Assembly: GCA_024403555.1 (NCBI GenBank)
Contig: JAKSRP010000009.1
Location: 1-50,032, forward strand
DNA from: Lachnospiraceae bacterium
GTDB taxonomy: Bacteria; Bacillota; Clostridia; Lachnospirales; Lachnospiraceae
Direction of reading: 5' to 3'
Length of the DNA stretch: 50,032 nt
Shown here: positions 1 through 50,032 of the stretch, one piece after another
How positions within the stretch are numbered: the stretch's first letter is position 1
Layout: each line of letters begins with the position of its first letter
Made by a program: the position numbers and the translations under genes
Notes under the pieces: generated by a model
Databases searched by the model: none
What the model was told of the DNA's origin: nothing
What the model saw: the letters and a program-made list of their open reading frames with translations, nothing else

Positions 1-73
1 TTGCACAATCCTTCCCGGATTAATTAATTCGATTTTCGTTCATGCGTTTATCCTGCCTTGTGCATACGTTGCA

Positions 74-102
74 TTGACATCGTGCACTTTTGCTTATATA
101 AT
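74..102 (+). promoter_or_regulatory. Promoter of the LacI-type regulator
   Basis: A consensus -35 TTGACA (74-79) and -10 TATAAT (97-102) are separated by 17 bp, about 48 bp upstream of the ATG at 150. The spacer contains the palindrome GTGCAC, and GTGCAT lies just upstream, so an autoregulatory operator is possible but unproven. Confidence 0.75.
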
Positions 103-149
103 AGGGATAACTTGAAAACAACTTATATTATGTATTGAGGTGACTATAG

Positions 150-1166
150 ATGAACGTTACATCAAAACAAGTAGCAAAGCTGGCAGGAGTCAGTCCATCC
201 ACTGTCTCCAGAACCATTTCCGATCATCCGTCCATCAGTGCGCAGACAAAGATTAAAGTGCGCAAAGCTATGGAAGAGCTAGGATATGAAGCATCATCTT
301 CTACTCCAACAATCCAGGATTCAAAAACAATTGGTGTCATATTGCCAGCATCTGATTATGATGCCTATGAGAATGCTTTCTTTTTAGAGACGATTCGCGG
401 TATCAGTTTATTCTGCAATTCCAAACAATATACACCAGTGCTGATTACTGGATCTACTAATCAGGAAATCATTAATGCTTTAAAGTCGATGAGTATAGAG
501 AATAAATTAGACGGGGTTATCCTCCTCTATTCAAAAGAAGAAGATTCTGTACTTGAATACTTAAATTCCGAAGGAATTTTATATATCATCCTCGGAAAAG
601 CAAAGAGAAATACAAGCGAAACGATCTATATTGACAATGATAATATTGCCGCTTCTCGTGAAGCAGCCAATTATCTGATCAATATGGGGCATGAAAGAAT
701 CAGTTACATCGGTATGGATACCGATCATGTCTTTTCTGCAGACCGAAAAGCTGGATATATGCTTGCTATGGCAGAACACGGACTTCCGGTAAATCCGGAT
801 TATATCATTGAGCTTCCACTTTTCCCAAAAACGGATGCTCCTGAAATCCGCACGTTGTTAGAAAGAGACGACCGTCCAACCGCTATCATTGTCTGTGATG
901 ATATGTATGCCATGGTTCTCATGCAGATTGCAGCATTTTTAAATCTGAGCATCCCGGAAGATCTTTCCATCGTATCTTTTAACAATACGGCCTATGCAAG
1001 ATTTTCCGTTCCACAGCTTACTTCAATCGATGTTAACTCTCAGCAATTAGGAATTGAAGCAGCATCCCAGATTATCAATCACATTGAGAATCCATCACTT
1101 CTTGCAACCAAAATCATCGTGCCACACTTCCTTGTGGAAAGAGAAAGCTGCGCACCAGTGAAATAA
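150..1166 (+). CDS. LacI/GalR-family transcriptional regulator
   Basis: A 338-residue protein of typical LacI length. The N-terminus (residues 3-50) is a LacI helix-turn-helix, with QVAKLAGVSPSTVSR and the hinge-proximal KAMEELGYE. From about residue 60 it resembles a periplasmic-binding-protein-like ligand domain, including the family signature around SIVSFNNTAYARFSVPQLTS. The start follows TGAGGTGA at a normal distance. It should be a cytoplasmic dimeric repressor of sugar genes, but no obvious target lies beside it and the effector cannot be read from sequence. The gene is monocistronic: it has its own promoter and a bidirectional terminator separating it from the convergent HAD genes. Confidence 0.93.
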   Translation: MNVTSKQVAKLAGVSPSTVSRTISDHPSISAQTKIKVRKAMEELGYEASSSTPTIQDSKTIGVILPASDYDAYENAFFLETIRGISLFCNSKQYTPVLITGSTNQEIINALKSMSIENKLDGVILLYSKEEDSVLEYLNSEGILYIILGKAKRNTSETIYIDNDNIAASREAANYLINMGHERISYIGMDTDHVFSADRKAGYMLAMAEHGLPVNPDYIIELPLFPKTDAPEIRTLLERDDRPTAIIVCDDMYAMVLMQIAAFLNLSIPEDLSIVSFNNTAYARFSVPQLTSIDVNSQQLGIEAASQIINHIENPSLLATKIIVPHFLVERESCAPVK

Positions 1167-1174
1167 TGTATATT

Positions 1175-1235
1175 AAAAGACATAATAAAAAGAGATGAAC
1201 CAGTCATTTTGTTCATCTCTTTCTTTATGTCTTTT
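1175..1235. terminator. Bidirectional terminator between the LacI gene and the HAD genes
   Basis: AAAAGACAT (1175-1183) pairs with ATGTCTTTT (1227-1235), with an inner stem AGAGATGAAC / GTTCATCTCT. Runs of A and T flank it, so it can terminate transcripts from both convergent genes. Confidence 0.85.
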
Positions 1236-1244
1236 ATTAAAATT

Positions 1245-2039
1245 CTAAATCAGCCCGAGGTGTTCCAGACCTTTTTTGATTCCATCATTTTTTACTAAAT
1301 CAGTGGTAAATTCTGCATATGGCTCAAGTCCTGCAAAATGTCTTCCCATAATGACCGGATGACCAACTACCTTTACCATTGGGAGATCATTGTCGCCATC
1401 GCCGAAGCAATAACTGTCATCTTTGGTCAGTCCCATATACTTAATCATTGCTTCAATTCCTGTTCCCTTATCCACACCTTTTGGTGTAGCATCGGTAAAT
1501 GTATATCGAATATGCTTAGCAAGTTCTAAAATTTCTTCAAAGTTTTCTCTTACATATTCTGCATCTTCTGGATTTTCATACATGAAAGTAAGCTTATTAA
1601 TCTTACATTTGCCTTCTGTATCCCAAGGCTGCACCCAATGATCCTGCACATCAAACACATATTTAAAGAAATCATAGATCTTAGTGCCAATTCCATCACA
1701 ATAAGACTGGCTTTCTCCATCCATCAGCATAACAACATTGCGCTTTGCACAGATTTCACGCATCGCTTCGATCTCTTCTGGTGTAATTTCAATACTTACA
1801 ACCGTTTCCTCATCGATTTCACAATATGCGCCAGCACCAGTTACATATCCATCAAAAAATTCCTTAACCGCTTCGGACATCTGCTTTGTTCGTCCAGAAC
1901 AGACACAGGTTGCGTAACCATTTGCACGAAGCTTAGAAAGTGCTTCCTTCGCAGAGTCTGGCAGTTCAAAAATGCCGTCCACCTCGTCTATTAAGGTTCC
2001 ATCATAGTCGAAAAATACGACTCCTTTATAATCTTTCAT
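1245..2039 (-). CDS. Cof-type HAD-superfamily sugar-phosphate phosphatase
   Basis: A 264-residue cytoplasmic hydrolase of the Cof/HAD-IIB type. The nucleophile motif is FFDYDGT near residues 9-15 (Asp11 and Asp13), and the Mg-binding motif CFGDGDNDLPM lies near the C-terminus. Between them sits a cap region of the size usual for this subfamily. The family hydrolyses small phosphoesters, often sugar phosphates or flavin/PLP phosphates; the substrate cannot be told here. It is the second gene of a two-gene HAD operon, 30 bp downstream of the gene at 2070-2903. Confidence 0.9.
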   Translation of the reverse strand: MKDYKGVVFFDYDGTLIDEVDGIFELPDSAKEALSKLRANGYATCVCSGRTKQMSEAVKEFFDGYVTGAGAYCEIDEETVVSIEITPEEIEAMREICAKRNVVMLMDGESQSYCDGIGTKIYDFFKYVFDVQDHWVQPWDTEGKCKINKLTFMYENPEDAEYVRENFEEILELAKHIRYTFTDATPKGVDKGTGIEAMIKYMGLTKDDSYCFGDGDNDLPMVKVVGHPVIMGRHFAGLEPYAEFTTDLVKNDGIKKGLEHLGLI

Positions 2040-2069
2040 ATTTCTCTCTTCTTTCGCTTATAATTTCTA

Positions 2070-2903
2070 CTATCTATTCAATAATAATTTATAAATGACT
2101 TCGGCGCAACCGTCATGTTCGTTATCTGCTGTCACATAATCTGCTGCTTCCTTAGCCTCAGCGGTTCCATTGCCCATAGCAACGCCACATCCAGCCACAC
2201 GTAGCATGGTTAAGTCATTGCTCGCATCCCCGACGGTAATCATTTCTTCAAAGGTTGCCCCAAGATGATTTGCCACTACCTTCAAGCCATCGATTTTCGA
2301 GATTCCTTCTGGTGTAATCTCCATGCACGTTGGTTCGCTGCTTGCAAATGCTACCGGCAGATGGGCAAGTGTCTGTTCAAATGCTGGTCTTTTTGCTGCA
2401 TCCGGCAGGAAAATATTGATTTTTTCAAGGTTTAATGCTTCCTGGTAATAATAATTTTTGATTTCCGGAACCTGAATGATATGATTCTTAAATGTGTTCT
2501 GGTATGGAGCCAGGTGGTAGTGTGCCATGTTGTCCACCTGTTCAAGTTCTGTGATTCCCATGCCATCAGACAAAATATAGTACATCTTGTCCGAATCCCA
2601 ATCATGGGAAATCTCAAAAATCTCGTCCGCTACTTCTTTTTCAAACTGTCTCGACCAGATAATTTCATCCTTTTTCGGATCAAATACGACAGAGCCTCCC
2701 GCAAATACGATTAAACTGAGTAACGGAAAAATGTCTCTGTACTCATTTACCTCATTAATTGCTCGGCCTGTTGCAACGACTACATGCTTGCCTGCTTCCA
2801 CTGCATCCTCCATGGCTTTACGCACGCCTGGTGTAATCTTCTTCTTCGGATTTAACAAGGTTCCGTCCATGTCAAATACAACCATTTTATATTCTTTATT
2901 CAT
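2070..2903 (-). CDS. Cof-type HAD-superfamily phosphatase
   Basis: A 277-residue paralogue of the downstream gene and of the same subfamily. The catalytic motif VFDMDGTLL (Asp11, Asp13) is followed by the cap domain, then VGDASNDLTM near residue 225 and a GNGTAEAKEAADYV tail, the classic Cof C-terminal signature. The start follows CAGGAGAAC. It is the promoter-proximal gene of the pair and faces the divergent DeoR-type regulator across a 284-bp region, so it is a natural candidate target of that regulator. Sugar phosphates would fit, since DeoR-family effectors are usually phosphorylated sugars, but this is inference. Confidence 0.9.
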   Translation of the reverse strand: MNKEYKMVVFDMDGTLLNPKKKITPGVRKAMEDAVEAGKHVVVATGRAINEVNEYRDIFPLLSLIVFAGGSVVFDPKKDEIIWSRQFEKEVADEIFEISHDWDSDKMYYILSDGMGITELEQVDNMAHYHLAPYQNTFKNHIIQVPEIKNYYYQEALNLEKINIFLPDAAKRPAFEQTLAHLPVAFASSEPTCMEITPEGISKIDGLKVVANHLGATFEEMITVGDASNDLTMLRVAGCGVAMGNGTAEAKEAADYVTADNEHDGCAEVIYKLLLNR

Positions 2904-3081
2904 TTCTATGTTCTCCTGATTCTATAATCATTTTATTAAGCTTTTCTTTGCACATACATACGGTACAAAGAAATAATAATACACATCGTAAGCATTTTCT
3001 TTCACCTTACCTCTCCGTCATGCATCCACCTTAACACAGGATGATCATTTCGAAAAGATTTGGCGGTATTTTTAAAATATA

Positions 3082-3109
3082 TGCGTATATTTATGATTAT
3101 TTTGCGTAT
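3082..3109 (+). promoter_or_regulatory. Direct repeat TGCGTAT x2, possible operator
   Basis: TGCGTAT occurs at 3082-3088 and 3103-3109, exactly 21 bp apart (two helical turns), just upstream of the DeoR promoter and between the divergent genes. The phasing and position suit a regulator-binding site. The regulator is not known; the adjacent DeoR-type protein is the obvious candidate. Confidence 0.4.
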
Positions 3110-3112
3110 TTC

Positions 3113-3152
3113 AATCAATCAAATTGATTATTCTCTCAAATATTATTATAAT
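3113..3152 (+). promoter_or_regulatory. Promoter of the DeoR-type regulator with an overlapping inverted repeat
   Basis: The -35 TTGATT (3124-3129) and -10 TATAAT (3147-3152) are separated by 17 bp. The -35 is the right half of an inverted repeat, AATCAA-N5-TTGATT (3113-3129), so a protein bound there would block RNA polymerase. Confidence 0.65.
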
Positions 3153-3187
3153 GGAATAATGAATAATTGAAAAGAGGATCCTTGATT

Positions 3188-3943
3188 ATGACAAGTGAGA
3201 GAAGAGAAACGATCCTGCACTATCTTGCGCAGAAAAATTTTATTACTGTAAAAGACATGGCTGAGCTGATCCATGTCAGTGAACCTACGATTCGACGTGA
3301 TTTTGCTGAATTAGAAAAGGAAGGTGTTATCCGTAGAAATCATGGTGGTGCCAGCTATTTATCAGAAGGAGAATATGAGTGGCCGTTCACTTTCCGTAAT
3401 CGTTCCAACATCGATAAGAAAACCTACATTGCGGGGCTTGCTTCTTCTTATATCAAGGCAGGCGACACAATCTTTTTAGATTCTTCAAGCACTTGCTATT
3501 GTATGGCTAAAGAGCTTGCAAAATTTGATTCCCTGCGCGTACTCTGTCAGGGACTTCCTGCGATTCGTGCCCTCTCAGAAAATGAATCCATCACTATCGA
3601 ATGTCTTTGTGGCACTTACTTTCCAAAACGTGACGCCATCTATGGTGCTGATGCCATCAATTTTATCAACCAGCGACACGCTAAATACTGCATTCTATCC
3701 ACCTCCACACTCAATCTTGACTATGGACTGATGGATAATGCAGAAGAAGAAATCGGCATGAAACAGGCATTTGCCAAAAACGCCGACAAAGTCATGCTGC
3801 TCGTAGACAGCTCGAAATTTGATAAGACAAGCTACTATCGCACTGTTCCTTTAGAAGATATCGATATTATTGTATGCGATCAGAGATTGCCGGAGGAATT
3901 ATGTGAGTACTGCGATGGACATGGGATAGAATATGTATATTAG
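3188..3943 (+). CDS. DeoR-family transcriptional regulator
   Basis: A 251-residue protein starting at ATG 3188. An in-frame TTG at 3167 is rejected because the Shine-Dalgarno AAAGAGG (3171-3177) lies downstream of it and fits the ATG. The N-terminal winged helix has the DeoR signature TVKDMAELIHVSEPTIRRDF followed by LEKEGVIRRNHGGA. The remainder matches the DeoRC sugar-phosphate sensor domain, including GDTIFLDSSSTCY and a C-terminal VDSSKFDKTSYYR segment. The role is probably repression of a sugar catabolic operon, relieved by a phosphorylated intermediate. It is divergent from the two HAD phosphatases. Its TAG stop is also the first three bases of the palindromic element that follows. Confidence 0.92.
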   Translation: MTSERRETILHYLAQKNFITVKDMAELIHVSEPTIRRDFAELEKEGVIRRNHGGASYLSEGEYEWPFTFRNRSNIDKKTYIAGLASSYIKAGDTIFLDSSSTCYCMAKELAKFDSLRVLCQGLPAIRALSENESITIECLCGTYFPKRDAIYGADAINFINQRHAKYCILSTSTLNLDYGLMDNAEEEIGMKQAFAKNADKVMLLVDSSKFDKTSYYRTVPLEDIDIIVCDQRLPEELCEYCDGHGIEYVY

Positions 3944-4120
3944 CTGCTTCCACATATATTCGAGGACGCGCTCTCGCTCAGCGAATGACGTAGCGGTACT
4001 AAATTCAAAAGCCAGAAAAAGACGTAGGTTTGTGTAAACACAATCTACGTCTTTTCCTGGCTTTTTTCATTAAGTGCCGACGTCATTCGATGGTCCTCTT
4101 AATATATGTGGAAGTAGCTA
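3941..4120 (+). repeat. Long imperfect palindromic element, copy 1
   Basis: A 180-bp element beginning at TAGCTGCTTCC (overlapping the DeoR stop) and ending GGAAGTAGCTA. Nested complementary pairs are CTTCCACATATATT / AATATATGTGGAAG, GAGGAC / GTCCTC, CGAATGACGT / ACGTCATTCG, and an apical stem of about 20 bp at 4011-4061 that opens with GCCAG and closes with CTGGC followed by TTTTTT. The left arm has an unpaired GCGCTCTCGCTCAG, so the element has a direction. In that direction it lies sense to the DeoR gene and should end its transcript near 4067. Its arms match copy 2; its apical stem does not. Confidence 0.85.
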
Positions 4121-4289
4121 GCATACATTTTCTCTCCTTCTACCGCCTCGAGATAGAAATAAGCTGGTTTACAATACATTCTCGGTCTTTGCTTTTTTAT
4201 AAAGAAAAATTATTGAGAACATCCTTAAGAAGGCATTTGCTGATTAAGAATGTCTTTTAGGTGGCGAGCACGAGATTGAATACGTAGAT
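4121..4289. other. Gene-free spacer between the two palindromic copies
   Basis: 169 bp of AT-rich sequence with no credible coding region or RNA gene. Its right end (about 4266-4292) is roughly 80% identical over 35 bp to the 3' end of the DeoR gene (3919-3943 plus the start of copy 1), with several differences at third-codon positions and a matching TAG. It may be the tail of a lost DeoR paralogue, but the match is short. Confidence 0.4.
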
Positions 4290-4470
4290 TAGCTGCTTCC
4301 TCCTTATATTAAGAGGACCATCGTATGACGTCGGCACTTAATGAAAAAAGGGCTGGTAAGACATTGGAATGTTTACATTCACAATGCCTTACCAGCCCTT
4401 TTTGAATTTAGTATCGTTACGTCATACGCTGAGCGAGAGCGCGTCCTCAAATATATGGAGGAAGCAGCTA
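4290..4470 (-). repeat. Long imperfect palindromic element, copy 2 (inverted)
   Basis: 181 bp from TAGCTGCTTCC to GGAAGCAGCTA, in the opposite orientation to copy 1 and sense to the DEAD-box helicase gene, whose stop is 5 bp away. Read in the same direction, the left arm differs from copy 1 at 4 of about 50 positions and the right arm at 1 of about 45. That right-arm change is compensated in the left arm (CGTATGACGT / ACGTCATACG here, CGAATGACGT / ACGTCATTCG in copy 1). The apical stem (about 4350-4398, GGGCTGGTAAG / CTTACCAGCCC) is unrelated to that of copy 1 but also ends in a T run on the helicase strand. Confidence 0.85.
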
Positions 4471-4475
4471 ATCAA

Positions 4476-6074
4476 CTAGTATCTCTTCCCAGAAGCCATC
4501 TCCATATTCACTTTATGTCCTCGAATCTTAACCTGTTTCATCTTATCGATTACTTTTGCTGCCACATCAATTGGCACTTCGACGAAACTAAACTTTTCAT
4601 ACATATCGATAGCTCCAATATCGCTGCCATCAATACCGCTTTCGCCGGCAATGGCACCTAAGATGTCTCCTGGACGGATTTTCTGCTTCTTGCCCAGATT
4701 GATAAAGAGACGAGCCATTCCTTTTTCCTTGGCACCAGAGGCTGCTGCTGCTTTACGGTTACGTTTGACACGTTTTTCTTCGCGTTCCTGATTGTCACCA
4801 ATCACATCCTTTAAAAATGCGGCTGCGATTTCTGTAGGGCTGTAGTCCATATTTTCAGACATATGCTCGATCATATTGATGTATTTTGTCAAATCTTCTT
4901 CGTTGATACGCTTTGCCATGCGTTCAAACACCTTGTCTGCCTTCGCTTCCATAACACTTGTACGGGAAGGCACACGTCTTAAACGGATTTTTGTCTTTGC
5001 ATAACGGCTGATCTCACGAATACGATAAAAATCACGTCCGGATGCCAAAGATAAAGCAATACCCGTTCTGCCCGCACGACCGGTACGGCCAATACGATGT
5101 ACATAGTATTCATTATCCTGTGGAAGATCGTAGTTAAATACCACATCCACATCGTCAACGTCAATGCCACGGGCTGCAACGTCTGTTGCTACAAGAACAT
5201 TTGTCGCGCCATTTCGAAAAGCGTTCATAACACGGTCACGCTGAGCCTGGGATAAATCTCCATGGAGACCATCGGCATAATAACCCTGTGATTTTAAATA
5301 TTCTGCCACTTCATCCGCCATTTTCTTCGTATTACAGAAACAAATCGCAAGTTTTGGATCGTATACATCGATGAGACGGCAAAGAATTTCCTTCTTTTCA
5401 TCCTTACGCACTTCAAAATAATACTGTTCAATACTATCCACAGTAAGTTCCTTAGATACAACCTTGATTACCTTAGCATGTTTCTGGTAATTCTTTGTGA
5501 TATCCATAATCGGCTGAGGCATAGTTGCCGAGAATAACATAGTCTGTCGTTCCACTGGCACTTCAAGAAGAATGGTTTCAATATCTTCACGAAAGCCCAT
5601 GTTAAGCATCTCGTCAGCTTCATCTAAAACCATGATTTTTAGCTGTTCTAATTTTAATGTGTGACGGCGCATATGGTCCATAACACGTCCAGGTGTTCCG
5701 ACAACCACATTTACCCCCTTAAGAGCACGAATCTGTTTTGTAATGTCCTGTCCACCATAAACTGGAAGGATTTTCACACCATGCATAAATTTTGCCAGAT
5801 TTCTAAGTTCTTCACATACCTGAATGGCAAGCTCACGGGTCGGACATAAGATTAACGCCTGCACCTTTTTGTTGGAAGGGTCAATCTGCTCTAAGATCGG
5901 GATACCAAATGCTGCTGTCTTACCGGTACCTGTCTGGGCCTGTCCCACGATATCTCTGCCCTTTAAGGCAACGGGAATGGCCTTTTCCTGAATAGGTGAG
6001 GCTTCCTCAAATCCCATAATTCCAATTGCCCTCATAATCTGGGGCTTTAAGTCAAATTCATCAAATTTCATCAT
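4476..6074 (-). CDS. deaD: DEAD-box ATP-dependent RNA helicase, CsdA/DeaD type
   Basis: A 532-residue cytoplasmic RNA helicase. It has a Q-motif region near the N-terminus, Walker A AQTGTGKT (about residues 46-53), PTRELA, the DEAD box, SAT, and HRIGRTGRAGRTG in the second RecA domain. After a basic linker (EEKRVKRNRKAAAA) comes a C-terminal DbpA-type RNA-binding domain, ARLFINLGKKQKIRPGDILG onward. This architecture is typical of cold-shock and ribosome-assembly helicases. There are two adjacent ATG codons; the second (6071) has the better spacing to AAAGGA. It lies 17 bp downstream of the GIY-YIG gene and is probably co-transcribed with it. The palindromic copy 2 forms its 3' end. Confidence 0.95.
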   Translation of the reverse strand: MMKFDEFDLKPQIMRAIGIMGFEEASPIQEKAIPVALKGRDIVGQAQTGTGKTAAFGIPILEQIDPSNKKVQALILCPTRELAIQVCEELRNLAKFMHGVKILPVYGGQDITKQIRALKGVNVVVGTPGRVMDHMRRHTLKLEQLKIMVLDEADEMLNMGFREDIETILLEVPVERQTMLFSATMPQPIMDITKNYQKHAKVIKVVSKELTVDSIEQYYFEVRKDEKKEILCRLIDVYDPKLAICFCNTKKMADEVAEYLKSQGYYADGLHGDLSQAQRDRVMNAFRNGATNVLVATDVAARGIDVDDVDVVFNYDLPQDNEYYVHRIGRTGRAGRTGIALSLASGRDFYRIREISRYAKTKIRLRRVPSRTSVMEAKADKVFERMAKRINEEDLTKYINMIEHMSENMDYSPTEIAAAFLKDVIGDNQEREEKRVKRNRKAAAASGAKEKGMARLFINLGKKQKIRPGDILGAIAGESGIDGSDIGAIDMYEKFSFVEVPIDVAAKVIDKMKQVKIRGHKVNMEMASGKRY

Positions 6075-6091
6075 TTATTCCTTTCTAAATG

Positions 6092-6382
6092 CTACTCGTC
6101 CCGTGCCTGAAGGAATAACTCGATTTCATTCGATGCACACACCAATAATTTTTCCTTGCTGGCACGACTTAACTGCTTAATTGCATATTCTCTTTGCATT
6201 GCTTCCTGTTTGGTCTCACAACTCTCTACATAAACCAAAGTGACCGGAAGCCTGCTTCTTGTATATTTTCCACCCTTGCCCGACTGATGGGCTAAGAGTC
6301 TTTTTTCTATATCATTTGTCCAGCCTGTATAAAGGCTGTCATCCCCACATCGTAACATGTAGGCTACATTCTGTTTTTCCAT
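6092..6382 (-). CDS. Small GIY-YIG nuclease-domain protein (YhbQ/YazA-like)
   Basis: A 96-residue protein consisting of one GIY-YIG domain. YML replaces GIY, followed by LYTGWTNDIEKRLLAH with the conserved arginine, and a glutamate in REYAIK. It has the size of the widespread single-domain YhbQ/YazA family, whose members have been linked to DNA processing; the role here is not known. It sits directly upstream of the helicase. The Shine-Dalgarno lies inside a short palindrome (6396-6408) and is unusually far from the ATG (13 nt). Confidence 0.85.
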   Translation of the reverse strand: MEKQNVAYMLRCGDDSLYTGWTNDIEKRLLAHQSGKGGKYTRSRLPVTLVYVESCETKQEAMQREYAIKQLSRASKEKLLVCASNEIELFLQARDE

Positions 6383-6395
6383 AATTGTAAATACA

Positions 6396-6408
6396 CCCTC
6401 CTGGAGGG
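6396..6408 (-). promoter_or_regulatory. Palindrome overlapping the ribosome binding site of the GIY-YIG gene
   Basis: On the minus strand CCCTCCAGGAGGG is a 13-base palindrome containing AGGAGG. Folded as a 5-bp hairpin with a 3-nt loop it would hide the Shine-Dalgarno, which could dampen translation. This is an inference from one short inverted repeat. Confidence 0.35.
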
Positions 6409-6430
6409 ACGTTTCCCATGGTTCTCCATG

Positions 6431-6470
6431 AAAAACTTAAGGCTGTCGCAAATCATGCAACAGCCTTAGG
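6431..6470 (-). terminator. Terminator downstream of glgP
   Basis: On the minus strand TAAGGCTGTTGC (6468-6457) pairs with GCGACAGCCTTA (6449-6438), followed by a T run (6435-6431). Confidence 0.85.
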
Positions 6471-6489
6471 ATTGTTCATAATTTAAATA

Positions 6490-8925
6490 TTATTTTGTTA
6501 AATCAATCTTTTCTAAGTTCCAGATTTCAGTTGCGTACTGTTCGATTGTACGGTCAGCTGTAAATTTACCGGAATGAGCGATATTTAAGATTGCAGATTT
6601 AGCCCATGCAGATTCATCTTTGTAAGCTTCGTTAATGCGAGCCTGAGCTTCACAGTAAGAATCGAAGTCTTTTAAAATGAAGTACATATCCTGATTTAAT
6701 AAAGATTCATATAATGGTCTGAATAAATCAGGGTTTTCTGGGGAGTAGAAGCCATTGATTAACTGTGTTAATACTTTACGAATGTTGTCATTGCTATTGT
6801 AGATATCTCTTGGATAGTATCCACCATTCTTTTCGTAATCCATAACTTCTTCTGCGCTTAAACCGAAGATGAAAGCGTGTTCTTCGCCAACTTCTTCTAC
6901 GATTTCAACGTTAGCACCGTCCATTGTACCAAGTGTTAATGCACCGTTTAACATGAACTTCATGTTACCTGTACCAGAAGCTTCACGGGAAGCTGTAGAA
7001 ATCTGTTCGGAAACATCAGCTGCTGCAAAGATCCATTCTGCATTGGATACACGGTAGTCTTCGATAAATACAACTTTGATTTTGCCATCGATTGTTGGAT
7101 CGTTGTTGATTTTCTTCGCTACGTTGTTGATTAACTTGATTGTTAATTTAGCTGTGTGGTAACCAGCTGCTGCTTTAGCACCAAATACAAATGTTCTTGG
7201 AGTGATATCCATATGTGGATGTTCTTTGATCTGGTTGTATAAGTGCATTACATGAAGGATATTTAATAACTGACGTTTGTATTCATGTAATCTCTTAACC
7301 TGACAGTCAAAGATAGATCTTGGATTAACTTCAACATCGTTGTGTTCTTTGATGTATCCAGCTAAACGAAGTTTGTTTTTGTATTTGATATTTAAGAATT
7401 CCTGCTGAGCTTTTGCATCGTCAGCGTAAATTGCTAATTTTTCAAGGTGTGGAAGGTTTGTAATCCATTCATCACCAATTTTGTCTGTGATCCAGTCTGC
7501 TAATAATGGGTCACCGTGTAATAAGAAACGTCTCTGTGTGATACCATTTGTCTTGTTGTTGAACTGTTCTGGTCTCATTTCATAGAAGTCTTTTAATTCA
7601 CGTTTCTTTAAGATTTCTGTATGTAATCTAGCTACACCGTTAACGGAGTAGGAACCTGCGATTGCAAGGTTAGCCATACGAACCTGTCCATCGTAAAGAA
7701 TTGCCATGGAAGCAATCTTTTCTGGCTGGTTTGGATATTTTTCTTCGATTTTCTTAACAAATCGAGCGTGGATTTCTTCAACGATCTGGTATACACGTGG
7801 AAGTAATCTGGAGAATAATTCGATTGGCCATTTTTCAAGTGCTTCAGCCATGATTGTGTGGTTTGTGTAAGCACATGTACGGCATGTGAGATCCCAAGCG
7901 TCATCCCATCCAAGACCTTCTTCGTCAACTAAGATTCTCATTAATTCAGCTACTGCTACTGTTGGATGAGTATCATTTAACTGGAAAGCTACCTTGTTTG
8001 GTAATTCATGGATATCGTCATTGTATGCTTTGAAACGGTCAATTGCATTCTGTACGGAAGCAGATACGAAGAAGTACTGCTGTTTTAAACGTAATTCTTT
8101 ACCAGAGTAGTGGTTGTCATTTGGATATAATACTTCGGAGATTGTACGAGCTAAGTTCTGTTCTTCAACAGCCTTCTTGTAATCACCCTGATCAAAAGAA
8201 GATAAGTTGAATGTCTGAATAGCTTCTGCATCCCAGATACGAAGTGTGTTAACAACACCATTGCCGTATCCTAAGATTGGCATATCATAAGGAACAGCTT
8301 TTACCTGCTGGTAACCTTTCTGAACGAATTTTCTGTGACCTTTTTCATCATATTCTACTTCAACATAACCGCCGAATTTAACAGTTTTGGAATATTCGCT
8401 ACGGCAGATTTCGAATGGGTTTCCATCTTTTAACCAATCATCTGGTTCTTCTTTCTGGTAACCATCAACGATTGCCTGTTTGAACATACCATAGTGGTAA
8501 CGGATACCACAACCATATGCTGGGTAACCAAGAGTTGCAAGAGAGTCTAAGAAACAAGCTGCAAGACGGCCTAAACCACCATTACCTAAAGCAGCATCTC
8601 TTTCCTGGTCTTCGATTACGTTGATATCAATTCCTAAATCATCTAATGCTGCAGCGATTTCGTTGTAGCATTTTAAGTTGATCATGTTGTTACCTAAAGC
8701 ACGACCCATTAAGAATTCCATGGATAAATAGAATACAGTCTTTTTGTTCTGATCTTTGTATTCCTGCTGAGCTTTGATCCAGTCATCCATCATTAAGTCT
8801 TTTACTGCATAACAAACAGCTGTATAGATTTCTTTGTCAGAAGCTTCAGATAAACTTTTACGGCAAATATTTTTACAGTAGTTTTCTACAGATTTAATAA
8901 ATGCTTTTTTCTTAAATTTTTTCAT
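6490..8925 (-). CDS. glgP: Glycogen/starch alpha-glucan phosphorylase
   Basis: An 811-residue GT35 phosphorylase, full length for the family. It releases glucose 1-phosphate from the non-reducing ends of storage alpha-glucans using orthophosphate and PLP. Visible signatures are YLSMEFLMGR near the N-terminus, GNGGLGRLAACFLDS, KVAFQLNDTHPT, RLHEYKRQLLN, and the PLP-lysine segment EASGTGNMKFMLNGALTLGT. The start follows GAAAGAGG. No other glycogen gene is adjacent. The gene follows ileS, separated by a strong hairpin. Codon use is strongly biased (GTT, ACA, GAA), as expected for a highly expressed gene. Confidence 0.97.
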   Translation of the reverse strand: MKKFKKKAFIKSVENYCKNICRKSLSEASDKEIYTAVCYAVKDLMMDDWIKAQQEYKDQNKKTVFYLSMEFLMGRALGNNMINLKCYNEIAAALDDLGIDINVIEDQERDAALGNGGLGRLAACFLDSLATLGYPAYGCGIRYHYGMFKQAIVDGYQKEEPDDWLKDGNPFEICRSEYSKTVKFGGYVEVEYDEKGHRKFVQKGYQQVKAVPYDMPILGYGNGVVNTLRIWDAEAIQTFNLSSFDQGDYKKAVEEQNLARTISEVLYPNDNHYSGKELRLKQQYFFVSASVQNAIDRFKAYNDDIHELPNKVAFQLNDTHPTVAVAELMRILVDEEGLGWDDAWDLTCRTCAYTNHTIMAEALEKWPIELFSRLLPRVYQIVEEIHARFVKKIEEKYPNQPEKIASMAILYDGQVRMANLAIAGSYSVNGVARLHTEILKKRELKDFYEMRPEQFNNKTNGITQRRFLLHGDPLLADWITDKIGDEWITNLPHLEKLAIYADDAKAQQEFLNIKYKNKLRLAGYIKEHNDVEVNPRSIFDCQVKRLHEYKRQLLNILHVMHLYNQIKEHPHMDITPRTFVFGAKAAAGYHTAKLTIKLINNVAKKINNDPTIDGKIKVVFIEDYRVSNAEWIFAAADVSEQISTASREASGTGNMKFMLNGALTLGTMDGANVEIVEEVGEEHAFIFGLSAEEVMDYEKNGGYYPRDIYNSNDNIRKVLTQLINGFYSPENPDLFRPLYESLLNQDMYFILKDFDSYCEAQARINEAYKDESAWAKSAILNIAHSGKFTADRTIEQYATEIWNLEKIDLTK

Positions 8926-8946
8926 AATTAACCTCTTTCGTAAAGA

Positions 8947-8973
8947 CAGAGCGGTTCTTTAAAAACCGCTCTG
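8947..8973 (-). terminator. Hairpin between ileS and glgP, weak terminator
   Basis: A perfect 10-bp stem CAGAGCGGTT / AACCGCTCTG. The following T stretch on the minus strand is poor, so some read-through from ileS into glgP is plausible. Confidence 0.55.
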
Positions 8974-9008
8974 AAATTAAGCGTTACATTAACGTATTTT
9001 AGTAGAAA

Positions 9009-12000
9009 CTAGATTCTTTCTACACCTAATACTACTTTTTCTCCATTAATATTCCATTCTTTTGTATAACCAAATACTCCGTCTAATGCAATCGTTTCAC
9101 ATAATACATCATTTTTGATCATTTGTCCATTTTTCTCAATAATTTCGGCAATTTTACCATTTTCAGCTGCGGAAACCTTGATTTTATCAGTAACTTCGAA
9201 CCCTGCTTCCTTACGCATTGTCTGAATTTTACTAATGATTTCACGAACAAATCCTTCTTCAATGAGTTCTTCGGTGAGGTTTGTATCAAGAACAACTGTT
9301 ACGCCAAAGTTCTGTTCTGTTACATAACCTTCCTGTTTGATCATCTGGATTAATAATTCTTCTTCTTCTAATTCAACCGGCTGACCATTTACTTCAAATG
9401 CGATTTTACCATTTGCATCTAATTCAGCTTTTGCTGCATTGCCATCGATTTCGCTTAAGTGAGCACGGATACCATTTACTAATTTACCGTATTTTCTACC
9501 TACGAAACGAAGGTTTGGTTTGAATTCATATGTTGTGAAGGAAGATACGTCATCTGTAAATTCTACTTCTTTCACATTTAATTCGTCAGCAATGATTTCC
9601 TTAAACATGTCATCAAGCTCTTTTTCAGCTCTTACATACATCTTGCCGATTGGCTGTCTGTTTTTGATTCCGGATGCGTTACGGCAAGCACGACCAAGTA
9701 CAACTGCCTTTAATAATTCATCCATATCTGCTTCTAAGTCTGCATCGATGAAGGCTTCATTTGCAACTGGGAAGTCACATAAGTGGATACTTTCTGGAGC
9801 ATCAGCGTCTACATTCTTAACTAAGTTCTGGTAAATATCTTCTGTAAGGAATGGAATCATAGGTGCTGCAACCTTAGCGATCTGAACTAATGCTGTGTAA
9901 AGAGTCATGTAAGCATTGATCTTATCCTGTTCCATGCCTTTTGCCCAGTAACGGGAACGGGAACGACGAACATACCAGTTAGACATATCATCTACGAATT
10001 CCTGTAATGCTCTTGCAGATTCGGGGATACGATAGTTTGCTAAGTTGTCATCCACTTCTTTTGTTACGGAGTTTAACTTGGATAATAACCATTTATCCAT
10101 TAAGGATAATTTGTCATATTCTAATTCATATTTTGTTGGATCGAAGTTATCGATGTTTGCATAGAGTACATAGAATGCGTATGTATTCCATAATGTACCC
10201 ATGAATTTATTCTGACCTTCTTTTACAGCTCTTCCGTGGAAACGGTTTGGTAACCATGGAGCAGAGTTTACATAGAAGTACCAACGGATTGCATCTGCAC
10301 CGTATTCTTCTAATGCATCAAATGGGTCTACCGCATTTCCTTTGGACTTACTCATCTTCTGTCCATTTTCATCCTGAACATGTCCTAAAACGATAACGTT
10401 CTTATAAGGAGCCTTGTTGAAGATTAATGTGGAGATTGCAAGTAAGGAGTAGAACCATCCACGAGTCTGGTCAACTGCTTCAGAAATGAAGTCAGCTGGG
10501 AACTGTGCTTCGAATAAGTCTTTATTTTCAAATGGATAGTGATGCTGAGCAAATGGCATTGCACCGGAGTCGAACCAGCAGTCGATTACTTCTGGTACTC
10601 TCTTCATCTGCTTACCACAGCAAGGACATGTAATTGTTACAGCATCGATGTATGGACGGTGAAGTTCGATTTCGTCTGGACAGTTATCAGACATGGATTT
10701 TAATTCTTCGATGGAACCAATTGCATGCTGATGTCCGCATTCACATTCCCATACGTTAAGTGGTGTTCCCCAGTAACGGTTACGAGAGATACCCCAATCC
10801 TGAACATTCTTTAACCAGTCACCAAAACGGCCTGTACCGATTGTTTCAGGAATCCAGTTGATTGTGTTGTTATTTCTGATTAAGTCTTCCTTCACAGCTG
10901 TCATCTTGATAAACCAGGATTCACGTGCATAGTAAATAAGTGGTGTATCACATCTCCAGCAGTGTGGGTAGCTATGTTCGAACTTAGGAGCGTCAAATAA
11001 TAAGCCTCTGTCTTCTAAGTCCTGTAAGATAGGCATGTCAGCCTTTTTGCAAAATGTTCCTGCCCAAGGTGTTTCTTCTGTCATTTCACCTTTACTGTTT
11101 ACTAACTGTAAGAATGGTAAATCATATTTCTGACCAACCTTGTTATCGTCTTCACCGAATGCAGGAGCAATATGAACGACACCAGTACCATCTGTTAATG
11201 TTACGTAGCTGTCACATACAACATAGTGGCCTTTTTTGTTTAATTCGCCAAAGCTGTATAATGGTTCATATTCTTTGTATTCTAAATCTTTACCTACATA
11301 AGATTCTAAGATTTCTACGTCTTCACCTAATACAGTAGAAACTAATGCTTCTGCCATATAGTATGTATATTCACCTGCTTTTACCTTAACGTATGTTTCT
11401 ACTGGGTTTACACAAAGAGCTACGTTAGAAGGTAATGTCCAAGGTGTTGTTGTCCATGCTAAGATAAATGCATCTTCATCTTTTACCTTGAAACGAACAA
11501 CTGCGGAACGTTCTTTTACATCTTTATATCCCTGAGCTACTTCGTGGGAAGATAAAGGTGTACCACAACGTGGGCAGTAAGGTACGATTTTGTGACCTTT
11601 GTATAATAATTTTTTGTTCCAGATTTCTTTTAATGCCCACCATTCGGATTCGATAAAGCTATCGTGGTAAGTTACATATGGATCATCCATATCAGCCCAG
11701 AAACCTACTGTTCCGGAGAAGTCTTCCCACATACCTTTGTATTTCCATACAGATTCTTTACAGTGGTCGATAAATGGTTCTAAACCATATTCTTCAATCT
11801 GTTCTTTTCCGTCTAAGCCTAATAATTTTTCTACTTCTAATTCTACTGGAAGACCGTGTGTATCCCAGCCAGCTTTACGAGGAACCATGTTTCCTTTCAT
11901 TGTCTGGTAACGAGGAATCATATCTTTGATTACACGAGTTAAAACGTGACCGATATGTGGTTTTCCGTTTGCAGTTGGAGGTCCATCATAGAATGTATAG

Positions 12001-12122
12001 CTTGGGCTTCCTTCTCTTAATTCAATACTTTTTTCGAAAATTTTGTTTTCATTCCAAAACTTAACTGTCTTTTTTTCATTTTCAACGTAGTTTACGTTTG
12101 GACTAACTTTCTTGTACAGCAT
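9009..12122 (-). CDS. ileS: Isoleucyl-tRNA synthetase
   Basis: A class I aminoacyl-tRNA synthetase of 1037 residues from ATG 12122. The reading frame extends to a TTG at 12143, but AGGAGG (12131-12136) lies inside that extension and points to the ATG. It carries the HIGH motif in GPPTANGKPHIGHVLTR, the editing-domain sequence AWTTTPWTLPSN, and the KMSKS loop in GQKMSKSKGNAVDP. The length fits the longer, about 1040-residue IleS clade (the type often less sensitive to mupirocin) rather than the roughly 920-residue type; that assignment is inference. Expression is controlled by the T-box leader upstream, whose specifier is an isoleucine codon. Confidence 0.97.
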   Translation of the reverse strand: MLYKKVSPNVNYVENEKKTVKFWNENKIFEKSIELREGSPSYTFYDGPPTANGKPHIGHVLTRVIKDMIPRYQTMKGNMVPRKAGWDTHGLPVELEVEKLLGLDGKEQIEEYGLEPFIDHCKESVWKYKGMWEDFSGTVGFWADMDDPYVTYHDSFIESEWWALKEIWNKKLLYKGHKIVPYCPRCGTPLSSHEVAQGYKDVKERSAVVRFKVKDEDAFILAWTTTPWTLPSNVALCVNPVETYVKVKAGEYTYYMAEALVSTVLGEDVEILESYVGKDLEYKEYEPLYSFGELNKKGHYVVCDSYVTLTDGTGVVHIAPAFGEDDNKVGQKYDLPFLQLVNSKGEMTEETPWAGTFCKKADMPILQDLEDRGLLFDAPKFEHSYPHCWRCDTPLIYYARESWFIKMTAVKEDLIRNNNTINWIPETIGTGRFGDWLKNVQDWGISRNRYWGTPLNVWECECGHQHAIGSIEELKSMSDNCPDEIELHRPYIDAVTITCPCCGKQMKRVPEVIDCWFDSGAMPFAQHHYPFENKDLFEAQFPADFISEAVDQTRGWFYSLLAISTLIFNKAPYKNVIVLGHVQDENGQKMSKSKGNAVDPFDALEEYGADAIRWYFYVNSAPWLPNRFHGRAVKEGQNKFMGTLWNTYAFYVLYANIDNFDPTKYELEYDKLSLMDKWLLSKLNSVTKEVDDNLANYRIPESARALQEFVDDMSNWYVRRSRSRYWAKGMEQDKINAYMTLYTALVQIAKVAAPMIPFLTEDIYQNLVKNVDADAPESIHLCDFPVANEAFIDADLEADMDELLKAVVLGRACRNASGIKNRQPIGKMYVRAEKELDDMFKEIIADELNVKEVEFTDDVSSFTTYEFKPNLRFVGRKYGKLVNGIRAHLSEIDGNAAKAELDANGKIAFEVNGQPVELEEEELLIQMIKQEGYVTEQNFGVTVVLDTNLTEELIEEGFVREIISKIQTMRKEAGFEVTDKIKVSAAENGKIAEIIEKNGQMIKNDVLCETIALDGVFGYTKEWNINGEKVVLGVERI

Positions 12123-12170
12123 GTACGCTTCCTCCTTTTTCAAATTTGGAAATGTGTAATATATAAAATA

Positions 12171-12236
12171 GAGTTTCGCTCGCGAAACTCTCGCGCCGAG
12201 CGCGGTCGCGTTAGCGACATTTACTTATCGCGCGAG
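12171..12236 (-). repeat. GC-rich nested palindromes in the ileS leader, after the T-box terminator
   Basis: GAGTTTCGC / GCGAAACTC (12171-12179 and 12182-12190) is followed by a larger stem CTCGCGC / GCGCGAG (12190-12196 and 12230-12236) enclosing GTCGC / GCGAC (12205-12218). This lies between the T-box terminator and the ribosome binding site and is much more GC-rich than its surroundings. The same GAGTTTCGC-N2-GCGAAACTC hairpin recurs at 36143-36162. Confidence 0.7.
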
Positions 12237-12252
12237 TGTGCATCCTCACGGA

Positions 12253-12299
12253 GTGCTTTTTTCATGATATAGGTTTCCTATATCATAAAAAAAGCCTCC
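12253..12299. repeat. Palindrome next to the T-box terminator
   Basis: ATGATATAGG (12264-12273) and CCTATATCAT (12277-12286) are inverted around TTT, extended outward by TTTTTT / AAAAAAA and GC. It begins within the T run of the T-box terminator, so it forms a second hairpin immediately after it. An inserted or duplicated element is possible. Confidence 0.6.
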
Positions 12300-12550
12300 A
12301 TCCTGCAAACAGGATGAAGGCCATAAACAGCATTCATTATACCACCCATTTCACATACAATCATATGTTATCCATATAACGGTGGACACCGGCCTGGCCT
12401 ACTTAATTTCAGCTGGCAGCTCAGAAGTGATATTCACCAGACTCTACTCATACCGGGCTCACACCATCCCCAGCTCGCTCACACTTTCAAAATAAGGCTA
12501 CTGTCTTCGTCAACGCTTTTACTTATTCAATTGATTCTAAATAAAAATCA
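12287..12550 (-). ncRNA. T-box riboswitch of ileS (isoleucine specifier)
   Basis: A minus-strand leader with the T-box parts in order: stem I start AGCGAGCTGGGGATGG; a specifier region reading GAAT-ATC-ACTTCTGAGC, with ATC (Ile) at 12431-12429; the T-box sequence AAATGGGTGGTA (12351-12340); and a terminator whose stem GCCTTCATCCTG / CAGGATGGAGGC (12321-12310 and 12305-12294) is followed by seven Ts. The T-box motif departs from the usual AGGGTGG-ACCGCG beyond its core. Uncharged tRNA-Ile should favour the antiterminator and turn ileS on. Confidence 0.9.
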
Positions 12551-12557
12551 CTTGCAT

Positions 12558-12586
12558 ATTCTATTATATATCATAAAAATTGTCAA
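12558..12586 (-). promoter_or_regulatory. Promoter of the T-box-ileS transcript
   Basis: TTGACA (12586-12581) and TAGAAT (12563-12558) on the minus strand are separated by 17 bp. Transcription should start near 12551, just before the T-box. Confidence 0.8.
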
Positions 12587-12603
12587 GTTTTTTATGGATT
12601 AAT

Positions 12604-12623
12604 GGCTTAACAAAGCCTTTTTT
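12604..12623 (+). terminator. Plus-strand terminator-like hairpin with no plus-strand gene
   Basis: GGCTT-AACA-AAGCC followed by TTTTTT on the plus strand, in the gap between the ileS promoter and the end of the transglutaminase gene. It points away from both annotated genes. It may stop antisense transcription into the 12639-13835 gene, or end an unrecognised RNA. Confidence 0.45.
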
Positions 12624-12638
12624 CGCATATTTCAGGCT

Positions 12639-13835
12639 TTAATACTTCCAGTAAATAATAATCTTATCCATACTCTTTTCATCAATATAAGAGCATGTTA
12701 CTTTGCCTTTGATATGATATTTTCTCTGAATTCGGTCCATTCCATCCTGGGTAAAATCTTCTAAAATATCATCTTTTGCGTCATAATAGGCATCATCATT
12801 TGCAAATTTGAACGTAGAATTTGACGATTTCTGATCAATATCATAACAGATCAGATTCCAGATTTCATTCCTGTCATAGTTCGTAAAATATCTCTGATTG
12901 ACACAATAATAATACCAGTCTAAACTATCGCATTTTGGATGGTTAAATACGGAATTATCCGCATTATGCGTTCTGCCAATCAATTCATCGTTGCAGAGCA
13001 TATAATCATACGTGATGCCATCTGTAGTTGTGCCATTGCCATCATAGTTTGGATCACCCCAGGTAGCATCCAAATGATAAAACTTTCCGTTACAAAGTAC
13101 AATGTTCCACGCATGTGCACCACGTCCGGTTGAGGATTCAGCTGTTCCAGATACGTATGTACAGAAGATATCCTGCTTTTGAAGCAAATACTGAATTGCT
13201 TTTGAATAACCAGCGCAAACTGATTTCTTGCCAATTAATACGCTGTCGATATACTGATTATTCGGTGCATCCTCCTCATAATCTGTGTTCTTTATCACAA
13301 AGCGATAGGTTGCCAAAATTTTCTGATAATCATTCTTACCCTCGTTGTCTTTCGCAATTTCCTTCGCTATTTCTTCCATTTTTGCAGACTTTTCGCTGAT
13401 TTCATTCTTCGCATACACATACTCAGGTTCAAGAGTCATACTAAATCCGATTTTCAGATAATAAAGTTTGTAGCCTCCACGACACCAGAAAATCTCCGGA
13501 TGATCATAAAGCACCGCATACCAGATTTTCTCTACCTCATCACTGTCTCTCGACTTAATTTTAATTGATTCCTCTAAGTCCGTAAGTCCCTGATACAAAT
13601 CATCATAGATGCTTTGCTCCTTATTCGTAAGCTGAGCTCTGTAATAATAAGTTTCAGCTTTTTCATTCCCCGCTTCCGGCTCTGCTCTCTGTTCTGTCGT
13701 TGCCTCTTTTCCAACTTCAATATTCTTTATGGTATTGTATCCGCCTGTCATAAAGCAGTAAATACCCCCGACAAGCAATAGAAGAATGAGAATGCTAAAA
13801 AGACATCCCCCACAGCCTGAACTTTTTCTTTCCAT
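12639..13835 (-). CDS. Membrane-anchored transglutaminase-like protein
   Basis: A 398-residue protein with a short basic, cysteine- and glycine-rich start (MERKSSGCGGC) and one membrane segment at about residues 11-30, leaving the rest outside the cell. The core has the transglutaminase/protease-like triad order: Cys in GKKSVCAGYSKA, His in GRGAHAWNIV, Asp in YHLDATWGDP. The flanks are not recognised. Such proteins can be peptidases, crosslinkers or cell-wall-associated; the substrate is unknown. The start follows TTAGGAGT. It is the last gene of the minus-strand run behind the pseudouridine synthase (12-bp gap), so it may share the kinase operon's transcript. Confidence 0.82.
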   Translation of the reverse strand: MERKSSGCGGCLFSILILLLLVGGIYCFMTGGYNTIKNIEVGKEATTEQRAEPEAGNEKAETYYYRAQLTNKEQSIYDDLYQGLTDLEESIKIKSRDSDEVEKIWYAVLYDHPEIFWCRGGYKLYYLKIGFSMTLEPEYVYAKNEISEKSAKMEEIAKEIAKDNEGKNDYQKILATYRFVIKNTDYEEDAPNNQYIDSVLIGKKSVCAGYSKAIQYLLQKQDIFCTYVSGTAESSTGRGAHAWNIVLCNGKFYHLDATWGDPNYDGNGTTTDGITYDYMLCNDELIGRTHNADNSVFNHPKCDSLDWYYYCVNQRYFTNYDRNEIWNLICYDIDQKSSNSTFKFANDDAYYDAKDDILEDFTQDGMDRIQRKYHIKGKVTCSYIDEKSMDKIIIYWKY

Positions 13836-13847
13836 AAATTAATACTC

Positions 13848-14735
13848 CTAATCTGCCATCAATCTCTTCATATCCTCTGGGAGCTCTGACACAAACTCCA
13901 TCTGCTCCTTTGTTATTGGATGCTCAAATCCAATTTTATAACAATGCAGCGCCTGACGGGAAATATCCCGAAAGTCCGGATTATACAAAAAATCACCAGG
14001 AAGAGGGTGTCCGATATGCTTCATATGAACACGAATTTGATGTGTCCTGCCTGTTTCTAATACAATTTTAAGAAGTGAATACTTATCTCCACTTTTTATT
14101 GTTTCATAATGCGTAATGGCATCTTTCCCTTTTATCAGATCTATCTGACGCTCAATAATCGATCCCTCTACACGTCCAATTGGTGCATTAATTATTCCCA
14201 TGCCTTTTACACATCCACTGACAACTGCCATATATTCCTTATGAAACAATCCATTCTTCACCGCTTTGGACATAATTGCTCCAGCAAGCATATGTTTAGC
14301 AAGAATAACAACACCACTTGTATCTCGATCTAAACGATTAAGGCAGCGAAAAACATATTTTATTCCCTGTCTATTGTAATACCCCATCACAGAATTCGCT
14401 AAAGTTCCATAATGATGATTAATCGACGGATGAATCGCCATTCCTGCCGGTTTATCCACTACAAGGATATCTTCATCCTCATAAAGGATCTTAAGTGGTA
14501 GATTCTCTGCCTCAATATTTTCTGAGGTTGCCGTTTCAAAAATTGTCACTATCAGTGTAGTGCCTTCTTTTAAACATGTTCCTGCTGAAACACAATTCCC
14601 ATTAATAGAAAATGCTCCCTCTTGCTTTTTAAGTGTAGAGATACTTTTTCTTGTGTAGCCCTGCTGTCGTAAAAAATATGCAATTGTCATTCCATTTTCA
14701 CTAGGTGTAATTTCATAATTAACAATTCGTTTCAT
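13848..14735 (-). CDS. RluA-family 23S rRNA/tRNA pseudouridine synthase
   Basis: A 295-residue RluA-type enzyme. An N-terminal S4-like RNA-binding segment (FLRQQGYTRKSISTLKKQEG) is followed by the catalytic domain with ILVVDKPAGMAIHPS and the active-site aspartate in NRLDRDTSGVVILAK, then GRTHQIRVHMKHIGHPLPGD. It isomerises specific uridines in rRNA or tRNA; the target site cannot be assigned. It lies 14 bp after the fourth sensor gene without a clear Shine-Dalgarno, so translational coupling or an operon tail position is likely. Confidence 0.93.
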   Translation of the reverse strand: MKRIVNYEITPSENGMTIAYFLRQQGYTRKSISTLKKQEGAFSINGNCVSAGTCLKEGTTLIVTIFETATSENIEAENLPLKILYEDEDILVVDKPAGMAIHPSINHHYGTLANSVMGYYNRQGIKYVFRCLNRLDRDTSGVVILAKHMLAGAIMSKAVKNGLFHKEYMAVVSGCVKGMGIINAPIGRVEGSIIERQIDLIKGKDAITHYETIKSGDKYSLLKIVLETGRTHQIRVHMKHIGHPLPGDFLYNPDFRDISRQALHCYKIGFEHPITKEQMEFVSELPEDMKRLMAD

Positions 14736-14749
14736 AACATAAATTTAGC

Positions 14750-15631
14750 TTATACTATCTGTTCTTCAAAGGCTTGTGTAACCTTGCCCTTTAGGTCAGT
14801 GAGCATGGTATTCGCCTGCTCTTTGGTCATCTCATCTTCTCCCAAAACAAGTATCGTCTGCAGATAATTATTCATATCATGTCTGATATCTCGAAGCTTC
14901 TCATTCTGTTTATTCGCAAGCTGATAGGATTCATAATGATAATCCTGTTCTTTTTGCATTTCTTCCATGAGTGCTTCCTGTTCCTTCTTAGCAATATGAC
15001 TACGAAGAATCTCAAGGCCTAGATAATATTGAAGAATAATACTTATCCCTGATACTCCACTTAATGTTGCAAAATGACTTCTGATACCAAGCGGATCTAG
15101 TAACACAACACATTTAAGAATCCCCATTTCAACTATACCCAATGCAAAAAAGACAAGAAATACTGGCATGTATTCTGGAGTTTTCTTTCGATAACAGATC
15201 ATTTCTGCAAGAACTACGGCCAAATATAGAACCATAGCATATAGAATTCTTGTCATGATTAATGTTGGATTCACTGTAAGAAAAAAAGATATCTTTTCAA
15301 AATAGAACGGGAACACAACAATCATAGTAAAGGGATCAAGTATGATGATTGCAAAATAACAAGCTAACGCTTTACCCATTCTCACACAAAAGGATTCTTC
15401 AGAAACAAAAAACATCACAATAGCCATGCTCAGTATTCCGAATATAATCTTAACACTCGCAACTTGTGGCAACAAATAATTCATTCCCATTGAAACGCTA
15501 TATATGGAAAGGAAGTAAAAAAGGGCTGTCTTATTCTGAGAATATTTTGATTTTGTAAAAAGTGTAATAAATTGCGCCATCAGATAAGCATGAGAAACAG
15601 CCATAATACCATTTGCAATAATCAATTCCAT
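14750..15631 (-). CDS. Membrane sensor with a histidine phosphoacceptor helix, no ATPase domain (sensor 4)
   Basis: 293 residues. Six or seven membrane segments occupy about residues 1-205, as in the AgrC/ComD sensor layout. A coiled coil beginning AKKEQEALMEEMQKEQDYHY then leads into the GHKL-kinase H-box IRHDMNNYLQTILVLGED. The protein ends about 30 residues later with no HATPase domain. Its last residues (TDLKGKVTQAFEEQIV) differ from those of its three tandem paralogues, and it is the most diverged at the C-terminus. It is probably phosphorylated in trans by the membrane ATPase encoded upstream; that is inference. The ATG follows GGGAGAAG. It is the last of the four sensor genes and precedes the pseudouridine synthase. 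Confidence 0.75.
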   Translation of the reverse strand: MELIIANGIMAVSHAYLMAQFITLFTKSKYSQNKTALFYFLSIYSVSMGMNYLLPQVASVKIIFGILSMAIVMFFVSEESFCVRMGKALACYFAIIILDPFTMIVVFPFYFEKISFFLTVNPTLIMTRILYAMVLYLAVVLAEMICYRKKTPEYMPVFLVFFALGIVEMGILKCVVLLDPLGIRSHFATLSGVSGISIILQYYLGLEILRSHIAKKEQEALMEEMQKEQDYHYESYQLANKQNEKLRDIRHDMNNYLQTILVLGEDEMTKEQANTMLTDLKGKVTQAFEEQIV

Positions 15632-15662
15632 TGCTTTACTTCTCCCTTCTCATACATTCCTA

Positions 15663-16529
15663 TCAAGAACCAAACGCAGTTTGAACCTTTCTTTTTAACT
15701 CTTCTATCATAGAGCCCGCCTGCTCTTTGGTCATCTCATCTTCTCCCAGAGTAAGAATCGTCTGTAAATAATTATTCATATCATGTCTGATATCTCGAAG
15801 CTTCTCATTCTGTTTATTCGCAAGCTGATAAGATTCATAATGATAATCCTGCTCTTTTTGCATTTCTTCCATGAGTGCTTCCTGTTCCTTCTTAGCAATA
15901 TGACTGCGAAGGATCTCAAGTCCAAGATAATATTGAAGTATAATACTAATTCCTGACACTCCACTTAAGGTTGCAAAATGACTTTTGATTCCAAGTGGAT
16001 CTAATAACACAACGCATTTAAGAATACCCATTTCAAGAATACCTAATACCAAAAAGACAACAAATACTGGCATATATTCCAGTGCCTTCTTTTGATAACA
16101 TAGCATCTCTGCAACGACCACTACTAAATATAGAACCATAGCACATAGAATTCTTGTCATGATCAATGTTGGATTTATTGTAAGAAAAAAAGAAATCTTT
16201 TCAAAATAGAATGGAAATACAATAAGACTAATAAACGGATCAAGTATGACAATCCCCCAATAACAGCCTAATGCTTTACCTATTTTGACCCAAAAGTATT
16301 CTTCAGAAACAAAAAGAGTCACAATAATCGGACTCAATAATGAAATAAACACTCTGACAATGACAGAACTCACAAAATTAGCGCCAACCGAAGCAATATA
16401 TAAAGATAGCCAATACAAAAGTACTGTTTTATTTCGTGAATATTTCGATTTTACAAACAATGTGATGAACTCAGCGAATAACAGTGTCTGAGTCAAGCCA
16501 ATCATCCCATTTGCTATAATCAATTCCAT
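15663..16529 (-). CDS. Membrane sensor with a histidine phosphoacceptor helix, no ATPase domain (sensor 3)
   Basis: 288 residues with the same plan as its neighbours: start MELIIANGM, six or seven membrane segments, the EILRSHIAKKEQEALMEEM linker, H-box IRHDMNNYLQ with His near residue 249, and the end KVQTAFGS. The last ~80 codons and the intergenic bases beyond are practically identical at DNA level to sensor 1 (17496-17735). The membrane half is clearly diverged from sensor 1 but close to sensor 4 (for example FPFYFEKISFFLT). This mosaic pattern suggests recent gene conversion. The clean, shared stop position argues against a broken full kinase. Confidence 0.75.
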   Translation of the reverse strand: MELIIANGMIGLTQTLLFAEFITLFVKSKYSRNKTVLLYWLSLYIASVGANFVSSVIVRVFISLLSPIIVTLFVSEEYFWVKIGKALGCYWGIVILDPFISLIVFPFYFEKISFFLTINPTLIMTRILCAMVLYLVVVVAEMLCYQKKALEYMPVFVVFLVLGILEMGILKCVVLLDPLGIKSHFATLSGVSGISIILQYYLGLEILRSHIAKKEQEALMEEMQKEQDYHYESYQLANKQNEKLRDIRHDMNNYLQTILTLGEDEMTKEQAGSMIEELKRKVQTAFGS

Positions 16530-16568
16530 AACTATACTTCTCCCTTGTCCATATGTTCCTATAAAAAG

Positions 16569-16596
16569 CGTGATTCACAATCCCCTATGTATCACG
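16569..16596 (-). terminator. Weak hairpin between sensors 2 and 3
   Basis: CGTGAT (16596-16591 on the minus strand) and ATCACG (16574-16569) flank a 16-nt loop and are followed by CTTTTTA. The stem overlaps the stop codon of sensor 2. This gap (62 bp) is twice that of the other sensor-sensor gaps, so it may lower expression of downstream sensors. Confidence 0.35.
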
Positions 16597-17464
16597 AACC
16601 AAAAGCAGTATCAACTTTTCCTTTTAACTCTTCTATCATAGAGCCCGCCTGCTCTTTGGTCATCTCATCTTCTCCCAGAGTAAGAATCGTCTGTAAATAA
16701 TTATTCATATCATGTCTGATATCTCGAAGCTTCTCATTCTGTTTATTCGCAAGCTGATAGGATTCATAATGATAATCCTGTTCTTTTTGCATTTCTTCCA
16801 TGAGTGCGTCCTGTTCCTTCTTTGCGATATGACTACGAAGAATCTCAAGCCCAAGATAATATTGAAGTATAATACTGATGCCTGACACCCCACTTAACGT
16901 CACAAAATGCCTGCTGACACCAACAGAATCTAATAACACAACACACTTAAAAATACCCATTTCGAGTATACCCAACGCTAAAAACACCAGGAATACTGGC
17001 ATATATTCTGGTGCCTTCTTATGATAATATATCATTTCAACAACCACCATAAACAGATAGAAAAACATCCCATAAATTACTCTTGACATAATCAACCTTG
17101 GAGTCAATTCAAAAGTAAGTACCAAATTATCAAAATAGAACGGAAGAAGAATAAAAAGAATGCAGATTTCTAAACTAACACCTGTAAAATGACCAATAAT
17201 CCCTTTTCCTATTTTGACAAAAAGTTTCTCTTTTGAAATGAAAATAGTTGCAAGAGACAATCCAATTATTCCTACCAAAAACTTAATGACAGGAATGGCT
17301 GGTGTCAGATAATTAATACCTGTGGAATAGGTAAATATAGAAACCCAAAATAAGAGTGCTGTCTTATTTTGAGAATATTTTGATTTAACTATAAGACTCA
17401 TGAATTGAGCCAGCAAAAAAGTATGCGATAATCCTACAAGTCCATTTGCAATAATCAATTCCAT
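16592..17464 (-). CDS. Membrane sensor with a histidine phosphoacceptor helix, no ATPase domain (sensor 2)
   Basis: 290 residues, same architecture: start MELIIANGLVG, multi-TM half, coiled-coil linker KEQDALMEEMQKEQDYHYES, H-box IRHDMNNYLQTILTLGED, end KVDTAFGS. The membrane half resembles sensor 1 in places (STGINYLTP, KCVVLLDS-GVSRHF) and is otherwise distinct. The conserved C-terminal cassette contrasts with the variable N-terminal half, as expected if the four proteins sense different cues but use the same phosphotransfer partners. No ATP-binding N, G1 or G2 box is present. The next start codon is 62 bp downstream. Confidence 0.75.
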   Translation of the reverse strand: MELIIANGLVGLSHTFLLAQFMSLIVKSKYSQNKTALLFWVSIFTYSTGINYLTPAIPVIKFLVGIIGLSLATIFISKEKLFVKIGKGIIGHFTGVSLEICILFILLPFYFDNLVLTFELTPRLIMSRVIYGMFFYLFMVVVEMIYYHKKAPEYMPVFLVFLALGILEMGIFKCVVLLDSVGVSRHFVTLSGVSGISIILQYYLGLEILRSHIAKKEQDALMEEMQKEQDYHYESYQLANKQNEKLRDIRHDMNNYLQTILTLGEDEMTKEQAGSMIEELKGKVDTAFGS

Positions 17465-17495
17465 TAATATACTTCTCCCTTCTCATACGTTCCTA

Positions 17496-18368
17496 TCAAG
17501 AACCAAACGCAGTTTGAACCTTTCTTTTTAACTCTTCTATCATAGAGCCCGCCTGCTCTTTGGTCATCTCATCTTCTCCCAGAGTAAGAATCGTCTGTAA
17601 ATAATTATTCATATCATGTCTGATATCTCGAAGCTTCTCATTCTGTTTATTCGCAAGCTGATAAGATTCATAATGATAATCCTGCTCTTTTTGCATTTCT
17701 TCCATGAGTGCTTCCTGTTCCTTCTTAGCAATATGGCTACGAAGAATCTCAAGGCAAAGATAATATTGAAAAATAGTGATCATCCCTGACACAACAGCCA
17801 ACAACACAAAATGTCTGCTAACACCAGAAGAATCTAACAACACAACACATTTAAAGATGCCTAGTTCAAGAATCCCCAAAGCAAAAAAAGCACGAAATAC
17901 CGGCATGTATTCTGGAGTTTTCTTTCGATAGCGTAACATCTCTGCAAAGACAACGAACACATAAAAAAGCATGCCATAAAGAACTCTAACCATAATCATC
18001 ATTGGAGTAATTTCAAAAGAAGGCACATAACCATCGAAATAGAATGGAGCCATGACAATAATCATAACAATCTCAAAAAAACTAAGTAGAAAATAAAAAA
18101 CAATTGCTTTTAATACACTCACGAAAAGTGGACCTTCAAGAACCCTACAATTCACAATGCTCAAGCAAACAACCCCAACCACAATCTTGATACCAGCACT
18201 ATCTGGAGTCAGATAATTAATTCCCGTAGAATAGATAAACACAGCCATCCAATAAAAAAGCGTTGTTTTATGTTGAGAATATTTGGACTTTGAAAAGAGA
18301 GTAAAAAACTGTGCCATTAGATAGGTCTGAGAAAGTCCTGTAATAATATTTGCTACAATCAATTCCAT
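17496..18368 (-). CDS. Membrane sensor with a histidine phosphoacceptor helix, no ATPase domain (sensor 1)
   Basis: 290 residues: start MELIVANIITG, six or seven predicted membrane segments to about residue 205, coiled coil, then H-box IRHDMNNYLQTIL (His near 251) and the end KVQTAFGS. It is the first sensor gene and starts 3 bp after the stop of the membrane ATPase gene, a spacing that implies translational coupling and suggests the products work together. It resembles a GHKL kinase (AgrC type) cut off directly after its dimerisation/phosphoacceptor helices, or a membrane-bound Spo0B-like phosphotransferase. No signal peptide or AgrB/AgrD gene is nearby, so the signal is unknown. Confidence 0.75.
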   Translation of the reverse strand: MELIVANIITGLSQTYLMAQFFTLFSKSKYSQHKTTLFYWMAVFIYSTGINYLTPDSAGIKIVVGVVCLSIVNCRVLEGPLFVSVLKAIVFYFLLSFFEIVMIIVMAPFYFDGYVPSFEITPMMIMVRVLYGMLFYVFVVFAEMLRYRKKTPEYMPVFRAFFALGILELGIFKCVVLLDSSGVSRHFVLLAVVSGMITIFQYYLCLEILRSHIAKKEQEALMEEMQKEQDYHYESYQLANKQNEKLRDIRHDMNNYLQTILTLGEDEMTKEQAGSMIEELKRKVQTAFGS

Positions 18369-18371
18369 CTG

Positions 18372-19259
18372 TTACATCTCCTCACCAACATCTGTCATAT
18401 CTGGAACGAAAATAGTCGCAATAACCTGGTTTTCTTTTTCTTTCAATTCAAAATATCCCTGATACTTTTCTACAATACTCTGTATATTTTTAATTCCTCT
18501 TCCGTGAAGCTTTTCATTATTTTTCGTCGTAACCGGTGTACCCTTTTCATCTCTCTTAATCAATTCTTTACTTGAATTCGTCACTTTCGTTACGATATAA
18601 TCACCTTTTTTACCGATTTTCACATACACTTTTGGATCATCTTCCACCATCTTTGCAGCATCAATAGCATTATCTAATACATTCATTAAAACACTGCATT
18701 TATCAATGTTCTTCATTGGGAAGAAGTCAATCTCATCTACATGAATATCCAAAGAAACACCTTCTTGCTTTGCTTCCTTCTTTTTAAGCAACAGAATCGT
18801 ATTCAAAATTCTGTCGTAGCTGTAAAAATCCATTGTGAGGTCTTTCAATTCACTTTGAAATTTATCACAAAACTGCTTTGTCTTCTCGCTTCGATGCTCA
18901 AAATCTGTATGCAAAGAATCCTCTAAAGATTCAATTTCATTAAGAAGATGCTGTTTAATCTGCGCAATCTCTTCTTCCTTATTCAAAACCTGTTTTTCGT
19001 AGTTTTCTTTTAACCAGGTTGTCATCAATTCATTATGAATAGCAAGCTGCTCTTCTTTCTGTTTCATAATTCGTTTCATGTAAAAAATAATAAGCAAATA
19101 GCAAATGACAATCAAAATGCTTAATACAATCAGGCCAATAAATATTCTGCTATGGTCTTTATTCATACTCTGATATACAAAGAATCCGTAATAAATCCCC
19201 TGAATAATCAATGCAATTGAAAAAATAACAACTAAAACATTCTCTTTTTTTATACTCAT
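18372..19259 (-). CDS. Membrane GHKL-type ATPase protein lacking a recognisable H-box
   Basis: 295 residues. There are two membrane segments (about 8-30 and 39-60), a long charged coiled coil (about 62-115), a region matching the second kinase helix (YDRILNTILLLKKKEAKQEG), and then an HATPase_c domain. The domain has an N-box LMNVLDNAIDAA (Asn near 187), VTNSS, and a G2-like GRGIKNIQSIVEKYQGYF. Where a GHKL kinase normally shows RHDxxN there is only EHRSEKTKQF, with no RHD motif. It could be an ATPase that phosphorylates the histidine of the four sensors in trans, or an unusual kinase with a divergent acceptor. Its ATG overlaps the response-regulator stop (ATGA type). Confidence 0.8.
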   Translation of the reverse strand: MSIKKENVLVVIFSIALIIQGIYYGFFVYQSMNKDHSRIFIGLIVLSILIVICYLLIIFYMKRIMKQKEEQLAIHNELMTTWLKENYEKQVLNKEEEIAQIKQHLLNEIESLEDSLHTDFEHRSEKTKQFCDKFQSELKDLTMDFYSYDRILNTILLLKKKEAKQEGVSLDIHVDEIDFFPMKNIDKCSVLMNVLDNAIDAAKMVEDDPKVYVKIGKKGDYIVTKVTNSSKELIKRDEKGTPVTTKNNEKLHGRGIKNIQSIVEKYQGYFELKEKENQVIATIFVPDMTDVGEEM

Positions 19260-19969
19260 AACTGTTCTCCAAAAAACTTAAATACTTTTTCTTTCGTTTC
19301 TGTAAGCTTCGTACGACTAATTGGAACCACCGTTCCATCAAGTAACACTAGTTCATTCTTTACGATCATTCGAACATGATTCATATTGACTAAAAAACTC
19401 TTATGGCACCATACAAATGGATATCCTATAAGGTCATCATTGAGTTCTTTCAGTTTCCCATAATATTCAAATGCTTCGTTTATCGTATGCAGCAGAATCT
19501 TCCTTCCATGACTTTCTGCATAAATAATTTCGTCCACAAATACTCTTTTCAAATTACCATTAATGGAGAAGCAAATAGACTTCTTCTTACTTTCCTGTAA
19601 TCTCAAAACTGCTTTATCCATGGCACGGAAAAACTTCTCCTTTGTACATGGTTTTAAAAGGTAATAGATTGGATCCGCTTCAAAGGAATCTTCCACATAT
19701 TCTGTATAACCAGAAATAAAGATTGTAAAACAGTTGGAATTAATCTTTCGTAGTTTTTTCACAATCTCAATTCCATTGCCATCTTCTAACTTAATATCCA
19801 TCAAAACGATGACCTGTTCTTCTTGCGCCACATCCTCCATAAACCAGAGTACATCTTTTCCATGTAAAAAGCTGTGAATTTCTACCACTTCTTCCTTCAT
19901 ATACTCTTTGGTCCATGATTCTAATGTCTGTGCCATCAAACCATCATCGTCACAAATAATCACTTTCAT
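19256..19969 (-). CDS. LytTR-family response regulator (AgrA/LytR type)
   Basis: 237 residues from ATG 19969. A GTG at 19978 is in frame, but it lies inside the Shine-Dalgarno GGGTGA. The receiver domain has the acidic pocket CDDD, phosphoacceptor Asp in LMDIKLEDGNG (about residue 58) and the conserved lysine in YYLLKPCTKEKF. The C-terminus (about 135-235) is a LytTR DNA-binding domain: VFVDEIIYAESHGRK, WCHKSFLVNMNHVR, VVPISRTKLTE. It is the first gene of the split-kinase operon and presumably the final phosphoacceptor, activating genes or its own operon. The orphan LytTR protein at 36183-36560 is similar in the DNA-binding domain. Confidence 0.93.
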   Translation of the reverse strand: MKVIICDDDGLMAQTLESWTKEYMKEEVVEIHSFLHGKDVLWFMEDVAQEEQVIVLMDIKLEDGNGIEIVKKLRKINSNCFTIFISGYTEYVEDSFEADPIYYLLKPCTKEKFFRAMDKAVLRLQESKKKSICFSINGNLKRVFVDEIIYAESHGRKILLHTINEAFEYYGKLKELNDDLIGYPFVWCHKSFLVNMNHVRMIVKNELVLLDGTVVPISRTKLTETKEKVFKFFGEQL

Positions 19970-19996
19970 AATTTTCACCCTGTTTCCAATTTTTTC

Positions 19997-20025
19997 ATGC
20001 TATATACACAAAGAAAGTATAGCAT
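19997..20025 (-). promoter_or_regulatory. Promoter region of the split-kinase operon with an inverted repeat
   Basis: An inverted repeat ATGCTATA-N13-TATAGCAT spans 19997-20025. On the minus strand it contains an extended -10, TGCTATACT (-10 hexamer at 20021-20016), with no strong -35, as expected of an activated promoter. A second reading uses TTGAAA with a 17-bp spacer to TGTATA. The repeat is a candidate binding site for the LytTR regulator or another factor. Confidence 0.45.
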
Positions 20026-20037
20026 TTTCAAGCAAAA

Positions 20038-20076
20038 GAAAAAAGCCATCGCGTACTTGCAATGGCTTAATTTTTT
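20038..20076. terminator. Terminator downstream of icd
   Basis: AAGCCAT (20043-20049) and ATGGCTT (20062-20068) form a stem with A/T runs on both sides. On the minus strand it ends the icd transcript just before the promoter of the response regulator. Confidence 0.8.
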
Positions 20077-20102
20077 CTTATAATTTTATTATTTTACCAA
20101 TC

Positions 20103-21311
20103 TTATAACATCTTTTCTAATGTAGCTCTGATTGCTTTGATAAAGCCTTCGGAGTTTACTGCATTAACATTAGGTAATGTTGTAATTAACGCTAAGTCTT
20201 TTGTCATAGTACCGGATTCGATTGTATCGATGGTAGCTTTTTCAAGCTTATCAGCAAATTCCATTAATTCAGGGATATTGTCTAATTCGCCACGTTTTCT
20301 TAAAGCACCTGTCCATGCAAAGATGGTTGCAACAGAGTTTGTGGATGTTTCTTCACCTGCTAAATGTTTGTAGTAGTGTCTCTGAACTGTTCCGTGTGCT
20401 GCTTCGTATTCATAGTAACCCTGAGGTGAAACTAATACAGAAGTCATCATAGCAAGAGAACCACATGCGGAAGAAATCATGTCGGACATAACGTCTCCAT
20501 CATAGTTCTTACAAGCCCAGATAAATCCGCCTTCTGCTCTCATAACACGAGCTACAGCATCATCGATTAATGTGTAGAAATATTCGATTCCTAATTCATC
20601 AAATTTTTCTTTGTATTCAGCATCAAAGATTTCCTGGAAGATATCTTTGAATGTGTGGTCATACTTTTTAGAAATAGTATCTTTTGTTGCGAACCATAAA
20701 TCCTGTTTTGTATCGATTGCATATGCAAAACAGCTTCTTGCAAAGCTTTCGATGGAATCATTCAAGTTATGCTGACCCTGGACCACACCAGGACCTGCGA
20801 AGTTGTGGATTAATTCTCTTACTTCTGTTCCATCTTCTGCTGTATAAACTAATTCAACTTTACCAGCTCCAGGAATCTTCATTTCAGAAGCTTTGTATAC
20901 ATCACCGTATGCATGACGAGCAATTGTAATAGGTTTTTCCCAGCAGGATACTTTTGGAGTAATACCCTTAACCTGGATTGGAGCTCTGAATACTGTTCCA
21001 TCTAAGATTGCACGGATTGTACCATTAGGACTCTTGTACATTTCTTTTAAGTTGTATTCTGTCATACGAGCAGCGTTAGGAGTGATTGTTGCACACTTAA
21101 CAGCTACACCGTATTTTTTAGTAGCTTCTGCAGATTCTACAGTTACTTTATCATCTGTATCATTACGATGTTCTAATCCTAAATCATAGTATTCTGTGTT
21201 TAAGTCAATGAATGGTGTTAATAATTCATCCTTAATAAACTTCCAAAGGATTCTGGTCATTTCGTCTCCATCCATTTCAACTAATGGAGTAGTCATCTTA
21301 ATCTTATCCAT
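20103..21311 (-). CDS. icd: NADP-type isocitrate dehydrogenase
   Basis: 402 residues, the length and type of the dimeric enzymes shared with eukaryotes rather than the E. coli type. It converts isocitrate to 2-oxoglutarate and CO2 with NADP, feeding glutamate synthesis in an organism that probably has only a partial TCA cycle. Signatures are [16 protein letters not shown] at the N-terminus, [19 protein letters not shown], the metal-binding [17 protein letters not shown], and [14 protein letters not shown] near the coenzyme site. The start follows AAAGGAGAA. It is monocistronic, with its own promoter and terminator. Confidence 0.96.
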
Positions 21312-21356
21312 AATTATATTCTCCTTTTATATTCCTATATATTTTATATTCGCGTC

Positions 21357-21404
21357 CGATTTCAAATCGAATTCTATTATACAATATGAAGGAGCATTTG
21401 TAAA
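21357..21404 (-). promoter_or_regulatory. icd promoter and a nearby palindrome
   Basis: On the minus strand TTTACA (21404-21399) and TATAAT (21381-21376) have a 17-bp spacer. The perfect palindrome CGATTT-C-AAATCG (21369-21357) lies just downstream, about where transcription starts, and could be an operator. Confidence 0.6.
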
Positions 21405-21472
21405 ATACTTCATGAATATTTTTAAAAAGTTTATTTTTTCGTTGATTTATGAATGATTTCATATATTTCAAT

Positions 21473-22789
21473 TCAGTGAAGACGTTTCATATCCCATAAC
21501 AGGAAGAGCGGATAACTGAAGGTTTTTGTCCCTTCACAATCATTTACAGCAATATTTTTCAAGGATGCTTTTATGCCAACTTCAGGCTGGTATTTTTTAC
21601 AAAACTGTTTATAGCTTTTTGCCTGCGTTCGATCAGCTGCCTTCACTTCAATTGGGATGACTTTATTCCTGTCTTCTAAGATGAAATCTACCTCTGCTGT
21701 ATTTCCAGAACGCCAGAAAAATATAGTTTCATACTGTGTACGTAATTCATTTAACACATAGTTTTCTGTGAGCGCACCTTTGTAATTTATAAATCGTTCA
21801 TCATCAAACAAAATGGTTTCATAAGTAAGTCCTGATCTTCGGCATAACAATCCGACATCGCTCATATATACCTTAAAATACGTAGAATCAGCATTTGCAG
21901 ATAATGGGACCTGAACATCACTAACTAATTCTAACATCGTAATTAAGCCGGCATTTTTAAGCCATTGCAAAGCAGCTTCTAATTCGTGAGCACGTTTTCC
22001 TTTTTTTACATGTGAAAATACAAATTTATTGTTTTCTTTCGCCAGCTGAATCGGAATCGAGTCCCAAATCATCCTAATTTTCTCGATTTCTTTTACCGGT
22101 GCATGTTTGGAAAAATCATCTGCATATCCAGCAAGAATTTCATCCTGAATTTCTTCTATCACAGTGAAATCATGGGATTCAATCCACTCTTGAACAACTT
22201 CTGGCATACCTCCGATCACATAGTATTCCTTGAGCAAACGTTTCATTCTATCAAAATACACTTCTGGAATTTCTCGTTCAACAGACCATCCTTCTAACAA
22301 TTCTAAATACTGTTCTTCGCCACATGCCTGAACAAATTCTTTAAACGTCATCGGGTACATCTGCATACGATTCACTTTACCTACCGGAAATGAGATGTTT
22401 TCAGATTTTAATGCTACTCCGAGTAAAGATCCAGCACACACTACATGCAATTCTCTCATATTTTCACAAAAATACTTTAATGAGGTAATTGCCTTTGGGC
22501 ATTCTTGGATTTCATCAAAAATAACCAAGGTTTTACCTGGTTCAATCTTTCGATTTTCTAATAATTCCAGTTCTTTCACAATTCGATTCACATCAAAATC
22601 ATATTCAAATATTCCAGCATACTTGCTGCTGGATTCAAAGTTGATGTAGAGTACATCAGAAAATTCTTCTTCGCCAAACTGTTTTAAAATGTATGTCTTT
22701 CCACATTGGCGAACTCCTGTCAGCAATAATGGTTTTCTTCTTTTATTGTCTTTCCATGCCTTTAATTCAAAAATAATGTCCCTTTTCAT
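21473..22789 (-). CDS. AAA-type ATPase with DUF4143 domain
   Basis: 438 residues. The N-terminal ATPase half has Walker A LTGVRQCGKTYIL and Walker B LVIFDEIQECP. The C-terminal DUF4143 half has KGALTENYVLNEL and the restriction-endonuclease-like line VDFIL...VIPIEVKAADR. Proteins of this type are common in many copies in Firmicutes and Bacteroidetes genomes, and their function is not settled; roles as mobile or defence-linked ATPases have been suggested. It is monocistronic between icd and the hydrogenase operon. Its upstream region holds three 32-bp repeats that reach to within about 17 bp of the start codon, so it is likely to be tightly regulated. Confidence 0.88.
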   Translation of the reverse strand: MKRDIIFELKAWKDNKRRKPLLLTGVRQCGKTYILKQFGEEEFSDVLYINFESSSKYAGIFEYDFDVNRIVKELELLENRKIEPGKTLVIFDEIQECPKAITSLKYFCENMRELHVVCAGSLLGVALKSENISFPVGKVNRMQMYPMTFKEFVQACGEEQYLELLEGWSVEREIPEVYFDRMKRLLKEYYVIGGMPEVVQEWIESHDFTVIEEIQDEILAGYADDFSKHAPVKEIEKIRMIWDSIPIQLAKENNKFVFSHVKKGKRAHELEAALQWLKNAGLITMLELVSDVQVPLSANADSTYFKVYMSDVGLLCRRSGLTYETILFDDERFINYKGALTENYVLNELRTQYETIFFWRSGNTAEVDFILEDRNKVIPIEVKAADRTQAKSYKQFCKKYQPEVGIKASLKNIAVNDCEGTKTFSYPLFLLWDMKRLH

Positions 22790-22806
22790 AGCTCCCTATC
22801 GCCTCC

Positions 22807-22894
22807 ACAACATTTTTCATAGGACTTTTGTTTGAATTATAACATTTTTCATAGGACTTTTGCAATAAATACAACATTTTTCATAGGACTTTTG
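22807..22894 (-). repeat. Three 32-bp-spaced direct repeats upstream of the DUF4143 ATPase
   Basis: A nearly invariant 24-bp unit (core TTTTTCATAGGACTTTTG) occurs at 22807-22830, 22839-22862 and 22871-22894: an exact 32-bp period with 8-bp variable spacers. On the minus strand the middle copy runs into TGTTATAAT, an extended -10, so the repeats overlap the promoter, and the last copy touches the ribosome binding site. Three helical turns between copies would place bound proteins on one face of the DNA. Confidence 0.85.
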
Positions 22895-22927
22895 TTTTTC
22901 AATAGCTTTATCAACAATCAAAGCTTC

Positions 22928-22973
22928 GTTTCTCTTTTGAGAAACTTCGCAATGCCGAACAGGGCCTTGCCCT
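22928..22973. other. Two small hairpins between the repeats and the hydrogenase terminator
   Basis: GTTTCTC-TTTT-GAGAAAC (22928-22945) and AGGGC-CTT-GCCCT (22961-22973). No coding potential is seen. They may be transcript-end or leader structures. Confidence 0.4.
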
Positions 22974-22976
22974 AAC

Positions 22977-23016
22977 AAAAAAAGACGACTGATATTTTCA
23001 TATCAGCCGCCTTTTT
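22977..23016 (-). terminator. Terminator of the hydrogenase operon
   Basis: On the minus strand GGCGGCTGATAT and ATATCAGTCGTC form a stem around GAAA, followed by seven Ts. Confidence 0.85.
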
Positions 23017-23047
23017 GGGGAAACTTTATATAAGCAATTATCAATTC

Positions 23048-24790
23048 CTATCTTCTTTTTGGTGCCAAAGGCATATCCCATGCAAAATGATCTGTATGTA
23101 AAATGCTATGAGATTTGTGAGAAAGTGGTTCTCCAAAGTATTCTTCATAAGCCTTTAATACCGATGGATTCTCATGAGAAAAACGAAGCTGTGCGTTCTG
23201 GTCAAGGAAGTAGAGATTTGCTCCACGAACATTTGCAAGTTCCTGACCTTCATGGATTGGCTGTCCGCCACCACCTACGCAGCCGCCTGGACAAGCCATA
23301 ACTTCTACGAAATGGTATTTTACTTCGCCACGCTTGATTGCATTCATAAGTTTTCTTGTATTTCCAAGACCACTTACAACTGCTACTTTTACTTCGATTC
23401 CGTTGATGTCAAATGTAGCTTCTTTCCAGCCTTCCATACCACGAACGTTAGCAAATGCATCTGCTTTTGGATTCTTGCCTGTTACAAGGTAGTATGCAGA
23501 ACGAAGAGCTGCTTCCATAACACCACCGGTTGCACCAAAGATTACACCTGCACCTGTTCCAACTTTTAATGGATCGTCAAATGTGCCATCTGTTAATGTC
23601 TTAGGATTGATGTAATCTCTCTTGATCATACGATCAAGTTCTCTTGTTGTGAGAACTAAATCCACGTCATTTCCTGCAAATTCTTTGTAGTATAATTCCA
23701 TTGTTCTCTCGCCCTTCTTAGCGGTGCAAGGCATGATGGAAATACAGAAGATCTTTTCAGGGTCAATTCCTAACTTATCTGCGAAATAAGTTTTGGTTGT
23801 TGCACCAAACATCTGCTGTGGAGATTTTGCAGTAGATAACTGTGGAACCATTTCTGGATACTGAGATTTGATGAAGCGGATCCATCCTGGACAGCAGGAT
23901 GTAAACATTGGATATTTGTCAAGATCGCCTTCTGTCAATCTCTTTAAGAATTCATTACCTTCTTCCATGATTGTAAGGTCGGCTGTAAATACAGTATCAA
24001 ATACATAATCAGCGCCCATCATACGAAGAGCTGTAATAATTTTTTCAACGGTTGCTTCTTCTCTGGATAATCCAAGAGATTCTCCCCATGCTGCACGAAC
24101 AGCTGGAGCGATCTGAACAACAGTTACTTTATCTGGATCAGCAAATGCTTTGAAAGCTTTGCTTGTATCGTCACGTTCACTTAATGCGCCTACTGGACAG
24201 TGAGTGATACACTGACCACATAATGCACAGTCAGCATCTTCAATCTTACGGTTTAAAGATACGTCAACGTCTGTTCTGGAACCTGTATTTGCTACGTCCC
24301 AGATATTTAATCCCTGAACCTTTTCACAAATCTGTACGCATCGCATACATTTTACACACTTAGAGGAATCTCTCTGAAGTGGGAATTCAGGAGACCAAGG
24401 TTTTTTCACTACTTTCTGCTGGAAAGGAAGATCTACTAAACCTAAGTTGTTTGCAATATCCTGTAATGTACAGTTTTTGCTACGAACACAGGTTGCACAC
24501 TTAAAGTCATGTTCAGAAAGAAGTAACTGAACCGTGTTCTTTCTGGATTCACGAACCTTAGGACTGTTTGTTAAGATTTCCATGCCTTCTTTTACTTCAT
24601 TGTTACAAGCAGTGATTAATCTTCTTTTACCTACTAATTCAACTACACAAACTCGGCATGCACCGATTTCGTTGATATCTTTTAAGAAGCAAAGTTTTGG
24701 AATTTCAATACCAATTAATTTCGCTGCTTCCATAATTGTTGTACCATCAGGTACAGAGATCGCTTGATGATTAATTGTAATGTTTACCAT
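23048..24790 (-). CDS. hydA: [FeFe] hydrogenase catalytic subunit (HndD/HydA-like)
   Basis: 580 residues. In order: a 2Fe-2S ferredoxin-like domain (CFLKDINEIGACRVC), a His-Cys 4Fe-4S domain (HDFKCATCVRSKNC), two 4Fe-4S motifs (CVKCMRCVQIC and CALCGQCITHCP), then the H-cluster domain with TSCCPGW, MPCTAKKGE and EVMACPGGCVGGGGQP, and a small-subunit-like tail. All H-cluster and proton-path cysteines are present, as in prototypical group A enzymes. It makes or takes up H2, probably in the cytoplasm with the upstream flavoprotein as electron partner. The two genes overlap by 7 bp (24784-24790). The usual NuoE-like HydC and full HydB partners are absent. Confidence 0.95.
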   Translation of the reverse strand: MVNITINHQAISVPDGTTIMEAAKLIGIEIPKLCFLKDINEIGACRVCVVELVGKRRLITACNNEVKEGMEILTNSPKVRESRKNTVQLLLSEHDFKCATCVRSKNCTLQDIANNLGLVDLPFQQKVVKKPWSPEFPLQRDSSKCVKCMRCVQICEKVQGLNIWDVANTGSRTDVDVSLNRKIEDADCALCGQCITHCPVGALSERDDTSKAFKAFADPDKVTVVQIAPAVRAAWGESLGLSREEATVEKIITALRMMGADYVFDTVFTADLTIMEEGNEFLKRLTEGDLDKYPMFTSCCPGWIRFIKSQYPEMVPQLSTAKSPQQMFGATTKTYFADKLGIDPEKIFCISIMPCTAKKGERTMELYYKEFAGNDVDLVLTTRELDRMIKRDYINPKTLTDGTFDDPLKVGTGAGVIFGATGGVMEAALRSAYYLVTGKNPKADAFANVRGMEGWKEATFDINGIEVKVAVVSGLGNTRKLMNAIKRGEVKYHFVEVMACPGGCVGGGGQPIHEGQELANVRGANLYFLDQNAQLRFSHENPSVLKAYEEYFGEPLSHKSHSILHTDHFAWDMPLAPKRR

Positions 24791-26616
24791 AATGTTTCCC
24801 TTCCTCCTTTAAAGATTCCGTAACCGAAGTGGTCACAACGTAAGCACTTAGAAGCTTCCTGATAAGCTTCTTCTTTTGTCATGCAGCCTTCACAGCCTTC
24901 GAAGTCTTTCTTACGTTCGCAAGCTTCACGTTCTGGAAGTTCTACACGGCCACACTGTGGACGGTCATTTAATTCTGCTAATGGAATTTCAACGTCACAG
25001 CTGATTGTATGATGATATCCAAGATATTCATCAATGTTTGCTGCTGTTACCTTACCTGCCTGAATCGCACGGATTACGGTTGCTGGTCCTGTTGCACAGT
25101 CACCACCGGCAAATACACCTGGCATACCTTCGAAGGATGCGGTTTCATCTGCCTGGATGCGACCACGGCTTACTGGGAGACCAAATTTTGCAAATGGTTC
25201 AGATTCGATTGCCTGACCGATTGCTACGATAATGATATCGCAATCTAATAATACAGGATCTTCGGATGTAGCTTTTACGCTTGCACGACCGCCTTTGATC
25301 AAGCTGATCATCTGTGGCTGTACCCATAATCCTGTTACGTTATTATCTTCATCTTTTTCAATCTTAAGAGGTGCTTTTAAGGATACTAATTCTGCACCTT
25401 CCGCGATTGCTCCTTCAATTTCAGCTGGAAGAGCTGTCATATCAGCCATTCTTCTACGATAAACGATGCTTGTCTTTTCTGCACCAAGACGGATGGATGT
25501 ACGAACCGCATCCATAGCCACGTTACCACCACCGATTACACATACTTTCTTGCCTGTGTAATCCATTTTGTTGCCGTAACCTACGTTACGAAGCATCTGT
25601 ACTGCAGACATAACGCCATTTGCGTCTTCGCCTTCAATACCAAGTTTTCTGTCGGTATTAGCACCGATTGTTACTAATACTGCATCATACTGCTGCTGTA
25701 ATTCTTCAATGGATACATCTGTTCCGATACGCTTTCCATGAACAACTTCTACACCAGTTGCAAGTACTGCATCGATATCTTCCTGTAATTTATCTTTAGG
25801 AAGACGATAGTTTGGAATACCATACATTAACATACCGCCAAGTCTTGGCTGCATTTCGTATACAGTAACCTGATGTCCCATTAACTGTAAGTAATATGCG
25901 GATGTAAGACCACCTGGGCCACCACCGATTACGGCTACTTTTTTGCCTGTAGATGGAGCGCATTCTGGTGGAGGAACGATACCTGCATTTTCTGTTGCTA
26001 CTTTCTTAAGACCACGAATATTGATGGATGTGTCTTTCATGTTTCGACGACATCTAGCTTCACATGGATGTTCACAAATGTGTGCGCATGTTGTTGGGAA
26101 TGGATTATCCTTACGGATTAAACGAACGGCATCAGCGTAACGACCTTCTTTTACTAATGCAATGTAACCCGGAATATCAACATGTGCAGGACATAAGGAT
26201 ACACATGGAACTGGAAGAGACATCTGTGCAATACATCTTCCGTTTGTAATGTGTTCAACGTAATCTTCTCTAAATCCCTGAACCCCTTTTAATACCATGT
26301 TTGCTGCTTCAAAACCGATTGCACAGTCTGCAGCCATTTCAATGGATTTTGCTGTTTTTTCAATTAAATCGATGTGCTTTAAGGTTGCTCTTCCTTCCAA
26401 TACATCTTCAATTAAGTTTGCTAACTGACCAAGACCTACTCGGCAAGGTACGCATTTACCACATGTCTGAGCATGACATAAGCGTAAGAAAGAAAGTGAC
26501 ATATCGATAGGGCATAAGCCAGGTGGGCTGGCAGCGATACGATTTTCTACATCTTTATAAAGACTTTCTACTACTAACTGAGCACGATCTGGTGTCTGAA
26601 TTGATAATCTACTCAT
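24784..26616 (-). CDS. Fusion of NuoF-type 4Fe-4S domain with NfnB/GltD-like flavoprotein
   Basis: 610 residues. Residues ~50-105 match the C-terminal 4Fe-4S part of NuoF/HydB (CHAQTCGKCVPCRVG plus DCAIGFEA), but the FMN/NADH domain that normally precedes it is missing. Next is a GltD-type 4Fe-4S domain (CVSLCPAHVDIPGY, CAHICEHPCEARC), then an FAD/NAD(P) domain with VIGGGPGGLTSAYY (about 230) and VCVIGGGNVAMDAVR (about 365), FAGGDCATGPATVIRAI near 500, and a cysteine-rich tail (CEGCM, CLRCDHFGYG). It probably links NAD(P)H, and possibly ferredoxin, to the hydrogenase. Electron bifurcation as in NfnB is an attractive inference. It is the first gene of the operon, under its own promoter. Confidence 0.88.
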   Translation of the reverse strand: MSRLSIQTPDRAQLVVESLYKDVENRIAASPPGLCPIDMSLSFLRLCHAQTCGKCVPCRVGLGQLANLIEDVLEGRATLKHIDLIEKTAKSIEMAADCAIGFEAANMVLKGVQGFREDYVEHITNGRCIAQMSLPVPCVSLCPAHVDIPGYIALVKEGRYADAVRLIRKDNPFPTTCAHICEHPCEARCRRNMKDTSINIRGLKKVATENAGIVPPPECAPSTGKKVAVIGGGPGGLTSAYYLQLMGHQVTVYEMQPRLGGMLMYGIPNYRLPKDKLQEDIDAVLATGVEVVHGKRIGTDVSIEELQQQYDAVLVTIGANTDRKLGIEGEDANGVMSAVQMLRNVGYGNKMDYTGKKVCVIGGGNVAMDAVRTSIRLGAEKTSIVYRRRMADMTALPAEIEGAIAEGAELVSLKAPLKIEKDEDNNVTGLWVQPQMISLIKGGRASVKATSEDPVLLDCDIIIVAIGQAIESEPFAKFGLPVSRGRIQADETASFEGMPGVFAGGDCATGPATVIRAIQAGKVTAANIDEYLGYHHTISCDVEIPLAELNDRPQCGRVELPEREACERKKDFEGCEGCMTKEEAYQEASKCLRCDHFGYGIFKGGRETLW

Positions 26617-26644
26617 AATACTTCTCCTTTCGAGTGTTACCGTA

Positions 26645-26673
26645 ATTATAGTATTGTTCTAAAAAAAATACAA
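26645..26673 (-). promoter_or_regulatory. Promoter of the hydrogenase operon
   Basis: TTGTAT (26673-26668) and TATAAT (26650-26645) on the minus strand with a 17-bp spacer; the start codon follows 29 bp later behind AAAGGAG. Confidence 0.75.
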
Positions 26674-26692
26674 TCTTCTGAGCCAAAAAACA

Positions 26693-26710
26693 TCGTTAGT
26701 AAATTAACCA
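26693..26710 (-). promoter_or_regulatory. Possible Rex-like operator upstream of the hydrogenase promoter
   Basis: TGGTTAA-TTTA-CTAACGA matches 11 of 14 fixed positions of the Rex consensus TTGTTAA-N4-TTAACAA. It lies about 20 bp upstream of the -35. Rex commonly represses hydrogenase and fermentation genes according to NADH/NAD. In an AT-rich genome such matches also arise by chance. Confidence 0.3.
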
Positions 26711-26908
26711 ACAACGTCTGACAAATGGCTTATTTAAGCCATTTTTTAGTTCTCAGGACAACCAGGTATGGCACCATCCACCAACAATACAACCCCCAAA
26801 TGATCCATAAATCCGTATTTGGGAAAGCACATATAATCCTAAGTTTTTCGCATGAATAAAGGCTTTTCTATGCAAAATTGTATTAATTTCTGTACATTAC
26901 CAACAAGG
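26711..26908. other. Non-coding gap between the hydrogenase operon and htpG
   Basis: No gene is seen. It contains a plus-strand terminator-like hairpin (26723-26747: ATGGCTT-ATTT-AAGCCAT then six Ts) and an inverted repeat CCCAAAT-N15-ATTTGGG (26795-26801 and 26817-26823). An unrecognised small RNA on the plus strand is possible. Confidence 0.4.
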
Positions 26909-26947
26909 CAAAAAAGACGGAGAAGACACATATGCATCTTCTCCGTC
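26909..26947 (-). terminator. Terminator of htpG
   Basis: GACGGAGAAGA (26916-26926) and TCTTCTCCGTC (26937-26947) form an 11-bp perfect stem, with a T run on the minus strand. Confidence 0.9.
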
Positions 26948-27021
26948 TGTCTTACTTTTCACGTTAAGTCAATAACTTGTCAAGAAAAAATTAGTTAAAA
27001 CTAACCACTTTTATAACTTTA

Positions 27022-28926
27022 TTAAATTAAGAGTCCAAGAATTTCATTGCTTCTAGCGATAAATTTTGTCATGCTTTCAGCATCCATTGGCTTGTTAGAA
27101 AGCTGTGCAAGATCATAAATATGTGCTGCAATTAGTTCACTGTGTTCACCTTCTGGATTTTCAAGTACATACTGAACAAGCTTGTTGTTACCATTTAACA
27201 CTAAAGTTTCCCCACCAGTTGCACCAAACATAGCAGGATCCATACCTTCCATATTGTACATCTTCATCATTTCCTGAATACGTCTTGCATCTTCACTTAA
27301 GGTAATCATTGCAGATACAGACGCATTCTTGAATTTTTCAACTGCAACCTGAAGATTGTCCATGCCTACTGCCTTTTTGAAAACTTCAGAAAGCTTTTCT
27401 GTCATAGATTTGATTTCTTCTTCGTCAGCTTCTTCTTTTAAGCTGTCAGCAACATTCGCATCGATACGAAGGAATTTCACATCCTGATTTGCTCCTTCAA
27501 GGTGTGTGATAAATGCATTGTCGATGTTATGTGTTAAGTAAACTGCGTCCATGCCCTGTTCTTTGAACATGTTGATGTACTGAGACTGCACTGTTTCATC
27601 GGTTACATAAAATACAGTGTTCTCATTCTGGTCTTTTGCTGCTTCTAAATACTCTGGAAGAGTTACATATTTCTGTTCTAAATTCTTAAAGAGGATAAAG
27701 TTTTTCATCTTCTTATTGAATTTTTCATCTTTTAAGCATCCAAATTTGATAAATGGACTGATATCATCCCAGTATTTTTCGTAGTTTTCTTTATCTACTT
27801 TACACATACCGGAAAGCTTGTCTGCCACTTTCTTTGTGATATAATCAGAAATCTTCTTTACAAATCCATCATTCTGTAAAGCACTTCTTGATACATTAAG
27901 TGGAAGGTCTGGACAGTCAATTACTCCCTTTAAGAGCATTAAGAATTCTGGAATAACTTCCTTGATATTATCTGCGATAAATACCTGATTGTTATATAAC
28001 TTGATCGTTCCCTCAATGGATTCATATTCGTAGTTGATCTGAGGGAAATATAAAATACCTTTTAAGTTAAATGGATAATCCATGTTAAGGTGAATCCAGA
28101 ATAAAGGTTCCTTAAAGTCCATAAATACTTTGCGATAGAATTCTTTGTAATCGTCATCGCTGCATTCATTAGGATGTTTTGCCCAGAGAGGTACTGTATC
28201 ATTGATTGGTGCAGGAGCAGCTTTTTCTGCGATTTCTCCTTCTGCTTCACCATCTTCATTTACTTCTGGTTCTTCAATTTCCGGTTCAACCGCATCTACA
28301 TTTGTGAAATAAATCTCTTCTGGCATAAATGCACAATATTTATTTAAGATTTCTTTTACACGGTATTCATTGGCAAATTCTGCGCTGTCTTCGGAAAGAT
28401 ATAATGTAATTTCTGTTCCGCGGTCTTCTTTATCGCCATCTGCCATGCTAAATTCTGTACCGCCATCACATTCCCAGTATACTGGTACAGCATCTTCTTT
28501 ATAAGAACGAGTCTTGATTGTCACTTTGTCAGCTACCATAAATGCTGAGTAGAAACCAAGACCAAAATGACCGATAATCTGATCTTCATTCGTCTTGTCT
28601 TTGTACTTATCTAAAAAGTCTGTCGCACCGGAAAATGCAATCTGATTGATGTATTCTTCTACTTCATCTGCAGTCATACCAAGACCGTTATCTACTACCT
28701 GGATTGTTTTTGTTTCAGGGCTTACGATAACTTCAACCTTATACTGATTGCCTTCTGGTTCTTCAAATTCACCGATCATGTCTAATTTGCGAAGCTTTGT
28801 GATTGCATCACATGCATTAGATACAAGTTCACGAAGAAAAATGTCATGATCTGAATATAACCATTTCTTAATAATTGGGAAAATGTTTTCACTGTTGATG
28901 GATAAACTACCTTTTTTATTTGCCAT
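27022..28926 (-). CDS. htpG: Hsp90-family chaperone HtpG
   Basis: 634 residues, a full-length bacterial Hsp90. The N-terminal GHKL ATPase has FLRELVSNACDAITK, VDNGLGMT and GHFGLGFYSAFMVADKV; the middle domain has PLFWIHLNMDYPFNLKG and VSRSALQNDGFVKKI; and a C-terminal dimerisation domain follows. An acidic insertion near residues 215-245 (EPEIEEPEVNEDGEAEGEI) resembles a charged linker and is larger than in E. coli HtpG. It is a cytoplasmic folding and stress chaperone. A CIRCE operator just upstream of its -35 predicts repression by HrcA and induction by heat. The start follows GAAGGAGG. Confidence 0.97.
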   Translation of the reverse strand: MANKKGSLSINSENIFPIIKKWLYSDHDIFLRELVSNACDAITKLRKLDMIGEFEEPEGNQYKVEVIVSPETKTIQVVDNGLGMTADEVEEYINQIAFSGATDFLDKYKDKTNEDQIIGHFGLGFYSAFMVADKVTIKTRSYKEDAVPVYWECDGGTEFSMADGDKEDRGTEITLYLSEDSAEFANEYRVKEILNKYCAFMPEEIYFTNVDAVEPEIEEPEVNEDGEAEGEIAEKAAPAPINDTVPLWAKHPNECSDDDYKEFYRKVFMDFKEPLFWIHLNMDYPFNLKGILYFPQINYEYESIEGTIKLYNNQVFIADNIKEVIPEFLMLLKGVIDCPDLPLNVSRSALQNDGFVKKISDYITKKVADKLSGMCKVDKENYEKYWDDISPFIKFGCLKDEKFNKKMKNFILFKNLEQKYVTLPEYLEAAKDQNENTVFYVTDETVQSQYINMFKEQGMDAVYLTHNIDNAFITHLEGANQDVKFLRIDANVADSLKEEADEEEIKSMTEKLSEVFKKAVGMDNLQVAVEKFKNASVSAMITLSEDARRIQEMMKMYNMEGMDPAMFGATGGETLVLNGNNKLVQYVLENPEGEHSELIAAHIYDLAQLSNKPMDAESMTKFIARSNEILGLLI

Positions 28927-29000
28927 AGCTTATGCCTCCTTCTATCTTTAATCTTTCATTTTATTCTATAATAAGTAGAACACTGATTCTGCTAATGAAT

Positions 29001-29029
29001 ATATTAATACCAAACATTGTAAAAGTCAA
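29001..29029 (-). promoter_or_regulatory. htpG promoter
   Basis: TTGACT (29029-29024) and TAATAT (29006-29001) on the minus strand have a 17-bp spacer. The CIRCE element begins 8 bp upstream of the -35. Confidence 0.75.
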
Positions 29030-29036
29030 CAAAAAA

Positions 29037-29063
29037 TTAGCACTCTGCTACTCAGAGTGCTAA
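29037..29063 (-). promoter_or_regulatory. CIRCE operator (HrcA site) that also forms a terminator hairpin
   Basis: TTAGCACTC-N9-GAGTGCTAA matches the CIRCE consensus perfectly, including the 9-bp spacing. It starts 3 bp after the stop codon of the upstream gene and is followed on the minus strand by TTTTTT, so the RNA form also looks like an intrinsic terminator for that gene. Confidence 0.93.
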
Positions 29064-29066
29064 TAA

Positions 29067-29567
29067 TCATTGAATCCTCGTACTTAATATTTTCTTCTGC
29101 TTAAAATACTTCACAATCATCTCTTCCCATAGATGCTCTAAAGATTTATCCAGGGTAAATGTTTTTAAGGAAACTCCCGTTGTACAGATGAGCTTTCCAT
29201 CCTTGAAACGGATGTTTAAAAAGAGTCCTCTTACGTCTTCCGGACGATAAGCAATATTATGATTGATCATCATGGATTCTACATTTTTTGGTGACTGCAT
29301 CAAAATAATCTGCATATCAGCAGGCGTTTTCTTCCCGCGAATCATAGAAAAGATAATCTGCTTTTGTTCATCCCATCTGGCATAGCTTCGATTTTCTAAC
29401 AGCTCTTTTTCATCCTGGTCAAAAAAGTCAAGGTTTAAGCTTCCGTCAACCACATATGATACGGACATATGGATTTTGGCTTCATAGAGGAGAAAACCAT
29501 CAAAGGTTTTCTCCGAAAAAAGCTGTATCATAAATTGTTTAATATCTTCTATTTGTAATGCTAACAT
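29067..29567 (-). CDS. DUF5721-like protein of unknown function
   Basis: 166 residues from ATG 29567. A TTG at 29570 is in frame, but AGGAG is better spaced to the ATG. It is a soluble alpha/beta protein without membrane segments. The opening QIEDIKQFMIQLFSEKTFDGFLLYEAKI and a later LFLNIRFKDGKLICTTGVSL resemble a Lachnospiraceae-centred family that I recall as DUF5721. No catalytic motif is visible and no function is known to me. It follows the HtrA gene by 25 bp and is probably co-transcribed with it; its 3' end is the CIRCE hairpin. Confidence 0.65.
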   Translation of the reverse strand: MLALQIEDIKQFMIQLFSEKTFDGFLLYEAKIHMSVSYVVDGSLNLDFFDQDEKELLENRSYARWDEQKQIIFSMIRGKKTPADMQIILMQSPKNVESMMINHNIAYRPEDVRGLFLNIRFKDGKLICTTGVSLKTFTLDKSLEHLWEEMIVKYFKQKKILSTRIQ

Positions 29568-29592
29568 CAACGATCTCCTGATGACTTTATTT

Positions 29593-30963
29593 TTATCGGC
29601 TCATTGCCTGACTCTTTGCACCTAAAGTGATATTTAATGTTTTATCTTTATATTCTCCAGTCTGAGTCTGACGTTTTACTTTGACTTTTGCCTTTGTTCC
29701 AGCTTTCTTCTTAGAAAGCATCGCCTGAAGAGATTCCATGTTATTGATTGCCTTACCATCAAATTCAACTAACACATCCCCTGCTTCCATACCACATTTC
29801 TGTGCTGGAGAACCACTCATGATTTCACGAATGTAAATTCCTTTTGGCATGTCGTAAGCTGCTGCCATTTCCTGCGTAATATCTGTTCCAGTGATACCCA
29901 TATAAGCCTGTTTAGATTCTGGAATTGTCTCTTCATTGATCAAATTCTTGATAATTGGATATGCTGTATTGATTGGAATTGCATACCCCATTCCTTCTAC
30001 TTCTGCTGCAGAGAATTTCACTGTATTGATACCAATCAGCTGTCCAGAACTGTTCAATAATGCTCCTCCACTGTTACCAGGATTGATTGCCGCATCTGTC
30101 TGAATTAAGGTCATTGTTTTATCTGTAAGCTCAACTTCACGATTTACTGCAGAAATATAACCTCCGGTTACGGACTGTCCATATCCAAGAGCATTTCCAA
30201 TTGCGATTGCCTGTTCCCCAACCTTTAAAGCATCAGAATCTCCAAGAGAGATAATTTTAATAGCTGCAAGAGTCTTATCAGATACTTCACTAAGCGGTAC
30301 CTGCACCACTGCAAGGTCTGCATCACGGTCTGTACCTTTAATTTCTGCAGTTGCATTTGTTTCATCACAGAAACCGACACCAAGAGATTTGGAGCTTTCT
30401 ACTACATGATTGTTGGTTGCTACATAAATATACTTTTTATCTTTTCCAATGATGATTCCAGAACCACTTCCCTCTGTCTCCTGGGTTGTTTCTCCGAAGA
30501 AAAAGCTGTTTGAAGTTGTCTGGTAAATACCACTGATGGATACAATGGATGGAAGCACACTCTCAGCAACGGTTGTCAAATCTCCTGCGGCACCTCCAGA
30601 TGGTTTCACAGATGGTGTCTGTGCTAATTGTGTTGCTCCGCCACTAGAAAAACCAGCTTTTCTCATACCATAAGATACCCCATTAAATGCTGCTCCAGCC
30701 ACTAACCCGAACACAAGACCATAAGCTGCTACTCGTGCAAGCTTTTTAAGGAAGGACTCTCTCTTTTGTTTCTTCTCACTTAATTCTTCAGGATCTGGCA
30801 GCGGTGAATAAATCGTTCTTTCAGGAAATGTTTCCTCCTGTTCTTGCTGCTCCTGCTGTGCTTTTCGATAGCTGTAGTGGTAAATGGAATCTTCGTTTTC
30901 GGATTCTTCTACCGGTGTTTCAATTACTTCATCGTTTATATTAGTTTCATAAATGTCACTCAT
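29593..30963 (-). CDS. htrA: HtrA/DegP-like trypsin-type serine protease with PDZ domain
   Basis: 456 residues: an acidic cytoplasmic tail of about 90 residues, one membrane anchor (about 95-115, VAAYGLVFGLVAGAAFNGVS), then an extracytoplasmic S1C protease. The triad is visible as His in ATNNHVVES, Asp in DADLAVVQV and Ser in NPGNSGGALL. A single PDZ domain follows from about residue 355, containing SGSPAQKCGMEAGDVLVEFDG. It performs envelope protein quality control. It is divergent from the LCP gene and is the first gene of a two-gene operon. The start follows AAAGGGGAAA. Confidence 0.95.
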   Translation of the reverse strand: MSDIYETNINDEVIETPVEESENEDSIYHYSYRKAQQEQQEQEETFPERTIYSPLPDPEELSEKKQKRESFLKKLARVAAYGLVFGLVAGAAFNGVSYGMRKAGFSSGGATQLAQTPSVKPSGGAAGDLTTVAESVLPSIVSISGIYQTTSNSFFFGETTQETEGSGSGIIIGKDKKYIYVATNNHVVESSKSLGVGFCDETNATAEIKGTDRDADLAVVQVPLSEVSDKTLAAIKIISLGDSDALKVGEQAIAIGNALGYGQSVTGGYISAVNREVELTDKTMTLIQTDAAINPGNSGGALLNSSGQLIGINTVKFSAAEVEGMGYAIPINTAYPIIKNLINEETIPESKQAYMGITGTDITQEMAAAYDMPKGIYIREIMSGSPAQKCGMEAGDVLVEFDGKAINNMESLQAMLSKKKAGTKAKVKVKRQTQTGEYKDKTLNITLGAKSQAMSR

Positions 30964-31047
30964 AATGTTTCCCCTTTCGTTTTTTTCATCTTAACAAATA
31001 AATGTGTAAATATTATGAACATTTAAAATAATATTAATCATTTTCCA

Positions 31048-31076
31048 TTGTTTCTCGCATAAATATATTGTAGAAT
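31048..31076 (+). promoter_or_regulatory. Promoter of the LCP gene
   Basis: TTGTTT (31048-31053) and TAGAAT (31071-31076) with a 17-bp spacer, 33 bp before the ATG. Confidence 0.6.
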
Positions 31077-31109
31077 TATAAAGCAGAAAAATCAAGTGAG
31101 GTAAGAACC

Positions 31110-32396
31110 ATGGCAAAGCGAGACTTCGAATATTATCAAAATAAATACGGTTCTGGTAGTTCTGGCAATTCCAAAAAAGTGAAATCAAGAAAGAAAATAA
31201 ATGAAAAAAAAGTTGCTCCGAAATCGAACAGACCAACCAAATCCGTTGAAGCGCCAAGAAATAGTAAAAGTGTGAAACCCGCTCCAAAGAGTCAGCCGAA
31301 AAAATCAGGCGGTTCTATCAAGGTGAACACGAAACCAAAGAACACAGACAGAAAGAAACCAAGAAAAAAGAAGAGAAAGATTTCCTGCATGGGTGTGTTA
31401 TTATCCCTTCTTTTGGTAGTGATTATTATCGCAGGCGGTGCATTTGCTGCAGTGAATAAGTTTGCAGATTCTTATATTAATCAGATCGTCACAACACCTC
31501 TTGATGAGAGTAAATATCCATTGATCACGGTTAATGAAGATAAGAACATGAAACATTATACAAACATTGTACTCTTTGGTATTGATACCCGTGAAGAGAA
31601 CATTCAGAACATCAATACACGTTCTGACTCAATCATCATCGTGTCCATCAATAACAAAACCAATGAGGTTCAGCTTACATCCGTTTATCGTGATACGGTT
31701 TGCAGTATGAATGGTGTTTATACTAAGATTGCCCACGCTTATGCGAATGGCGGTCCATCTCTTGCAATCAGCACCATCAACCGTAATTTAGATCTTAATA
31801 TTTCACAATATGCGACGGTAAACTTCAAGGTAATGGCGAATATCATCAATGCCATCGGCGGATTAGAGCTTGAGGTTGAAGCTGATTTTATTGCTGATTT
31901 GAATAAGTACATCAAAGAAGTGAATAAACTCTGTGGTGGTGATTCACCAATTTTTGAACAGGCAGGAACCTACAATTTAGACGGAAATCAGGCAGTTGCC
32001 TATGCTAGAATCCGTCATAATCAGAATGGTGATTTCTCCAGAGCAAATCGTCAGAGAATTGTATTAAAAGCCATCGAAAAGAAAGCGAAAAAAGAACCAT
32101 TACAGTTCATGGAAGCATTAAAAGATGTACTTCCACAGATTCAGACGAACATGACTCATAAGGATTTAAAACATATGATGTTCAAAGCCTTAAAGTATAA
32201 CATTGTAGGTCAGCAAGGTTTCCCTGAAGACAGAAAATTTGGACGTGTTCGTGGCATGTCCGTGAACGTACCAACTACTTTAGAAGAGAATGTAGTAGAA
32301 CTTCACAATACGTTGTTCGGTACAGAAAACTATCAGGTTAGTGAAGAATTATCCAAGATCAATCAAAAGATCATTTATCAGTCTGGATTACAGTAG
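31110..32396 (+). CDS. LytR-CpsA-Psr (LCP) family glycopolymer transferase
   Basis: 428 residues. An unusually long, very basic cytoplasmic region (about residues 1-92, rich in Lys, Ser and Pro) precedes one membrane segment (GVLLSLLLVVIIIAGGAFAA), then the extracellular LCP domain: NIVLFGIDTRE, RSDSIIIVSIN, TSVYRDTVC, KIAHAYANGGP and AYARIRHNQNGDFSRANRQR carry the conserved Asp/Arg residues. These enzymes attach wall teichoic acids or capsular polymers to peptidoglycan. The gene is monocistronic and divergent from htrA; a hairpin terminator follows. Confidence 0.95.
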   Translation: MAKRDFEYYQNKYGSGSSGNSKKVKSRKKINEKKVAPKSNRPTKSVEAPRNSKSVKPAPKSQPKKSGGSIKVNTKPKNTDRKKPRKKKRKISCMGVLLSLLLVVIIIAGGAFAAVNKFADSYINQIVTTPLDESKYPLITVNEDKNMKHYTNIVLFGIDTREENIQNINTRSDSIIIVSINNKTNEVQLTSVYRDTVCSMNGVYTKIAHAYANGGPSLAISTINRNLDLNISQYATVNFKVMANIINAIGGLELEVEADFIADLNKYIKEVNKLCGGDSPIFEQAGTYNLDGNQAVAYARIRHNQNGDFSRANRQRIVLKAIEKKAKKEPLQFMEALKDVLPQIQTNMTHKDLKHMMFKALKYNIVGQQGFPEDRKFGRVRGMSVNVPTTLEENVVELHNTLFGTENYQVSEELSKINQKIIYQSGLQ

Positions 32397-32412
32397 ACAT
32401 GATAAAGAAAAT

Positions 32413-32437
32413 GCCGAGAAGCAAATCGCTTCTCGGC
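32413..32437. terminator. Bidirectional terminator between the LCP gene and cdaR
   Basis: GCCGAGAAGC (32413-32422) and GCTTCTCGGC (32428-32437) with T-rich sequence on both outward sides. Confidence 0.85.
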
Positions 32438-32464
32438 TATTTTTATACTTCATTTTTCAATTAT

Positions 32465-33745
32465 TTATTCGTCTCGAGTATCATCCTGAGCGTCATCTTC
32501 ATCGCCACTGCCTGTCATATAGATCCGTACCTGAATTTGGGGACTCTCCTTTACGACTAATCCAGCCACCGGTAAAAGCTTCAATTCAAGATTATATTCC
32601 CCTTCTTTTAATCCAGACACATCAATTGTCGGCTTAATGGTTGCAACAGACAGGCTTGTCTGTGAATCTAAGGTTCCAGTAAATCGAAGAGTAACTGACT
32701 TGTCTAAAAATACAACACTCATATCCTGGGTTTTGCCATCAATATAGATATCCGATGCGGCAACTTCGAGCTCGTGCTGGGCTTCTTTATTGATTGTAAT
32801 ATTCACCTTAAATACCAAATCAGGATCTAAAAAGCTCACCCCTTTTGGAATTTTTAATGAGGATGCTTTGAATTCTTTTATAATAGAATCTTTGGCATCT
32901 TCTACCGATATTTCCGGAAGAATTAGTTCTTCCATTTGATTCAGGGCATCTTTTTTGCCTTTTAGCTGAACCGTTGATGGACTACACTCCGTTAAGGCAA
33001 TCTGATATCCTTCCGCCGGATTACCTTCCGTCCTTACTCTGACCGGAATACTCTTAGATTGTCCAACAACAATCTTTATAACAATCTTATTCACACTAAA
33101 TTCCCAGTCCTGAGTTTTTAATTCTTCTCCATTCTTATCATAACAAGCTGGTATCTTCTGGGTATTGATATCTTTCGTCGCACCAGAAACATCCACCATA
33201 ACCTTAGCCAATACAACTTTTGTCACTTCACTTTGCGGGCCAGTGATCATGATTGCATTCGGTGTAGCAATCGATTCGCCAACAGAGTAACCAACCTCTG
33301 GCTTTCCTTTCATGTCAATCTCAACCGGAACCTTCACGGTCTCCGCTTTTTCTACATGAAGCACCATCGTCTTATCATTATTATTCATAATCGTTATATC
33401 ATTGGCATATTTTTTTGAAACGATATGAATAGGGACAGCATTCACAGAGGATAACTCTGAAAAATCTGCATAAACCTCAAAATCTGATTTCTTAATTTTA
33501 TCAACAATGGATTTTTTCCCTTTAATTGAAAATGATACCTGACTTCCTTCAACTACACGATAGCACATCCCCTGATCTGTCAGAACATTCTCATTTCTGA
33601 TTGTAACATCTATACTACTAAACGTTCTTGTACTATCCGGATCATTCGCATTAATGATCAGCATCCACAAACACACCGATAGAATAACAGACAGCAGACG
33701 AAGTGCCAAATTACTTGAAAGAATGCGATTAATTGTTCTTTTCAT
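32465..33745 (-). CDS. cdaR: YbbR-domain protein, c-di-AMP cyclase regulator (CdaR)
   Basis: 426 residues. A single N-terminal membrane segment (about 8-30, SSNLALRLLSVILSVCLWML) is followed by an extracytoplasmic chain of several YbbR repeats (for example NVLTDQGMCYRVVEGSQVSF and VRTEGNPAEGYQIALTECSP), ending in an acidic tail (GSGDEDDAQDD). The tail is short and low-complexity. In Firmicutes CdaR binds and modulates CdaA. Here the reading frames overlap by 17 bp (33729-33745), supporting coupled synthesis. glmM, often the third gene of this operon, is not next to it. Confidence 0.93.
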   Translation of the reverse strand: MKRTINRILSSNLALRLLSVILSVCLWMLIINANDPDSTRTFSSIDVTIRNENVLTDQGMCYRVVEGSQVSFSIKGKKSIVDKIKKSDFEVYADFSELSSVNAVPIHIVSKKYANDITIMNNNDKTMVLHVEKAETVKVPVEIDMKGKPEVGYSVGESIATPNAIMITGPQSEVTKVVLAKVMVDVSGATKDINTQKIPACYDKNGEELKTQDWEFSVNKIVIKIVVGQSKSIPVRVRTEGNPAEGYQIALTECSPSTVQLKGKKDALNQMEELILPEISVEDAKDSIIKEFKASSLKIPKGVSFLDPDLVFKVNITINKEAQHELEVAASDIYIDGKTQDMSVVFLDKSVTLRFTGTLDSQTSLSVATIKPTIDVSGLKEGEYNLELKLLPVAGLVVKESPQIQVRIYMTGSGDEDDAQDDTRDE

Positions 33746-34613
33746 TCTTACTCTTTCCTTTCCATAATTTGAATTTTTTCGTATTATCTTCTGTCTGAAG
33801 CTTCAGAATCTGAAGGTGCTTTTTAATCTGGTTCTGGTCAAGTCCACGATAAATCTTCCCATTTTTCGCAAGGGAAATATCTCCTGTTTCCTCAGAAACA
33901 ATCAATGTAATACTGTCTGATATTTCACTAACGCCAATGGCAGCTCGGTGTCTTGTTCCTAATTCTTTCTCAATCTGCATATTATCGGAAAGTGGAAGAT
34001 AACAGGTCGCCGCTGCAATACGATTATTTTTTACCAAAACTGCCCCATCATGAAGTGGAGTGTTATGTTCAAAAATATTGATGAGCAGCTGAGAACTGAT
34101 CTTGGCATCTACCGGAATTCCGGTTCGCTCAATCTCATCTAGTTTATCATTCTTTTCAAATACAATAAGGGCACCGGTTTTTACCTTTCCCATATCTACA
34201 CAGGCTTTTGCAATTGCCTGAATACTTCGGTCATCAAATTGTTCTTCTGATTTTGCATTATCCTCCAAAGTGAAATTCAAAAGATCCGAAAAGATATTTC
34301 TTCGGCCAAGCGATTCTAACGCTTTACGAATTTCCGGTTGGAAAATGATAATCGCTGCAGTAATACCGATATTTAAAATACCGGATAAAATCCACATAAT
34401 CATATGAAGCTGTAACACCGAAGCGATAATGGTAAAGACAATCAATACCATAATCCCTTTGAATAAACTCCAGGCTCTGGTGTTATGAATATAGCGAATC
34501 AGCTCATAAATAATTACACTTACAATAATGATATCAACAATATCATTCGGGCGGATTACCGGCAACGAAAACATACTCAGATAGTTTTGTATATTAATCC
34601 AAATACTTTGCAT
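33729..34613 (-). CDS. cdaA: Membrane diadenylate cyclase CdaA
   Basis: 294 residues. Three membrane helices span about residues 22-95, a coiled linker follows, then the DisA_N cyclase domain with the DGA motif (NTPLHDGAVLV) and the RHR motif (ELGTRHRAAIGVSE). It makes c-di-AMP from two ATP, controlling potassium and osmolyte transport and wall homeostasis. The C-terminal tail is basic (KKFKLWKGKSKNEKNN). It lies third in an operon starting at 36032, after two membrane genes of unknown role. Confidence 0.95.
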   Translation of the reverse strand: MQSIWINIQNYLSMFSLPVIRPNDIVDIIIVSVIIYELIRYIHNTRAWSLFKGIMVLIVFTIIASVLQLHMIMWILSGILNIGITAAIIIFQPEIRKALESLGRRNIFSDLLNFTLEDNAKSEEQFDDRSIQAIAKACVDMGKVKTGALIVFEKNDKLDEIERTGIPVDAKISSQLLINIFEHNTPLHDGAVLVKNNRIAAATCYLPLSDNMQIEKELGTRHRAAIGVSEISDSITLIVSEETGDISLAKNGKIYRGLDQNQIKKHLQILKLQTEDNTKKFKLWKGKSKNEKNN

Positions 34614-34627
34614 ACTATAATACCTGC

Positions 34628-35587
34628 CTATTCTTTATTACGTTCTCGAAAACGAATCAGACCTTTTTGCTGTCTGGCAATAGTCTTAACATTTACATTC
34701 TCTTCAGAAACCTTTACCTTTGGAACTGCTTTGACATAGTAAAAATATTCATCATCCTCAAATTCGAGAATTTCTGAACGGCTATAATCAAGAACCACTC
34801 GATAAAACTGTAAAAGTTCCATAACAGCAGAAGAAATAATCATGGTAATGATTACGTTCCATATGTTGCTGCTTAATTCAAAGAAGAAACATCCATACAT
34901 ATATAAAACTGCATAGACGATCGCTGCAATCGGAACAGATAAATACCAGGAATAATTAAATCTCATACGGGAAATCTGACGTGCTAATACAGCAATAACT
35001 GTCATAACAACTAAGCAGACAACCATCTCTTTGTTCTCTACCATCGTATCAATGATGCATTGATACATCGCAGTTCCGGTTGATGCAAGTTCAAAAGCCT
35101 TCATAGCACCATTTAAGGATGTAAGGAAATAATAAATCACAATTCCCGCAAGCATAGGGGCAATACCAAGCACCCCACAGTTAATTCCTACATAAAGTGG
35201 TATCATCGCCGAAAGCGGAGTCGGCAGTAAGATAAATGTAAGCAAAGCAATATATCCATATTTTGTAAAGTTTCGATTATATACACCATAAAAGAGGATT
35301 ACCCCAAACAGAAAAAGGAGAGATACATCAATGGTATACGTCGACAAATAGTACATGCACAAAAGAATGAATACCGGATAGATATAAGCAAATGGAATAA
35401 ATGAGCAGGCAATTGCTGCAATGATTGCCACATGCTTTCCCTGCATAGTATCAGAAGCCCCAAAAATATTGCTGAGTGATACTAAGGTCAGTATCATAAT
35501 CAGAAACTTCCCAAGAATACGCATAATCTGGCTTCTTCGATCAATCAGGCTATTGAGTTTTTCTCTAAGACTAAATACTTTCTGCAT
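34628..35587 (-). CDS. Unknown polytopic membrane protein upstream of cdaA
   Basis: 319 residues with about nine or ten hydrophobic segments between residues 20 and 260, then a hydrophilic C-terminal tail (EFEDDEYFYYVKAVPKVKVS onward). The basic N-terminus MQKVFSLREK overlaps the 3' end of the preceding gene by 17 bp, and cdaA begins 14 bp downstream, so all four genes look co-transcribed. I do not recognise the family. A transporter, or a membrane partner of the CdaA complex, is possible, but no motif decides this. Confidence 0.7.
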   Translation of the reverse strand: MQKVFSLREKLNSLIDRRSQIMRILGKFLIMILTLVSLSNIFGASDTMQGKHVAIIAAIACSFIPFAYIYPVFILLCMYYLSTYTIDVSLLFLFGVILFYGVYNRNFTKYGYIALLTFILLPTPLSAMIPLYVGINCGVLGIAPMLAGIVIYYFLTSLNGAMKAFELASTGTAMYQCIIDTMVENKEMVVCLVVMTVIAVLARQISRMRFNYSWYLSVPIAAIVYAVLYMYGCFFFELSSNIWNVIITMIISSAVMELLQFYRVVLDYSRSEILEFEDDEYFYYVKAVPKVKVSEENVNVKTIARQQKGLIRFRERNKE

Positions 35588-36032
35588 CCAGTTCTTCCTC
35601 CAGTTTCTTCTTCAAATCCTTTGGCTTTGTATCCTCCGGTTTTGCCTTGGTTTCATATTCAAAATACAATCGGTTCAGATTTTTCTTATATTCCTTCACA
35701 CGTGGCATAGCTTCGTCATAATCCTTCTGAGCACGATTGTAGGTAATCATCGCATTAATCACTATAAACAGGATATAAAGGCCAATCAGGATAAATCGAT
35801 AATAATTCGTCTCCTTCTGAGCAATAAGCGGCACCACATATTGCATCAGTAAAAGCATCGCAAGCCCAACAACCATCCAGAAAAAGACACTACTAACGAC
35901 GATACTTTTTAATACTTCTATTCTAATATATTGTTTTTTATGATATTGACTAAGATCTAAGTCTTTTGTTCCTTCACCAGCTTCATAAATTGCCATCTTA
36001 GTCATAAGCTTTACGCGTTCTTCACTAATCAT
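35571..36032 (-). CDS. Small membrane protein of unknown function, first gene of the cda operon
   Basis: 153 residues. A hydrophilic N-terminal half (AIYEAGEGTKDLDLSQYHKKQ) leads to two membrane helices (about 48-70 and 80-103), followed by a charged, probably coiled C-terminus with KKNLNRLYFEYETKAKPEDT and an EELDAES end. The start follows AAGGAGCC. No known family is recognised. Its position and 17-bp overlap with the next membrane gene suggest the two proteins act as a pair. Confidence 0.7.
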   Translation of the reverse strand: MISEERVKLMTKMAIYEAGEGTKDLDLSQYHKKQYIRIEVLKSIVVSSVFFWMVVGLAMLLLMQYVVPLIAQKETNYYRFILIGLYILFIVINAMITYNRAQKDYDEAMPRVKEYKKNLNRLYFEYETKAKPEDTKPKDLKKKLEEELDAESI

Positions 36033-36080
36033 CGTAAGGCTCCTTCTTCAAACTTCTTCAAATACTTCTATTCATTCTAA

Positions 36081-36111
36081 GGGAAAGACTTTTCCCCTAA
36101 ATTATATTATA
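36081..36111 (-). promoter_or_regulatory. Promoter of the cda operon with a hairpin at the start site
   Basis: An extended -10, TGCTATAAT (hexamer 36111-36106 on the minus strand), is followed by GGGAAA-N4-TTTCCC (36081-36096) near the expected start. No good -35 is seen. Confidence 0.5.
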
Positions 36112-36135
36112 GCATATCTCTACTCTTTTGGATTA

Positions 36136-36162
36136 AAAAAAAGAGTTTCGCAAGCGAAACTC
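36136..36162 (-). terminator. Terminator of the orphan LytTR gene
   Basis: GAGTTTCGC-AA-GCGAAACTC (36143-36162) is followed on the minus strand by eight Ts. The same palindrome, differing only in the two central bases, occurs in the ileS leader at 12171-12190. Confidence 0.8.
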
Positions 36163-36182
36163 CTTTCCTCATCATTTGTTCT

Positions 36183-36560
36183 TTATAACGGTTTCCCATA
36201 AAAATCAATGATTTTGTTCTTTGTATCATGATAACGCTGCTTACTGATTGGAATGCTTGTTCCATCGAGTAATTCGATCGCTTTCGCATCATAGCTTCGA
36301 AGATACTCAAGATTCACGATATAGCTCTTGTGACATCTTGCAAAAGAATCCCCTTCTAACTGATGCTCTAAATCACTGATTTTACCATAATACTCAATTA
36401 CTTGATTTTTGCAAATCAAACGAAGCTTACGGACAGAACTTTCTGCATAAATGATTTCATCTAAGAAAACACGAATAACCTTCTTTGATACATTCACAAA
36501 GATGCATCTTCTCTCATCCATGATCACTTCATTCTCACCGTTTTTAATTATCACCCTCAT
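36183..36560 (-). CDS. Stand-alone LytTR DNA-binding protein
   Basis: 125 residues with only a LytTR domain: RVFLDEIIYAESSVRKLRL, ARCHKSYIVNLEYLRSYD and TSIPISKQRYHDTKNK. There is no receiver domain, so phosphorylation control is not expected. The domain is similar to the C-terminus of the response regulator at 19256-19969 (for example IIYAES, CHKS, PIS), so the two could share binding sites. It is monocistronic, with its own Shine-Dalgarno AAAGGGAG and a terminator, 150 bp upstream of the cda operon. Confidence 0.88.
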   Translation of the reverse strand: MRVIIKNGENEVIMDERRCIFVNVSKKVIRVFLDEIIYAESSVRKLRLICKNQVIEYYGKISDLEHQLEGDSFARCHKSYIVNLEYLRSYDAKAIELLDGTSIPISKQRYHDTKNKIIDFYGKPL

Positions 36561-36683
36561 GTTATATACTCCCTTTTTTCAACTACTTCTTATATTTTAC
36601 AGTATATGGAAATATATGTAAAGATAACTATCTACAAAAAACTGTTCTTTATTTTATACATTATAATAATCTATCATTTCATG

Positions 36684-37610
36684 CTATTCCATAAACAATG
36701 GTGTGGAGTAATAACGATCACCACTGTCTGGTAATAAAGCAACAATTGTTTTACCCTTATTTTCCGGACGTTTTGCAAGTTCGATTGCTGCGAAGAATGC
36801 TGCACCAGAGGAAATACCAACTAACACACCTTCTTTTTTTGCAATCATCTTGCTTGTTGCAAATGCATCGTCGCTGTCAATTGGAAGTACTTCATCATAA
36901 ATTTCAGTATTTAATACAGATGGAACAAATCCTGCACCAATTCCCTGAATCTTATGTGGACCTCCTTTTCCTGTAGAAAGTACTGGAGAATCACTTGGTT
37001 CAACAGCTACAATCTGAATGTCTTTGTTTTGTTCTTTTAAATATTCGCCAACACCAGTTAAGGTACCGCCAGTACCTACGCCAGCTACAAAGATGTCTAC
37101 ATTCCCTTCTGTATCTCTCCAGATTTCAGGGCCTGTTGTTGCTTTATGAATCGCAGCATTTGCAGGGTTGTCAAACTGAGCAGGAATAAAGCTTCCTTCA
37201 ATAGAAGCAGCTAATTCTTCTGCTTTTTCAATCGCACCTTTCATTCCACGGGCACCTTCTGTTAATACGATTTCAGCACCATATGCCTTTAAGATGTTAC
37301 GTCTTTCTACAGACATTGTCTCAGGCATCGTTAAAATCATCTTATATCCTTTGATAGCCGCTACGGTTGCAAGACCAATACCCGTATTGCCGGAAGTTGG
37401 TTCAATAATTGTAGCACCTGGCTTTAAGATGCCTCTTTTTTCTGCATCTTCAATCATTGCAAGTCCAATACGGTCCTTTGCACTTCCAGCCGGATTAAAA
37501 TATTCTAACTTTGCAACAACCCTTGCTTCTAATCCTAATTCTTCTTTAATATTGCAAAATTCCACAAGCGGAGTATTGCCAATTAATTCTATTGCACTAT
37601 TATAAATCAT
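36684..37610 (-). CDS. cysK: Cysteine synthase A (O-acetylserine sulfhydrylase)
   Basis: 308 residues, a PLP enzyme of fold type II. It joins O-acetylserine and sulfide to make cysteine. Signatures are GNTPLVEF, the PLP lysine in [39 protein letters not shown] and [11 protein letters not shown] near the C-terminus. The start follows AAAGGAGG. The gene stands alone. Confidence 0.96.
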
Positions 37611-37631
37611 TTTCTATTCCTCCTTTTTATA

Positions 37632-37669
37632 AATATCATGGATATTCATACCTAAATACTATTATATCA
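37632..37669 (-). promoter_or_regulatory. cysK promoter and leader palindrome
   Basis: An extended -10, TGATATAAT (hexamer 37666-37661), lies upstream of a perfect palindrome AATATC-ATG-GATATT (37632-37646) in the short leader. The palindrome is a candidate operator for sulfur or cysteine control, which cannot be confirmed here. Confidence 0.45.
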
Positions 37670-37770
37670 TAGGAATTTCGCTCTTTGTATGAAACTTTAT
37701 ACAATTTTCTTTCATTTTTAAACCAATATGATTCTATTTCTTTATTTATTTCAATGTTTATGAATTTTTC

Positions 37771-37799
37771 TTGACCGAATATTTCATTTCGTGTATAGT
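37771..37799 (+). promoter_or_regulatory. Promoter of amtB-glnB
   Basis: TTGACC (37771-37776) and TATAGT (37794-37799) with a 17-bp spacer; the start should be near 37806. Confidence 0.75.
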
Positions 37800-37815
37800 C
37801 TCAAATGTGAAAAGC

Positions 37816-37860
37816 AAAGGCGCTTAAGGATATCCATTCTTAGGTGCCTTTTCATTTTTC
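37816..37860 (+). terminator. Attenuator-like hairpin in the amtB-glnB leader
   Basis: The 16-base arms 37816-37831 and 37836-37851 pair fully when G-U pairs are allowed (loop ATCC) and are followed by T-rich TTTCATTTTTC. It lies about 10 nt after the predicted transcript start and about 40 bp before the coding sequence, so it could cut transcription short under some conditions. Confidence 0.6.
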
Positions 37861-37892
37861 TTTTGAGTTATATTATTAGGAGGATAAAACTT

Positions 37893-39659
37893 ATGACAAC
37901 AAATGAAGTATTACAAATTGTAAACGAGAACCTGTTTGCCGTATGGTTCTTGATCGGTGCAGCACTGGTATTCTGGATGCAGGCTGGTTTCGCTATGGTT
38001 GAAGCTGGTTTTACACGTGCGAAGAATGCCGGAAACATTATTATGAAAAACCTGATGGACTTTTGTATCGGTACCGTCGTTTTCATTTTAATCGGTTCTT
38101 CCCTTTTATTAGGAGAAGATTTCATCGGATTTATTGGTAAGCCTGGCTTTGATATCTTTACAAGCTATGCAAACTTCGATTTCTCTGGTTTTGTATTTAA
38201 CTTAGTTTTCTGTGCAACAACCGCAACAATCGTATCCGGTGCCATGGCAGAACGAACAAAATTCTCATCCTACTGTGTTTATTCTGCGATCCTTTCCGCA
38301 ATCGTATATCCAATTGAAGCACATTGGACATGGGGTGGCGGCTGGTTAGCTCAGATTGGTTTCCACGATTTCGCTGGTTCTAACTGTATTCATATGGTAG
38401 GTGGTACTGCTGCTTTAATCGGTGCAGCAATCCTTGGACCTCGTATTGGTAAATTCACAAAAGACAAATCAGGCAGTGTTGTTAAAGTCAATGCGATTCC
38501 TGGTCACAACTTACCACTTGGTGCTTTAGGTGTATTCATCTTATGGCTTGGCTGGTATGGATTTAACGGTGCTGCTGCAACAAGCGTTCCACAGCTCGGA
38601 TCCATTTTCTTAACAACTACCGTTGCTCCTGCAGTTGCTACTGTAGTATGTATGATCTTTACATGGGTAAAATACGGTGCACCTGACGTTTCCATGTGTT
38701 TAAATGCATCTCTTGCAGGTTTAGTTGCAATCACTGCTCCATGTGACGTAACAGACTGTGTTGGTGCAACCATCATCGGTGCTGTTGCCGGTGTGTTAGT
38801 CGTATTTGGTGTATGGTTCTTAGATAACGTATTACATATTGATGACCCTGTAGGTGCCGTAGCAGTACATTTCTTAAACGGTGTATGGGGAACTCTTGCA
38901 ACTGGTTTATTTGCAACAAATACAGCTCCTGGTTATTCCATCGCAAACAAAGCCGGCGAAGAAATTACTGGTTTATTCTACGGTGGTGGTTTTGAATTAT
39001 TAGGACTTCAGATTATTGGTCTCGTTGCTACTATGGCATGGGCTGCAGTCACAATTACTATCGCATTCTACCTCATCAAGGCTACTCTTGGTCTTCGTGT
39101 AGAAGCTGAAGAAGAAATCCTTGGTCTTGATATCACTGAACATGATCTTGCAAGCTCTTATGCTGACTTTGCACTTGCTTCTAACATCAACAACTTCTCT
39201 TCCGGAATGATTGCTGATTTACCTGAAAATCCGGTACCAATCGATGAAGCAGTTCCTGTGGAACTTAAGAGTGAAGGTCTTGCTGCAACAGATGTTCCAA
39301 CTGGCTTAACTAAGATTACAATTTATGCTAAACAGAGCAAATTTGATGATTTAAATGCTGCTATGACAGCAATCGGTATCACTGGTATGACAGTTACAAA
39401 CGTTTTAGGCTGTGGTGTACAGCACGGACGTGTCAGCAAATACCGTGGTGTTGACATGGCTATGAACTTAATTCCTAAAATTCAGGTTGATATCGTAGTT
39501 GCAAGCATCGATCCAGCGAAAGTAATCGCTGCTGCGAAAAAAGCGCTTTATACAGGTAATACCGGCGACGGTAAGATTTTTGTATACAACGTAGCAAATG
39601 CAATCCGAATCAGTTCTGGCGTTGAAGGAAAAGAAGCTTTGGATAATTATTACTGGTAA
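37893..39659 (+). CDS. amtB: Ammonium transporter fused to a PII signalling domain
   Basis: 588 residues from ATG 37893, chosen because AGGAGG (37878-37883) precedes it and the longer frame to 37791 runs into the promoter. Residues 1 to about 415 form an Amt channel of 11 membrane helices with WMQAGFAMVEAGFTR, AHWTWGGGWL and HMVGGTAALIGA, and pore-type histidines in VAVHFLNGVWG. After a linker rich in acidic residues and proline, a GlnB/PII domain runs from about 475 (LTKITIYAKQSKFDDL) to GDGKIFVYNVANAIRI. The T-loop is shorter than usual but keeps a tyrosine in KYRGVDM. The fused PII probably gates its own channel according to ATP, ADP and 2-oxoglutarate. Confidence 0.94.
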   Translation: MTTNEVLQIVNENLFAVWFLIGAALVFWMQAGFAMVEAGFTRAKNAGNIIMKNLMDFCIGTVVFILIGSSLLLGEDFIGFIGKPGFDIFTSYANFDFSGFVFNLVFCATTATIVSGAMAERTKFSSYCVYSAILSAIVYPIEAHWTWGGGWLAQIGFHDFAGSNCIHMVGGTAALIGAAILGPRIGKFTKDKSGSVVKVNAIPGHNLPLGALGVFILWLGWYGFNGAAATSVPQLGSIFLTTTVAPAVATVVCMIFTWVKYGAPDVSMCLNASLAGLVAITAPCDVTDCVGATIIGAVAGVLVVFGVWFLDNVLHIDDPVGAVAVHFLNGVWGTLATGLFATNTAPGYSIANKAGEEITGLFYGGGFELLGLQIIGLVATMAWAAVTITIAFYLIKATLGLRVEAEEEILGLDITEHDLASSYADFALASNINNFSSGMIADLPENPVPIDEAVPVELKSEGLAATDVPTGLTKITIYAKQSKFDDLNAAMTAIGITGMTVTNVLGCGVQHGRVSKYRGVDMAMNLIPKIQVDIVVASIDPAKVIAAAKKALYTGNTGDGKIFVYNVANAIRISSGVEGKEALDNYYW

Positions 39660-39689
39660 TATTTTTATCTACATATTAATACTGACCAG

Positions 39690-39744
39690 ATTGCGAATGA
39701 TTCGCAATCAAAAAACCCCTGTCACCGAAGTGACAGGGGTTTTA
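39690..39744. terminator. Double hairpin terminator between amtB-glnB and ddh
   Basis: ATTGCGAA-TGA-TTCGCAAT (39690-39708) is followed by CCCCTGTCAC-CGAA-GTGACAGGGG (39716-39739), with A and T runs on both sides; it serves both convergent genes. Confidence 0.85.
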
Positions 39745-39762
39745 TCATTTTCAAGATATTTC

Positions 39763-40749
39763 TTAAAGCATGTGTGCTCTTAATTCTTCTCCACTAAGTG
39801 GGCTTAAATCAGCTGGTGCAATATCAAATACTGTCTTGCAGCCTGTTACGCCTGCCTGGCTTAATTTGTAAGCTGCTCTTGCGTAAGCAATGAGTACGGA
39901 AGATGTGAATTCTGGGTTGGAATCTAATTTTAAGCTGTATTCGATGACATGTTTGTTCTGATCGTTCCAGCCTGTTGTGCCTGTACGGATAACAGAACCG
40001 CCATGAGGAATACCTGCATGGTTCGCCTGAAGTTCTTCTTCTGTGATGAAGTTTACTGTTGTATCGTAATCAGAGAAGTAGTTAGGCATTGTAACGATTT
40101 CTTTTTCGATTCTGGCAAGGTCAGCGCCTTCTTCTGCTACTACATAACATTCTCTTGTGTGTTTTTCACGTGTTGTAAGTTCTGGATTTTCACCGTTTCT
40201 TACTGCTTCTAAAGCTGCTGGTACAGGAACTGTGTACTGTCTTGCATCTTTAACACCTTTGATACGACGGATTGCATCGGAGTGACCCTGAGAAACACCT
40301 TTGCCCCAGAATGTATAGTCATGTCCACCAGGTAAAATGCAGTTTGCATATACTCTGTTTAAAGAGAACATACCTGGGTCCCAGCCTACAGAGATGATAC
40401 CGATTTTGCCAGCTTCTTTTGCTGCTGCATCAACATTCGCAAAATGTTCTGGAATTCTTGCATGTGTATCAAAAGAATCGATTACGTTGAAGTTCTTAGC
40501 AAGTTCAGGTGTCTGAACAGGAAGATCTGTTGCAGAACCACCACAAAGAACCATAACATCGATTTCATCTTTCATTGTTAAAACGTCATCTGCAGCAATT
40601 ACTTTTACGCCTTCTGTCTGGATTGTTACAGTTGCTGGATCTCTTCTAGTAAATACTGCTACTAATTCTGTGTCAGGATTGTGCTTGATTGCACATTCAA
40701 TACCTCTACCGAGGTTACCATATCCGAAAATACCAATTCTAATTGCCAT
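39763..40749 (-). CDS. ddh: meso-Diaminopimelate dehydrogenase
   Basis: 328 residues from ATG 40749; the frame extends to 40827, but AAAGGAC and the conserved start MAIRIGIFGYGNLGRG mark the shorter form. It reductively aminates tetrahydrodipicolinate with NADPH and ammonia, a one-step route to meso-DAP for lysine and peptidoglycan. The GxGxxG Rossmann motif is at the N-terminus. Substrate-binding regions include SVGWDPGMFSLNR, TFWGKGVSQGHSDA and GTTGWNDQNKH. Having this ammonia-using enzyme opposite an ammonium channel is suggestive but may be coincidence. Confidence 0.95.
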   Translation of the reverse strand: MAIRIGIFGYGNLGRGIECAIKHNPDTELVAVFTRRDPATVTIQTEGVKVIAADDVLTMKDEIDVMVLCGGSATDLPVQTPELAKNFNVIDSFDTHARIPEHFANVDAAAKEAGKIGIISVGWDPGMFSLNRVYANCILPGGHDYTFWGKGVSQGHSDAIRRIKGVKDARQYTVPVPAALEAVRNGENPELTTREKHTRECYVVAEEGADLARIEKEIVTMPNYFSDYDTTVNFITEEELQANHAGIPHGGSVIRTGTTGWNDQNKHVIEYSLKLDSNPEFTSSVLIAYARAAYKLSQAGVTGCKTVFDIAPADLSPLSGEELRAHML

Positions 40750-40863
40750 TTCTTTGTCCTTTCTATAATTATCCTTCAAATTTTCAAATTTCCAATCCAT
40801 TATATACCAATGTTTCTTGCAATGCAATAACTAAGACCTTGCAGTTTCCATGCTTTTTTGTGC

Positions 40864-40869
40864 TATAAT
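40864..40869 (+). promoter_or_regulatory. Extended -10 of the carbonic anhydrase gene
   Basis: TGCTATAAT with hexamer 40864-40869 and no good -35 at the usual distance; about 40 bp before the ATG. Confidence 0.5.
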
Positions 40870-40908
40870 AAGGACAGAATAGATTTTTTTGAAAGAAGGT
40901 TGATTACT

Positions 40909-41481
40909 ATGATGCATGCAAAGAACATTTCTGCCCAGGAAGCTTTAGTTAAATTAAAAAAAGGCAATGAGCTTTATTTAGAATCCACTACACCTATCGG
41001 TAACATCTCAAGACAGTTAAGAATGCACACCACAACAAATGGCCAGCATCCTTATGCCATCATCATTACCTGCTCTGATTCCCGTGTCATTCCGGAAAAT
41101 ATTTTCTCTGTCGGTATTGGTGATTTATTCGTCATTCGTGTTGCAGGTAATGTTATCGATGATCATCAGCTCGGAAGTATTGAATATGCGGCAGATCATC
41201 TTGGTACTCGTCTCGTTGTAGTTCTCGCTCACACTCTTTGCGGTGCAGTTGATGCTGCAATCCACCATGACCCAGATGGCTACATCAAATATATTACTGA
41301 CGACATCAGTGAAGCCATTGGCGATGAAACTGATGATTACAAGGCAACCTGCTTAAATGCAATCCACAGTGTTGGCCTCATTGAAAAGAATATCGACATC
41401 CAACACATGGAAGAAGAAGACGGATTAATGGTTCTTCCAGCCGTTTATCATATCGATAGTGGATTAGTTGAATGGATTTAG
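40909..41481 (+). CDS. Beta-class carbonic anhydrase
   Basis: 190 residues from ATG 40909 (an adjacent ATG at 40912 is equally possible). The frame to 40858 is rejected because it overlaps the promoter and lacks a ribosome site, whereas AAAGAAGG precedes 40909. The zinc and dyad residues are visible: Cys, Asp and Arg in ITCSDSRVIP and His/Cys in AHTLCGAV, with GDLFVIRVAGN between them. It interconverts CO2 and bicarbonate in the cytoplasm, supporting carboxylation reactions and pH control. Monocistronic, with a strong terminator. Confidence 0.95.
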   Translation: MMHAKNISAQEALVKLKKGNELYLESTTPIGNISRQLRMHTTTNGQHPYAIIITCSDSRVIPENIFSVGIGDLFVIRVAGNVIDDHQLGSIEYAADHLGTRLVVVLAHTLCGAVDAAIHHDPDGYIKYITDDISEAIGDETDDYKATCLNAIHSVGLIEKNIDIQHMEEEDGLMVLPAVYHIDSGLVEWI

Positions 41482-41483
41482 TC

Positions 41484-41519
41484 AAAAAAAGCAGGAACAT
41501 CGTACGTTCCTGCTTTTTT
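41484..41519. terminator. Bidirectional terminator between carbonic anhydrase and the alpha-glucosidase
   Basis: GCAGGAAC (41491-41498) and GTTCCTGC (41506-41513) flanked by seven As and six Ts. Confidence 0.9.
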
Positions 41520-41565
41520 AATCTATGTAACCTTTTCTCTCTTTAATCTATGTAAACGTATGCTT

Positions 41566-43260
41566 TTAGTCGTAAAGTACGACTCTGGCTTCATACGGTT
41601 TTAGAATGCCAAGCTTGTGGTCTTTGTAATTGCTGATTAATTCATTTGCAACCACATCTTCTCCATCCAAGTCATAATCTGCAAATAAGGAGCAGGCCAC
41701 TTCTTCTTTTGTATAGTTACATGCAACCACCAGTTTCTGATTGCCAAGCACTCGCTCGTAAGCATAAATATTCGGATGGTTCGGTAATAACACGTTGTAT
41801 ATTCCATACACAACGATTGGGTATTCATGACGAAGCTTAATTAGCTTCTGATAATAGTAGAATACGGAATCCGGATCTGCAAGTTCATTTTCTGCATTGA
41901 TTTCTTTGTAGTTTTCATTCACAGAAATCCAAGGTGTACCTGTCGTAAATCCTGCGTTTTCGCTGTCATTCCACTGCATTGGTGTTCTTGCATTGTCTCG
42001 GGAGATTTCTTTTAAATATCGAATCATCTCTTCCGCTGTCAAAATACCATTGTCAACATACTGATGATACGCATTGATGCTTTCGATGTCACGGTAATCT
42101 TCTAATGATTCGAAGTGAGCATTTGTCATGCCAAGCTCTTCTCCCTGATAAATATATGGTGTTCCTTTCATCATATGGAGTAATGTTGCTAACATTTTTG
42201 CAGATACTTCGCGGTATTCTTCGCTGTCATTTCCAAAACGAGATACGACACGTGGCTGATCATGGTTATCAAAGAATAAACTGTTCCATGCTTTTCCTTC
42301 TAAGGTGGTCTGCCATTTTGTGAGAGACTTACGCAATGCTTCAAGTGGTGGCTTCTTGTCGGTCCATTTGCCGATTTTGCCTGGAACTAACTCTACGTGT
42401 TCGAACTGGAAGATCATATTTAATTCGCTTCCGTCCTGGTTAGCAAATAATTCTGCCTCAGATACAGGGATATTACCGGTCTCGCCAACTGTGATAAGGT
42501 CGTATTTTGATAAGACTTCTTTGTTCATCTCCTGTAAAAATTCGTGAACTCTTGGTCCACAGGATACATATGGGCTGAAATCACCGTAAAGTCCATCTCG
42601 AACGATGCCATCTGCATAGGACTGATCCTTGGAAATCATAGAGATGACGTCCATTCGAAAACCGTCAATTCCTTTTTCACACCACCAGTTCATCATGTCA
42701 TAAACTTCTTTACGCACAACTGGATTTTCCCAGTTAAGATCTGGCTGTTTTTTAGAAAAGCAGTGGAGATAGTACTGATCGGTAGTTTCATCATATTCCC
42801 ATGTAGAGCCGCCAAAAGATGCACCCCAGTTATTTGGTTCTTTTCCATCCTTGGCATCTTTCCAGATATAATAATCTCGATAAGGATTTTCTTTACTCTT
42901 TCTACTTTCCACAAACCATGCATGCTCATCGGATGTATGATTTACTACAAGGTCCATAACCATCTTAAGACCAAGGCTATGTGCCTTATCAAGCATGCGG
43001 TCAAAGTCTTCCATAGTTCCAAAATCTGCCATAATATCCTGATAGTCAGAAATATCATATCCATTGTCATCATTTGGTGACTGATAAACAGGGGATAACC
43101 AGATAACATCTACCCCAAGTTTTGCTAAATATTCTAAATGATCTGTGATTCCATTGATGTCTCCAATACCATCACCATTAGAATCTGCAAAGCTACGTGG
43201 ATAAATCTGATACACGATGGATTCTTTCCACCATGCCTGCTTTTCTGTGATCGCTGTCAT
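41566..43260 (-). CDS. malL: GH13 oligo-1,6-glucosidase / alpha-glucosidase
   Basis: 564 residues, full length for the GH13_31 oligo-1,6-glucosidase group, cytoplasmic (no signal peptide). It hydrolyses terminal alpha-glucosidic bonds of short malto- or isomalto-oligosaccharides. Visible are YQIYPRSFADSNGDGIGD, the nucleophile Asp in GFRMDVISM, the acid Glu in TVGETGN and FFDNHDQPRVVSRF with the third carboxylate. Val after the nucleophile is typical of enzymes that accept alpha-1,6 bonds. The divergent AraC-type regulator across a 223-bp region is its likely activator. Confidence 0.94.
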   Translation of the reverse strand: MTAITEKQAWWKESIVYQIYPRSFADSNGDGIGDINGITDHLEYLAKLGVDVIWLSPVYQSPNDDNGYDISDYQDIMADFGTMEDFDRMLDKAHSLGLKMVMDLVVNHTSDEHAWFVESRKSKENPYRDYYIWKDAKDGKEPNNWGASFGGSTWEYDETTDQYYLHCFSKKQPDLNWENPVVRKEVYDMMNWWCEKGIDGFRMDVISMISKDQSYADGIVRDGLYGDFSPYVSCGPRVHEFLQEMNKEVLSKYDLITVGETGNIPVSEAELFANQDGSELNMIFQFEHVELVPGKIGKWTDKKPPLEALRKSLTKWQTTLEGKAWNSLFFDNHDQPRVVSRFGNDSEEYREVSAKMLATLLHMMKGTPYIYQGEELGMTNAHFESLEDYRDIESINAYHQYVDNGILTAEEMIRYLKEISRDNARTPMQWNDSENAGFTTGTPWISVNENYKEINAENELADPDSVFYYYQKLIKLRHEYPIVVYGIYNVLLPNHPNIYAYERVLGNQKLVVACNYTKEEVACSLFADYDLDGEDVVANELISNYKDHKLGILKPYEARVVLYD

Positions 43261-43311
43261 AATTTCCCTCCATATGACTGTATAAATAAACTTCTTTTTC
43301 TCTTTACATTA

Positions 43312-43317
43312 ATTATA
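43312..43317 (-). promoter_or_regulatory. -10 of the malL promoter
   Basis: TATAAT on the minus strand at 43317-43312 without a recognisable -35, as expected when an activator bound just upstream is required. Confidence 0.55.
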
Positions 43318-43348
43318 CCTGTCTACTACAAAAATGCTCCTATTATTC

Positions 43349-43379
43349 TGACTATTTATTACGGTATTTTGACTATTTA
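43349..43379 (-). promoter_or_regulatory. Direct repeat, candidate AraC-type operator
   Basis: TGACTATTTA occurs at 43349-43358 and 43370-43379, exactly 21 bp apart. AraC-family proteins typically bind two same-direction half sites spaced by two helical turns next to the -35. The position, about 10 bp beyond the expected malL -35, fits activation by the regulator encoded at 43484. Confidence 0.6.
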
Positions 43380-43483
43380 ATCAGATTTTCTGTTATAATA
43401 ATAGAAATAATTCAGAAAAAGTTTCAGAGTCAGAAAATACTTCGCGAATTAATATAAGCTTATAATAATAGGGAGGAACGATT

Positions 43484-44392
43484 ATGGACACAAATCAAAG
43501 ACAATTAAAGGAACAAAAGCTTCATGGACATGCCGGATTTGCCTGTGCCGGCTATATCGCAGACTATCATCCTGAATCACCAAAAGCTTGTGATGTTCCT
43601 TATCATTGGCATGATGAGTTAGAGATTATCTATATTAAGAAGGGAACATTTACTTACCAGAAGAATGTTGATGCCGAAATCATCGATGAAGAATGCTTCT
43701 TATTAATCGGTGCAGGTAATCTTCACAAACTCTATTGTGAACAGGATTACCATGAAGAAGCCGTTGTATTTTCCCCAAAGCTTCTCGAATTTTCCTATGA
43801 AGACCGTGCAATGCGAAAGATTTTGAATCCTTTTATCAACAATCAGCTTCATTTTCCAGGAAAAATCACAAAAACAGATCCTCTGTTTGAACCATTTAAG
43901 GCAGAATTCAATCAGATTATTGAAGTTTTTCAAAAAGAAAATGAGAAAAACAGCGATCAGTTCAACGCAAATCACGCATTTTCCCAGTTGCTGATCAAGA
44001 CTTCACTTCTTCGTATATTGGGATTGTTATATGCCAGCGGCCGCTTTTCCGAGGAAGTACCTGCCAACGAACAGCATATTGAACGAATGAAGGTCATTCT
44101 CTCTTATATAGAAACACATTATTCTGAAAAAATTTATCTGGAAGATCTGGCATCTTTGGTGGGATTAAACGAGCAATACTTTTCCCGTCAGTTCAAAAGT
44201 TTTTTCGGACAGGCACCAATGAAATATCTTATGACTTATCGTCTTAAAAAGGCTTGCAAAAAGCTTTCTCAGACCAATATGTCTGTGACGGACATCGCTT
44301 ATGAATGTGGTTTCCTCAATCTCGGACATTTTATGACAGAATTTAAGAAAATGACAGGACAGACTCCAAAGGAATATCGAAAAAGGGTGTAA
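43484..44392 (+). CDS. AraC-family regulator with N-terminal cupin
   Basis: 302 residues. The N-terminal sensing half is a cupin-like fold (PYHWHDELEIIYIKKGTFTY and LIGAGNLHKLYCEQDYHEE). The C-terminal ~100 residues are an AraC DNA-binding domain with two helix-turn-helices: IYLEDLASLVGLNEQYFSRQ and SVTDIAYECGFLNLGHFM, ending TGQTPKEYRKRV. Proteins of this type usually activate adjacent sugar-use genes on binding a carbohydrate, here most likely malL. The start follows AGGGAGG. Confidence 0.93.
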   Translation: MDTNQRQLKEQKLHGHAGFACAGYIADYHPESPKACDVPYHWHDELEIIYIKKGTFTYQKNVDAEIIDEECFLLIGAGNLHKLYCEQDYHEEAVVFSPKLLEFSYEDRAMRKILNPFINNQLHFPGKITKTDPLFEPFKAEFNQIIEVFQKENEKNSDQFNANHAFSQLLIKTSLLRILGLLYASGRFSEEVPANEQHIERMKVILSYIETHYSEKIYLEDLASLVGLNEQYFSRQFKSFFGQAPMKYLMTYRLKKACKKLSQTNMSVTDIAYECGFLNLGHFMTEFKKMTGQTPKEYRKRV

Positions 44393-44413
44393 GGCCATCA
44401 TGGACTTACACCC
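44385..44413. terminator. Hairpin between the AraC gene and mrp
   Basis: GGGTGTAAG (44385-44393, overlapping the AraC stop) pairs with CTTACACCC (44405-44413). T runs are weak on both sides. Confidence 0.55.
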
Positions 44414-44421
44414 TTCATTCA

Positions 44422-45252
44422 TTATCTTAAAGCAGAAACTAATGCTACAATTCGGTCAACATAAATTTCTTCTAAGTCTTCTAATTTTCCACTATCGCAA
44501 GCTTCGGCAAGCTTTGGATCAATCGGTAATTTTGCAAGTACAGGTAACTGGTACTGTGCACCGATTTCGTCGATGTGGCTTTCACCAAATACAGAAATCT
44601 TCTTGCCACAATCCGGACACTGTAAGTAGCTCATATTCTCAACAAGTCCTAAGATTGGTACATTCATCATCTTCGCCATATTCACTGCTTTTGCAACGAT
44701 CATTCCAACTAATTCCTGTGGAGATGCCACGATGATGATTCCATCAAGTGGTAAGGACTGGAATACAGTAAGTGGAACATCACCAGTTCCTGGTGGCATA
44801 TCGACAAACATATAATCTACATCCTGCCATAAGGTTTCACTCCAGAACTGCTTGATTACATTACCAAGCACTGGTCCTCTCCAGATTACAGGTGTTGTTT
44901 CGCTGTCTAATAAAAGGTTGATAGAAACTGCCTGAATACCTGTTTTTGTTCTTGCAGGAACAATTAACTGCTCTGGTGTGCCGTATAACTGACCTGTTAA
45001 TCCAAATCCCTTTGGAATAGAAGGTCCTGTGATATCTGCATCTAATACACCTACATTAAAGCCGGCACGTCTTGTTCCAACTGCCATTAAGGAAGTGGTC
45101 ATGGATTTACCAACGCCACCTTTACCAGATACGATACCGATTACTTTTTTTACTTTACTTTTTTCATGTAATTTGAATGTTAAGTCCTGTGGTTCTCTAC
45201 GGGATGCACAATTAGATCCGCAAGAGCTACAGTCATTATTACAACTACTCAT
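44422..45252 (-). CDS. mrp: Mrp/NBP35-family P-loop ATPase (Fe-S carrier type)
   Basis: 276 residues. A cysteine-rich N-terminus (CNNDCSSCGSNC), as in NBP35-like members, precedes a deviant Walker A, GIVSGKGGVGKSMTT, then DADITGPSIPKGFG, YMFVDMPPGTGDVPLTV and a C-terminal CPDCGKK that supplies the bridging-cluster cysteines. The family carries and transfers Fe-S clusters, useful beside large Fe-S enzymes such as PFOR and hydrogenase. It follows rpe by 23 bp and shares its transcript. Confidence 0.93.
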   Translation of the reverse strand: MSSCNNDCSSCGSNCASRREPQDLTFKLHEKSKVKKVIGIVSGKGGVGKSMTTSLMAVGTRRAGFNVGVLDADITGPSIPKGFGLTGQLYGTPEQLIVPARTKTGIQAVSINLLLDSETTPVIWRGPVLGNVIKQFWSETLWQDVDYMFVDMPPGTGDVPLTVFQSLPLDGIIIVASPQELVGMIVAKAVNMAKMMNVPILGLVENMSYLQCPDCGKKISVFGESHIDEIGAQYQLPVLAKLPIDPKLAEACDSGKLEDLEEIYVDRIVALVSALR

Positions 45253-45275
45253 GTTGTTATATCCTCCAATAGTTA

Positions 45276-45932
45276 TTATTTATCTAACTGAGCAAAAAGA
45301 GCGTTAACATTTACATCGATGTCACCGTTAAATACCGCAGATCCTGCTACGAAAACATTTGCCCCAAATCCAGCAATTTCCGCAATGTTATCAGGAGTAA
45401 CGCCACCGTCAACCTGAATATCTACATCAAGACCGCGATCTGTAATCATCTTTCTTAATGCTGCAATTTTTTTATCACAATATGGAATATATTTCTGTCC
45501 GCCATATCCTGGATTCACTGTCATGATTAATACCATGTCAAGTTCGCCTAATACCCATTCGATTGCAGATAATGGAGTTCCCGGATTAAGCGCAACACCA
45601 GCTTTTGCACCAGCCTGTTTAATCTGCTGAATGACACGGTCTAAATGTGTGCATGCTTCTGCATGAACAGTAATCATATTAGCACCTGCATCAACAAAAC
45701 GTTCAATATATTTATCCGGATTTACGATCATTAAATGTACATCAAAATACATGTCTGTAATCTTTCTTAAAGACTGCATGATTGGGAAACCAAAAGAAAT
45801 ATTTGGTACAAATGAACCATCCATAACATCGATGTGAAGCCACTGTGCTTTAGACTCTTCTACCTCTTTAATGTCGCGTCCAAGATTATTAAAATCTGCT
45901 GATAAAATTGATGGGGATAAAATATAATCCAT
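45276..45932 (-). CDS. rpe: Ribulose-phosphate 3-epimerase
   Basis: 218 residues, a TIM-barrel enzyme of the pentose phosphate pathway interconverting ribulose 5-phosphate and xylulose 5-phosphate. Signatures are LSADFNNLGRDI, the metal-binding HIDVMDGSFVPNISFG, VHLMIVNPDKYI, MTVNPGYGGQKYIP and the second metal site in VDGGVTPDNI. The start follows TAAGGAGAG. First gene of a two-gene operon with mrp. Confidence 0.96.
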   Translation of the reverse strand: MDYILSPSILSADFNNLGRDIKEVEESKAQWLHIDVMDGSFVPNISFGFPIMQSLRKITDMYFDVHLMIVNPDKYIERFVDAGANMITVHAEACTHLDRVIQQIKQAGAKAGVALNPGTPLSAIEWVLGELDMVLIMTVNPGYGGQKYIPYCDKKIAALRKMITDRGLDVDIQVDGGVTPDNIAEIAGFGANVFVAGSAVFNGDIDVNVNALFAQLDK

Positions 45933-46062
45933 AATAATTCTCTCCTTAACTATTCCTCTAATATAAATACTCTTAATTCTTATAATATTACAATACTATT
46001 TCAATTATAGCAAATACAGGATAAATATCAATTCTATTTTTACATATGCATATATGTATATA

Positions 46063-46119
46063 ACACAAAGTGCTTTTTGCATATATGCAAAAAGAGGGAC
46101 TCTGCTAGCAGAGTCCCTC
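46063..46119 (-). terminator. Terminator of nifJ
   Basis: GAGGGACTCTG-CTAG-CAGAGTCCCTC (46094-46119) with five Ts following on the minus strand. A second palindrome, CTTTTTGCAT / ATGCAAAAAG, overlaps the T run. Confidence 0.9.
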
Positions 46120-46158
46120 AAAATGTTTATTAAAATCTAATTCGACTTTTAGATAAGA

Positions 46159-49100
46159 TTACTGTTCGTTTTTCTTAACTAATGCTTCGTATTTAGCTTT
46201 AGCTGTAGCTTCAGCTTTTGCGAATAAGTCTTTAGCTCTTTCAGGGTTCTGACGAGCAAGTGCGTTGTAACGAACTTCACCCATTAAGAATTCCTGATAA
46301 TCTTTTGTAGGAGCTTTAGAATCTAATGTGAACTGTTTTTCAGCTTCAGGGTTGAATCTGAATAAGTGCCAGTAACCTGTTTCAACAGCTTTCTTTTCTT
46401 CTGTCATAGCAATAGACATACCGCCCTTGATACCGTGGTTGATACATGGAGCGTAAGCGATTACTAAGGATGGTCCTGGATATGCTTCAGCTTCAGCGAT
46501 AGCTTTAACACACTGCTGCATGTTAGCACCCATGGAGATCTGAGCAACGTAGATATAACCGTAGCTCATAGCGATAGCTGCAAGGTCTTTCTTCTTGATT
46601 TCTTTACCAGCTGCTGCGAACTGAGCGATAGCACCTGTGTTTGTAGATTTAGAAGCCTGACCACCTGTGTTGGAGTAAACTTCTGTATCGAATACGAATA
46701 CGTTAACATCTTCGCCAGATGCTAATACGTGGTCTAAACCGCCGTAACCGATATCGTAAGCCCATCCGTCACCACCGAAGATCCACTGGGATTTCTTGGA
46801 TAAGAATTCTTTGTTGTCTAAGATTTCAGCACAAGCGTCACATCCGCAAGCTTCCATAGCTGCAACCATCTTATCTGTAGCAACACCGTTTGTTAAACCA
46901 ACATTGTATGTAGCTAAGTAATCAGCGATTGCTTCTTTAACTTCTGGATTTTCAGCTGTTTCGCCTAAAGCAACGATCTTTTCTTTGAGCTGATCTCTGA
47001 TTGTCTTCTGGCCTAAGTACATACCTAAACCGAACTGAGCGTTATCTTCGAATAAGGAGTTACACCAAGCAGGACCCTGTCCTTTCTTGTTAACTGTGTA
47101 TGGTGTAGCTGGAGAAGAACCAGCCCAGATAGATGTACATCCTGTTGCGTTAGCAACGTACATTCTTTCACCGAATAACTGTGTAACTAATTTAGCGTAA
47201 GGTGTTTCACCACAACCAGCACATGCTCCGGAGAATTCGAGTAATGGCTGTTTGAACTGGGAACCTTTAACGGAAGCTTCGCCAAATTTAGCAACTACGT
47301 CTTCTTTGATATCTAATGTCTGACCATATGTGTAGATATCCTGCTGAGCAAGCTGGCTGTCAAGTGGCTGCATTGTAAGAGCTTTGTTGCCTTTCTTGCC
47401 TGGACATACGTTTACACAAGATCCACAACCTGTACAGTCAAGTACTGTTGTTGTCATAACGAATTTATATCCTGCAACACCTGTTAATGGTAAGGAAGCT
47501 GTTCCTTCTGGAGCTGCTGCTAATTCTTCTTCTGTCATAGCGATTGGTCTGATACAAGCATGAGGACATACGTAAGAACAGAAGTTACACTGGATACAGT
47601 TGTCTGCGTTCCAAGCTGGTACGTCTACTGCAACACCACGTTTTTCGTAAGCTGCAGAACCCTGTGGCATATGACCATCAGCGTATGGTAATAATGCAGA
47701 TACTGGTAATGTGTTAGCTGTCTGGCTGTTAACGTAGTTCTGGATGCTGTTAACGTAATCTACTAAGTCAGCTCTGTCGCCTGTTACATCTGTGAATAAT
47801 GGTTCTGGCTGGCAGTTAGCCCATTCAGCAGGAACTGGAACTTCAACGATAGCTTTTGCACCAGCGTCGATAGCGTCGTGGTTCATCTTAACGATGTGAT
47901 CACCTTTCTTGCTGTAGGATTTTGTAGCAGCGTCTTTCATGTACTGGATAGCATCTTCTTCAGGAATGATTCCGGAAAGTTTGAAGAATGCGGACTGAAG
48001 TACTGTATTGATACGGTTACCTAAACCGATTTCTTTACCAATCTTAACACCGTTGATTGTGTAGAATTTGATGTTGTGCTGAGCTAAGTAAGCTTTTACC
48101 TGTCCTGGTAATTTTTCATCTAATTCTTCTGGTGTCCAAGTTGTATTTAATAAGAATGTTCCGTTGTCTTTTAAGTCCTGAACCATGTTGTATTTGTATA
48201 CGTATGGCTGGCAGTGACATGCAACGAAGTCAGCTTTATTGATTAAGTATGTGGATTTGATTGGGTCATCACCGAAACGTAAGTGAGACATTGTAACACC
48301 ACCAGATTTTTTGGAGTCATAATCGAAGTATGCCTGAGCATATTTGTCTGTATGGTCACCAATAATCTTAACGGAGTTCTTGTTAGCACCTACAGTACCG
48401 TCAGCACCAAGACCCCAGAACTTACAAGCTACGATGCTTTCTGGAGCTGTTACAGGGATTTCTCCTCTTTCAAGGGAAAGGTTAGTAACATCATCAGTGA
48501 TAGCTAATGTAAATTCTTTCTTTTCTGTGTTAGCAAATGTAGCGATGATATCAGCAGGAGTTGTATCTTTGGAACCCATACCGTAACGACCACCGTTAAC
48601 TGGTACAGCGTCAAATTTTGTTCCTTTTAATGCTGCAACTACATCTAAGAATAATGGTTCACCTAAGGAACCTGGTTCTTTGGATCTGTCAAGTACGTTG
48701 ATTACTTTAACAGTATCTGGAATAGCTTCAACTAATTTTTCAGCTACGAATGGTCTGTAAAGACGAACTTTAACAACACCAACTTTTTCGCCTTTAGCTA
48801 CTAAGTAATCGATTGTTTCTTCGATTGTGTCACATACGGAACCCATAGCGATGATTACGGATTCAGCATCTTCTGGACCATAGTAGTTGAATAAGCTGTA
48901 GTTTGTGCCTAATTTAGCATTAACTTTGTCCATGTATTCTTCAACGATAGCTGGGAATGCATCGTAGTATGTGTTACATGCTTCACGAGCCTGGAAGAAG
49001 ATGTCTGGGTTCTGAGCGGAACCACGAAGTACTGGACGTTCTGGGTTAAGACATTTTTTCTTGAATTCACGAACTTTGTCGTAATCAACCATGTCTGCTA

Positions 49101-49671
49101 AATCATCATAATCCCAAGCTTCGATCTTCTGGTATTCGTGAGATGTACGGAAACCATCGAAGAAGTGAAGTACTGGAACGGATCCTTTGATTGTGGAAAG
49201 GTGAGCAACTGCACCTAAGTCCATAACTTCCTGTACGTTAGAGCTACATAACATAGCGAAACCTGTCTGACGACAAGCGTAAACGTCGGAGTGATCACCA
49301 AAGATATTTAATGCGTGAGATGCTAATGCACGAGCAGAAACATCGATTACACATGGTAATAATTCACCAGCGATTTTGTACATGTTAGGAATCATAAGTA
49401 ATAATCCCTGAGATGCTGTATATGTTGTTGTTAAAGCACCTGAAGATAAAGAACCATGTACTGCACCAGCTGCACCACCTTCGGATTCCATTTCTACTAA
49501 TTTAACTGTGTTACCAAAGATGTTTTTTCTACCCTGTGTAGCCCACTGGTCTGTAGATTCAGCCATTGGAGAGGATGGTGTGATTGGGAAGATAGCTGCA
49601 CATTCTGTGAATGCGTATGATACGTGAGCGGCAGCTGTGTTACCATCCATAGTTTTCATTTTTCTTGCCAT
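46159..49671 (-). CDS. nifJ: Pyruvate:ferredoxin (flavodoxin) oxidoreductase
   Basis: 1170 residues, a complete single-chain PFOR. It converts pyruvate and CoA to acetyl-CoA and CO2 and reduces ferredoxin. Domains in order: pyruvate-binding (IFPITPSSPMAE, TYTASQGLLLM), the middle domain, two 4Fe-4S motifs around residues 685-750 (CIQCNFCSYVCPHACIRP and CTGCGSCVNVCPGKKG), then the TPP domain with CAGCGETPYAKL, GDGWAYDIGYGGLDH and VYSNTGGQASKST. The start follows AGGAGGGAC. Codon use is strongly biased (highly expressed). The gene stands alone with a long structured leader. Confidence 0.97.
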   Translation of the reverse strand: MARKMKTMDGNTAAAHVSYAFTECAAIFPITPSSPMAESTDQWATQGRKNIFGNTVKLVEMESEGGAAGAVHGSLSSGALTTTYTASQGLLLMIPNMYKIAGELLPCVIDVSARALASHALNIFGDHSDVYACRQTGFAMLCSSNVQEVMDLGAVAHLSTIKGSVPVLHFFDGFRTSHEYQKIEAWDYDDLADMVDYDKVREFKKKCLNPERPVLRGSAQNPDIFFQAREACNTYYDAFPAIVEEYMDKVNAKLGTNYSLFNYYGPEDAESVIIAMGSVCDTIEETIDYLVAKGEKVGVVKVRLYRPFVAEKLVEAIPDTVKVINVLDRSKEPGSLGEPLFLDVVAALKGTKFDAVPVNGGRYGMGSKDTTPADIIATFANTEKKEFTLAITDDVTNLSLERGEIPVTAPESIVACKFWGLGADGTVGANKNSVKIIGDHTDKYAQAYFDYDSKKSGGVTMSHLRFGDDPIKSTYLINKADFVACHCQPYVYKYNMVQDLKDNGTFLLNTTWTPEELDEKLPGQVKAYLAQHNIKFYTINGVKIGKEIGLGNRINTVLQSAFFKLSGIIPEEDAIQYMKDAATKSYSKKGDHIVKMNHDAIDAGAKAIVEVPVPAEWANCQPEPLFTDVTGDRADLVDYVNSIQNYVNSQTANTLPVSALLPYADGHMPQGSAAYEKRGVAVDVPAWNADNCIQCNFCSYVCPHACIRPIAMTEEELAAAPEGTASLPLTGVAGYKFVMTTTVLDCTGCGSCVNVCPGKKGNKALTMQPLDSQLAQQDIYTYGQTLDIKEDVVAKFGEASVKGSQFKQPLLEFSGACAGCGETPYAKLVTQLFGERMYVANATGCTSIWAGSSPATPYTVNKKGQGPAWCNSLFEDNAQFGLGMYLGQKTIRDQLKEKIVALGETAENPEVKEAIADYLATYNVGLTNGVATDKMVAAMEACGCDACAEILDNKEFLSKKSQWIFGGDGWAYDIGYGGLDHVLASGEDVNVFVFDTEVYSNTGGQASKSTNTGAIAQFAAAGKEIKKKDLAAIAMSYGYIYVAQISMGANMQQCVKAIAEAEAYPGPSLVIAYAPCINHGIKGGMSIAMTEEKKAVETGYWHLFRFNPEAEKQFTLDSKAPTKDYQEFLMGEVRYNALARQNPERAKDLFAKAEATAKAKYEALVKKNEQ

Positions 49672-49703
49672 TTTATTTGTCCCTCCTAAATAATTTTGGC
49701 GTA

Positions 49704-49791
49704 AAAGGTTGTTAAACCTTTCACATATTTCTGACCAATGAAAAAGTCAGAAATAGTAACAATCTGCAAAATTGCATAGTTGCGCAGATTG
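49704..49791 (-). other. Three successive hairpins in the nifJ leader
   Basis: CAATCTGC / GCAGATTG (49760-49767 and 49784-49791), ATTTCTGAC / GTCAGAAAT (49727-49735 and 49746-49754) and AAAGGTT / AACCTTT (49704-49710 and 49715-49721) follow each other just upstream of the ribosome binding site. None carries a T run, so they are not terminators; mRNA stability or translation control is possible. The last one overlaps a Rex-like match at 49709-49726. Confidence 0.6.
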
Positions 49792-50032
49792 CCCTCATAT
49801 AACAGATAATCATATTTTACAACATTTTGCCAATGATGAAAAGTAGATTATCCTATTTTTTAATTATTTTTTTAGATACGTTGTTAAAAAATCATTCAAT
49901 ATTACACTTCATAAGTGAATCAATTACAAAAATTTACGAATTATTTTTGTGACTTTACATGTTCTTCATACGTTTTTGTAAAGACATGTTCCTTGCTTCC
50001 TTTTTCTTTTGTATGGTTGTTGTTTTTTTTTT
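49792..50032. other. AT-rich region upstream of nifJ
   Basis: No gene is recognised to the end of the window. A promoter for nifJ must lie here, but only weak candidates are visible (for example TTGTAA with TATGAG 17 bp later on the minus strand, about 49795-49825). The neighbouring gene beyond 50032 is not in view. Confidence 0.4.

Follow-up and report, generated by a model that had tools for sequence, protein, structure and literature searches.

How can a histidine kinase operate when its acceptor histidine and its ATP-binding domain are encoded by different genes? The question is raised by a locus in a Lachnospiraceae bacterium (GCA_024403555.1, contig JAKSRP010000009.1, positions 1 to 50,032 of the forward strand; this whole stretch of 50,032 nucleotides is referred to as the window). 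The ORF listing places six consecutive open reading frames at 14750-19978, all on the minus strand. They encode a regulator, a GHKL ATPase protein lacking the acceptor histidine (A) and four membrane sensors that carry only the H box (S). With their neighbors, they are as follows:

20043..20068, minus strand: terminator-like hairpin in the gap that separates the regulator gene from the isocitrate dehydrogenase gene (10-pair stem and T run; a pattern match only)
19256..19978, minus strand: response regulator of the LytTR type at the head of the operon, 240 aa from a GTG start (Response_reg 48.4 bits, LytTR 73 bits)
18372..19259, minus strand: A, GHKL ATPase with two transmembrane (TM) helices, 295 aa, Gln103 in the acceptor column, NVLDNA N box, HGRGI G box
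17496..18368, minus strand: S1, putative multi-TM phosphoacceptor sensor with RHDMNNYLQ and without an ATPase domain, 290 aa
16592..17464, minus strand: S2, as S1, 290 aa
15663..16529, minus strand: S3, as S1, 288 aa
14750..15631, minus strand: S4, as S1, 293 aa
13848..14735, minus strand: RluA-type pseudouridine synthase, the same-strand gene that follows S4 after 14 bp
12639..13835, minus strand: transglutaminase-like protein whose N-terminus contains a hydrophobic stretch, 41% identical to its homologue in the same-genus genome G003

The hairpin is likely the upstream boundary of the operon, which contains one regulator gene whose stop overlaps the start of A (ATGA). The RluA-type gene is possibly co-transcribed with S4 and is unlikely to have a function in the signaling system. 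In G003 the transglutaminase homologue sits directly upstream of the regulator, making it a common neighbor of both loci and therefore a possible output. With a simple LytTR consensus, the stretches scanned ahead of the regulator and transglutaminase genes contain no site pair, either in the window or in G003; the window as a whole has five matches, including one within the isocitrate dehydrogenase gene.

The division of labor between the proteins is reciprocal. The initial annotation had described four tandem membrane proteins of 288-293 residues that bear an H box and lack ATP-binding boxes. All four indeed contain RHDMNNYLQT, and none matches an ATP-binding family in Pfam at E 0.1; the chains end 39-42 residues past the histidine, a longer tail than the roughly 30 residues first estimated. 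Three of them match the DHp family SPOB_a below threshold (16.0-16.4 bits, cut-off 28.1) and the remaining one matches no Pfam family. The neighboring protein A matches HATPase_c_5/GHKL (PF14501) with 71.1 bits against a cut-off of 22, and its alignment with full kinases places Gln103 in the acceptor column, in agreement with the earlier description of an ATPase protein without an RHD acceptor. The LytTR regulator heads the operon as described, and its receiver Asp is residue 61 counted from GTG or, as first numbered, 58 counted from the ATG three codons on. Of the features of a GHKL kinase of the AgrC type, the ATPase with N and G boxes and the adjacent LytTR regulator are present in the window; the RH[DE]xxN motif is missing from the ATPase chain and appears on S as RHDMNN. 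In the window and in G003 alike, acceptor histidine and ATPase domain reside on separate, co-encoded proteins, as in split histidine kinases generally.

Profile comparisons place both proteins on the same template. An S profile built from 11 rows aligns with chain residues 22-72 of the AgrC module in PDB 6e52, RHD on RHD; for a profile of six A proteins and the His-bearing kinase of G396 the match spans residues 20-225, and the consensus at the acceptor position is not His. We consider it highly probable that the locus encodes a split GHKL histidine kinase of the AgrC type, in which one His-less ATPase subunit would serve several phosphoacceptor sensors through phosphorylation in trans and transfer from S to the regulator. 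We envision that each S uses its diverged membrane domain to sense a separate signal and displays the acceptor histidine on a stub resembling a DHp domain. A is anchored by a pair of TM helices and combines a His-less DHp-like stretch with an intact ATP-binding domain; it would pair with S, in the simplest case forming an S:A heterodimer through a helix bundle, and phosphorylate the S histidine in trans. Phospho-S would then hand the phosphate to the receiver Asp of the neighboring LytTR protein. From the sequences we infer the physical contact between S and A, both phosphate transfers, and the identities of the signals and the target genes.

This arrangement recurs. In G003 the gene order is regulator-A-S with a single sensor, and the orthologous S also ends after the H box; the A proteins of the two loci are 30% identical and the regulators 44%. 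Including the window, 17 loci combine an S of the H-box-only form with a nearby GHKL protein that lacks the acceptor histidine. By alignment column, the acceptor histidine is found in 0 of 18 A proteins and in 27 of 28 control kinases, while the N box is kept in 18/18 and the G box in 16/18 A proteins. All 33 S proteins examined have the acceptor histidine, a count that is partly built in because the search profiles included the H box. Across the collected loci there are 140 distinct GHKL proteins; the 18 without the acceptor histidine comprise 16 with an S within 2.5 kb, one S+A fusion and one at a contig start. A regulator with intact receiver and LytTR domains accompanies 15 of the 17 split loci (14 of 16 besides the window). 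Several loci have one S only, or S genes flanking A on both sides, and G299 has the reverse form, with one small acceptor and two His-less kinases. A first scan of genome contigs with the window-type sensor found no relative. A second, with a G170-type sensor, returned 9 loci: G170, G299 and G209, three new split loci (L213, L214 and L215) and three His-bearing kinases (L217-L219).

These counts bear on the possibility that A is a self-sufficient kinase, phosphorylated on His104 or His117, with the S proteins acting as modulators, phosphatases or decoys. His104 lies immediately after the acceptor column of the window A, and His117 is common to the window and G003 proteins. However, Gln103-His104 stands opposite Asn-Asp in G003, the closest orthologue; His104 is therefore not conserved, and we rejected it as the acceptor. 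His117 is 14 residues beyond the acceptor column and is missing from the other five rows of the alignment, a histidine in the column itself occurs in none of the A proteins, and the S proteins keep an acceptor motif that a decoy would not need. We regard this explanation as improbable.

Four S copies with one boundary, together with the recurrence elsewhere, make a chance explanation unlikely. That they are frameshift remnants was rejected: only 31-62 bp separate the window S genes, gaps that could not have accommodated an ATPase domain since lost, and the copies have dN/dS values below 1. Each has its own start, preceded by a purine-rich stretch (judged by eye). Between pairs of window copies, dS is 0.81-1.11 in the sensor half and 0.15-0.60 in the C-terminal module, which makes gene conversion likely, as if the C-terminal modules had been homogenized to suit a common partner; the drop in dS is not universal, since G170 and one of the six G304 pairs show the opposite trend. 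Tandem copies with diverged sensor halves, more similar C-termini and probable gene conversion could also be silent cassettes, kept in reserve as alternative sensor domains and brought into a full kinase by recombination. The window operon, however, offers no full kinase as a recipient, because A has a different, two-TM front, and the individual starts, purine-rich stretches and dN/dS values are at odds with silent storage, as are the loci with a single S or with S on either side of A. We judge the cassette explanation very improbable.

A natural fusion links the two halves directly. G170:C3 is a protein of 589 aa, adjoining a LytTR regulator, in which six TM segments and RHDFNNQ are followed by two TM segments, a His-less stretch and a GHKL domain. 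Together with the histidine counts and the truncated S of G003, it bears out the proposal that the kinase parts are split over separate chains. The fusion also informs the idea that another cellular GHKL kinase phosphorylates S, with A in a structural or inhibitory role. Two further GHKL matches, on C56 and C4, are present in the window genome, which is 86% complete, and could supply such a kinase. Yet S, A and regulator are clustered in the window as they are in the remaining split loci, A proteins retain N and G boxes that are needless for a purely structural partner, and the fusion couples S to a His-less A rather than to a different kinase. We consider a role for another kinase scarcely probable, and phosphorylation by A remains the reading we prefer.

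Not every candidate locus conforms. The initial annotation held that homologues with consistently full-length sensors would refute the split; the G003 orthologue is truncated, yet G183, a more distant array, consists of five full-length kinases, and in G396 an S lies next to a full kinase retaining its histidine. G449 and G675 have S and no recognized A in the stretch read. Several individual proteins are irregular: G353 has a disturbed A frame, and no intact regulator frame was read there; the G209 A starts with a flagellin N-terminus; the SRR14411345 A is truncated at the contig start, with a histidine one residue ahead of the acceptor column; the G451 A is missing the first Gly of the G box; and the G708 regulator frame is without a receiver. 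Among candidates set aside, the short frames of G405, G330 and G040:C33 are kinases bearing both an H box and an ATPase domain, G541 reads as a single kinase spread over two frames, an in-frame stop interrupts G456 and G550 is cut by a contig end. G799 gave no match to the models used, and our script found no S at G396:C32. Eight short GHKL proteins (L052-L059) all have the His motif, with no S within reach.

The His-less state requires at least 10 changes on the catalytic-domain tree, where branch support is uneven, and therefore probably arose repeatedly; an independent-pairs test has just 2 pairs on supported branches. With moderate confidence, we favor the view that these loci represent an undescribed class of obligate hetero-complementary GHKL kinases in Clostridia, evolved several times by kinase duplication, truncation of sensor copies after the DHp and loss of the histidine from the remaining ATPase copy. 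Competing sensors would draw on one limiting ATPase and have their inputs summed in one regulator, with G299 as the reverse form.

The resemblance to AgrC/AgrA lies in the kinase module matched by both profiles, the LytTR partner and the multi-TM sensor; AgrC, in contrast, has acceptor and ATPase in one chain, whereas here they are separate proteins and the sensors are several. Spo0B is a soluble relay between response regulators with a DHp-like acceptor and no working catalysis, and SPOB_a is the weak match of three window sensors; S, however, is a membrane sensor next to an ATPase subunit. A closer precedent than Spo0B, which had been named as the nearest, is split CheA3/CheA4 of Rhodobacter sphaeroides, going by the accessible part of PMC3591291: an acceptor-less ATPase protein and an ATPase-less acceptor protein, neither of which autophosphorylates alone, yield phospho-CheA3 when mixed. 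These kinases belong to chemotaxis, are built from P1-P5 domains and have a single acceptor for each ATPase. The window locus differs in its membrane-sensor acceptors, often in tandem in such loci, its GHKL/AgrC type and its LytTR regulator, and Pfam detects no CheA domain (HPt P1, P3, P4 or CheW-like P5) on A or S. Hik36-Hik43 (PilL-N/PilL-C) of Synechocystis, a single kinase over two genes that acts with a regulator, is a split CheA homologue and a single pair, as far as the accessible part of PMC7656254 describes it. HisKA proteins without a HATPase domain (1556 of 42417) are predicted to be acceptor-only; they are not of the GHKL type, and the part of PMC3591291 consulted reports no paired His-less ATPases. 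Among the literature matches listed, no title or abstract opening concerns a GHKL kinase that is split or an ATPase common to several sensors, and the accessible part of a phosphorelay review (PMC12189002) contains nothing comparable. What is new relative to known split kinases such as CheA3/CheA4 is the GHKL type, the many sensors per ATPase and the recurrence.

Histidine kinases are normally single-chain, so that a new input means a whole extra kinase, with crosstalk. A common ATPase with plug-in acceptor sensors would be a different wiring, in which inputs would compete for one engine, and the array looks like a genuine, if still hypothetical, way of plugging several sensors into it. Modeling of CheA3/CheA4, as presented in the accessible part of PMC3591291, indicates that splitting can yield ultrasensitivity and bistability. 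A GHKL annotation alone may mask a kinase incapable of self-phosphorylation, and the sensors of such kinases escape the family models tried in this analysis. The repeated origin would provide natural replicates for identifying the contacts that make a particular sensor acceptable to an ATPase, and these loci may be a source of mix-and-match signaling parts.

The window operon, headed by a LytTR regulator gene, continues with an ATPase gene and four sensor genes, and its features are as follows.

Genes and signals at the window operon (forward-strand coordinates)
20068-20043: terminator-like hairpin, between the isocitrate dehydrogenase gene and the regulator gene
19256-19978, minus strand: LytTR regulator, first of the gene run
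18372-19259, minus strand: ATPase A
17496-18368, minus strand: sensor S1
16592-17464, minus strand: sensor S2
15663-16529, minus strand: sensor S3
14750-15631, minus strand: sensor S4
13848-14735, minus strand: RluA-type pseudouridine synthase, after S4
12639-13835, minus strand: transglutaminase-like protein, after the pseudouridine synthase gene

The start of A overlaps the regulator stop, S1 follows A after 3 bp, and the S genes lie 31-62 bp apart. Simple hydropathy, a crude measure, gives 4-6 transmembrane (TM) segments for each of S1-S4 and two for A. The initial annotation had described four tandem sensors with an H box and no ATP-binding domain, and this holds: RHDMNNYLQT is present in each, and Pfam (E 0.1) detected an ATPase domain in none of the four. 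The sensors do stop soon after the H box, 39-42 residues past the His instead of the roughly 30 claimed, ahead of the segment that connects to the ATPase domain in ordinary kinases. Three of the four match SPOB_a weakly (16.0-16.4 bits against a cut-off of 28.1). In window A, Pfam finds a GHKL domain at 71.1 bits (PF14501), and its boxes read NVLDNA and HGRGI. The AgrC kinase module (PDB 6e52) is matched twice: over residues 20-225 by a profile built from six A proteins and the His-bearing kinase of G396 (E 5.6e-8), whose consensus is not His where AgrC has RHD, and over residues 22-72 by a profile built from 11 S proteins (E 3.1e-5), with RHD aligned on RHD. The S and A halves thus both map onto one known kinase.

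The other three window sensors are 62-75% identical to S4, and over the last 100 residues, starting 60 before the His, pairwise identity is 82-97%. In all six pairs dN/dS of the sensor half is about 0.25-0.44; dS falls from 0.81-1.11 in this half to 0.15-0.60 in the C-terminal module, a drop that suggests gene conversion of the module. The same drop is seen in five of six pairs in genome G304 and in the sole pair of G451; the G170 pair has the opposite pattern, and pairs from G281, G308 and G328 are near or beyond dS saturation.

The search of related genomes for conserved gene order that the initial annotation proposed found the order regulator, A, S again in G003, a member of the window's genus, with one S ending 40 residues past its His (identities to the window: regulator 44%, A 30%, S 28%). 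Two of five genomes of this genus have S. A transglutaminase-like homologue (41%) lies directly upstream of the regulator in G003; this protein (window 12639-13835; L049:10210-11457) adjoins the split kinase in both genomes, on opposite sides, and is a candidate output gene.

Window-type, G304-type and mixed sensor profiles were searched against 397 family genomes, the mixed profile against 381 class genomes, and further genome contigs were also profile-searched. Loci were chosen by short open frames among the matches listed, and the counts are lower bounds. S-bearing loci were read in at least 14 genomes of the family sample, and at least 17 loci combine a His-less GHKL protein with a nearby S that has the H box only.

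Split loci and their sensors
window: 4 S
G003: 1 S
G304: 4 S
G308: 2 S
G451: 2 S
G281: 2 S
G353: 1 S
G170:C1: 2 S
G164: 2 S, the second a 164-aa frame
G328: 2 S
G299: 1 small S, 2 A
G209: 1 small S
RGIG7671: 1 S
SUG845: 1 small S, flagellin gene between S and A
SRR14411345: 1 S
G708: 1 S, another family of the class
G510: 1 S, another family of the class

In a joint alignment, His occupies the acceptor column (the phosphoacceptor position of full kinases) in 0/18 A proteins versus 27/28 controls; the A proteins have Q (10), D (3), R (2), N, A or S (one each). The A proteins of split loci keep the N box (18/18) and mostly the GxG box (16/18). His is kept in all 33 S proteins of 20 S-bearing loci, a figure partly built in by profiles that contain the H box. 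An intact receiver plus LytTR regulator accompanies 15 of the 17 split loci; the G708 frame is LytTR only, and no intact regulator frame was found in the G353 locus as read. Single A proteins carry caveats: a disturbed reading frame in G353, truncation by the contig start and a His one residue ahead of the acceptor column in SRR14411345, and a G box without its first Gly in G451. In G209 (L170:4342-5631) a flagellin N-terminus (PF00669) shares one frame with the His-less GHKL domain of A, and the gene between S and A in SUG845 (L215:5004-6401) is flagellin-like by eye; a motility link or, in G209, a deletion or misassembly could account for this. G299 (L169:104-3951) reverses the multiplicity, with two His-less GHKL membrane proteins (447/459 aa), one 148-aa H-box protein and one LytTR regulator.

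Used as a query, A has matches in 97 of 145 related genomes. In the 30 best loci, which include the window and G003 and some fragments, the acceptor column holds His in 27 proteins and another residue in three: the A proteins of the window and G003 and the G030 protein at a contig start. Eight loci with short GHKL proteins read with wider flanks (L052-L059, six of the proteins also among the 30) all retain the His motif, and S was found near none of them.

Across all loci read, a length and score filter, which the proteins of G353 and G510 failed, left 140 distinct GHKL proteins, 122 with His and 18 without. Of the latter, 16 have S within 2.5 kb, one is a fusion and one, from G030, has no visible S. 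The G030 protein (L126:254-1597; 448 aa) has Asp in the acceptor column, and its partner, if any, lies off the contig. A script flagged S beside 3 of the 122 His-bearing proteins. We judge two flags to be artefacts: L088_1135 stands beside a kinase of 437 aa that is truncated at the edge of the locus, and L205_255 is a separate kinase adjoining the G708 locus. This leaves G396 alone. Fisher's test on the raw table gives 3.3e-16, but the proteins in it are related to one another, the flanks tend to be short and sensor profiles were the source of many His rows, so 27/28 is the fairer control. G396, G449 and G675 go against a strict rule: in G396, S adjoins a full kinase that has its His; G449 has S without A or a LytTR regulator within the 16 kb read; and in G675 two S adjoin a regulator that reads as two frames (receiver, LytTR), with no A recognised in the locus beyond a weak 11.8-bit match to an 891-aa protein.

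On a tree built from the catalytic part (140 rows, 158 columns), the acceptor column must have switched between His and another residue at least 10 times (9 on a quick tree). Window A groups with G003 (support 100/97), and G170, G299, RGIG7671, SUG845 and G209 form another clade (99/86). Other A proteins group with His-bearing kinases, G304 with those of G396 and G456 (97/85) and G451 with that of G245 (99/81); G328 A groups with kinases of G726 (96/61), and the remaining placements have weak support. An independent-pairs test has just 2 pairs on supported branches and 10 on all branches. Regain of the acceptor His seems unlikely, and several losses are therefore the likeliest history. G396, with a full kinase and a truncated copy, looks like an intermediate stage. 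G183 (L128:327-8922), with one regulator and five full-length GHKL kinases (RHDINNQILA), is an unsplit array. The sister row of window A (weak support, 83/47) is a GHKL kinase of G349 (L090:1337-12886) that has 240 aa and no membrane part; its cluster also encodes a regulator, an FtsK/SpoIIIE-type ATPase of 1594 aa and proteins that look by eye like kinases and phosphatases.

The best evidence short of experiment that S and A may act as one unit is a natural fusion, G170:C3. Next to a LytTR regulator, a single unbroken frame of 589 aa encodes six TM segments with RHDFNNQLAT and, after them, two further TM segments, a His-less stretch with Glu in the acceptor column, and a GHKL domain. This is the layout of S followed by a two-TM A as in window A, in a single case from a metagenome assembly. 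The A proteins keep the lost acceptor site and the ATPase domain at the same distance to within a few residues, and A may therefore still form DHp-like helices. In the simplest model, S and A would pair through an S:A helix bundle, in which the ATPase domain of A would act on the S His. Trans-phosphorylation is tested in the laboratory by combining one mutant that has Gln for the acceptor His with another mutated at the ATP site; MtrB H305Q and N419D did not complement, and that kinase acts in cis (PMC5956149). Evolution has produced a similar pairing in the window, with Gln in A and an S without an ATPase domain.

Other divisions of kinases also occur. Loci in G004 (L050:4698-7559), G032 (L051:4995-7802) and G040 (L054:6349-9146), with a LytTR-type regulator, pair a short GHKL kinase (243-262 aa) retaining RHDL with a 408-464-aa membrane protein resembling a degenerate kinase. 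The membrane protein may be a pseudokinase sensor that drives a separate active kinase. In G541 (L204:7182-8473) a kinase reads as two frames side by side, one of 312 aa with RHDMRN and one of 116 aa with the ATPase domain; the break lies between DHp and ATPase and is a frameshift or another type of split. CheA3/CheA4 is an established split kinase, and split kinases are proposed for HisKA proteins lacking HATPase, which number 1556 among 42417 HisKA proteins, 711 of the 1556 with the phosphatase motif (PMC3591291); Hik36/Hik43 is a split CheA (PMC7656254). Among the papers listed by a literature search that was thin on subscription journals, none dealt with split GHKL kinases or ATPase-sharing sensors. 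Kinase splitting was thus already known; as far as this search showed, the GHKL version, in which several sensors would share an ATPase, is new.
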